Below, piece by piece: positions 1-40,016 of a stretch of DNA of 40,016 nucleotides (within the stretch, counting starts at the first letter, position 1; every line of letters starts with the position of its first letter). This DNA comes from Treponema sp. (lineage in GTDB: Bacteria; Spirochaetota; Spirochaetia; Treponematales; Breznakiellaceae): contig JAITFK010000016.1 of NCBI GenBank assembly GCA_031281555.1, positions 1 through 40,016 on the forward strand. Direction: 5' to 3'. The position numbers were made by a program, and so were the translations under genes. The notes under the pieces are model-generated. The model worked only from the letters and a program-made list of their open reading frames with translations, was not told where the DNA came from and did not search any database.

Positions 1-42
1 TACCGATAATTGACCATAATATGTTAATTTAGGGAGTGTCCA

Positions 43-2832
43 ATGGCAAGTAACAAGAAACCTTCAATATACTCCGATCGCAGCAACATTGGCTCTGTAG
101 AAGAATTGGATGAATACGGTGTATGGATCAAAAGCGAACCTCAGATTGTATCCAAAGATAATTTTGATACTAACAATACTGGAGATTTATCATCGCCTGA
201 CATAAATAAATTCAACGACATAGAAATTCCCGATGATATAGGAGATAATCAAGCATCCGCAGAAATGGATTTGGATGATTTTAATATTGATGACAGCGAC
301 ATTACAAGTTCAAATGAAAACGATATCGATATAGACGCCGGTAATAACGAAATCAATATTGTTGATACCGGAATTGATGACTCATCTTTTGAGGATTTCA
401 ACGTTTCATCGGAGATTGAAGACGAACAAACTGCGGAAACAAGCGAAAATATCACTGATAATTCTGAAAACAATGATTTCGGCAGTGCGGATTTCGATAT
501 TCCTACCGTTAAATCAATAGAAAACAACGTTGACAAAGTACAGGATAATATTGAGACTGCGGCAAAAAGCGGCGATCTGTCAACACAGCTTTTATTAAAA
601 ATCGCAAACGAGCTTTCATCAATCAGAGGTGAACTTCAAGATCTTAAAAAAGAATTTGCTGGTATACGCTCTACCGCGCGTGAAGAGGATAATGATGAAG
701 CAATCTCTCTTACCGGAGACGAGCTTAACAACATTATCAGTTCCACAGAAGACAGCGTTGAAGAAACAGGCGAAAAAGCTTCAGGGTTTTTCTCCGAAGA
801 AGATGATGAATCAATCGCTCTTACAGGCGATGAGCTAGATAATATTGTAAATTCCGCGGATTTTACGGAAGAATCCGAAACAAATATAACTCCGGAGACT
901 GATTTATCAATAGATGATGAATCTTCACAAGATGGAATCGCGTCGCTTGATGACGCCTCATTTGATGATGTCTCTCTTGACATAGATGATATTGGTTTAA
1001 CAGATACAGATCTTGGCGAGTCGGCAGAAATTGAAAGCCCTGATTTGGAAACATCCGCTGAGACAGAACCGGTTACAGAAGAAGCAAATAATGATTTAAT
1101 AGATTTAGGCTCAGACGATCTTAACATAAATATTGATACGGAAAGCGATTCTGAAGAACTTGAAAAACTCAGAAATGAAGGCGCCACGCCTGTTACTTTC
1201 GCTCCCGACAATGTTTCATATCTTGAAGAAGACGATAATGATTTAACCGCTGATTCTCTTGATCTTTCAGACGCAGTAATAGATGAACCTGATTTATCAT
1301 CCGAAAACATCAGTGATAATATAACAGAACCTTCTTTGGATGAAACAGAACTGGATCTAGACTCACTTGATGATCTTACTATTGATGACAGTGATTTATC
1401 GTTTGATAACAATGATTTATCAAGTGATGATGTTTCGGATATTGACATTCCTGTACCTGAGGATTCTGCCGTTGAAACTGTTCCTGGTGATTTAGCTATG
1501 GAGGATCTGTCAACTGATGATGAATCAACAGGTGAATCCGATATTCCGGCTTCTGATGATTTGAATATGGAAGATCTGTCACTTGATGACGAGCTTTCAT
1601 TTGATGACAGCGATTTAGTTGTTGACGATGTTTCTGATACTGATATTCCCGTATCGGATGATTCTTCCGCTGAAACTGTTTCTGACGATTTAACCATGGA
1701 AGATCTTGCAATTGACGAACCGGCCGGCGAAACTGTTGTTGACGATTTGGCTTCCGATGACTTGTCTATGGAAGATCTTACAGTTGACGAACCGGCCGGC
1801 GAAGATTTAGCTTCCGACGACTTGTCTGACGACTTGTCTATGGACGATCTTACAGTTGACGAACCGGCCGGTGAAGATTTAGCTTCCGACGACTTGTCTG
1901 ACGACTTATCTATAGACGATCTTTCAATTGACGAACCGGCCGGCGAAGCCATTGCTGATGATTTAACTTCCGACGATTTGGCTATGGACGATTTAGTAAT
2001 TGATGATGAGATTTCACTTGATGATGTTTCAGATAATGAACCTACTCTGGATGATTTTTCAACTGAGACCGCTTCTGACGACTTAACTATGGATGATCCG
2101 GTAATTGATGAGCCGATCGGCGAAATTGCTGCCGATGATTTAGCTTCTGATGACTTGGTTATGGAAGATCTCTCTATTGACGAACCAGCCGATGAAACTG
2201 TTACTGATGATTTAGTTTCTGACGACTTAACCATGGACGATCTGCCAATGGGTGATGATCCGGCAGTTGGTGACATTAATTTACCAATTGATGATATTGA
2301 CGCAGGTCAAGGAGAAGAGGCTGCCGGTGAATTGGACGAATTTCAAGCTGATGATTTGACCGCCGATCTTGAAAATTTTAATGACGACAATTTTGCGCTT
2401 GATGATTTTGCCGATCCGATTGAGACAGCGAAACCTCAAACCGCACCTGCGGCAAAAGCGCCGGCACCCGCCGCTCCTGCGCAAGCAACTCCGGCACAAA
2501 CCGCGCCAATGGCTGCAAAAGCTGCTCCTGCCGCGCAACCTGCCCCCGCAAAGGCCGCACCAACAACACAACCTGCACCTGCGCAGCCCGCTCCGGCTAT
2601 ACAGGCACCTGCGCCTGCAATAAAAACCGCTCCCGTTACACAAAGCACACCTGCCGTAAAAGGCAAAAGCGGTATAGAGCTTCCTTCAGAGTTAAAATCT
2701 GAACTCAAGAATATCCTCAGTTACATGGATCAACTGCTTGACTCCCTGCCTGAAGAAAAAATTGAAGAATTCGCAAAATCGGAATATTTCGATTCCTACA
2801 AAAAACTCTTTAAGGATTTGGGGCTGGTATAG
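43..2832 (+). CDS. Large acidic repeat protein, function unknown
   Basis: The product is 929 residues, extremely rich in Asp, Glu and Ser. A short conserved-looking head (residues 8-25, including YSDRSNIG) is followed by an acidic stretch. A probable coiled coil spans about 154-209. Two LTGDEL-N/D-NI motifs follow at about 222-233 and 261-270, then many DDL(S/T/A)-type repeats, which include four exact-length 24-residue units at 556-651. A Pro/Ala/Gln linker lies at about 797-870 and a compact helical tail at 875-929 ends in YKKLFKDLGLV. There is no signal peptide and no membrane segment, so it is probably cytoplasmic. The start is supported by AGGGAG at 31-36, 6 bases before the ATG. The two downstream Maf genes make a link with flagella or motility possible, but that is inference; I do not recognise a named family. 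Confidence 0.85.
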   Translation: MASNKKPSIYSDRSNIGSVEELDEYGVWIKSEPQIVSKDNFDTNNTGDLSSPDINKFNDIEIPDDIGDNQASAEMDLDDFNIDDSDITSSNENDIDIDAGNNEINIVDTGIDDSSFEDFNVSSEIEDEQTAETSENITDNSENNDFGSADFDIPTVKSIENNVDKVQDNIETAAKSGDLSTQLLLKIANELSSIRGELQDLKKEFAGIRSTAREEDNDEAISLTGDELNNIISSTEDSVEETGEKASGFFSEEDDESIALTGDELDNIVNSADFTEESETNITPETDLSIDDESSQDGIASLDDASFDDVSLDIDDIGLTDTDLGESAEIESPDLETSAETEPVTEEANNDLIDLGSDDLNINIDTESDSEELEKLRNEGATPVTFAPDNVSYLEEDDNDLTADSLDLSDAVIDEPDLSSENISDNITEPSLDETELDLDSLDDLTIDDSDLSFDNNDLSSDDVSDIDIPVPEDSAVETVPGDLAMEDLSTDDESTGESDIPASDDLNMEDLSLDDELSFDDSDLVVDDVSDTDIPVSDDSSAETVSDDLTMEDLAIDEPAGETVVDDLASDDLSMEDLTVDEPAGEDLASDDLSDDLSMDDLTVDEPAGEDLASDDLSDDLSIDDLSIDEPAGEAIADDLTSDDLAMDDLVIDDEISLDDVSDNEPTLDDFSTETASDDLTMDDPVIDEPIGEIAADDLASDDLVMEDLSIDEPADETVTDDLVSDDLTMDDLPMGDDPAVGDINLPIDDIDAGQGEEAAGELDEFQADDLTADLENFNDDNFALDDFADPIETAKPQTAPAAKAPAPAAPAQATPAQTAPMAAKAAPAAQPAPAKAAPTTQPAPAQPAPAIQAPAPAIKTAPVTQSTPAVKGKSGIELPSELKSELKNILSYMDQLLDSLPEEKIEEFAKSEYFDSYKKLFKDLGLV
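1708..1995 (+). repeat. Four tandem 72-bp units inside the acidic repeat gene
   Basis: Units begin at 1708, 1780, 1852 and 1924, each exactly 72 bp and in frame. They encode 24-residue repeats built around (I/V)DEPAGE followed by DDL-type modules. The block ACGAACCGGCCGG recurs near the start of every unit. Units two and three are nearly identical at the DNA level, which points to recent duplication. Related but more diverged modules extend on both sides (about 1480-2260). Confidence 0.85.
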
Positions 2833-4253
2833 AAACCTTTCCCGGCGCACAGCTTCATTCACGTTACAATCCGCAGGCGGAAGCTGTACGATATATTAAT
2901 TCGCTTAATCTTAAAAATAACATTGAATGTTTTATTTTAATAGAACCCGGCATGGGCTTTATCATACCTGTATTACATGAAAAATTTAAGAACAGTAAAA
3001 TAATCGCGCTTCATATTGATGACAGCATTAGGTTAATCGAAAACCATGCCAATACAGTTTCACTTTACAGTATAGAACCACTGGAAGTACAGGCTTTTCT
3101 TGAAAAAGAGTTAATAGAAATTGACGCTTCTCTTATATACATAATAGAATGGAGGCCTTCCATGAATTATTACAGGGAGGCTTATGTTAAATTGCTGTCA
3201 ATTGTTGTTGAATTTATTAAGAGAATAAACGCGGAAAAAAGAACAACATTATTTTTCGGAAGAAGATGGATCAGAAATTTTTTTAAAAACCTTATATTAA
3301 TAAATAAAACAATACTTTACAGAAAAACAAATTTACCTGTTATTGTTACAGGTTCAGGTCCCGGTCTTGAAGCGGCGCTGCCTGTTATCCGCAATATGCA
3401 GAATAACTGCCTGATACTTGCTTCTTCTTCTTCTGTAATGGCTCTCTTTCACGCGGGAATAAAGCCTGACATTGTAATTGCGACTGACGGCGGATGCTGG
3501 GCGCTTCAGCATATATACCCGTTTTTCAGAAGCGCATTCAACGGATTCGGATATCCGGCAAATAAGTCAGCGATTTTTGCCGTTAACTTAAACGCTGTCC
3601 TTCCATCTCAATGTACGGACACGCCGTTTCTGATTCTTAACGACGGAAGTTTCTGGCAGAGTATTATCCTGCATGAATTAAACTTGCCCTCAATTATCAT
3701 TCCGCAAAAAGGAACTGTAACAGCTTCTGCCGTAGAACTTGCCCTTACTTTAAGCGATGAAAGTATTTTTCTCGCGGGTATGGATCTTAGCGTTAAGGAT
3801 ATAAGAACGCATATAAAACCTTATGGTTTTGATCACCTTTTTATTAATAATGCGCAAAGGTTAAAACCTGTTTATTCGGAATTTTTTGTCCGCTCAAAAT
3901 TGTTAAAGGACGGCGGCAGCATGGATATATACGCGGCATGGTATAAAAATCAGCTTGAACTGTGGCCAAAAAGGATTTTCTCTATTGGCGAAGGTAATAA
4001 ATTATTCGCGAATTCTATCTTTTCAGCGCATGAGGAAATTGTAAAAAAAACAGATGATTATTTTAAAACTGTTAAATTATATGAAGATACATCAGGATTT
4101 TGTAAAACAGGCGTAACCACTCTTCTTTCCGCGTTAAAAGACAGTCGGTACAAAGAAAGCCTTAAAACTGAACTTGTTCCTCTTTTATTCCCAAATGAAA
4201 AAAAAGTTTCAGATAACGATTTGGAAGCAGCGGTTTATGAGGTATCAAAATGA
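2829..4253 (+). CDS. Maf/DUF115 family protein (motility-associated glycosyltransferase-like), copy 1
   Basis: The core motif of the Maf/DUF115 (MptE-like) fold is clear: VTGSGPGLEAALPVI, then SSSSVMALFHAGIKPDIVIATDGG. In flagellated bacteria Maf proteins transfer nonulosonic acids to flagellin. The first usual start codon is ATG 2952. However, the same frame is open back to 2814 and encodes GAQLHSRYNPQAEAVRYI, matching the head of copy 2 (LPLHSMVDPKREAQRLI) and the family's usual N-terminus. No ATG, GTG or TTG lies in that extension, so I place the start at ATA 2829, overlapping the upstream TAG stop. This choice is an inference; the safe minimum is 2952-4253. No Shine-Dalgarno sequence precedes 2952. 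The 3' end overlaps copy 2 by ATGA, so translation is probably coupled. Confidence 0.8.
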   Translation: METFPGAQLHSRYNPQAEAVRYINSLNLKNNIECFILIEPGMGFIIPVLHEKFKNSKIIALHIDDSIRLIENHANTVSLYSIEPLEVQAFLEKELIEIDASLIYIIEWRPSMNYYREAYVKLLSIVVEFIKRINAEKRTTLFFGRRWIRNFFKNLILINKTILYRKTNLPVIVTGSGPGLEAALPVIRNMQNNCLILASSSSVMALFHAGIKPDIVIATDGGCWALQHIYPFFRSAFNGFGYPANKSAIFAVNLNAVLPSQCTDTPFLILNDGSFWQSIILHELNLPSIIIPQKGTVTASAVELALTLSDESIFLAGMDLSVKDIRTHIKPYGFDHLFINNAQRLKPVYSEFFVRSKLLKDGGSMDIYAAWYKNQLELWPKRIFSIGEGNKLFANSIFSAHEEIVKKTDDYFKTVKLYEDTSGFCKTGVTTLLSALKDSRYKESLKTELVPLLFPNEKKVSDNDLEAAVYEVSK

Positions 4254-5869
4254 TAAATCCCGCAGGAAAAAACAGAGGCAATCGCGGGTATACTTTTTTA
4301 AAATCACGCAGCGGCGAAACAGTACCGGCCGTTGTTCTTTCGGAAGAAAACACTCTGCCGCTTCATTCCATGGTGGACCCGAAGCGCGAAGCGCAGCGTC
4401 TTATATCAACTATTTCCGAAGATACTGGATTTATCATTTTTCTGGGTCTTGGCGGAGGATTTGCTCCTGAGGCGGCGTTAAAAGATACTAACGCGCAGGT
4501 AGTTGTCATAGACTTTCATAAAGACAGCATAACTGAACTTTTGTCCTCAAAGGATTATTCGGCGCTCCTTAACAATGAGCGTTTTCGTCTTTTAACAGAT
4601 CCTTCCTGTGGAGAAATAAAAAGCATAATTCTTGAAAATTACAATCCTTCCCTCTGCGGAAGCATAAAGACAATTCCGTTACGTCCGAGAATTGAGCAGG
4701 ACATCAAACTTTTTGAGAACGCCGCAGCTGAAATACAGGAATCGATTGAAGTTGTTTCATCGGATTATTCAGTTCAGGCTCACTTCGGCATGCGCTGGTT
4801 TTCCAATATTATCCGTAACATAAAAATTGCCAATATAACAAATGAAAGTCTTAACAGGAATAAATTTATTTCTTCCGTACAGGAAGCCGCAATTGTCGCG
4901 GCAGGACCTTCTCTTGATCAGCAGATTCGCCTGCTTGCGGAATGTAAACACATGGGAGTTTTTGTTATCAGTACAGATACGGCTCTTCCTGTTCTTTTGC
5001 GGAACGGTATAATACCTGATACGGTCGTATCAATAGACTGCCAGCACATAAGTTATTATCATTTTATCGGCTGTAACTTAAAATCAGGTATCACGCTTGT
5101 ACTTGATATTGCAAGCCCTCCCCTGCTTTCCGGTTTTTCATCTTCGCCTGTGTTTTTTTCGGGCGGTCACCCGCTCGCGCGGTACGTATCAACGGTTTGG
5201 CAGCCTCTCCCTCCGATTGATACATCAGGAGGTAATGTAACATATGCCTGCCTGTCGCTTGCGGAATATTTAGGAGCAAATCGCATAACGCTGTTCGGCG
5301 CTGATTTTTCCTATATAGGATCAAAAACCTACGCAAGGGGAACATACATATATCCTTTCTTTGAAAAAAAACAAAACCGCTTCTCTCCCGCGCAATCCTT
5401 GCTCTCCGCTTTTTTATACAGAAGTCCTTTTCTTCCAAAAGAAAAACAGGAACAAAATTATCGGGAAACAGCATCGCTTAGGATGTACCGCAATAAATTT
5501 GAAGAAAAAGCCGCAACGATGAACGCTCAAATTACCGCTGTAAGCGGACAAGGCGCACCAATCTCTCTGGTGCAAAAAATACCGGATAATGCAAAAAAAA
5601 CTGATGTCTTTTCAACTGTATCTATAACCGAAAAAAGCGGCGTTGAATTTTTGGAACAGTACAAAGAAGATATTGCCGCTCTGCCCGCGGCTGACAAAAA
5701 TTACCTTTCACGCTTAAACGCAAAGGACAGGCAAATTTTCACTACGCTGCTCCCTTGTCTTGCAGCTATCAGACACCGCAGAGCAGATTTAAAAACAAAA
5801 GATTCAATAGAAGAAACAAAGCGTTTTTGTATACAAAAAATTATTTCTGTTCTGAAACAAAAGCCATAG
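4250..5869 (+). CDS. Maf/DUF115 family protein (motility-associated glycosyltransferase-like), copy 2
   Basis: The product is 539 residues. The N-terminal part carries LPLHSMVDPKREAQRLI and the glycine-rich FLGLGGGFAPEAAL, typical of the Maf N-terminal domain. The central DUF115 core reads AAIVAAGPSLDQQIRLL, followed by ISTDTALPVLLRNGIIPDTVVSIDCQ-type sequence, which resembles the nucleotide-sugar-binding core of MptE-like proteins. It is a diverged paralogue of the gene before it, and the two overlap as ATGA at 4250-4253. The expected role is glycosylation of flagellin or another surface protein, but the sugar and target are unknown. The 3' end overlaps the convergent MEMO-family gene by 29 bp. 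Confidence 0.85.
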   Translation: MINPAGKNRGNRGYTFLKSRSGETVPAVVLSEENTLPLHSMVDPKREAQRLISTISEDTGFIIFLGLGGGFAPEAALKDTNAQVVVIDFHKDSITELLSSKDYSALLNNERFRLLTDPSCGEIKSIILENYNPSLCGSIKTIPLRPRIEQDIKLFENAAAEIQESIEVVSSDYSVQAHFGMRWFSNIIRNIKIANITNESLNRNKFISSVQEAAIVAAGPSLDQQIRLLAECKHMGVFVISTDTALPVLLRNGIIPDTVVSIDCQHISYYHFIGCNLKSGITLVLDIASPPLLSGFSSSPVFFSGGHPLARYVSTVWQPLPPIDTSGGNVTYACLSLAEYLGANRITLFGADFSYIGSKTYARGTYIYPFFEKKQNRFSPAQSLLSAFLYRSPFLPKEKQEQNYRETASLRMYRNKFEEKAATMNAQITAVSGQGAPISLVQKIPDNAKKTDVFSTVSITEKSGVEFLEQYKEDIAALPAADKNYLSRLNAKDRQIFTTLLPCLAAIRHRRADLKTKDSIEETKRFCIQKIISVLKQKP

Positions 5870-6689
5870 ACGCATACCCGACAAAAGAATCGGGAACAGT
5901 ATTTTCACTTTGCGCGTCCGCGCTTGTTCCGTATTCCAAAAGTTTTGCGCCGCCCAGTTTCCTGTCATCGGCAAAACCCATAGCGCCTAAAACAGCGCCC
6001 GCTGAACAGGCGGAATAATCTTTTTCGGCGCGCAGCAGAACTTCATTGCTGTTTCCGCCTTCCACTGCTTTAATAAAATTGGCGTCGTTAACTTCGCTCA
6101 CCCAGCGCAAAGCCTGCCTGCCGCTGCCTTGCGGCATAAAACCGTAATTTCTGCCGTAATGAGTTAAATCGGTAGACCCCAGAACATTTATTTTTCTGCT
6201 CAATTTTTTTGAAACCTGCGAAATAATTTTCCCCGCCTCATAAGATGATATCGCTGCAGGCAGACGTATCCACAATAACATCGCTTTCGGAAAAAAATAG
6301 TGAACCAGCGGTAATAAAACTTCTACGGTATTATCACGAAACTTGTCTTCTTCGCCGTCCAGCTCATTCTTAAGAGCGGCCCTTAATTCTTTATCAATCT
6401 GCATTACGCCGAAAGGCGTCCTTACGGCGTCCTCCATTGCAAAAAGCACAGGAGAGGCGTCTGATAAATGCCCGCCTATTACCGCGACCGTTTCAGCATC
6501 ACGTTCAAGGCTGGCTGCTCCGATAGAAGCGATACGGCCCGAATAAAACCAGCCGGCATGCGGTGAAATAGCGCAGCGTGATCTGCGGGAAATGTCTTTC
6601 CCCGCTAAAAAACGGGAAATTGTTCCCTTTACTTCTTCAGGATCGCGCGGGTACCAGCCTTGAGTAAGCGAATATTCTCTTATTTGCAT
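5841..6689 (-). CDS. MEMO-family protein (AmmeMemoRadiSam system protein B type), copy 1
   Basis: The product is 282 residues. It has the family signature ISPHAGWFYSG (His44), a second conserved His in IGGHLSD (His74), STDLTHYG (Asp174, His177) and a Cys in YSACSAGA (Cys228). These are the positions that form the metal or putative catalytic pocket of the MEMO1 fold. The family's substrate is not settled; the bacterial genes are often found with AMMECR1 and a radical SAM gene, neither of which is in this window. It is divergent from the next gene with only 29 bp between starts. The 3' end overlaps Maf copy 2. A second MEMO paralogue lies at 18463-19293. Confidence 0.85.
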   Translation of the reverse strand: MQIREYSLTQGWYPRDPEEVKGTISRFLAGKDISRRSRCAISPHAGWFYSGRIASIGAASLERDAETVAVIGGHLSDASPVLFAMEDAVRTPFGVMQIDKELRAALKNELDGEEDKFRDNTVEVLLPLVHYFFPKAMLLWIRLPAAISSYEAGKIISQVSKKLSRKINVLGSTDLTHYGRNYGFMPQGSGRQALRWVSEVNDANFIKAVEGGNSNEVLLRAEKDYSACSAGAVLGAMGFADDRKLGGAKLLEYGTSADAQSENTVPDSFVGYASMAFVSEQK

Positions 6690-6718
6690 AAAAAATCGTC
6701 CGATAATGATTATATATT

Positions 6719-7921
6719 ATGAGTAAAAAAAATAGAAGCGCATCCGGATTTGGCGCGTTTATTGCTGCGATTTGCATAATTATCTATATTTTTGCTTTGG
6801 TTCAGGCGGCAGTCAGAATTTATCTAAGCATTGACAATTGCAAAGGAAAAGCTGAAAGTGAATTTTCAAGAATTACCGCTGTTGCTTTGCAAGCAGGTAC
6901 TCAAGGATTCATGAATGACAGATTCATTGAACAAATGAAAAATGCTCTTTCTTCCAGCGCTATTCTGGAAGCGCTGATAATTACCGGGCCTGAAGGTGAA
7001 TACGCTTTTGAACGCGAACAGGGATATGCCATTACATCAATTAACAATTCTCCCAGATTTATAAACAGATTCAGTTTTTCAAGCCAGACTTACTATAAAC
7101 CGCTTCCAATTCAGGATCTGCGTAATGCCAATATCAAAGCTGTCGCGAGAGCTTTTGACTACAATGAAATATTAAGAATCCTTAAAGAAACCCTGCTTTT
7201 AATCCTGGCAGGATTCGCAATTGCTTTCTTTACAATGCTTTTACAGATGCTTATTGGAAAACCGGAAAAGGTTCAACAAACGGTATATAATACCGCTGAC
7301 ACAAAACAACAGGTTGAAAGAGACAGTAAAGAAGAAAATAAAAATCATTTCACCGCGAAGGAAGAAACACCGAAGCTTTCAGTTGAAAAAGAAATTCCTT
7401 TAAAATCAGATGAAGCGGACCCCAAGGGTCTTTATTCTCCGCGAAGCAATATCGGCTGGCAGGAATATATCAGTGACAGGCTTAATTCTGAATTACACCG
7501 TTGTTCTTCTACAGAAAACGACCTAACTCTTGTTTTAGCTGAATTCATTGATTTAAAGAATGACGAAATGTACAAACAAGCGGCGGAAGAAGCGGCCTCT
7601 TTCTTTTTATCAAGAGATCTTCTTTTTGAATACGGCAAGTACGGTATCGCTGTTATTCTTCCGGGAATTGATCTTGATACGGGAATATCAAAATCAGAAA
7701 GATTTTACCAGCGTATAACCGAAAAATTTCCGCATAAAGAAGGAAAACCGGGTATTTGTATCGGTCTTTCTTCACGTTCCGGCAGGCTTCTTAACGCAAA
7801 CCGTTTAACTCTGGAAACCAGGGAAGCTCTTGAAAAAGCAAAACATGATCCCGATTCTTCTATAATCGCGTTTAAAAGCGACCCGGAAAAATACAGGGCA
7901 TTTATTGCCTCTCAAAGCTAG
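6719..7921 (+). CDS. Two-TM membrane protein with degenerate GGDEF-like domain
   Basis: The product is 400 residues. Membrane helices at about 11-33 and 154-178 flank a probable periplasmic sensor region. A charged linker (about 185-235) leads to a C-terminal domain from about 250. That domain has the shape of a GGDEF fold: EYGKYGIAVILP stands where RYGGDEFAVILP would be (GKYGI at 306-310), ICIGLS for the usual SIGIA strand, and TREALEKAK for ADKALYKAK. The catalytic Gly-Gly-Asp/Glu-Glu residues are absent, so it should not make c-di-GMP. It could be a binding or scaffolding domain. The linker motif YSPRSNIG (239-246) echoes the head of the acidic repeat protein. No Shine-Dalgarno sequence is visible before the ATG. 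Confidence 0.75.
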   Translation: MSKKNRSASGFGAFIAAICIIIYIFALVQAAVRIYLSIDNCKGKAESEFSRITAVALQAGTQGFMNDRFIEQMKNALSSSAILEALIITGPEGEYAFEREQGYAITSINNSPRFINRFSFSSQTYYKPLPIQDLRNANIKAVARAFDYNEILRILKETLLLILAGFAIAFFTMLLQMLIGKPEKVQQTVYNTADTKQQVERDSKEENKNHFTAKEETPKLSVEKEIPLKSDEADPKGLYSPRSNIGWQEYISDRLNSELHRCSSTENDLTLVLAEFIDLKNDEMYKQAAEEAASFFLSRDLLFEYGKYGIAVILPGIDLDTGISKSERFYQRITEKFPHKEGKPGICIGLSSRSGRLLNANRLTLETREALEKAKHDPDSSIIAFKSDPEKYRAFIASQS

Positions 7922-8840
7922 CGGCATTTCTTAGAATACGCGAAGAAACCCATAAAGGAATCGCGTAAATATAATCACTGCCGCTTACATGCGCAAACCG
8001 GTTTTTATTCTCATCATCTGCGCTGACGCGTATTGTTGAAATCTTTCCATCCCCGAATTCTATTACAATACGGCTGTGGTTAAGTCCGGAATCATTTGAG
8101 CTTACGGAATCAAGGAAATCATCGCCTTCGGAATTTATAACAATACTGATATAGTCTTCTATGTTTTTTAAGTCAGGATTATTTACTCCGGAAACTTCCC
8201 AACTCCCGTTCGCGCGGGTAATTATGATAGTTTCTCCTTCATTGTAAAGTGAAAGCCGTTGAACATCTTCCAAACTGATTTTACCATTTTCACTTTCGGG
8301 AAAAAACCTGAGATTATACCAGCTTGCCGCGGTACCGTTAATATAAAAAACAAATGTATTGTCGCCTGAACGAACTTCATCATCCCCAAATCTCCGCACA
8401 TAAATTTCACGTCCGGCTTTGTCGTCTTTACCAAGTAATATATCCAGATATATTGAATTTTCCCCGTACATGGAAAGTCTGGGAGTCTTTCCCTCCAGAG
8501 CGAACCTGGCGTGTGACAACGCGCCGGAAGCGCGGACAGGCCATGCAGAGCGTGACGTAAAAATACTGATAAAATCTTCTATACGCGCTTTGCGGGCGGG
8601 AAATTCACCGCCGTTATGTAAAACAAACCATTCATCTTTCTTTTTTATAAGCTCAAGTTTCAATTCTTCCGTATCCAGTGCTATTCTGTCAATTTTCCCG
8701 GCGAATTTCGGATCAAGCCAAGTATATAAAGAGTTCTTTTTATTGTTTCGCTCAGGACTAAAGACAAGGCTTCCCGTATATAACAATGCCAATACCGCGA
8801 TCAGCGTTGAAAGGTATATTATCTTCTTTTTATATGTCAC
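7902..8840 (-). CDS. DUF4340-type protein of a Gld-like ABC system
   Basis: The product is 312 residues with an N-terminal membrane anchor at about 7-25 and a long soluble, beta-rich exported part. Sequence around FAGKIDRIALDT, GGEFPARKARIEDFISIFTSR and ASWYNLRFFPE fits the DUF4340 pattern, a family that commonly follows GldF/GldG-like genes. GGAGG lies just upstream of the ATG. The start overlaps the end of the GldG-like gene by 11 bp, so it is the last gene of the ATPase-permease-GldG-DUF4340 operon. Its 3' end overlaps the convergent degenerate-GGDEF gene by 20 bp. The family assignment is from memory and the biochemical role is unknown. Confidence 0.7.
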   Translation of the reverse strand: MTYKKKIIYLSTLIAVLALLYTGSLVFSPERNNKKNSLYTWLDPKFAGKIDRIALDTEELKLELIKKKDEWFVLHNGGEFPARKARIEDFISIFTSRSAWPVRASGALSHARFALEGKTPRLSMYGENSIYLDILLGKDDKAGREIYVRRFGDDEVRSGDNTFVFYINGTAASWYNLRFFPESENGKISLEDVQRLSLYNEGETIIITRANGSWEVSGVNNPDLKNIEDYISIVINSEGDDFLDSVSSNDSGLNHSRIVIEFGDGKISTIRVSADDENKNRFAHVSGSDYIYAIPLWVSSRILRNAASFERQ

Positions 8841-10458
8841 CGGAAACCTCCTTTACAGTTTTTACAGTATTTTTTGATTTTTTACGCCGTTGTGAAGCAA
8901 GAATTAACCCCGCGGCGATTACAATCAGCGGGATAATGCCTACATTCAGGATTTGTGCAAATTTCATTGCGGCTACGCGCTTATCAATATCCGCAATTCT
9001 ATCAAGACGGCTTGTCTGCGGCTGTTTACTTCTAATACTTATAATATCATCGTCATTGACAAGCCAGTCGGCGGCTCGCATCATAAAATCAAGGTTATGA
9101 TTTGCCTGCGTAACGTTTATCATATTTGAGGCAAAATTGGTATTTCCGACAACAATGATCCGCGAAGGGCTTGCCTGCTGCGGCATATCAGGTAGTTCTT
9201 CTTCAGAACCTTCACGCTTTGGTTTCGGAGAGCCGCGGAAGAAACTCGGGAAAGCTCCGGTTAAAGACACTCCAAGGATTTTCTCTCCGGTTGTTTCATT
9301 TTTTTCAAGTTCCAGCATATATGGGATTTCAGGATTTGCGCTAAAATCTTTACTCATAACCCATCCTTCTTTTGAAGTTGTAAAAAGAACAGTTGACTCA
9401 ACATTCGGAACAGGGTTCAATTCCAAAGGACTTGCCCAGAAAAGATCAAGCCCGAAAAAATTTGAACTTATGGGATGTTTCGGATTTCCGTTTTCTCCTA
9501 ATACGCTTATCCACAAAGGATAACGCACAATCCTGTATTGAAGACCGCCGCTCGGCGATCTGGTTTGATATATCATTTCAAGAGCATTACGATCCAGAGT
9601 AAGTTCCGGTCTTATGATTACCCCGTAGGCGGCAATCATTTCCAGCATCCCCTGATCAACTTTTTTCATTGCCTCAAGCGAATTGTAAAAGGTATCTACA
9701 AAAATGCTGTCTTCCGCGAAAAGAACCCTGCCGCCGAGCTGAATGTACCTGTCAATTCTGTAAAGCCCCCAGTGATCAATATCTTCAACTCCTCCAAGAA
9801 CAAAAAGCGCGGGAAGGTTATCAGGAATTTCTTCGCCGGGGGTCAGCAGCCGTACTGTATAACCTGAGTCTTCCAACATCGTATTCAATAATGAGTAATG
9901 TTCCCTCCATTGCATATAACCGTCGCCGACAATTATTCCGACATGGCGTTCTATTCCTGTCACCATTGAACGAATCCTTGATGTCAGATCATATTCAAGA
10001 GTATCTGTTGACAGTATCCATGGAAGAACTTCGTATTTGTCAAGATATTCAATTACAATACCTGAAAAAACTGTAATGAAACTTGCTTGATCCTGCGCAA
10101 CTGTCTGAATCTGCCTTGATTGAAGCCCGTATTCTTCAATCACACCGGAAAGCCCCGTATTTACCGGATCGCGGACAGAAACAATTATTTTCCCTTTTGA
10201 ATATGCCGCGTATTCTCTTAACATATCTTCAATTTCACCCGGAACCGGTACGATTGTTTTTAATTTGTCGGAAAGATAATAGGTTATATTTACCGGATTT
10301 TGCAATTCCATGCGAAGGTTACGCGAAACTTGCGAAATTGTATACGCTTTGTTTTTTGTAAGATCAAGGCGAAACCAGTAACGTCCGCTGACAAGGAAGC
10401 CTAAAATACACGCAGTTATTGATAACAGCATAATAACAGTCGTTTGTTTCTTGTTCAT
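8830..10458 (-). CDS. GldG-like ABC-associated membrane protein
   Basis: The product is 542 residues from the chosen start. An N-terminal membrane helix (about 7-27) is followed by RLDLTKNKAYTIS, a hallmark of GldG/ABC-auxiliary proteins, then a large extracytoplasmic domain and a C-terminal helix just before a basic tail (SQRRKKSK). I chose ATG 10458 over ATG 10482 because AAGGAG lies 10 bases upstream and the signal anchor then starts directly; the earlier start overlaps the permease gene by 10 bp. In Bacteroidetes GldF/GldG act in gliding or secretion. Here the protein is more likely part of an export or envelope ABC system of unknown cargo. Confidence 0.8.
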   Translation of the reverse strand: MNKKQTTVIMLLSITACILGFLVSGRYWFRLDLTKNKAYTISQVSRNLRMELQNPVNITYYLSDKLKTIVPVPGEIEDMLREYAAYSKGKIIVSVRDPVNTGLSGVIEEYGLQSRQIQTVAQDQASFITVFSGIVIEYLDKYEVLPWILSTDTLEYDLTSRIRSMVTGIERHVGIIVGDGYMQWREHYSLLNTMLEDSGYTVRLLTPGEEIPDNLPALFVLGGVEDIDHWGLYRIDRYIQLGGRVLFAEDSIFVDTFYNSLEAMKKVDQGMLEMIAAYGVIIRPELTLDRNALEMIYQTRSPSGGLQYRIVRYPLWISVLGENGNPKHPISSNFFGLDLFWASPLELNPVPNVESTVLFTTSKEGWVMSKDFSANPEIPYMLELEKNETTGEKILGVSLTGAFPSFFRGSPKPKREGSEEELPDMPQQASPSRIIVVGNTNFASNMINVTQANHNLDFMMRAADWLVNDDDIISIRSKQPQTSRLDRIADIDKRVAAMKFAQILNVGIIPLIVIAAGLILASQRRKKSKNTVKTVKEVSGDI

Positions 10459-10472
10459 TTTCCGCCTTCTCC

Positions 10473-11210
10473 TTATTTCCACTTCCTGAAAATGATAATG
10501 CGTGTATTAATGAATAAAAACAAGAACGCGCTTAACGCCAAAAAAATAACATCCCTTGAATCAATTATACCTTTGGAAAAACTTTCAAAATGATAAGCAA
10601 GCGAAAAAAAGTTGATAAATCCCGCAAGCCACTGAGGAAGGTTTAATGAATATGTAAACATATTCACAAACATTACAACCATTAAAATAACAGCGCTGCC
10701 GAGAAAACTGCCTGTCTGGCTTTTGGAAAGCGATGATAAAAGCAGCCCAAGGGCAACAGCGCTTACGCCTAACAAAAACGCTCCGGCATATTCGCAAAAT
10801 ATAACGCCAGTGTCATAATTACCCAAAGGCAAAAGGCTTAACGGAATTGACAGTGTCAGAAGAAGCATGACAGATAACACTGCGAACGTAGAAAAAAATT
10901 TCCCAAGCGCAAGATCCCATTCCGTAAAAGGCATTGTAAGTAAAAGCTCTACAGTTCCCGTCTTTCTTTCCTCTGCCCAGCTTTTCATTGTGATAACGGG
11001 AATTACTATTATATAAGCGACCGGGAAAACGCTGAAGTATGTCCTAAGCGTAGCCTGATTCATGGAAAAATACCGCAGAAAATAAAACAATGACACTGAG
11101 TTAAAAAGAAGAAAGAAAACGGCAGCGCCGTAAATTGCCGGTGAATACAGATATTGGTACAATTCCTTGCGCGCAAGCGTAAACGCGCGGTATGGCAGAA
11201 TGTTTTTCAT
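10473..11210 (-). CDS. ABC-2 type permease (GldF-like)
   Basis: The product is 245 residues with about six hydrophobic helices. The conserved region after helix two reads TMKSWAEERKTGTVELLLTMP, which is the E-rich loop typical of GldF/NosY-type ABC-2 permeases (SAERRxGTxExLLxxPV). It follows the ATPase gene with a TAATG stop-start overlap at 11208-11212, so the two are translationally coupled. With the ATPase it should form the transport core. The following GldG-like and DUF4340 proteins are the exported partners. The cargo cannot be read from the sequence. Confidence 0.88.
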   Translation of the reverse strand: MKNILPYRAFTLARKELYQYLYSPAIYGAAVFFLLFNSVSLFYFLRYFSMNQATLRTYFSVFPVAYIIVIPVITMKSWAEERKTGTVELLLTMPFTEWDLALGKFFSTFAVLSVMLLLTLSIPLSLLPLGNYDTGVIFCEYAGAFLLGVSAVALGLLLSSLSKSQTGSFLGSAVILMVVMFVNMFTYSLNLPQWLAGFINFFSLAYHFESFSKGIIDSRDVIFLALSAFLFLFINTRIIIFRKWK

Positions 11211-12193
11211 TACAGCGCTCCTGTTGTTTTAGTTTCATCGCCTGTGAGTTTTACAAATATGTCTTCTATGCTGAGTTTTTTCCTGTTCATCTCAAGTATT
11301 TTTAAGTTACCGGACACAGCCCAGTCAAAAATTTTTTCTCCTGCCGATGATTGATTTTCATCCGTACGAATAAAAAACCTGACTGTAACATACTCGCTGC
11401 AGGATGTTTCAATTTTCAGATTTGAAATCTGTCCCAGATTCGATATTTTGTTTTTAACATCATCCGGGCCCGCTCCTTTTAGAACAAGCTCCCAGTTGTC
11501 TCCTCCCTTCATGGATCCGGCAATTTCTTCAGGCCGTCCCTGCGCGGCAATACGTCCGTCATTAATTATTAATACCTGGGAACAGATAGCTTCAACTTCC
11601 TGTAAAATATGCGTAGACAGAATAACTGTTTTTCTTTTACCCAGTTCTTTTATAAGCGAGCGTATTTCTATAATCTGGTTGGGATCAAGGCCTGTTGTAG
11701 GTTCGTCAAGTATAAGAATAGGAGGATCGTGTATAATAGCCTGCGCAAGACCGGTACGCTGACGATAACCCTTGGAGAGCGTCTCTATTTTACGTCCGCG
11801 GTAGGATGTAATCGCGCAGGCTTCAAGGCTTGTTTCTATCGCGGCTTTTCTCTGTTTTTTCGGTATAAACCTTGCTTCGACGACAAAGGAAAGATATTCG
11901 TCTACAGTCAAGTCTCCGTATAAAGGCACATTTTCCGGCAGATAACCAATCCTCTTTTTTATTTCCAAAGGTTGTTCGGTAACAGGTATTCCGTCTACAA
12001 GCGCTGTACCGCTTGAAGCGAAATGAAAACCGGTAAGTATCTTCATTATAGTTGTTTTTCCCGCGCCGTTTGGCCCAAGAAAACCCACAACCTGTTGATC
12101 GCTTACCGAAAAAGAAACATCCGTAACAGCTTGCACATTTTCGTATTGTTTTGACAGGTTTTGAACCTTGATTTTTTCCGCTTGAGCGTTCAT
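11210..12193 (-). CDS. ABC transporter ATP-binding protein (Gld/CcmA type)
   Basis: The product is 327 residues. The Walker A motif is GPNGAGKTT, the signature motif is the variant LSKGYRQRTGLAQ, Walker B is ILILDEPTTGLD and the H-loop is ILSTH. The remaining 100 or so C-terminal residues form the extra domain usual in ABC-2 exporter ATPases. The sequence AAGGAGGG lies 13 bases before the ATG, rather far, with no better start nearby. It is the first gene of a leftward four-gene operon with the permease, GldG-like and DUF4340 genes. It drives transport by ATP hydrolysis at the inner face of the membrane. Confidence 0.9.
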   Translation of the reverse strand: MNAQAEKIKVQNLSKQYENVQAVTDVSFSVSDQQVVGFLGPNGAGKTTIMKILTGFHFASSGTALVDGIPVTEQPLEIKKRIGYLPENVPLYGDLTVDEYLSFVVEARFIPKKQRKAAIETSLEACAITSYRGRKIETLSKGYRQRTGLAQAIIHDPPILILDEPTTGLDPNQIIEIRSLIKELGKRKTVILSTHILQEVEAICSQVLIINDGRIAAQGRPEEIAGSMKGGDNWELVLKGAGPDDVKNKISNLGQISNLKIETSCSEYVTVRFFIRTDENQSSAGEKIFDWAVSGNLKILEMNRKKLSIEDIFVKLTGDETKTTGAL

Positions 12194-12244
12194 CAGTAAA
12201 CCGCAACCCTCCTTAAATCATCAATTTTTTTATATATAACATTT

Positions 12245-13174
12245 CTAGTCAACATATTCAATCGGAAAAACTTCATGATCGCGGCACAGAACTGTTTCAG
12301 GGAAAACAGCGCGGGCCTCTTTTAAAAGGTACTTCAGTTCATAATCAGTGTAACGCGGGCTGTAGTGTATTAAAGCGAGCTTTTTAATTCCTGAAGAGGC
12401 ACGGGCTATTTCAGCGGCTTCTTCCGCGGTCATGTGTTTTTTGGAATGAGCGTCTTCTGTCAGGTCTTTAGCGAACATTCCTTCGCATATAAATAAATCG
12501 GAGCCTATAACATGAGTGGAAATTTCCGATATTGCAAGCGAATCTGTAACATATGAAAATTTCCTGCCCATACGCGGAGGCCCCATCACGTCGCACGGCT
12601 GCACCATTTTTCCGCCTTCAATTTCTATTGTTTCACCTTTTTGCAATCTTCCCCATAATTTTCCCATTGGAATATTCAGCGCTTCGGCTTTTTGCGGATT
12701 AAACTCACCGGGACGCATTTCTTCTTCAAGCGTATAACCGTAACATGGTTTTGTATGCGACAGTGGAAAACAGCGCACATAAAACCCGTCTCCCCTGTAC
12801 ACTATACCCGGAGCAGTTATTTCCTGCACAATAATTTCATAATTTATGTACATATCAAGTATACGCCGGCTTGCCTCAATATATTCCGCAATGCGCGGCG
12901 GGCCTATGATATAAAGCGGATCATCCCTGTCCACCTGGGATGAAAGCATTAATAACCCTGGAATACCTGTAACATGATCCGCGTGAGTATGGCTGACAAA
13001 AATAACGGATATTTTTTTCCACCTGAGGTTAAGCCGCTTCAACGAAACCTGCGTTCCCTCGCCGCAGTCAAAAAGAAAGAGTTCTCCTTCACGGCGCAGC
13101 AGCACGGATGTTAAATGTCTGTTCGGCAGAGGCATCATACCGCCGCAGCCGAGAACAAATGCTTCAAGATTCAT
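12245..13174 (-). CDS. rnz: Ribonuclease Z
   Basis: The product is 309 residues, the usual length of the short tRNase Z form. The metallo-beta-lactamase motif HTHADH sits at residues 62-67. The other metal ligands appear in PLSHTKP, VTDS and LIHYSPRY, and the region from about 150 to 200 corresponds to the substrate-binding exosite area. It removes the 3' trailer of tRNA precursors. The start at ATG 13174 has no Shine-Dalgarno sequence; a TATAAT box (13188-13183 on this strand) ends only 8 bases upstream, so the transcript may be nearly leaderless. Confidence 0.93.
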   Translation of the reverse strand: MNLEAFVLGCGGMMPLPNRHLTSVLLRREGELFLFDCGEGTQVSLKRLNLRWKKISVIFVSHTHADHVTGIPGLLMLSSQVDRDDPLYIIGPPRIAEYIEASRRILDMYINYEIIVQEITAPGIVYRGDGFYVRCFPLSHTKPCYGYTLEEEMRPGEFNPQKAEALNIPMGKLWGRLQKGETIEIEGGKMVQPCDVMGPPRMGRKFSYVTDSLAISEISTHVIGSDLFICEGMFAKDLTEDAHSKKHMTAEEAAEIARASSGIKKLALIHYSPRYTDYELKYLLKEARAVFPETVLCRDHEVFPIEYVD

Positions 13175-13182
13175 AAAAAAAA

Positions 13183-13188
13183 ATTATA
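13183..13188 (-). promoter_or_regulatory. Candidate -10 box of rnz
   Basis: A perfect TATAAT on the minus strand ends 8 bases before the rnz ATG, separated from it by a run of T. No convincing -35 box is visible at the usual spacing. If used, transcription would begin about one or two bases before the start codon. Confidence 0.4.
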
Positions 13189-13217
13189 TCGGCTTACGAA
13201 TAATGATTCCAGTCAAA

Positions 13218-14399
13218 TTAAACATTCCTGGGAATTTTGTACTGTTCTATTCCGTTTCCGGTAACAACCGCGCAGTTACGTCCGCTTCCCTTTGCCGCAT
13301 AAAGCGCTTTATCAGCCAGATCATACAATATTTTAGTCTCAGATGACACCCCGCAGTGTTCTATATAAACTCCGATACTGATTGATACATACTGCGAGAC
13401 TTTGGATTTTTCATGCGGAATTTCCAGTTCTCTTATAGACTTAGAGATATACGTTAAAACTTCATCCACATGAGAAACGTCTTTTTCAAACCATAACAGG
13501 GCAAATTCTTCACCGCCTACCCTTGCGGCATATACACCCAAAATATCCATTAGACTGTTCAACACTCCGGCCACAGAACGCAGACAGGCATCACCCATCG
13601 GATGCCCGTAATGATCATTGTAATTTTTAAAAAAATCAATATCGCAAATGGCTATGCAAAGCCAATTATCAAAAGATCTGTAATTTGTCAAATATCTTTG
13701 AAAAGTATGCATAAAATCCCTGCGGTTTTTTAACTTGGTTAATTCATCTATAGTGCTTTGATCAAGGTATTTATTACGCTCTTCCTCAAGTATAGTTGTG
13801 CTTATCTCAAGCCCAAATCTAAGTTTTGTAATTTGCCATGTGAAATAAAGACTGATAATTCCTGCAAGAACCGTACATATTATGTCATATACCGCCGCAT
13901 CAGAATTTTCTTTGAAGCAAAGAGAAGTTATTATAAAAACAATCATTGCGCTCAAGGTAAGAGCCAGGTTAAACTGGGGAGGATTAACAAACATTAACAG
14001 AGCGCATATCAAAAAACTAAAAAAAACCGAAGCCGGTCTTTCCTGAACTGAAAAGATATTCAGATATATACCGAAAGACATTATATTTACATAGAATAAT
14101 GTGATAAAAATATAAATAAACCGGTTGCTAACGACTGTAGTTTGCATTTTATAGTTGGTATAATAGGATAAAACAAGCGCAATTACGGCAAAAAGCAGAT
14201 AAAACAGCGCGTTTATATAATCTTTTTCATAAAAAATAGGAAACGCTGTGAAACAAATGATAACAATGGCTACTATTTTACTAATTTCCCGTAATGTAGA
14301 TAGATTATTAATAAATAGTCTGTTAATATATTCCTTGTATTGGTCAGGCGCATATGAATAGTGGCTCCATAAAAATAAGAATTTATTAAAAAACGACAT
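13218..14399 (-). CDS. Membrane-bound diguanylate cyclase (GGEEF)
   Basis: The product is 393 residues. Residues 40-190 hold about six hydrophobic helices forming an unnamed membrane sensor. A short linker leads to the GGDEF domain with ELTKLKNRRDF, the metal-binding DIDFFKNYNDHYGHPMGD (253-270) and ARVGGEEFALLWF (GGEEF at 295-299), so the active site is intact and c-di-GMP synthesis is expected. The RxxD inhibitory I-site, which normally lies a few residues before the GG motif, is missing (the sequence is ILGVYAARVGG), so classic product feedback is unlikely. A TATAAT box lies 20 bases upstream of the ATG at 14425-14420, without a Shine-Dalgarno sequence. Confidence 0.92.
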   Translation of the reverse strand: MSFFNKFLFLWSHYSYAPDQYKEYINRLFINNLSTLREISKIVAIVIICFTAFPIFYEKDYINALFYLLFAVIALVLSYYTNYKMQTTVVSNRFIYIFITLFYVNIMSFGIYLNIFSVQERPASVFFSFLICALLMFVNPPQFNLALTLSAMIVFIITSLCFKENSDAAVYDIICTVLAGIISLYFTWQITKLRFGLEISTTILEEERNKYLDQSTIDELTKLKNRRDFMHTFQRYLTNYRSFDNWLCIAICDIDFFKNYNDHYGHPMGDACLRSVAGVLNSLMDILGVYAARVGGEEFALLWFEKDVSHVDEVLTYISKSIRELEIPHEKSKVSQYVSISIGVYIEHCGVSSETKILYDLADKALYAAKGSGRNCAVVTGNGIEQYKIPRNV

Positions 14400-14445
14400 T
14401 GCTTTAATGATAGCAAGAAATTATAATTAACACAATATATTTTTT

Positions 14446-15477
14446 TTAAAACTGCATCTTGCTTCGTTCGGCAAAGCCTGTTAAGTTCTGAAATTCAATT
14501 ACAGAACCATCGTCAAGCTGCACCTTACCGGAAAAAAAACCGAAAACCTGCCGCCGGGTGGAGTTGTAGAAGAACAGCCTGCGTCTGTCTATCCTCTCCT
14601 GATGAGGAAAAAAGGTCATTTCCAGACGGTTGTCATTACTCGTAAACCTCCAGGGAGACAGCCAGTTTGAAAGCGGTATATGGAATGTAACCTGATCCAG
14701 CTTATGCAGCATTCCGTCTACAAAAAAGCCGTTTTCGGTTCCCTGTGAAAAATCCGCCCAACTGTAACCCACGCAAAAACTTAACTGTTTTCCGCCGCTC
14801 ATGCCGCAGGCTGCAGCCCAATAGCGAATATCGGCTTTTGGCCGCACACCGCGATTCCAGTCAAAAATACCCCAGGCGTTTCCGCGTGTAAAAATGATTT
14901 CACTGGAACCGATTTGTATCACCCCTTCGGCATAATACCAGGGAGAACACCGTGAATACCGGAAAGCGTTTTTTTCATTCCGCCACGGTTGATTGGTTAC
15001 AAGGGAATGTGAAGATTCAGGTTCGCTGAGCACCAGCGCCCCTTTCATATTACGATGGTGACCAAATCTTGGTATGTCTGTTTTTATGATTTTTACGCCG
15101 TTTCCCATACAAATAAAATCCAGATGCGTTTTCTTCCTCCTCCAGCGAACAGAATCTGAAATACTGTTTGTCGGAAGTTCGTATGTCCCAAACGGAAATA
15201 AGTTTTTGTAAATTTGTGTAATACGTTTTTTATCACGCAGTGAAATTACGGAAACGCCCATGTAACCAAGCCAGCCGTCATCCCTTATTTCGAAAACAAC
15301 AAGATGCGTCGGAGTATGAACTATATATCTGTCAGATTCTGTTATTCTGCCCCGCGGCGCGTATACCAGAGCAGGATCATAAAAAAAAACAGGTTTCCTT
15401 GACCAGCCGAAATTTTGAGCCTGACCTTGATCGTCCAAAACGGATAATGAGGAGGAAATTTCATTTTGAGGCATCAT
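14446..15477 (-). CDS. DUF2804 family protein
   Basis: The product is 343 residues with no signal peptide or membrane helix. Aromatic-rich beta-type motifs run through it (FGWSRKP near the start, RYWAAACG, GYSWADFSQGTENGFFVDG, WLSPWRFTS near the end), as in the DUF2804 family, whose function is unknown. The first residues read MMPQN, so translation could start at either Met. It is divergent from murD with 42 bp between the starts, so both promoters must lie in that short gap or overlap the coding ends. Nothing in the sequence ties it to murein synthesis. Confidence 0.75.
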   Translation of the reverse strand: MMPQNEISSSLSVLDDQGQAQNFGWSRKPVFFYDPALVYAPRGRITESDRYIVHTPTHLVVFEIRDDGWLGYMGVSVISLRDKKRITQIYKNLFPFGTYELPTNSISDSVRWRRKKTHLDFICMGNGVKIIKTDIPRFGHHRNMKGALVLSEPESSHSLVTNQPWRNEKNAFRYSRCSPWYYAEGVIQIGSSEIIFTRGNAWGIFDWNRGVRPKADIRYWAAACGMSGGKQLSFCVGYSWADFSQGTENGFFVDGMLHKLDQVTFHIPLSNWLSPWRFTSNDNRLEMTFFPHQERIDRRRLFFYNSTRRQVFGFFSGKVQLDDGSVIEFQNLTGFAERSKMQF

Positions 15478-15484
15478 TAACCTG

Positions 15485-15513
15485 TTTACACTGCGTTAAC
15501 CGCATGGTATTAA
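15485..15513 (+). promoter_or_regulatory. Candidate sigma70-type promoter of murD, leaderless arrangement
   Basis: TTTACA (15485-15490), a 17-base spacer and TATTAA (15508-15513) precede the murD ATG at 15520 by 6 bases. The expected transcription start falls on or next to the start codon, and no Shine-Dalgarno sequence is present. Confidence 0.45.
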
Positions 15514-15519
15514 AATATC

Positions 15520-16971
15520 ATGGATTATTCGGGAGTTAAAGTGTTGGTAATGGGACTTGGACTTCATGGCGGAGGACTGGAAACCGCGCGTTTTTTACTG
15601 AAGCGCGGCGCTTCTCTTACCGTTACCGACCTGAGGGACGAAAAAACCCTTCTTCCGGCAATTGAACAGCTTGACGCAGCTTGCGCTGAATACGGTCAGG
15701 AAAAAATCAGATATATACTGGGCAGACACGAAACAGAAGATTTTAGGAAAGCCGATATTGTAATTAAAAATCCCGCGGTAAGGCCTGACTCTCCGTATTT
15801 ACAATCCGTAAAAAAAACAGAAACCGATATTTCTCTTTTTTTATCGGAATCCCCCGCGAAACTTTTCGCGGTTACAGGCTCCAAGGGAAAATCAAGCGCC
15901 GCTTCCGCCCTTTTCCGGATTCTGGAAAAATGCTCAAGCGGTAAAACATTTCTCGGCGGAAACATCACTGTCTCTCCATTAAGCTTTATTGACGATTTGA
16001 GAAATACCGACAATGTTGTACTTGAGCTTTCAAGTTTTCAGTTAGGCGACTTAAAGGGAAGAAAGGCGCAAGACGGCAACACGCTGTTAAAACCTTTTGC
16101 GTCAATACTCACCGCAATCATGCCGGATCATCTTGACCGTTATGTGTCAATGGAAGAATATATTGATGATAAAAGAAATATTTACTGCGGACAGGATTCA
16201 AATTGCGTAACTATAGCGGGAGACTGCTCATGGGGAAAAAGTTTTCTGTCTGAAACAAAGGCTCGTCCCCTTGTTTATTCGCGCTCTCCTTTGGCAAAAA
16301 ACCAAAGCGGCGGCTGGCTTGAAAATGAAAAAGGGTACGCACGCTTTTTAAACTGGGAATGTATTACAGAAGAAACCGCAGAACTTGTACCGAAAAAGCT
16401 TCTTGTAAAGGGAAGTCATCAAAAACTAAACCTGCTTGCGGCAGCTCTTGCAGCATATGCGAACGGAACGGAAGCTGAAAATGTAAGGAACGCTTTAGCT
16501 GACTTCCGGGGTATTGAACACCGGCTTGAATTGTTTTACGAAGCAAAAGGAATATGTTTTTACAATGACAGCGCAGCTACAATTCCGCAGGCTGCGGAAG
16601 CCTGTATCGAAGCGTTAAAACCAGATGCTCCGCTTGTGCTTGTAACAGGCGGTACCGATAAAAACCTTGACTTTTCAACGCTGGCAAGGGCAGCTGCGGG
16701 AGCAAAGGCTGTAATACTCCTTGCCGGTACAGGAAGCGAAAAACTAATCCGCCTGTTTACTCAAGCAGGCATAAAATACCTTGGACCGTTTGACAATTTA
16801 GATAAGGCCGTTATTTGTTCAATTGAAAATGCTGAAAACCTGAAAAATAAAGCGGATGGCTGTGTAAATATCGCGCTTTCTCCGGGATGCGCAAGTTTCG
16901 GAATGTTCCTTAATGAATTTGACCGCGGCAAAAAATGGAAAGAAGCTGTAATGCGTCTTTATCGGGGGTAG
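15520..16971 (+). CDS. murD: UDP-N-acetylmuramoyl-L-alanine--D-glutamate ligase
   Basis: The product is 483 residues. The N-terminal Rossmann part has VLVMGLGLHGGGLETARFL. The ATP-binding loop is TGSKGKSS (119-126), a variant of the usual GTNGK(T/S)T. Further Mur ligase landmarks are LSSFQLGDL, DHLDRYVSMEEY, DKRNIYCGQ with the conserved lysine, IEHRLELF, and NDSAAT in place of NDSKAT. It adds D-glutamate to UDP-MurNAc-L-Ala in the cytoplasm. MurD of this branch appears to differ from the E. coli form, but nothing suggests loss of function. The next gene, epmA, starts 4 bases after the stop. Confidence 0.9.
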   Translation: MDYSGVKVLVMGLGLHGGGLETARFLLKRGASLTVTDLRDEKTLLPAIEQLDAACAEYGQEKIRYILGRHETEDFRKADIVIKNPAVRPDSPYLQSVKKTETDISLFLSESPAKLFAVTGSKGKSSAASALFRILEKCSSGKTFLGGNITVSPLSFIDDLRNTDNVVLELSSFQLGDLKGRKAQDGNTLLKPFASILTAIMPDHLDRYVSMEEYIDDKRNIYCGQDSNCVTIAGDCSWGKSFLSETKARPLVYSRSPLAKNQSGGWLENEKGYARFLNWECITEETAELVPKKLLVKGSHQKLNLLAAALAAYANGTEAENVRNALADFRGIEHRLELFYEAKGICFYNDSAATIPQAAEACIEALKPDAPLVLVTGGTDKNLDFSTLARAAAGAKAVILLAGTGSEKLIRLFTQAGIKYLGPFDNLDKAVICSIENAENLKNKADGCVNIALSPGCASFGMFLNEFDRGKKWKEAVMRLYRG

Positions 16972-16974
16972 TTT

Positions 16975-17934
16975 TTGGATTTACAGACGCTTCAAAAACG
17001 CGCTTCTATTATAAAGCACGCGCACTCTTTCTTTGACAGTAAAAATTATCTTGAACTTGACACTCCCCTTCTCTCTTCTGACCTAATTCCCGAGTCCTGC
17101 CTTGAAGTTTTTGAAACTTCCCGTATTTACCCTGCCGCAAGCATAAAAAAAAGCAGGAGCCTTTACCTCATTCCTTCACCTGAAATCTGGATGAAAAAAA
17201 TTATCGCCCGGCATCGTATTAATGTATATCAAATTTGCAAATGCTTTCGTAACGGTGAATCCTCCGGGCATCTTCACAACAGCGAATTTACAATGATTGA
17301 GTATTATACAATGGACGCGGACTATATGGATTCACTTACGATAACAGAAGAACTATTTATGTATCTCGCGAAAAAAGAAGACGTTCCCTTTCCCGCTCCT
17401 CCGTTTGATCGCATAACTGTCGCGCAGGCTTTTGAAAAATACGCCGGTTTTGATCTTTTTGAAGCTGCGGGAAACAACAGTCTTGAAGAACAAGCCAAAA
17501 AGCTTGGCCTTGAACCAATGCCCGGAATGACGGTAGGAGAGCTTTATGATTTGATTTTTATTCATTCTGTGGAACCCTTTTTAAAGACAGAAAAACCTGT
17601 AGCTCTCCTTGATTATCCGGCGTTTGTTCCGTGCCTCGCTAAAAAAGCACATAACAAACATACGGTTGAACGCTGGGAATTATATTACAACGGAATAGAG
17701 CTTGCGAACTGTTTTTCAGAAGAAACAGATCCTCAAGCTGTAAAAAATTTTTTTATAAGCGAAGAAAAAGAAAAGCGGGAAACAGCGCTTGTACAACATA
17801 AAGTGGATCATAATTACTGGAAAATATTTAAAGATTTCCCCCGCTGTTCCGGAGTCGCGATGGGACTTGACAGGCTCATTATGGCGTTAACAGGACGGCT
17901 TACAATCGACTCAGTAACTATTACAGACAGTTAA
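16975..17934 (+). CDS. epmA: EF-P--(R)-beta-lysine ligase (EpmA/GenX/PoxA family)
   Basis: The product is 319 residues, the size of EpmA and much shorter than lysyl-tRNA synthetase because the anticodon-binding domain is missing. Class II synthetase motif 2 reads FRNGE...HNSEFTMIEYY and motif 3 is GVAMGLDRLIMAL; the helix LELDTPLLSSDLIPE at the front matches motif 1. The enzyme attaches (R)-beta-lysine to a lysine of elongation factor P, which relieves stalling at polyproline. The start is TTG 16975, 4 bases after murD, with the G-run of the murD end serving as a possible Shine-Dalgarno site. EpmB and EF-P are not in the window. Its stop lies only two bases from the stop of the convergent lipoprotein gene. 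Confidence 0.9.
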   Translation: MDLQTLQKRASIIKHAHSFFDSKNYLELDTPLLSSDLIPESCLEVFETSRIYPAASIKKSRSLYLIPSPEIWMKKIIARHRINVYQICKCFRNGESSGHLHNSEFTMIEYYTMDADYMDSLTITEELFMYLAKKEDVPFPAPPFDRITVAQAFEKYAGFDLFEAAGNNSLEEQAKKLGLEPMPGMTVGELYDLIFIHSVEPFLKTEKPVALLDYPAFVPCLAKKAHNKHTVERWELYYNGIELANCFSEETDPQAVKNFFISEEKEKRETALVQHKVDHNYWKIFKDFPRCSGVAMGLDRLIMALTGRLTIDSVTITDS

Positions 17935-17936
17935 CC

Positions 17937-18443
17937 TTATGCTTTTTGTTTTACTTCACTAAAACCTGAACAGTTAAATTTCATGGTAGAAACAGGAAGC
18001 TTGGCGTAGTTTCCCTTAATATCAGCTTCACCTTTAAAAATATACCGGACATTGCGCGTGGCAATAATATCATCCAGAAGTTTCCGGTTCATATTGATAA
18101 AATTCATGGAGAAATTAAATTTAATATCCTGTATGCTCTTAGCGGGGATTTGCAGTATTTCTTTTTCAGTACCATCCGCCCAGAACAATCCGTTGCCGTA
18201 CAGTTCATACTTTATACGGGATAGTTCTACAGGGAACTCATTGGGATTATCTATCCTTAAGACAGTCTCAAACCGCGTATTAATGAGTTCCGCCTGCAGT
18301 ATAACGATAGAGACTATTTCAAACAGAGGTTCCTTGACAATAATAACAGGTTCTTCTTTGATTTGCGGCGGCAGCGGCTTCGGCGGGGATTTGCACGTAA
18401 TAAAAAGACATAGCACTAAAACATTGAATAAAACCTTTTTCAT
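17937..18443 (-). CDS. Probable lipoprotein with LEA14-like domain
   Basis: The product is 168 residues from the chosen start. A Lys-Lys head and hydrophobic core end at Cys17 (LFITC), a loose lipobox of the spirochaete kind, followed by a Pro/Lys-rich spacer. The mature part from about 45 resembles the LEA14/water-stress fold (ETVLRIDNPNEFPVELSRIKYELYGNG, then IPAKSIQDIKFNF). The family assignment is by pattern and moderately sure. An upstream ATG at 18497 would place 18 residues ahead of the signal peptide and overlap the MEMO gene, so ATG 18443 is preferred. It follows the MEMO gene by 19 bp and is probably in the same transcript. Confidence 0.75.
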   Translation of the reverse strand: MKKVLFNVLVLCLFITCKSPPKPLPPQIKEEPVIIVKEPLFEIVSIVILQAELINTRFETVLRIDNPNEFPVELSRIKYELYGNGLFWADGTEKEILQIPAKSIQDIKFNFSMNFINMNRKLLDDIIATRNVRYIFKGEADIKGNYAKLPVSTMKFNCSGFSEVKQKA

Positions 18444-18462
18444 TGTAATATATAGGTTTTTT

Positions 18463-19293
18463 CTATACAAAAGACACCTCATTATAATAAACCACATTGT
18501 TTTCAGTGCCGACAGCGCAGATCATATCGTTCACATAACTGCGGGTTTTTTCCAATAACCCGCTTTCAATAAGACTGACAACAAGAGCGCCGCCGCAGGC
18601 ATTAAGCCGTCTGTCCAAAATAGCCGACGCGAGAGCGGTTGCGTCTTTTTCCGAAAAAAGACGCAGACATTCATCCGCTAAATGGCGCGCCGTAACATCG
18701 TCACTGTCGGAAGAAAGATTACTTGAAACCACAATCAAAGTCTCCTTCAGAACCGGCGTAATCACTGTTTTTAAGGACTGAGCAAGATCATGAATGTACT
18801 GTGCGCCTGGTTGTCCCATTAATATAGGAATAATCGAAGCTGAAGGAAAGCAGTATTTTACAAACGGAAGGAGAATCTCTATAGAATGTTCTCCAAGGTG
18901 CGGAATATCGTTAATTTCTATATGCTGCCCGGCAAATTCAAGTTCCTCATTTTTTTCCCTGTCTACCAAAATATCTCCAAGCGGAGTATGAAAAGAGTAT
19001 GAATTAGAAAGGAAAATCCCTTTTTCCCGTTTGTCGTGTATCGGCCCCAGAATAACTACTCTGTTTATGCCGTCAGCTCTGCCCATAACGGATGCAAACG
19101 CGTTCGCTATCAATTTGCCTGAGTAGTTCCACGCGCCGTGCGGAACAATTATTGCTCTTGCATTTCCGCCCTTGCCCGTTTCAAGGCCGAACGCTCTGAT
19201 ATAATCAAGCATTTCCTTTTTAAATTCGGGATAAAACATTCCGGCTCCAACCGGACTGCGAATCCGTCTTTTTTGGGCAAGCACAGCTTCCAT
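18463..19293 (-). CDS. MEMO-family protein (AmmeMemoRadiSam system protein B type), copy 2
   Basis: The product is 276 residues. It carries PVGAGMFYPEFKKEM at the front, IVPHGAWNYSGKLIA, ILGPIHDKREKGIFLS, and HLGEHSIEILLPFVKY, all standard landmarks of MEMO/AMMECR-linked proteins, plus a conserved Cys in LNACGGAL. The otherwise typical SSDLSHY segment is altered to SSNLSSD, so one of the expected pocket residues is changed. Compared with copy 1 it keeps the EHSIE helix but loses the Asp-His pair. The function of the family in bacteria is unsettled. No AMMECR1 or radical SAM partner is nearby. Confidence 0.83.
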   Translation of the reverse strand: MEAVLAQKRRIRSPVGAGMFYPEFKKEMLDYIRAFGLETGKGGNARAIIVPHGAWNYSGKLIANAFASVMGRADGINRVVILGPIHDKREKGIFLSNSYSFHTPLGDILVDREKNEELEFAGQHIEINDIPHLGEHSIEILLPFVKYCFPSASIIPILMGQPGAQYIHDLAQSLKTVITPVLKETLIVVSSNLSSDSDDVTARHLADECLRLFSEKDATALASAILDRRLNACGGALVVSLIESGLLEKTRSYVNDMICAVGTENNVVYYNEVSFV

Positions 19294-19382
19294 ATATATT
19301 AACTCTAGTCTTTACAGGTTCAGGATTCAAGGAAAACCTGAAAAAAATCGGAAACTTTACACGAAAAAACGAATTCATTACA

Positions 19383-20792
19383 TTAATAAACTCTGCAATT
19401 TTCAAGGGTACGCAGACGCTCTTCGTCTGCTTTGATACGAAGGTTTTTTTCCTGAGTGGGGATTACAAGTCCTTTCGGTCCGTCCTTTGCCCGCCTTAAA
19501 TATTTAACCGATGTATAAAAAAGATCTCCTTCACCGTTATTTCTGCCCTTTGAATAAAAAATCGCCAGGTTTCCGGCATCAAGTAAAATATCAAGCGGAA
19601 CCGTTTTCCCCGAACGCTGTTTAATAAATACATAAGAACCGTGATAATCCCTTGCATGAAGCCAAAGGTCGTTTCCTTTTACATGACGGCGCAGAAGCTC
19701 ATCGTTTTCAGACGCGTCCCTTCCTACAATGATCTGCCAGTCGCCGCGTCTGAAAGTAAGCCCCGGCCTTGTTTTTTCCTTTTTGGGAATATTTACGCTT
19801 GAAGATACAGAGGATTTCAGCATTTTAGATAGAACAAGCGGATTTGTCTCTTCAAGAAGCCTGTTTAATTTTTCAGTTACTTCTTTTAACTCCTTTTCAC
19901 CTGCCGTAATTTCTCTTTCAATTTCTGTAATTCCGCTTTTTGCCTTCCTGTACTGTTCGTAATACTTTTCGGCCATAGCCGCCGGTTTTATGCGAGGCTC
20001 AAGCTCAATTCTTATAATTTCACCATTGTTATCTGTTTCAAGCCATTTATCGTCCGGTTTAATTAAAGCAATATTTGATAAAATTAAATCACCGTAATTT
20101 TTGAGCCGTCCCGCATCTGAAAACAAAGCTCTTTTTTCACGCAGTCTGTCAAGCGCCGCGCTTATCCTTGCCATGCTGCCTTCGCAAGAACGGCGGGCCT
20201 GTTCTTTTAACGATTCAAGTGAAAGCGAGCCTCCTTTAGCGGCATAAAATGTATCTATCTTTTTATTGTATGATTCATCGCCGGGTAATTCCCGCACTTC
20301 ATATTCACGCAACGGTCTGTCTTTTACTTCAGCATTTTCAGGCTTATAGCTGCCGCCTGTAACTTCTCCCCGTTTCGGAAGGCGGCGCATAGCGTCTAAT
20401 ACAATACCGTTTTCATCCGTTACGATAAAATTCGCGGCGTTTGACCATAATCTGATATACAAATTAAAGACTGATTCTGAGCGTTTTACAGCAATACGAA
20501 CAATTCTGTTATCCCCAAGCTGAACAGCTTCAATAATCCAGCCGTTAACAACTCTTGAATTCAGAAATTGAGCAAAACGCAGGGGTTTATCGCTCTTTGG
20601 GAATGTTTTGTAGGTTTCATGTATTCTGCACGCGCCGGAACTCAGAGATACCATTAAATTTTTTGTTATACCTTTTTTATGAAGACGAAATATTACTACG
20701 TCATAAGCGCTTTGTACGGCGTCTTGAATTTGAGCGCCTTCAAGATCAAGTTCTTCAAGAATTAAATTTATTTCTTTCCAATTAAGCGACAC
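19383..20792 (-). CDS. rqcH: NFACT/RqcH-type ribosome quality control protein (Rqc2 homologue)
   Basis: The product is 469 residues, shorter than the roughly 570 of B. subtilis RqcH. The NFACT-N region spans about 1-170, a helical and coiled-coil part follows (about 270-330), and the C-terminal NFACT-R reads WQIIVGRDASENDELL and GNDLWLHARDYHGSYVFIK. RqcH binds split 50S subunits carrying stalled peptidyl-tRNA and recruits tRNA-Ala to add alanine tails for degradation. At the position I align with the Asp-Arg pair needed for tRNA binding, this protein has LGDNRIV, that is Asn-Arg. The start is GTG 20792. It follows the GH20-like gene by 9 bp in the same direction, with no strong Shine-Dalgarno sequence. 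Confidence 0.87.
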   Translation of the reverse strand: MSLNWKEINLILEELDLEGAQIQDAVQSAYDVVIFRLHKKGITKNLMVSLSSGACRIHETYKTFPKSDKPLRFAQFLNSRVVNGWIIEAVQLGDNRIVRIAVKRSESVFNLYIRLWSNAANFIVTDENGIVLDAMRRLPKRGEVTGGSYKPENAEVKDRPLREYEVRELPGDESYNKKIDTFYAAKGGSLSLESLKEQARRSCEGSMARISAALDRLREKRALFSDAGRLKNYGDLILSNIALIKPDDKWLETDNNGEIIRIELEPRIKPAAMAEKYYEQYRKAKSGITEIEREITAGEKELKEVTEKLNRLLEETNPLVLSKMLKSSVSSSVNIPKKEKTRPGLTFRRGDWQIIVGRDASENDELLRRHVKGNDLWLHARDYHGSYVFIKQRSGKTVPLDILLDAGNLAIFYSKGRNNGEGDLFYTSVKYLRRAKDGPKGLVIPTQEKNLRIKADEERLRTLENCRVY

Positions 20793-20801
20793 AAAAACGT
20801 T

Positions 20802-21863
20802 CTACGGTATATAATCTTTTAATTTATTTGCCATGTAAACAACAGAAGACGCTACGCCGTGCGCACCTTTTTCGTCTTCGTTTTGCTCTCTTGCTTTAAC
20901 AGATTCAAGCAGTGTATCAAGTAACTCATTTTCGGCTTCTCTCCAGCAAGTAATCATCATCCCGGCCATGGTTCCGGAAAACCCTTTTTCTTTAGCGGAT
21001 TTAGCGTTTTTAAGCGCTTCGTCCAAAAGAAAACGAGCCTGTTTTAATTCCTGCCAGCCTGCCGGAATGACAGTAAAGCCCTTTTCAAGAAACGCTTCTA
21101 TACCCGGAAAACCTTTTTCATTCATTTCATAATGCCAGTCCGCAAGCAGTATGTCATTCGGAATCATATCAAGCGCGCGCCATGTTCCCCAGACATCTCC
21201 TTCCCATTCGTGATAACCGAATTTTTCAGCGTTATTAAGACGATCCGCCCACATCATCATCTTCCAGCCCTTTACCTTAACAATATGATCGTGAAGAATA
21301 TTCACAGTCCGCGCAAAAAGTTCGGCGCGGTCCTTGCCCTTGCAGCGCGGGCAATTTTCGTCAGCTAACGAAAAAACTTCGTCCATACCCACATGTACGC
21401 AGTCCGCGCCGAAGTCTTCCATTATTTCATCGATTCTCGGAAAAACAAATTTGTAAACATCGTCATTTGAAGCGCACCAGCTATGACAGTAAAATTCAAG
21501 ATCCGGAGTATTTTCAGGATCGCCGTCTTCAGGTATATGCGGCGTTTCATCAAATTCAGGGTGTAATTTCAATAAGGCGTTTTTCTTAAACCGCCAGCCC
21601 TGATGTCCAAAACACATAAACAGCGGCACTATGCGGATTCCGCATTCTTTGGCTGCAAGCGCGACTTTTCGCGCGTGTTCTTTGCCGAAACTGCCGTCCG
21701 CAAGCTCGGGAAAACACCTGTAATTATAACCAGGATTAAATTCAAGACATAAAAAGTTCACGCCAAGCGGAGAGAGGCCATCCTTCATATATTGAATTAA
21801 TTTATCTGTAATACCCGCATCTTTTACCCGCAGATGAACCGCTCTTATCGCTTTTTCTGTCAT
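20802..21863 (-). CDS. Glycoside hydrolase family 20-like enzyme (beta-hexosaminidase type)
   Basis: The product is 353 residues, a bare catalytic barrel without the usual extra N-terminal domain or signal peptide. The GH20 catalytic pair is in CVHVGMDEVF (Asp-Glu following HxG), with FMCFGHQGWRF upstream and MMMWADRL and ILADWHYE downstream in the expected barrel order. GH20 enzymes remove terminal N-acetylhexosamine by substrate-assisted catalysis. The cytoplasmic location suggests action on imported or recycled sugars. I chose ATG 21863 because AAGGAG lies 7 bases upstream; the frame is open further to 21947 but that would overlap ettA. It sits between ettA and rqcH. Confidence 0.78.
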   Translation of the reverse strand: MTEKAIRAVHLRVKDAGITDKLIQYMKDGLSPLGVNFLCLEFNPGYNYRCFPELADGSFGKEHARKVALAAKECGIRIVPLFMCFGHQGWRFKKNALLKLHPEFDETPHIPEDGDPENTPDLEFYCHSWCASNDDVYKFVFPRIDEIMEDFGADCVHVGMDEVFSLADENCPRCKGKDRAELFARTVNILHDHIVKVKGWKMMMWADRLNNAEKFGYHEWEGDVWGTWRALDMIPNDILLADWHYEMNEKGFPGIEAFLEKGFTVIPAGWQELKQARFLLDEALKNAKSAKEKGFSGTMAGMMITCWREAENELLDTLLESVKAREQNEDEKGAHGVASSVVYMANKLKDYIP

Positions 21864-21874
21864 TTTCTTCTCCT

Positions 21875-23575
21875 TTAACGTTCCAGTTTCCTGTACACAT
21901 AACGATGAGGACTGTCCGCCGCTATTCCCATTTTTTCCCGCCGCCACTGCGCGTATTCCGACCAGTTACCATCATACCAGATTACTTCGCCGTCTTCAAA
22001 CGCGAGAATGTGCGTAACGATACGGTCAAGGAACCAGCGGTCATGGCTGATTACAAGGCTCACGCCCGCGAATGTATCAAGCGCATCTTCAAGCGCGCGC
22101 AAAGTGTTTACATCAAGGTCATTTGTGGGCTCGTCCAAAAGCAGAACATTAGCTCCCTCTTTTAACATCATCGCGAGGTTTAAACGGTTACGCTCTCCGC
22201 CTGAAAGAACGCCTACTTTTTTCTGCTGGTCGCCGCCCGAAAAATTGTACCACGAACAATAAGCGCGGGAGTTTACTTCACGCACGCCCTGCCCCGAACC
22301 AAGTTTTATTAAATCCTGTCCGTTTGAAAGTTGCTCCCAGACGCTTTTTTCGCTGTCAAGGCCTGAGCGCATTTGATCCGCGTATCCGAGTTTAACGCTT
22401 TCTCCAAGACGCAGTTCTCCCGAATCAGGTTTCTCAATGCCTGTTATTAATTTAAAAAGAGTTGTTTTACCCGCTCCGTTCGGACCGATTATGCCGACAC
22501 ACGCTCCCGGCGGTACTGTGAAATTTAGATTCTCAAAAAGCAGCTTTTGTCCGAAAGATTTTGACAGCCCGTTTGCTTCTATTACAAGTTTACCAAGATG
22601 AGGCCCTGCCGGAATTGTTATTTTACTGTTCTGTACCGCGCCTTTTGATCTTTCACGCTCATCATCCTGAAAAAGTTTTTCATACTGGGTAATGCGCGCC
22701 TTGCTTTTGGCATGACGGCCTTTTGGACTCATCCGTATCCATTCAAGTTCGCGCTGCAGCGTCTTGCGGCGGTCGCTTTCTCCCTTTTCTTCCTGCGCCA
22801 TTCTCTGTTCTTTTTGTTCAAGCCATCCCGAGTAATTGCCTTTCCATGGGATGCCCTCCCCTCGGTCAAGTTCCAGTATCCAACCCGCGACATTGTCAAG
22901 AAAATAGCGATCGTGGGTAACGGCAATAACCGTTCCGACGTAATCGCGTAAATGACGCTCAAGCCAGGCTACCGTTTCCGCATCAAGGTGGTTTGTCGGT
23001 TCGTCAAGCAGCAGAATGTCAGGCTTTTGAAGAAGCAGGCGGCACAGAGCCACACGCCGTTTTTCGCCGCCTGAAAGGTGATCAATTACTTCATCGCCTG
23101 CGGGACAGCGAAGAGCCTCCATCGCGAATTCCAAACGGCTGTCAAGGTTCCAGCCGTCTAAAGCTTCTATTTTTTCCTGAAGTTCCGCCTGCTTCTTACC
23201 CAGTTTGTCGTAATCGGCATCCGGCTCGCCGAAGGCTTCGCTTATCCTGTCAAATTCCGCAAGCAGAGCAACCATTTCGCTCGCTCCCTGTGAAACAATT
23301 TCCTTTACGGTTTTTCCCGGCTCAAGATACGGCTCCTGTTCAAGATAACCGATAGTGTATCCGGGACTGACAGTTGTCTCACCTGCAAACTCAGTATCAA
23401 CACCGGAGAGAATTTTAAGGAGCGAGGATTTCCCCGATCCGTTAAGGCCGATTACGCCGATTTTGGCTCCGTAAAAATATGAAAGACTAATATCTTTGAG
23501 CACTTGTTTGGTTCCGTGTTTTTTGGAAACCTTGTACATGGAATAAATTATTTTTTTTTCATCTACTGTGGACAT
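21875..23575 (-). CDS. ettA: Energy-dependent translational throttle protein EttA (ABC-F)
   Basis: The product is 566 residues, the usual length. Two ABC cassettes are present, with Walker A motifs GLNGSGKSS and GPNGAGKTT, signatures LSGGEKRRVAL and LSGGERNRLNL, and Walker B sequences ILLLDEPTNHLD and VLLLDEPTNDLD. The linker between them (about residues 245-330) carries SPKGRHAKSKARI, as in EttA. There are no membrane segments, so it is a ribosome-binding factor acting at the E site rather than a transporter. The TATAAA box ends 11 bases before the ATG and no Shine-Dalgarno sequence is visible. It begins a likely operon with the GH20-like and rqcH genes. Confidence 0.93.
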   Translation of the reverse strand: MSTVDEKKIIYSMYKVSKKHGTKQVLKDISLSYFYGAKIGVIGLNGSGKSSLLKILSGVDTEFAGETTVSPGYTIGYLEQEPYLEPGKTVKEIVSQGASEMVALLAEFDRISEAFGEPDADYDKLGKKQAELQEKIEALDGWNLDSRLEFAMEALRCPAGDEVIDHLSGGEKRRVALCRLLLQKPDILLLDEPTNHLDAETVAWLERHLRDYVGTVIAVTHDRYFLDNVAGWILELDRGEGIPWKGNYSGWLEQKEQRMAQEEKGESDRRKTLQRELEWIRMSPKGRHAKSKARITQYEKLFQDDERERSKGAVQNSKITIPAGPHLGKLVIEANGLSKSFGQKLLFENLNFTVPPGACVGIIGPNGAGKTTLFKLITGIEKPDSGELRLGESVKLGYADQMRSGLDSEKSVWEQLSNGQDLIKLGSGQGVREVNSRAYCSWYNFSGGDQQKKVGVLSGGERNRLNLAMMLKEGANVLLLDEPTNDLDVNTLRALEDALDTFAGVSLVISHDRWFLDRIVTHILAFEDGEVIWYDGNWSEYAQWRREKMGIAADSPHRYVYRKLER

Positions 23576-23586
23576 TATTAATAAAA

Positions 23587-23592
23587 TTTATA
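23587..23592 (-). promoter_or_regulatory. Candidate -10 box of ettA
   Basis: TATAAA on the minus strand ends 11 bases before the ettA start codon, which lies in the AT-rich sequence TTTTATTAATAATG without a Shine-Dalgarno element. The mRNA leader would be about five bases. No clear -35 box was found. Confidence 0.35.
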
Positions 23593-23636
23593 GAAGTAAG
23601 AAATATATGTCAATGGCGGTAAAAAAATAATAACCG

Positions 23637-24872
23637 TTAAACCTGTCCCGAAAGGAAAACTGCGTCTCTTGATTCTACCTGTCTGCCGTATAAATGTTCA
23701 AAGAGAAAGCGCGTATCTTCGGGAGCCATATTCACAAAATGGCAGCCAAGGTATCCTGCGGATTTATCCTTAAAGCGGCGTACAATTTTCGCTACTGTAT
23801 TTATCGAACGGTTAGGCGCTTCAATAGTTACGTCTATATCGGTATCAACCAGGAGCGTTGACAAAACACTTGAACCAAGAGGATACGCGAATAAAAAACC
23901 GGACGCGCTGATATCAAGCACCTTGCCTTCAAAAGGCTGTTGACTAACCTTGCCATGATCAAAATAACCGTTTTCCTTTAAGGAGAACGCAAGCACTTTC
24001 GCAAACTGATAAACAGTATCGAGTATGCTAAAATCCAAACGAGGCCTTTCAACCTTGCTTATCCATATATGGATATAGCCAACTATGTATTCATGAAATA
24101 AAATGGGAACCCATAAATCGGAATAAACCCCGCTTTCAAATTTCTTTTTCAAAAAACGCGCGCAGTTATCATCCAGAAAAGTTTTTCCGACTCCGGTGCT
24201 TTCAAGATAACGCTTGAACAAATCCTCCGTTATAATGCGTTTTTTGGGATAGGGATCCGTTTTGGGAAGCAATTCTGTTGTCGAAGGAATAAAGAGTACT
24301 TTACCGGATTCAGAAACTATTTTTTCTTCTATGGTTTCAGGTTTTTTATCCTTGAAATTTACAATCTTATACCCGTCAGCAAAGTTTTTAAAGGAAAGCG
24401 TTATTTGTTTTATTAACACTGAAAGATTTTTTGAATCTATCTTGCGGACGGAATTATCAGGTGTAATATTTTCATATTCAATAACTTTCGGAAATTCAAG
24501 ATTATAGCGATCTCCCCCGAAAGTAAAAAGAATCTTTAAATCAGACGGAGCGTCAACCCTTAAATAATTACGATCAAGGTTTTTATAAAACGCGTCCGGT
24601 GTATTGCAGAAAATAAGATCGTCTTTTTGCGCCAATAATTCCGGAGTAAATTCAATAACCTGCCCCTTGTAAATAAAGAGCATGGATAATTTGGAATGCG
24701 GTTTTATTTTACCTAACGGTTTAATCGGGCGGAAAACCATTTCTTCTGTCGCCGGTTGTTCAAGAGTCATGTCGTACTCAATACGATCCTTTATATAAAT
24801 TACGCGTAATTTTTCATCAATCAGCGCTTTTAAGAGAATTTCTTTTTCAATACGTCCTACCGGTGCCGCCAT
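23637..24872 (-). CDS. DUF1577-like protein with split PilZ motifs and GAF-like insert
   Basis: The product is 411 residues without a signal or membrane helix. The PilZ c-di-GMP motifs are both present but far apart: RNYLR (RxxxR, 101-105) and DISASG (DxSxxG, 320-325). The C-terminal part (315-400) reads as the PilZ barrel, including VTIEAPNRSINTVAKIVRRF and YLGCHFVNM. Residues about 235-305 look GAF-like (LWVPILFHEYIVGYIHIWIS, then FSILDTVYQFAKVLAFSL). The overall architecture recalls DUF1577 proteins of spirochaetes. It is a likely c-di-GMP receptor, paired in this window with a diguanylate cyclase. It follows the small exported-protein gene by 8 bp on the same strand. Confidence 0.75.
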   Translation of the reverse strand: MAAPVGRIEKEILLKALIDEKLRVIYIKDRIEYDMTLEQPATEEMVFRPIKPLGKIKPHSKLSMLFIYKGQVIEFTPELLAQKDDLIFCNTPDAFYKNLDRNYLRVDAPSDLKILFTFGGDRYNLEFPKVIEYENITPDNSVRKIDSKNLSVLIKQITLSFKNFADGYKIVNFKDKKPETIEEKIVSESGKVLFIPSTTELLPKTDPYPKKRIITEDLFKRYLESTGVGKTFLDDNCARFLKKKFESGVYSDLWVPILFHEYIVGYIHIWISKVERPRLDFSILDTVYQFAKVLAFSLKENGYFDHGKVSQQPFEGKVLDISASGFLFAYPLGSSVLSTLLVDTDIDVTIEAPNRSINTVAKIVRRFKDKSAGYLGCHFVNMAPEDTRFLFEHLYGRQVESRDAVFLSGQV

Positions 24873-24880
24873 AATCCGTT

Positions 24881-25450
24881 TTAAAAAAACCTCTCATAAG
24901 GTAAATAATTTATGTATTTCGAAGCTTCTTCCAGTTCTGTTTCGCGGCTTTTCGCTTCGTCAAGAAGGAATTCATCAAACACCCAGCTTCCCGATTGTGT
25001 ATTTTCTCCGGCGTTTCCTTCAACCCGTCTCGCTGTATTCCTGATATAAAGCTCCCCTGTTATTCCGTAGTCTCTTCCGATGAACCTCACCATAAAGGAA
25101 ACCGCCCCATCAGGCTCTTCCCTTCCTCCTCCAATCCTGTAGTTGCGGGGTGAAATACCGGACAGCGCTTTTAAGCATTTATCCCGTGCGTCCGGGCTTA
25201 CGGAAGATAAGGACGGATGCCCCGGTGTTCCTGACAAAAAACCTTGAGAAATTGAATTGGCGAAAGAATAGGCGTCTGCAGGCGCCTTTCCCTGCCCCAA
25301 TTCGCCGATTACTATATCAATAGGATAGCGTGCGGATTCACCCCGGCCCGGCCGTAATAATTCCGCGGGGATTGAACCTCTTGCAGGTTGAGCCGCAGCA
25401 ACTACTGAAACAACAAAAAACAGGCAAATCGGCGCGTTTACGTTTCTCAT
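24881..25450 (-). CDS. Small exported protein of unknown function
   Basis: The product is 189 residues. A signal peptide is likely at 1-25 (hydrophobic core CLFFVVSVVAAA, small residues before the cleavage area). The mature part includes PIDIVIGELGQGKAPADAYSFAN, a Ser/Pro-rich stretch, MVRFIGRDYGITGELYIR and an acidic tail ending in NYLPYERFF. I do not recognise the family. It is the first gene of a leftward pair with the split-PilZ gene and is divergent from the HD hydrolase gene across 71 bp. A TTATAC sequence lies 4 bases upstream of the ATG (25460-25455). Confidence 0.7.
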   Translation of the reverse strand: MRNVNAPICLFFVVSVVAAAQPARGSIPAELLRPGRGESARYPIDIVIGELGQGKAPADAYSFANSISQGFLSGTPGHPSLSSVSPDARDKCLKALSGISPRNYRIGGGREEPDGAVSFMVRFIGRDYGITGELYIRNTARRVEGNAGENTQSGSWVFDEFLLDEAKSRETELEEASKYINYLPYERFF

Positions 25451-25506
25451 AATCGTATAATTCTCATGTTCTAATATTAATTATAGTAAAAAAAAAGATT
25501 TTATTC

Positions 25507-25512
25507 TATAAT
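25507..25512 (+). promoter_or_regulatory. Candidate -10 box of the HD hydrolase gene
   Basis: A perfect TATAAT ends 9 bases before the ATG at 25522. The start codon has no Shine-Dalgarno sequence, so a very short or absent leader is expected. The -35 region is an A-run without a clear hexamer. Confidence 0.4.
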
Positions 25513-25521
25513 GATAAGCTC

Positions 25522-26787
25522 ATGAACAAAACAATAGCGGCCTCTTTAACAGAAGATTACACTCATCCTGTAAGGGATGTTTTATGGGGTCATATCTATA
25601 TGACAGAAAAACAGGCATTATTAACGGAATCCGCCCCTTTTATGAGACTTCACCGTATTTTTCAGCTTGGTCCCGTATATCATGTTTACCCTGGCGCGAC
25701 TCATACCCGCGCAAGCCATTCACTAGGCGTATACCACCTCGGCAAACGTCTTTTACAGAATCTTGCTGAGCGCGGCGGTTCGGAATGGTTAAGTTCGCAA
25801 GGGGTTAAATCCTTCCTTGCAGCCTGCCTTCTTCACGATCTTGGACATTTCCCGTATACTCACTCCCTAAAAGAACTGCACCTTATTCCCCATGAATCCC
25901 TTACAGCCTCTATAATCATGGAAGAACCAGTAAAAAGCCTTGTAGGAGCCACAGGAGCCGATCCATGGCTTTGCGCGGCTATAATTGACAAGGAAATGGA
26001 GGGAACAGCGGACGAGTTGTTATTCTACCGCAAACTCCTCTCAGGCGCGCTTGATCCCGATAAACTGGATTACCTGAATAGGGACGCGCGGTATTGCGGG
26101 GTTCCGTATGGCGCTCAGGATGTTGATTTTATCATGTCAAGGCTTTACCCCAGCAAGGAAAGGGGCGTTGATATAGATTCCCGCCTTATTCCTAATGTTG
26201 AGTCTGTCCTTTTTTCCAAATATCTGATGTACAGAACGGTATATTGGCACCGCCATGTACGCGCTGCAACAGCTATGGTAAAAAAAGCACTGATAAAAGG
26301 ACTTGAATCAGGTAAAATCAACGGAGAAGAACTGTACAATCTTGACGATACAAGCCTTTTCGCTCTTCTTGAGAAAAAAACAGGCGATTCTCTTGTCGAA
26401 TCTGTCTTTAAAGGGCGAATTTTTACCACAGCAGCGGAAATTCCCCATGAAAAAATTAGTCTTTCCGATATTACTAATATTAATAACCGTGCCCTGCTTG
26501 AACGGCAGATTGCCGCAGAATTCAGCAAGGAAGGGCTTAAACTAACGGAAGACGAAGTAATTCTGGACATACCGGAACCGGTATCATTTGAAACCGGCCT
26601 TTATGTAACTGATGAAAAACGTGATTTTAATGAAAGCTCCAGCGCTTTCAGGACAGAAACGGTAAATGCATTTATAAAAACACTGTACACTGTCAGAATA
26701 TTTATTAATCAAAAAAACAAAGATATTTTAAAGACATTTCCGCATATTTATAGTATACTATATAAGGTATTAGGCAGGGAGGCTTAA
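25522..26787 (+). CDS. HD-domain phosphohydrolase (dNTPase/YdhJ-like)
   Basis: The product is 421 residues. The HD metal site is formed by His66 (HTRASHSLG), His105-Asp106 (LLHDLGHFPYTHS) and a later Asp in LDPDKLDYLNRDA. These surround the pattern seen in SAMHD1/dGTPase-like HD proteins, in which the enzyme removes triphosphate or phosphates from nucleotides. The exact substrate is not readable. The first part (residues 18-60) has LWGHIYMTEKQALL and RLHRIFQLG, typical of this subgroup. The ComFB-fusion gene starts 4 bases after the stop, with AGGGAGG inside the end of this gene, so the two are co-transcribed. Confidence 0.85.
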   Translation: MNKTIAASLTEDYTHPVRDVLWGHIYMTEKQALLTESAPFMRLHRIFQLGPVYHVYPGATHTRASHSLGVYHLGKRLLQNLAERGGSEWLSSQGVKSFLAACLLHDLGHFPYTHSLKELHLIPHESLTASIIMEEPVKSLVGATGADPWLCAAIIDKEMEGTADELLFYRKLLSGALDPDKLDYLNRDARYCGVPYGAQDVDFIMSRLYPSKERGVDIDSRLIPNVESVLFSKYLMYRTVYWHRHVRAATAMVKKALIKGLESGKINGEELYNLDDTSLFALLEKKTGDSLVESVFKGRIFTTAAEIPHEKISLSDITNINNRALLERQIAAEFSKEGLKLTEDEVILDIPEPVSFETGLYVTDEKRDFNESSSAFRTETVNAFIKTLYTVRIFINQKNKDILKTFPHIYSILYKVLGREA

Positions 26788-26790
26788 ATT

Positions 26791-27522
26791 ATGGATATTC
26801 ACAATACAAACGAAGACTTGGTATTTAACGCTGTTCAAAAAATATTTGATGAAATACAGAGCGGCGGTAATCCGGAAAAATTTTGTCTATGCTATCAATG
26901 CCGTATAGACACAATATGTTTTGTGCTTAACCGTGTAGAACCACATTACATAGTATCGAATCGGGGTTTTACGCGGATTGATCCAAATAGTATAAAAAGT
27001 CAGCAAATGGAAGTGGATATAACCTCTTTGATTTACAAAGGTATACGGCTGGTTAATCATAATATGAGGCCGACCGCTCCTCATGACGGAAGCGCCGAAC
27101 ATCACAGTAAAATTCATCATCCGTTATTTGATATCCCGACCATTTCGGGAAGGATATTCAACGGTATAAGTTTTGAACCGCTTGTCGGAATTGATGTCTG
27201 GCTTTACTGCGAAGGCGAACTTGTAAAAATGAGGAACAGCAACTGGCAAAATCCATACACTATGGTTTCAAGCACCGCCGGCGCTTACAGTTTTTGGCCT
27301 GCTCCGGTACCTGGTGATATTCCGGATATTTCCAAAGACTTTAGTTTTTCAATAAAAGTAAATTCACCGGATTATGAACCTCTTAATCATTTTTTTAATG
27401 TTTCATCTATTTGTAAATTTCACACCCCGAATTCATACGCTTTGAATCGTACATTAAAATTACCGGATCTTTATATTTTCCCGCCGGGCAGCGAAGACGA
27501 AGAAGAAGAACCGCTCTTATAA
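26791..27522 (+). CDS. ComFB-domain protein fused to a carboxypeptidase-regulatory-like domain
   Basis: The product is 243 residues. Residues 5-70 match the ComFB pattern: NTNEDLVFNAVQKIFDEI, the zinc-binding FCLCYQCRID (Cys32, Cys34, Cys37), then FVLNRVEPHYIVSNRGF. ComFB proteins have recently been described as cyclic dinucleotide receptors. Residues about 118-220 resemble a carboxypeptidase-regulatory/peptidase-associated beta sandwich (ISGRIFNGISFEPLVGIDVWLY, then STAGAYSFWP), and the tail is Glu-rich. There is no signal peptide, although the beta domain is normally extracytoplasmic. The start is supported by AGGGAGG about 9 bases upstream. The ComFB call is good; the second domain is less sure. 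Confidence 0.75.
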   Translation: MDIHNTNEDLVFNAVQKIFDEIQSGGNPEKFCLCYQCRIDTICFVLNRVEPHYIVSNRGFTRIDPNSIKSQQMEVDITSLIYKGIRLVNHNMRPTAPHDGSAEHHSKIHHPLFDIPTISGRIFNGISFEPLVGIDVWLYCEGELVKMRNSNWQNPYTMVSSTAGAYSFWPAPVPGDIPDISKDFSFSIKVNSPDYEPLNHFFNVSSICKFHTPNSYALNRTLKLPDLYIFPPGSEDEEEEPLL

Positions 27523-27540
27523 ATGGAAAGTATTTATCGC

Positions 27541-27570
27541 TTGACACTTGAGGCGATATTATAGTAATTT
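27541..27570 (+). promoter_or_regulatory. Candidate promoter for the zinc-ribbon/rpsT/hup genes
   Basis: A consensus TTGACA (27541-27546) is followed, after 18 bases, by TAATTT (27565-27570), within the AT-rich run TATTATAGTAATTT. The exact -10 box is uncertain. The rest of the gap between the ComFB gene and 27629 holds no other clear signal. Confidence 0.45.
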
Positions 27571-27628
27571 ATTTTCACAGTTAAGAAACTTCGGTTTTTT
27601 TAACAGCGTACATTTTTAGGAGATTACA

Positions 27629-27799
27629 ATGGGCCAGGTAAGTAAAAACAGCCGTACTGCCGCCGCAACCCAGAAATTCATGTGTTCCTGCGGTGGTGAA
27701 ATTAAAATGAAAACTCTCTTTGAAGGCGGCAAGGTAAAAAACATCGCGGAATGCGGAAAATGCAAACGGACAGAACGACGTCCGTCTGACTTCAAGTAG
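27629..27799 (+). CDS. Small zinc-ribbon protein, 56 residues
   Basis: The reading frame starts at ATG 27629 with AGGAG 6 to 10 bases upstream and ends at TAG 27799. The product is 56 residues, basic, with paired cysteines CSC (19 and 21) and CGKC (42 and 45), which make a zinc-ribbon or knuckle. The head MGQVSKNSRTAA and the tail KRTERRPSDFK are lysine/arginine rich. It is followed by rpsT after 10 bp and clearly belongs to that operon. I do not recognise a named family. The company of ribosomal genes suggests an RNA- or ribosome-associated role (inference). Confidence 0.8.
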   Translation: MGQVSKNSRTAAATQKFMCSCGGEIKMKTLFEGGKVKNIAECGKCKRTERRPSDFK

Positions 27800-27809
27800 G
27801 AGGGTTCCT

Positions 27810-28082
27810 TTGGTTAAGAAAAGCAGTTCAGCGGAAAAACGGCATCGTAAAAGCGAGGAACGCCGTCTGCGCAATAAATCCGCAAAGAGCGCGGTAAAAT
27901 CAAGCGTAAAAAAATTTGTTTCCCTTGCGCAGAAAAAAGACCCAGAAACCGAAGCGGCATTAAAAGAAATGATAAAGAAAATAGATACCGCCGCGGGAAA
28001 AGGTATAATACCCAAAAATGCCGCAGCCCGCAAAAAGTCAAGGATGCAGCGATATTTTAACGTGATGAAAGCTGCGCAATAA
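27810..28082 (+). CDS. rpsT: 30S ribosomal protein S20
   Basis: The product is 90 residues, very basic, with the S20 pattern SSAEKRHRKSEERRLRNKSAKSAVKS and a tail KGIIPKNAAARKKSRMQRYF. It binds 16S rRNA early in 30S assembly. The start is TTG 27810, with the strong Shine-Dalgarno sequence AGGAGGG (27798-27804) 5 bases upstream, overlapping the end of the zinc-ribbon gene. E. coli rpsT also starts with UUG, where the weak start is part of autogenous control. It is followed by hup after 14 bp. Confidence 0.93.
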   Translation: MVKKSSSAEKRHRKSEERRLRNKSAKSAVKSSVKKFVSLAQKKDPETEAALKEMIKKIDTAAGKGIIPKNAAARKKSRMQRYFNVMKAAQ

Positions 28083-28096
28083 CTTTTACTAAAAGC

Positions 28097-28405
28097 ATGC
28101 CGGCGGGAAAATTCACAAAAGCAGATATCATAGACGCAATTTATGAAAAGACAGGGTTGAGCCGGACTGAAATCCGCAGTTCTATTGATCTTTTTTTTGA
28201 TGAAATGAAGGACGCTTTAATACGTCGACAGGTAATAGAGCTGCGCGGTTTCGGGACATTTGAAGTGAAGGTAAGAAAAGCCCGACAACGCGCCCGCAAT
28301 CCCAGAACAGGCGAAAAAATTACAATCCGTTCCCACGGCGCGGTTACTTTCCGTTCAGGACGTGAGTTGAAACAGGCGGTGTGGAATATAGGCGACGATA
28401 AATAA
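28097..28405 (+). CDS. hup: HU family DNA-binding protein
   Basis: The product is 102 residues. The HU/IHF fold is clear: FTKADIIDAIYEKTGLS, the dimer helix, LRGFGTFEVKVRKARQRARNPRTGEKI (the DNA-binding arm with the RNPxTG motif), and VTFRSGRELKQAV. It bends and compacts DNA. The N-terminal MPAGK and the C-terminal WNIGDDK make it slightly longer than the usual 90-94 residues. It lies in the rpsT operon. No strong Shine-Dalgarno sequence precedes the ATG. Confidence 0.93.
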   Translation: MPAGKFTKADIIDAIYEKTGLSRTEIRSSIDLFFDEMKDALIRRQVIELRGFGTFEVKVRKARQRARNPRTGEKITIRSHGAVTFRSGRELKQAVWNIGDDK

Positions 28406-28465
28406 AACCGGATCAATAATCGCGTAATAACAGTAAAATAAGAAAAACAGGAGCATAAACAGCCG

Positions 28466-30130
28466 ATGACAGAAAGTCATCATTATATTAAATCAATACT
28501 AATTCAACTTGGACTTGTAATAACAGCCTCTCTTTTTTTCTCCCTCTCCTTTCCAAATCTATTGTTTCAAAACGGTATTCCTTTTTTAGCGTGGTTTTCC
28601 TATATCCCGATTCTTTTGTTGATTAGTAAAAATGATCTTCTGCCTTGTATAGGCTGGGGCGCAATTTACGGAGTTTTTACATACGCGATCTTTAATTACT
28701 GGCTTTGGACTTTTCATCCTGCAGCAGGAATAATTGTATATTGTATTTATCTCGGTTACATGGCGGTAGTTTTTCTGTTCCTAAAACTTGCCTGTTTTCT
28801 TTATCCGAAAAAAGCGTATCTTGTCCAATGGGTTATATGGCTTGCTTATGAATATTTAAAAACAAAAGGTTTCGTCGGGTATCCTTACGGGATAACAGGC
28901 TACACCCAATGGCGCGTAATACCTCTAATTCAAATTGCTTCCGTATTCGGTGTTTGGGGTGTTTCCGCCATTGTCAGTTTTCCTTCTTTCTGGCTCGCGG
29001 CGGCGTTAAAGGAACATAATGGCAGCATATTTGCGGGAAATGTCATCTCAACACTGACAGGATTTTTCCGCAGGGAAAAATTATCCGCCGTCATTTGGGC
29101 TATTGCTCTTATTGCGGCTTTAACCTTCGGCATTACGCAAAATAAAGATTTTTCAGACGCTCCGCAGGCGAAGATTGCCCTTGTGCAGCACAATACAGAT
29201 CCATGGAAAGCGGTTAACTTTATAGCTTTATGGCAAAAACTTGAAACATACCGTCAAAATCTTTCTATTTTAAAACGACTCTCCGATGAAGCCGTCGCTT
29301 CACAGCCAAAACCTGATCTGATTGTATGGCCTGAAACTGCTTTTATTCAAAGTATATACTGGCATTCAACCTACCGTATTGATCAGGATTCATGGCTTAT
29401 TGTAAAAGAACTTCTGGAGTATCTTTCAACAAAGGATATTCCTTTTCTGATCGGAAACGATGACGCACGTATGGATAAAACAAAAAACCCTGATGAACTG
29501 GAAAACCACCGTGTCGATTACAACGCGACTCTCTTGTTTGAAAACGGAAAAATAACCAAAACTTATCGGAAACTGCATCTTGTTCCGTTTACGGAACATT
29601 TTCCGTACAGAAAGCAGCTTCCTTTTTTTTATGACGCTTTGGTAAAAGCGGATACGCATTTTTGGGAAAAAGGTGAAGAAGAAACTGTATTCAGCGCGGC
29701 AGGATTTAATTTTTCATCTCCGATTTGTTTTGAAGATACTTTCGGCTACCTTTCCCGTAATTTTGTCCTTAAGGGCGCGGATGTTTTAGTTAACCTTACA
29801 AACGACGCATGGGCAAAAAGTCTGCCGTCTCAAAAACAGCACCTTACCATGGCGGTTTTCCGCGCTATTGAAAATCACCGCTCAATGGTTCGCTCCACAG
29901 TTTCAGGTCAAACATGCGCGATTGACCCCGCAGGCAGAGTGATCACGGAAGCGCAGCCTTTCAAAGAAACATGGCTTGCTGTTTCAGTCCCTTTGGTGAA
30001 AAAAATTACAATTTATACAAAATACGGCGATTTTCCGGCAATTATCTTTTTATTTACGGCAGTTATATTATTGCTTTCCCCAATCGCATATTATACAATT
30101 AGGAAATTAAAGAGGGGATACGGGAAATGA
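28466..30130 (+). CDS. lnt: Apolipoprotein N-acyltransferase
   Basis: The product is 554 residues. The N-terminal 225 residues hold about seven membrane helices, and the periplasmic nitrilase-like domain has the full catalytic triad: Glu290 (VWPETAF), Lys369 (TYRKLHLVPFTE) and Cys421 (SPICFEDTF). A final helix anchors the C-terminus. It adds the third acyl chain to lipoproteins, which fits a lipoprotein-rich double-membraned organism. An AGGAG sequence lies about 12 bases upstream. The stop overlaps the start of the response regulator gene as ATGA (30127-30130). Confidence 0.93.
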   Translation: MTESHHYIKSILIQLGLVITASLFFSLSFPNLLFQNGIPFLAWFSYIPILLLISKNDLLPCIGWGAIYGVFTYAIFNYWLWTFHPAAGIIVYCIYLGYMAVVFLFLKLACFLYPKKAYLVQWVIWLAYEYLKTKGFVGYPYGITGYTQWRVIPLIQIASVFGVWGVSAIVSFPSFWLAAALKEHNGSIFAGNVISTLTGFFRREKLSAVIWAIALIAALTFGITQNKDFSDAPQAKIALVQHNTDPWKAVNFIALWQKLETYRQNLSILKRLSDEAVASQPKPDLIVWPETAFIQSIYWHSTYRIDQDSWLIVKELLEYLSTKDIPFLIGNDDARMDKTKNPDELENHRVDYNATLLFENGKITKTYRKLHLVPFTEHFPYRKQLPFFYDALVKADTHFWEKGEEETVFSAAGFNFSSPICFEDTFGYLSRNFVLKGADVLVNLTNDAWAKSLPSQKQHLTMAVFRAIENHRSMVRSTVSGQTCAIDPAGRVITEAQPFKETWLAVSVPLVKKITIYTKYGDFPAIIFLFTAVILLLSPIAYYTIRKLKRGYGK

Positions 30131-30858
30131 ACAGTCAAAAAAAGATACTTATAGCAGATGACGAGCATGTTAATCTTGAAGCGTTTGAACTTATGCTGTC
30201 CAAACTCGGCTTTGTGGTGGAAAAAAGCGATAACGGCGCTGATGTTATAGAAAAAGTTAAAAAATTTCATCCCAATTTAATAATTCTTGACAATATCATG
30301 CCAGGTATGACAGGCCGTGAAATAACAAAAACCCTTAAAAATGATCCGAATTATAAAAATATCTCCATAATAATACTGTCAGCTCTGGATGATGTAAAAG
30401 AAAAGGTCGCTTGTTTTGAAGCGGGTGCAGACGATTATATAACAAAACCGTATAACTTTACGGAAGTGCTTGCCCGAATTAACGCAGTACTGCGTAACCG
30501 TACACTTTTTGACCAAATAGCGGTAAGGGAAATACGGCTGCTGCTTGCCGAGGAATTAAACAGGGATTTAAAGGAAAATCTTTCCGCTTTTGCCGGAAGC
30601 ATTGACGAACTTGACAAAGCAATTGACATAATCCAGAAAAACGCCGAAATAAAAAATGAAAATGCAGGCAACCAAAAACTTGACGATCTTGTAAAATCGG
30701 TAATAGAAAAACTGGTATCCGTACGCAAGCATATTGCGGCCCTTGACGCAAGGATTGAAAAAACAACAAATGAATGGAATAATCATAAAAAAGATGAAAT
30801 AGGGCTTTCAGTACTTGAAAGCCAGATACGAAAATTCCTGCATCAGGAGCAGGAATAA
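30127..30858 (+). CDS. Response regulator with C-terminal helical domain
   Basis: The product is 243 residues. The receiver domain (1-125) has the acidic pair Asp11-Asp12, the phosphorylation site Asp55 (LIILDNIMPG), Ser85 and Lys107 (DDYITKPYN), all intact. Residues 130-243 are predicted to be helical and coiled-coil, with no DNA-binding or enzymatic motif, so it probably works by protein contact. No histidine kinase is nearby. The start overlaps the end of lnt (ATGA). The bactofilin gene follows after 17 bp, which may hint at a role in cell shape or polarity (inference). Confidence 0.88.
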   Translation: MNSQKKILIADDEHVNLEAFELMLSKLGFVVEKSDNGADVIEKVKKFHPNLIILDNIMPGMTGREITKTLKNDPNYKNISIIILSALDDVKEKVACFEAGADDYITKPYNFTEVLARINAVLRNRTLFDQIAVREIRLLLAEELNRDLKENLSAFAGSIDELDKAIDIIQKNAEIKNENAGNQKLDDLVKSVIEKLVSVRKHIAALDARIEKTTNEWNNHKKDEIGLSVLESQIRKFLHQEQE

Positions 30859-30875
30859 ACAAGGTTGCAGCAAAA

Positions 30876-31295
30876 ATGCCCAAACGGGAAGGGAAAAAAA
30901 ATAATATAGTTATTCTTGGAAAAACCACAAGTTTTACAGGAATTTTAAAATTTGAGACAACAGTAAAAATTCAGGGAAACTTCCGCGGAACAATCGAAGC
31001 GGCGGGCGACCTAATTATTGACAAAGACGCTATTGTAGATGCTGATCATATAACGGTAAGTTCCCTTACCGTTTACGGAAACGTATCAGGAACAGTACAG
31101 GCGCATGACAAGATAGATATGATGAGCGGCGCAAAAGTACACGGCGATGTAACGGCGGCAAAATTACGCATCGCGGACGGAGTGCTTTTTGAAGGTAAAT
31201 GCAAAATGACAAATGTAGATAAGGATGTGGAAATTTTTCACCGTCCCGTAGAAGAAATAAAGGCAGAGTTACAGCGAGCCAATGGAAGAGTGTAA
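30876..31295 (+). CDS. Bactofilin family protein
   Basis: The product is 139 residues. The beta-helical bactofilin core spans about 15-115, with the repeating pattern FRGTIEAAGDLIIDKDAIVDA, VSSLTVYGNVSGTVQA and SGAKVHGDVTAAKLRIADG. The short termini are charged. Bactofilins assemble into filaments that organise cell-wall synthesis, shape or chromosome segregation, and in spirochaetes they are expected to influence helical shape or flagellar placement. The end overlaps the start of the cinA-like gene by 14 bp. No M23 peptidase, a frequent bactofilin partner, is adjacent. Confidence 0.92.
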   Translation: MPKREGKKNNIVILGKTTSFTGILKFETTVKIQGNFRGTIEAAGDLIIDKDAIVDADHITVSSLTVYGNVSGTVQAHDKIDMMSGAKVHGDVTAAKLRIADGVLFEGKCKMTNVDKDVEIFHRPVEEIKAELQRANGRV

Positions 31296-31818
31296 GATAG
31301 AGTTAAAAGACTGCAAAACATTCGCGGATTTGAAAAGCCATGCCGAAAAAACGGCGGAAATACTTGTACATGAATTAAAAAAACGTTCGCTTACACTTGC
31401 GTTATCCGAATCATGTACAGCAGGACTCGTATCCTCTTTCATCGCCGGAGTACCAGGAGCTTCCGCTGTTTTATGGGGTTCTTTTGTATGCTACACGCCT
31501 GAAGCAAAAGCTTCTATGCTGGATATCAACATGGCTTTTATTTCAACGTACGGAGCAGTGAGCAGGGAAACAGCCTCTTCTATGGCGCTTGGCGCACTGC
31601 AAAAAAGCGGCTCAAATTTAGCCGCCGCTGTTACAGGGCTTGCGGGACCTGACGGGGACGGCAGCAATGTACCGGTTGGAACTGTCTGGATTGCTGCTGC
31701 TCATAAAGGAGGAACATTAAAAATAAACGAACATCATTTTACAGATTGCAGAGAGGCTGTCCGCATCCGCTCAGCTATCGCGGTACTTGAAATTATTTTA
31801 AGTATTTTACCCGGTTGA
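31282..31818 (+). CDS. pncC: CinA C-terminal domain protein (nicotinamide-nucleotide amidase)
   Basis: The product is 178 residues, the single PncC/CinA-C domain without the N-terminal molybdopterin-like half. Diagnostic motifs are LALSESCTAGLVSSFIAGVPGAS, the Tyr-containing GSFVCYTPEAKASML, TYGAVSRETASSMA and AVTGLAGPDGDGSNVPVGTVWIA. It deamidates nicotinamide mononucleotide in NAD recycling. It overlaps the bactofilin gene by 14 bp. Its TGA stop (31816-31818) lies inside the -35 box of the rho promoter. Confidence 0.92.
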   Translation: MEECKIELKDCKTFADLKSHAEKTAEILVHELKKRSLTLALSESCTAGLVSSFIAGVPGASAVLWGSFVCYTPEAKASMLDINMAFISTYGAVSRETASSMALGALQKSGSNLAAAVTGLAGPDGDGSNVPVGTVWIAAAHKGGTLKINEHHFTDCREAVRIRSAIAVLEIILSILPG

Positions 31819-31844
31819 CATAAAATAAAAAAATGTATTAGAAT
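31815..31844 (+). promoter_or_regulatory. sigma70-type promoter of rho
   Basis: TTGACA (31815-31820), an 18-base spacer and TAGAAT (31839-31844) form a good promoter. It precedes a leader of about 150 bases before the rho start. The -35 box overlaps the stop codon of the pncC gene. Confidence 0.65.
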
Positions 31845-31962
31845 AGAGGTATCTTTTCAATTACCATGTTTTTAATGAATTAAAGTTTAAATTAAGTTGT
31901 TAAAATCCCGCCGCAAATACGGCGTAAAAATAAATAATAAAAACATCCTGTCTTATCCTGAG

Positions 31963-31980
31963 CGTTTCCGCGACGGAACG
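31963..31980 (+). promoter_or_regulatory. Hairpin in the rho leader close to the ribosome-binding site
   Basis: TTCCG (31966-31970), loop CGA and CGGAA (31974-31978) can form a short stem, extendable with a one-base bulge by GC pairs on each side. It ends about 10 bases before the AGGTGG ribosome-binding site. A further weak stem CGCCG/CGGCG lies at 31909-31924. Regulation of rho through these is speculative. Confidence 0.3.
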
Positions 31981-32001
31981 GCAAATTAATAGGTGGTTAA
32001 A

Positions 32002-33558
32002 ATGGCAGTAGTCAGAAGAGGCAGAAGGCCTGAAAGTAACGGAAACGGAGAAGCTGAAACAAGCGAAGAACAGGAAGATTCGCAAACTTCCGAATCCGAC
32101 AACGGAGAAAAAACAAGCCGGATTGTTGTCCGTACTACGCCGGTAAAAACTCAAGATGCTGAAAGCTCCGATACAAGAAACGGCAGTGAAAATACAGCAT
32201 TACCCGCACTGCCGAAATTACCCTCAATGCCCGATCTTTACGGAAAACCAATACCCCGTCAGGATCAGGACAACTCAAAACCTCGTCTTACAATAAACGA
32301 ACTGATCAGGCTCAACATGAAAGACTTAAGGGAACTTGCTTCCTGCTACAACATCGCGCATGACGATATGGTTTCCCTTAAAAAACAAGAAGTAGTTTTC
32401 GCGATTCTTAAAGCGCATACGGAAAGAGGCGGTATAATTTACGCCTACGGCTCTCTTGAAATCCTGCCTGACAATTACGGTTTTTTACGAAGCCCGCAAA
32501 ATTCATACCTACCCGGTCCCGATGACATTTACATGAGCCCGAGCCAAATCAGGCTCTTCGCGCTTAAAACAGGCGATACCGTTTACGGTCAAATCCGCAG
32601 CCCGAAAGAAGGCGAACGGTTCTTCGCAATGCTGCGAGTGGAAACTGTTAATTACGACGACCCGTCCGTAGCCCAAAACCGCATTCCGTTTGACAACCTT
32701 ACGCCCCTTTATCCAAATCGTAAACTTGACCTTGAAACAACCACAGAAGGCGTAAGCGAAAGAATCATCAATCTTTTCTGTCCAATCGGCAAGGGTCAGC
32801 GCTCTTTGATCGTCGCGCCGCCAAGAACCGGAAAAACAATAATGATGCAAAAAATCGCAAACGCGATTACAAAAAACCACCCGGAAGTTTACCTTATAGT
32901 CCTGCTCATAGACGAGCGCCCGGAAGAAGTAACCGACATGGAACGCACAGTCCGCGCGGAGGTTGTTTCATCAACCTTTGACGAACAAGCTACACGCCAT
33001 GTACAGGTTACGGAAATGGTTCTGGAAAAGGCAAAACGCCTTGTTGAACATAAAAGGGACGTTGTCATATTACTTGACTCAATCACCCGTTTAGCGCGCG
33101 CTTATAATCAGACAGTACCTACATCGGGAAAAATCCTTTCGGGAGGCGTTGATTCTAATGCTCTGCACAAGCCGAAACGTTTCTTCGGCGCGGCCCGCAA
33201 TATTGAAGAAGGCGGCAGCCTTACAATCATCTCAACAGCCCTGGTGGAAACAGGCAGCCGTATGGACGAAGTAATTTTTGAAGAATTCAAAGGCACTGGC
33301 AATATGGAAATCAACCTTGACAGGCGCATTTCCGATCGGCGACTGTTTCCGGCGATTAATATCAAAAAATCCGGCACAAGAAAGGAAGAACTTCTTCTTT
33401 CCGAAGAAGAACTGCAAAAAATCTGGATTTTGCGGAAAGTCATCAACTCAATGGACGATATCGAAATAATCGAATTGCTGGTTGACAAGATGAAGAAAAG
33501 CAAGAATAATGAAGCGTTCCTTAAATCCATGAATACCGGAACCGGAGGCATGGATTAA
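32002..33558 (+). CDS. rho: Transcription termination factor Rho
   Basis: The product is 518 residues from ATG 32002, chosen because AGGTGG (31991-31996) lies 5 bases upstream; the in-frame GTG at 31993 would sit inside that site. An acidic, low-complexity extension of about 90 residues precedes the Rho N-terminal domain ([17 protein letters not shown]). The RNA-binding cold-shock domain follows ([19 protein letters not shown]), then Walker [11 protein letters not shown], Walker [18 protein letters not shown] and the R-loop [21 protein letters not shown]. It is the hexameric helicase that ends transcription. rpmE follows 49 bp later. Confidence 0.96.
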
Positions 33559-33607
33559 TCCTTAAACCGTTTATAACGGAGTTGGACAGAAATACGGAGG
33601 ATTAAAA

Positions 33608-33811
33608 ATGAAAGCTGGAATTCATCCCAAATATGAAATGACAAAGATAACCTGCGTCTGCGGGAATGTAATAGAAACCCGTTCTACAGTAAAGGATATA
33701 AAGGTAGAAATTTGTTCTGCCTGCCACCCTTTCTTCACAGGCAAACAAAAACTCGTAGACACAGCCGGACGCATCGAAAGGTTCAGGAAGAAATACAACA
33801 TTAAGGAATAG
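33608..33811 (+). CDS. rpmE: 50S ribosomal protein L31, zinc-binding form
   Basis: The product is 67 residues. [20 protein letters not shown] and [24 protein letters not shown] are diagnostic for L31, with the zinc ligands CxC (16 and 18) and CxxC (36 and 39), so it is the C+ form. GGAGG lies 7 bases before the ATG. The gene ends the long rightward operon region, and palindromes follow 2 bases after the stop. Confidence 0.96.
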
Positions 33812-33812
33812 A

Positions 33813-33860
33813 CTTGTGAAACAACCTGAACCTTCGCTTCGCAGTTGGTTGTTTCACAAG
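33813..33860. repeat. Long inverted repeat just after rpmE
   Basis: CTTGTGAAACAACC (33813-33826) and GGTTGTTTCACAAG (33847-33860) are perfect 14-bp inverted copies separated by 20 bases. The stem begins 2 bases after the rpmE stop. No good U-run follows on either strand, so it may be an mRNA-stabilising or repeat-type hairpin rather than a plain intrinsic terminator. Confidence 0.6.
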
Positions 33861-33883
33861 CCTTGCATTTTCTCGAATTAGCG

Positions 33884-33918
33884 GAAGTTGTTTAGAAATT
33901 TAAATTCTAAACAACTTC
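33884..33918. terminator. Near-perfect palindrome between convergent genes, terminator-like
   Basis: GAAGTTGTTTAGAA (33884-33897) and TTCTAAACAACTTC (33905-33918) are perfect 14-bp inverted copies with a 7-base AT loop. It sits 8 bp from the end of the leftward exported-protein gene and after rpmE, so it could stop transcription from both sides. The stem is AT-rich and the flanking T-run is weak. Confidence 0.45.
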
Positions 33919-33925
33919 AATAATA

Positions 33926-34381
33926 TTACTTTTGACCTACCCACTGGACATCAGTCAGCTTAAAAACCGATTTTCCAACCGTATCATTAACTTTTAAGCA
34001 AATACCGGTTAGTTTAGATGCGTTTACCGGGCCGCTACCAAACCATTTTTTTGTAAAATTTTCAAAACCTGTTTCAATAGGTCCCTTATCTATTATTCCG
34101 ATTGATTGCTCATTGCCAAGCGTTGCGCCGGGTTGATATACGCACTGCCAAATAACTTCAAGGGGATTACTGAGAGTAAAATCTAAAAGTATTTTATCAA
34201 AATCAACGCCCGCCGACTTAAAGTAGATATAAACATAATTTACGCCTTTATTTAAGGTAATCGTATTATCTTTGGCAGCCGAACCGCCTTCTTTTCCGGT
34301 AACCTTCCATTCGGGCACTTTTTGGGCAAAGACCGCCGTGCCGATAACTAACAAAACCGCCAATACTAAATACTTCTTCAT
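33926..34381 (-). CDS. Small exported protein of unknown function
   Basis: The product is 151 residues. A clear signal peptide (MKKYLVLAVLLVIGTAVFAQ) is followed by a beta-rich domain of about 130 residues with many aromatic residues (NYVYIYFKSAGVDFDKILLDF, VIWQCVYQPGA, FENFTKKWFGSG) and an ending KLTDVQWVGQK. This layout suggests a jelly-roll, carbohydrate-binding-like fold, but I do not recognise the family. The start is firm: AAGGAG lies 7 bases before the ATG. It is convergent with rpmE and divergent from the methyltransferase gene across about 300 bp that contain the MITE-like element. Confidence 0.78.
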   Translation of the reverse strand: MKKYLVLAVLLVIGTAVFAQKVPEWKVTGKEGGSAAKDNTITLNKGVNYVYIYFKSAGVDFDKILLDFTLSNPLEVIWQCVYQPGATLGNEQSIGIIDKGPIETGFENFTKKWFGSGPVNASKLTGICLKVNDTVGKSVFKLTDVQWVGQK

Positions 34382-34457
34382 ACTCCGCTCCTTGATTTTA
34401 CTCCGTAAGGCTGATTATTGAACATCCTACGGACATTCATTAAGTAAACAATATTAT

Positions 34458-34600
34458 GGGAACCTCTAAAAACTTCAGTTTTTAGAGGTTATCTTAACCT
34501 ATGAAGAAAATCGCACTACACTAATTCCTTATACTACAATGAGTTAGCGATTTTCTTCGTGGAACCTCTGAAAACCCAAACGGGGTTTTTAGAGGTTCCC
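34458..34600. repeat. MITE-like palindromic element, 143 bp, with TTAT direct repeats
   Basis: The ends are perfect 16-bp inverted copies: GGGAACCTCTAAAAAC (34458-34473) and GTTTTTAGAGGTTCCC (34585-34600). The element is flanked on both sides by TTAT (34454-34457 and 34601-34604), as a target duplication would be. Each end is itself a hairpin (34461-34490 and 34561-34599), and a third stem GAAGAAAATCGC/GCGATTTTCTTC (34503-34514 and 34547-34558) lies between. There is no reading frame of note inside. It occupies most of the otherwise empty gap at 34382-34684. No transposase in the window can be matched to it. Confidence 0.6.
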
Positions 34601-34684
34601 TTATGCAAATTTAGTTAAAATATTTTATTATGTAAATTACTTTATGATCAAGAAAAAAACTATGTTTTCTTGCGGGAGAAAACC

Positions 34685-35749
34685 GTGTATAACGGGAATG
34701 AAAAAACAAAGACTCAAGCGGAAATGCTTGCCAATCGGCTTTTAAAAAGGCTACACCGCCTCAAAAAATGGGCACAGAGGACAGGAGTTGGGGTTTTCAG
34801 GCTGTACGACCGCGATATTCCCGAAATTCCCATTGTTTTGGATTACTACGGAAACACCGCCAAGCCGCAGGAAGCCGCCGTTGCCGGAGCGCTTTACAAA
34901 CGCCCTTACGAAAAAGACAACACCGAAGAAGAGCGTTGGCTTTCCGCAATGAAAGACAGCGTTGCAGCCGCGCTGGGAATAGATCCTTTGCGCATATTCC
35001 TGAAACAAAGACAGCGGCAAAAAGGAGCTTCCCAGTATGAAAAAACGGGAGAAGCGCGTTTTATAAAGAATGTTGATGAGAGCGGTCTTGTTTTTAAGGT
35101 AAACCTTTCCGACTACCTTGATACAGGACTCTTTCCCGACCGCCGCCTGCTGCGTTCTATTATTCGAAGCGAATCTTCAGGTAAAAAATTTTTGAACCTG
35201 TTTTCCTATACAGGTTCGTTTTCAGTTTATGCGGCGGCAGGAGGAGCCCAATCGACAGATTCAACCGATCTTTCCAACACTTACCTTTCATGGGCAAGGA
35301 AGAATTTTTCGCTTAACGGATTTACAGCGCAAATGTTTACCGGACAGGAAGACTTTTTTGCCTCAGTCGAAAGAGAATCTGTTCAAAAACACAGACTTAT
35401 CCGCGCGGACGTATTAAAATTTGTTGAAAAAGCCGCAAGTACAAAGCTCCGCTGGAACATTATAGCGCTTGACCCGCCGGCTTTTTCAAACTCAAAGAAA
35501 ATGACTGGAAATTTCGACTTACAGCGCGACATAACGGGATTGCTAAAAAAATGCTGTTTTTTACTCGCTCCTGAGGGGAAAATCTTCCTGAGTGTAAATA
35601 TGCGGCATTCAGGCATAAAGGCGGCGCAATTAGAAACCGAACTTGCTTCTTGCGCCAAAAATGTAAAGGTAACGGACATCAGCGCTAAAGTTACAGATGA
35701 GGACTTTAAGGGGAAAAAAACGCCTGATACTTTTATTATTCATATATGA
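34685..35749 (+). CDS. RlmK/RlmI-like class I rRNA methyltransferase
   Basis: The product is 354 residues. The front (ANRLLKRLHRLKKWAQRTGVGVFRLYDRDIPE) matches the start of the RlmK half of E. coli RlmKL. The SAM fold has KFLNLFSYTGSFSVYAAAGGA as motif I, TDLSNTYLSWARKNFSLNG next, and IIALDPPAFSNSKKM as the catalytic-loop motif. It probably methylates 23S rRNA; the exact base cannot be set from sequence. The frame opens at TTG 34670, but I chose GTG 34685 because GGGAG (34674-34678) lies 6 bases upstream and the alignment starts there. Its promoter region contains the MITE-like element. Confidence 0.85.
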   Translation: MYNGNEKTKTQAEMLANRLLKRLHRLKKWAQRTGVGVFRLYDRDIPEIPIVLDYYGNTAKPQEAAVAGALYKRPYEKDNTEEERWLSAMKDSVAAALGIDPLRIFLKQRQRQKGASQYEKTGEARFIKNVDESGLVFKVNLSDYLDTGLFPDRRLLRSIIRSESSGKKFLNLFSYTGSFSVYAAAGGAQSTDSTDLSNTYLSWARKNFSLNGFTAQMFTGQEDFFASVERESVQKHRLIRADVLKFVEKAASTKLRWNIIALDPPAFSNSKKMTGNFDLQRDITGLLKKCCFLLAPEGKIFLSVNMRHSGIKAAQLETELASCAKNVKVTDISAKVTDEDFKGKKTPDTFIIHI

Positions 35750-35799
35750 TGTTGTTTGTTGAAACGTTTTACGCGTATTGAAACGGAAGCGTTACAAGG

Positions 35800-36501
35800 T
35801 TATTTTTGCCCATAATAAGCGTTTGCTCCATGTTTGCGTTCCCAATGTTTTTTGATGATATGTTCGGGCAGCGGTTTTGCGTTTGAGTCAATCGTTACGG
35901 TAAACAGCGCCATTTTACAGATTTCTTCCAGAACAACGCTGTTGTACACAGATTGAGCCGCGCTGTTTCCCCATGTAAAAGGCCCGTGTCCCGCAACCAG
36001 CGTCATTTTAATTTGTGAAAAATCAAAATTATTTGTTTTAAAAGTATTAACAATTAAATTGCCTGTTTCCAGTTCATAATCGTTTTTTACATCCTGCGGA
36101 TTTATAAAAGCAGTACACGGAATTTCATAGGCGCAGTTGTCGGCATGAGTGGTGCCGAAAACGGGTATTGGTTTTCCCGTTTGCGCCCATGCTACCGCAT
36201 AAGGCGAGTGCGTGTGCGTTACGCCGAGAATTCCCTTAAACTCGCGGTACAGGACAAGATGGGTTTTTGTGTCGGAAGACGGTTTAAGTTTGCTGTCAAT
36301 AACCTTTCCTTCAAGATCGACTAACACTATTTTTTTAGGCGTTAATTCATCGTATTCCACGCCGGATGGTTTTATGGCAAATACTCCCTTGTCAGGATCA
36401 AAAGATGATGCGTTGCCCCATGTGTAAATGGCAAGGTTACACCGCTTTATTTCAAGGTTCGCTTCGTATGATTCTTCCCGTAATGTTTTGTATATATCCA
36501 T
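35800..36501 (-). CDS. araD: L-ribulose-5-phosphate 4-epimerase
   Basis: The product is 233 residues, the usual length. The class II aldolase/epimerase pattern is clear: LAIYTWGNASSFD, IKPSGVEYDEL, SSDTKTHLVLYREF, the zinc ligands in GVTHTHSPYAVAWAQ, then FGTTHADN and VAGHGPFTWG. It converts L-ribulose 5-phosphate to D-xylulose 5-phosphate, feeding the pentose phosphate pathway. I chose ATG 36501 over ATG 36525, since the family begins right at this point. It follows araA by 25 bp as the last gene of a leftward operon. Confidence 0.94.
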   Translation of the reverse strand: MDIYKTLREESYEANLEIKRCNLAIYTWGNASSFDPDKGVFAIKPSGVEYDELTPKKIVLVDLEGKVIDSKLKPSSDTKTHLVLYREFKGILGVTHTHSPYAVAWAQTGKPIPVFGTTHADNCAYEIPCTAFINPQDVKNDYELETGNLIVNTFKTNNFDFSQIKMTLVAGHGPFTWGNSAAQSVYNSVVLEEICKMALFTVTIDSNAKPLPEHIIKKHWERKHGANAYYGQK

Positions 36502-36526
36502 AATTAATCCATTTTCACATAACAAA

Positions 36527-38017
36527 CTAACGAGACCAATAAGCTTCGCTGCGGCGCAGTTCGTCCTGTAAACGAGCCGGTTTTATATCACGGTCGATAA
36601 GCACAAATTCAATGTCGCTCATTTCCGCAAAATCACGGAAATACTCCGTCGTAAGAGCGGAACTGTATACCGAATGATGCGTACCGCCTGAAATTATCCA
36701 TGCCTCGGCGGCGTCGCTTAAATTCGGATACGGTTTCCAGAGCGCTCGGGCGACAGGCAGTTTCGGCATGGCGTTTTCAATTTTGACGGTTTCAATTTCA
36801 TTAACGATCATTCTGAATCGGCTGCCAAGATCGATGAGTGTCGCAAGCACAGCATTCCCTGAAGCGGCGTCAAACACCATACGGGCTGGGTCAGCTTTGC
36901 CGCCTATTCCCAGCGGATGAACTTCAATGCGAGGTTTGCCTTCAGCGATAGAAGGACATATTTCCAGCATATGAGCGCCAAGGGCGGCTTCTTTGCCCGG
37001 CTCAAAATGGTAGGTGTAATCTTCCATAAAAGAAACGCCGCCGGAAAGCCCTGCAGCCATAACTTTGGCAGCACGTGTCAGCATGGACTGTTTCCAGTCC
37101 CCTTCCGCTCCGAAGCCGTACCCCTGTTCCATAAGCCGCTGGCAGGCAAGACCGGGCAATTGCGGCAGACCATGAAGGTCTTGGAAGGTAGTGGTGAATG
37201 CCCCTGCGTGTTCGCTTTCAAGCATTTCTTTAAGGGCAATTTCAATTTTTGCCTGTTCAAGCATTGCGTCTCTTGTCTTGCCGCTCTGATTAAGATCAGG
37301 CGCAAGATCATATTTCGCGGCGTATTCTTCCGCAAGTTTTTCCGCCTGCGCGCCGCTGATTTTCGCATAACGTACGGCAAGGTCGCCTATGCCCCATGTG
37401 TTCACCTGCCAGCCGAACTTGATTTGAGCTTCAACTTTGTCGCCTTCGGTTACCGCCACTTCACGCATATTGTCTCCCAACCGCATAACGGTAGAATCCA
37501 TTCCGTCTTTTCTCGCGGCGGCGGCTCTCATCCACACGTCCATACGGCGGCGAAGTTCCTTATCCTGCCAGAAACCGGCGACTACTTTGCGCGTAAGGCG
37601 CATTCTCGTATGGATATAACCGTGCTCGCGGTCGCCGTGCGCCGATTGGTTTAAGTTCATAAAATCCATATCTATTGAAGACCATGGAATATCCCGATTA
37701 AATTGAGTATGGAGATGCAGAATCGGTTTTCGGTTGATCGCAAGTCCCTGTATCCACATTTTTGAAGGCGAGAATGTATGCATCCATGTTATGATACCGG
37801 CGCAGTTGTTTGAGGCGTTTGCTTCTTCAAAAAGACTGCGTATCGCGTTAGGTGTTATTGCTGTAGGTTTTAAAACTACAGTGCCTGAAAGCATTGAATC
37901 CTTGTTGAATTCATCCGTCATTATACGAGCATGATCGGCGACTTGTTTAAGCGTTTCATCTCCGTAAAGGTCCTGGCTTCCTACGATAAACCAGTATTCG
38001 TATTTTTTAAGATTCAT
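36527..38017 (-). CDS. araA: L-arabinose isomerase
   Basis: The product is 496 residues, near the 500 of E. coli AraA. The opening [18 protein letters not shown], the segment [46 protein letters not shown] and [12 protein letters not shown] are all diagnostic, the last two holding the metal-binding glutamates. It turns L-arabinose into L-ribulose. ATG 38017 is preferred to the in-frame GTG 38023 because a GGGG Shine-Dalgarno-like run lies about 6 bases upstream. Its start overlaps the end of the FGGY kinase gene by 11 bp, so the genes are coupled. Confidence 0.95.
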
Positions 38018-39605
38018 AATCACCCCTTTTTAAATTTTCTACAGCAACCCGTTCAATTTTGAGTCCTGCGGTATAACGTTCCATAAATTTACGAAAACTT
38101 TCCACGTCTTTCGGATCAGGTTCGATCATTGCTCCTGTCTTTCCGGCGAAAACTTTTTCCGCCAGAAATTTTTCCAAGGTTTCTTTTCCCGCACACATAA
38201 ACGATGCAAGAAGGGCAATACCCCACGCACCGCCTTCTCCTGCGGATTCCATTACAGAAACAGGCGCATTAAAGATCGCTGCCATAAACCGCTGTCCTAC
38301 GCCTTTTGTTTTAAACAAGCCGCCGTGCCCCAACAAACTGTCTATTTTCGCTTTTTCTTTTTCCGTAAGAATATCTATGCCGTACTTTAATGTCGCCATG
38401 CTGGAAAAAAGAAGTGTACGCATAAAATTCGCCAGACTAAAATTACTGTCAGGCAGACGGGCAAACAGGGGACGCCCTTCGTCAATTCCCGTAATTGTTT
38501 CACCTGAATAGTAATTGAAAGAAAGAAGACCGCCGCAATCAACATCCGCTTCCAGAGCTTTGTAATACAACGCGTCATAAAGCGCCGCTTTACTCATCTT
38601 TGCTCCGCTTATATCAAGCAGTTCGCCGAACAATTTTATCCATGCATCAATATCGGAAGTGCAGTTATTGCAGTGAACCATAGCCACAGGTTTCCCCGAC
38701 GGAGTAGTGACAATATCAATTTCGGGGTATACTTTTGACAAATCTTTTTCCATAACGATCATCGCGAAAATAGAAGTGCCCGCCGAAACATTGCCTGTAC
38801 GCTCCGCCACGCTGTTAGTCGCAACCATGCCAGTACCCGCGTCTCCTTCCGGCGGGCAGAGAGGAATACCGTCCCGCAGACTGTCGGAACTGTCGAGCAG
38901 TTTCGCTCCTTCTGCTGTGAGGACGCCTGCGTTCTCACCTGCGTTTAGAATAGAGGGGAGAATGTTTGCAATTTTCCAACTGTAATTGTTTGAAGCGATA
39001 AGCTCGTCAAATTGTTTTATCATTTTGGTATTATAATTGCCGTTATCAATCGGAAACATGCCGGAAGCGTCGCCAATGCCGAGCGTTTTTTTTCCCGTTA
39101 ATTTCCAATGCACATAACCGGCAAGAGTCGTTATAAAATCAATATCTTTTACATGAGGTTCCCCATTCAAAACCGCCTGGTACAAATGGGCGATGCTCCA
39201 ACGCTGTGGTATATTGAATTTGAATCTTTCGGTAAGAATAGCAGAGGCTTTTTCGGTTGTGGTATTTCGCCATGTACGGAAAGGAACAAGCTGTTCGCCG
39301 TTCTTGTCAAAGACAAGGTATCCGTGCATCATCGCGGAAATCCCGATACTGCCGACTGAAGAAAGGGTAATACCGTAGCGTTCTTTTACATCTAACGCCA
39401 AATTCTTAAAACAGTCCTGCAGTCCCGTCCACACATCGGCAAGAGGATATGTCCAAATTCCGTCTTCCAGCCTGTTTTCCCAATCATGACTGCTCTGCGC
39501 TATCGGCGCAAAATTTTCGTCTATTAACACAGCTTTTATTCGCGTAGAACCAAGCTCTATTCCAAGAGAAGTTTTATTTTCGATAATAGCCTGTTTTACA
39601 TCCAT
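38007..39605 (-). CDS. FGGY-family sugar kinase, probable L-ribulokinase
   Basis: The product is 532 residues. The FGGY kinase signs are [18 protein letters not shown] at the front (phosphate loop), the substrate region [26 protein letters not shown], and [25 protein letters not shown]. It differs from the classic AraB in length and in the WRN segment and looks closer to the xylulokinase-like branch. Because it sits directly ahead of araA and araD, phosphorylation of L-ribulose is the most likely reaction (inference from context). The start is ATG 39605; a second kinase such as xylB is not in the window. Confidence 0.88.
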
Positions 39606-39620
39606 AATTTTTATTCGTAT

Positions 39621-40016
39621 TTATTCCAAAATAAAGGAAGCCATAGAAGCGTATAAACTTCCTTTATAAATAAAGTAAAGCGCGTTTATACCGTCAGGAA
39701 TGTTTATATCTGACGAATATTCCACCCAAATATTGCTGTATTCAATTTTTATCTGCGCTAAAGGCTCGCCGTCCCATTTTGTTTTAACCTGAATGACACC
39801 GCTGTTGTAACCGCGCGTTTTTATCTTTATTCTTTTAATTCCTTTACAATAAAAATACTTAAAACCAATACCGTGATTGTCCGTAATATTTGTCACAAAA
39901 CCGGGTTCTTCATCGCCGTCTTGCCCGTCCTGTGAAATTTTCGGCAGAGACTGGTTATGAAGCGGCCATTGCCTTTCCAACTGCCGGTTATTATCAACGG
40001 AAAATATGTTACACGC
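39621..40016 (-). CDS. Probable GH43-type glycosidase, C-terminal part (truncated by window edge)
   Basis: The frame is open to the window edge, so only the last 131 residues are seen. The visible sequence (RQWPLHNQSLPKIS, FVTNITDNHGIGFKYFYC, IKTRGYNSGVIQVKTKWDGE, IPDGINALYFIYKG) resembles the C-terminal beta-sandwich module of family 43 arabinosidases/xylosidases. The internal TTG at 39980 is not a likely true start. Upstream of the kinase and in the same direction, the enzyme would release L-arabinose from arabinan or arabinoxylan for the araA-araD pathway. The catalytic domain lies beyond the window, so the family call is an inference. Confidence 0.65.
   Translation of the reverse strand, partial: ACNIFSVDNNRQLERQWPLHNQSLPKISQDGQDGDEEPGFVTNITDNHGIGFKYFYCKGIKRIKIKTRGYNSGVIQVKTKWDGEPLAQIKIEYSNIWVEYSSDINIPDGINALYFIYKGSLYASMASFILE

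Follow-up and report, generated by a model that had tools for sequence, protein, structure and literature searches.

A 143-bp triple-hairpin repeat of Treponema as a probable non-autonomous MITE of the IS5 family

Between two divergent genes on a Treponema sp. contig lies a short, strongly palindromic repeat, which raises the question of whether it is a mobile element and, if so, to which family it belongs and what enzyme moves it. The window, that is, the whole analysed stretch of 40,016 nucleotides, is contig C119 of a 2.49 Mb assembly (G000; 212 contigs, 82.7% complete). A sequence-only reading had described a MITE-like element of 143 bp with perfect 16-bp terminal inverted repeats (TIRs) and TTAT at both borders, a description that direct reading shows to be correct to the base; the further claims, that each end folds on itself, that the arm sequence occurs four times and that a third stem lies in the middle, are likewise all seen in the sequence. 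That reading assigned the element to no known family, a position now superseded by placement in the NF033581 group of the IS5 family, for which we argue below. The whole unit runs from GGG to CCC at 34458-34600, and the locus is laid out as follows.

33926-34381, minus strand: divergent open reading frame (ORF) without a Pfam match, starting 76 bp to the left of the element
34454-34457, no strand: left target-site duplication (TSD) TTAT, by direct reading, with the 4-bp register taken from 62 relatives
34458-34473, plus strand: left TIR GGGAACCTCTAAAAAC, the same as IS5-family element ends
34461-34490, plus strand: hairpin A, 13-bp stem with loop TTCA (helix 1; 99.4% paired, both-sided change at 3 pairs)
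34491-34502, plus strand: linker ATCTTAACCTAT
34503-34558, plus strand: middle hairpin GAAGAAAATCGC...GCGATTTTCTTC with an inner stem of TAATTC/GAGTTA type (helices 2 and 3)
34561-34599, plus strand: hairpin B, 17-bp stem GGAACCTCTGAAAACCC / GGGTTTTTAGAGGTTCC (helix 4)
34585-34600, minus strand: right TIR GGGAACCTCTAAAAAC, by direct reading and comparison with insertion sequences
34601-34604, no strand: right TSD TTAT, by direct reading
34670-35749, plus strand: gene for a SAM-dependent methyltransferase (PF10672), divergent neighbour

The TIRs at 34458-34473 and 34585-34600 match perfectly, and the unusual feature of the element is that each end forms its own hairpin. Positions 34461-34473 of the left TIR are also the left arm of hairpin A, and the AACCTCTAAAAAC-type arm recurs at 34478-34490, at 34563-34575 (as AACCTCTGAAAAC) and at 34585-34597. 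The arms of the middle stem are 34503-34514 and 34547-34558, and the TTAACC of the linker is the endpoint of some truncated copies at other loci. The element has no transposase ORF and carries no gene.

Further copies, as expected of a MITE, were found both in the same genome and in relatives. The window's own assembly gives 58 matches to the element; other full-length copies lie on C47 (94%), C153 (93%) and C68 (90%), making at least four in total, and truncated ones on C19 (at the contig edge), C185 and C122. Dozens of solo hairpins accompany them, of type A (loop TTCA/TGAA) or type B (CCCAAACGGGG). Another composite type, which shares the end hairpins but is built around a different middle stem (GTTTCGTAGCC..GGGCGAGAAAC), occupies sites on the genome's own contigs C154, C126 and C153 (L033, L038, L042) as well as L058, and reaches a very high density in one Spirochaetaceae MAG (JAITCP records). 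Matches occurred in 28 of 60 relatives, and in a phylum-wide sample the hairpin family was present in 32 of 393 genomes, every one from the same order; the end sequence is almost invariant between genera. When the collections were scanned with the hairpin, the matches listed came from genomes of Treponema and Spirochaetaceae, including many MAGs as well as T. vincentii, T. putidum, T. porcinum and T. denticola. The sole non-spirochaete among the matches listed, a Flavobacteriaceae record (L115), was rejected as a family member on its layout of A-tract, hairpin and T-tract, probably an unrelated terminator. The element itself was not matched in plasmid and phage collections, and literature searches found no paper with its TIR sequence or a comparable Treponema MITE. 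Two composites of one Treponema MAG (L118, L173) bear an extra nested palindrome, CGGACTTTAGTCCG, in the middle, which looks like another small repeat that has inserted into the MITE.

Mobility is recorded in the flanks. From the loci we cut 181 non-redundant elements, 62 two-hairpin composites and 119 solos. Identical 4-mers lay exactly at the GGG/CCC border in 39 of the 62 composites, where 200 re-pairings of the flanks gave an expectation of 2.1 and a maximum of 5; identity drops sharply at other registers and lengths. The 4-bp direct repeat is therefore not due to chance, and the register test also rules out the TA-only target that a Tc1/IS630 origin would imply. The IS5 group has a strict YTAR target. 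The TSDs of the hairpin family deviate from strict YTAR (TTAA makes up 3 of the 39), and those of the autonomous copies found in this analysis deviate likewise.

An empty site was obtained for the sister type by comparing 400 kb of G038 with its counterpart in T. putidum (the two are 88% identical over 225 kb). A 143-bp G038 composite reads TATA-GGG..CCC-TATA, and the orthologous T. putidum site reads ...CCCTATAGTTTAAATATAA with a single TATA, followed by the same right flank as in G038; T. putidum also lacks a second composite. Copies elsewhere in the genome together with this empty site go against the refuting outcome named in the sequence-only reading, a lack of both. At the window's own copy the junction could not be aligned: none of 19 methyltransferase-bearing relative loci has a hairpin near the gene start, but relatives of the window are only ~70% identical and the intergenic sequence is too diverged for it. 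Nor were empty sites readable between T. vincentii and other g3 genomes, again because of intergenic divergence.

The TIR led to the probable mover. A scan of viral contigs with the bare 16-mer found IS5-family transposase genes bordered by it (L451, L454, L455), of which L451, on a phage contig, is intact at 1296 bp, with ends GGGCACC/GGGAACC, TSD CTCT and a 396-aa transposase. The IS5 element of pWW0 has ends GGGCACCTCGAAAAAC, and its transposase, used as query across the order, matched 16 of 394 genomes. The order does hold autonomous partners with identical ends, as these copies show.

G360 insertion sequence: 1246 bp; TSDs ATAT/ATAT/TAAA; TIR 16/16 at the left end
G326 insertion sequence: 1210 bp; TSDs AATA/TGTA/TAAA; TIR 15/16
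G455 insertion sequence: 1237 bp; TSD TAAT
G460 insertion sequence: 1261 bp; TIR 16/16 at both ends

With the NF033581 profile, whose cut-off is 140 bits, the G455, G360 and G460 transposases reach 279-292 bits. Closer to the window, a partial insertion-sequence copy whose TIR matches at 15/16 is present in a genome of the same genus (G010). A decayed copy lies in T. putidum. A transposase with the same TIRs thus exists in other genomes of the order; the window's own assembly, at 82.7% completeness, yielded none of NF033581 type, and such a gene is lacking in most genomes that bear the MITE. What the MITE has in common with the insertion sequences is the TIRs only. In G360 one end is GGGAACC and the other GGGCATC, an asymmetry that the left and right ends of the T. 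denticola-group MITE also show. The folded-back TIR copy is absent at the ends of four of the five insertion-sequence copies checked, with a weak match at one G326 end.

Other candidate movers were set aside. DDE_Tnp_1 (PF01609) matches in G000 and relatives lack the TIR at their ends, and G032, G038 and G043 have none; PF13586 gave no match above cut-off in eight genomes. No TIR pairs 0.7-3.2 kb apart with matching duplication occurred in 2 Mb of loci, two leads (L099, L125) were hairpins with inserts, and the repeats of at least 400 bp in 1.6 Mb of G038 included no recognisable insertion sequence.

We conclude that the element is very probably a non-autonomous MITE of the IS5 family (NF033581 group) with a three-hairpin plan, mobilised in trans via its TIRs, and an NF033581 transposase presumably moved the window copy as well. 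An IS5-family DDE transposase of this group would recognise the 16-bp TIR in trans and cut at the GGG/CCC ends, and the 143-bp unit would have inserted into A+T-rich DNA at a 4-bp staggered cut, leaving TTAT on both sides. Each MITE end would consist of the TIR plus a second, inverted TIR copy, so that two minimal TIR-TIR hairpins bracket the middle hairpin and the outer ends would move both hairpins and the middle as a single unit. The IS5 insertion sequences (pWW0, G360, G326, G455, G460) share the 16-bp TIR and 4-bp target duplication with the element but are about 1.2 kb long and encode a transposase. Small, multi-copy, transposase-less elements with IS5-matching TIRs are described in Porphyromonas gingivalis (MITE239, MITE464, BrickBuilt) and Neisseria (ATR) (PMC4596501); their TIRs, of GAGACC type or ACGTCAGTTCGA type, are unlike that of our element, and triple hairpins are not described in the parts of that account available to us (PMC4596501).

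One refinement of this assignment takes the solo hairpins of about 36 bp as the mobile unit, with the 143-bp element a composite of two, in the manner of a composite transposon. Exact 4-bp duplications flank 30 of the 119 solos (expected 2.7, maximum 8 in 200 re-pairings), and the inner ends of composites lack GGG (having TGG or ATC), as expected of silent inner ends. Yet a direct-repeat deletion, A-right/B-right or A-left/B-left, would yield the same product with its TSD retained, and no orthologous site that separates solo movement from deletion was found. We hold the refinement to be possible but the less likely course; more probably, solo hairpins with TSDs are deletion products between repeated arms, comparable to solo LTRs. 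At three loci (L010, L017, L025), copies made of hairpin A and TTCTTAACC(C) are bounded by the 4-bp duplications ATAG, ATAT and ATAT, as if an inner TTAACC had served as the end or a deletion had been joined at CC microhomology.

The fold is conserved. As single-stranded DNA the element folds into three hairpins with z = -10.5, a fold not equalled by any of 200 shuffles; as plus-strand RNA, a long TIR-TIR form (-64.3 kcal/mol) and the three-hairpin form (-60.4 kcal/mol) are close in energy. In 26 aligned window-type copies, pairing in the three local hairpins reaches 96.5%, and both partners have changed at 16 pairs, against 7.2 in shuffles (0 of 500 as high). These counts are not probabilities, because the copies are related rather than independent. 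In the same 26 copies the alternative TIR-TIR and cross-arm helices showed no both-sided pair changes. The distinct mispair types number 16 G-T and 18 A-C, a balance that argues for upkeep of the palindromes at the DNA level, by cruciform or single-strand selection or template-switch correction, and not as a one-strand RNA.

A more speculative proposal makes the hairpinned ends a working part of the element: a REPIN-like replicator would have arisen convergently around a cut-and-paste transposase of the DDE (IS5) kind, and its end and middle hairpins would be maintained as cruciform or single-strand DNA structures with a role in regulating or aiding transposition or in limiting host damage. 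We consider this rather unlikely; if true, it would explain why one three-hairpin plan is common across the order despite differing middles.

Could the element instead be a functional RNA or transcription signal that the host has domesticated (as terminator, riboregulator or processing site), its spread being secondary? Its stable fold, covarying stems and near-invariant end sequence across genera speak for such a role, but conservation of the TIR is also expected because the TIR is the transposase site, and a one-strand RNA would favour G-U, against the near-equal G-T and A-C counts. No Rfam family match reached the gathering score, and no promoter-like or terminator-like site was found inside the element. 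Its placement in front of the methyltransferase gene, noted in the sequence-only reading, is true, but since it sits between two divergent ORFs it precedes both; the methyltransferase probably starts at a GTG at 34685 with a GGGAGA ribosome site (by inspection), 84 bp right of the element. Across the family, in a looser locus set, orientation relative to genes shows no clear preference, and the earlier suggestion that the element supplies or blocks signals for the methyltransferase gene is left unsupported. We regard a signal role as improbable.

Still less probable is a REPIN/BIME-like element, a hairpin doublet moved by a REP-associated tyrosine (Y1) transposase, or an IS200/IS605-type PATE. 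REPINs, or REP doublets, comprise two hairpins and a spacer, with singlets as likely remnants, compensatory changes and intergenic siting, and RAYT Y1 enzymes are proposed as their movers (PMC3116915). Our family is alike in its doublet and spacer, its singlets, its both-sided compensatory changes and its siting (in 2 Mb of two oral treponemes, 27 of 27 hairpin elements lie outside called ORFs, which make up 91% of the DNA). It differs in having 4-bp target duplications at its exact borders and ends identical to those of DDE insertion sequences, and Y1_Tnp (PF01797) is absent from six of eight genomes (G000, G019, G038, G043, G061, G063), among them the copy-rich G000, G038, G043 and G063. IS200/IS605 elements are not known to duplicate their target when they move. 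BOX, Correia and NEMIS-type repeats are modular, palindromic and intergenic, as here, but differ in sequence and mover.

The 'Rpn' nuclease/transposase genes of PD-(D/E)XK type (PF12784), which are common and multi-copy in Treponema, deserve next to no credence as agents of dispersal: G038 has up to 37 PF12784 matches and one T. putidum Rpn gene terminates inside a hairpin, but G043, with ~170 arm matches and no PF12784 gene, refutes Rpn as a general mover, and the remaining Rpn genes checked have no hairpin at the 3' end. At that T. putidum locus (L309, G063, ~10308-11205), the last codons and stop of the gene (...EEIANL*) come from a solo hairpin's left arm, GCGAACCTCTAA, so that an insertion seems to have given the protein a new C-terminus.

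With the IS5 assignment, a repeat recurring in many Treponema-group genomes now has a family, a probable mover and a target rule, and its composite hairpin plan offers a test case for the origin of folded-end non-autonomous elements. Because REPIN-like anatomy is here paired with an IS5-type DDE transposase and not with RAYT, REPIN-like shape alone is not diagnostic of the mover. There are practical consequences too: annotation may confuse such repeats with terminators or REPs, and they break assemblies, several contigs ending in them.

Three further features lie near the element. An inverted repeat TCCGTA/TACGGA at 34402-34433, just upstream of the start of the minus-strand ORF, could be an operator or leader hairpin. 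Downstream of rho, the 110 bp at 33701-33811 show 77-89% identity to most of the order's genomes and are probably a small ribosomal protein gene, such as is often found after rho. Between rho and the minus-strand ORF, a self-complementary stretch of 35 bp (33884-33918) is possibly a bidirectional terminator.
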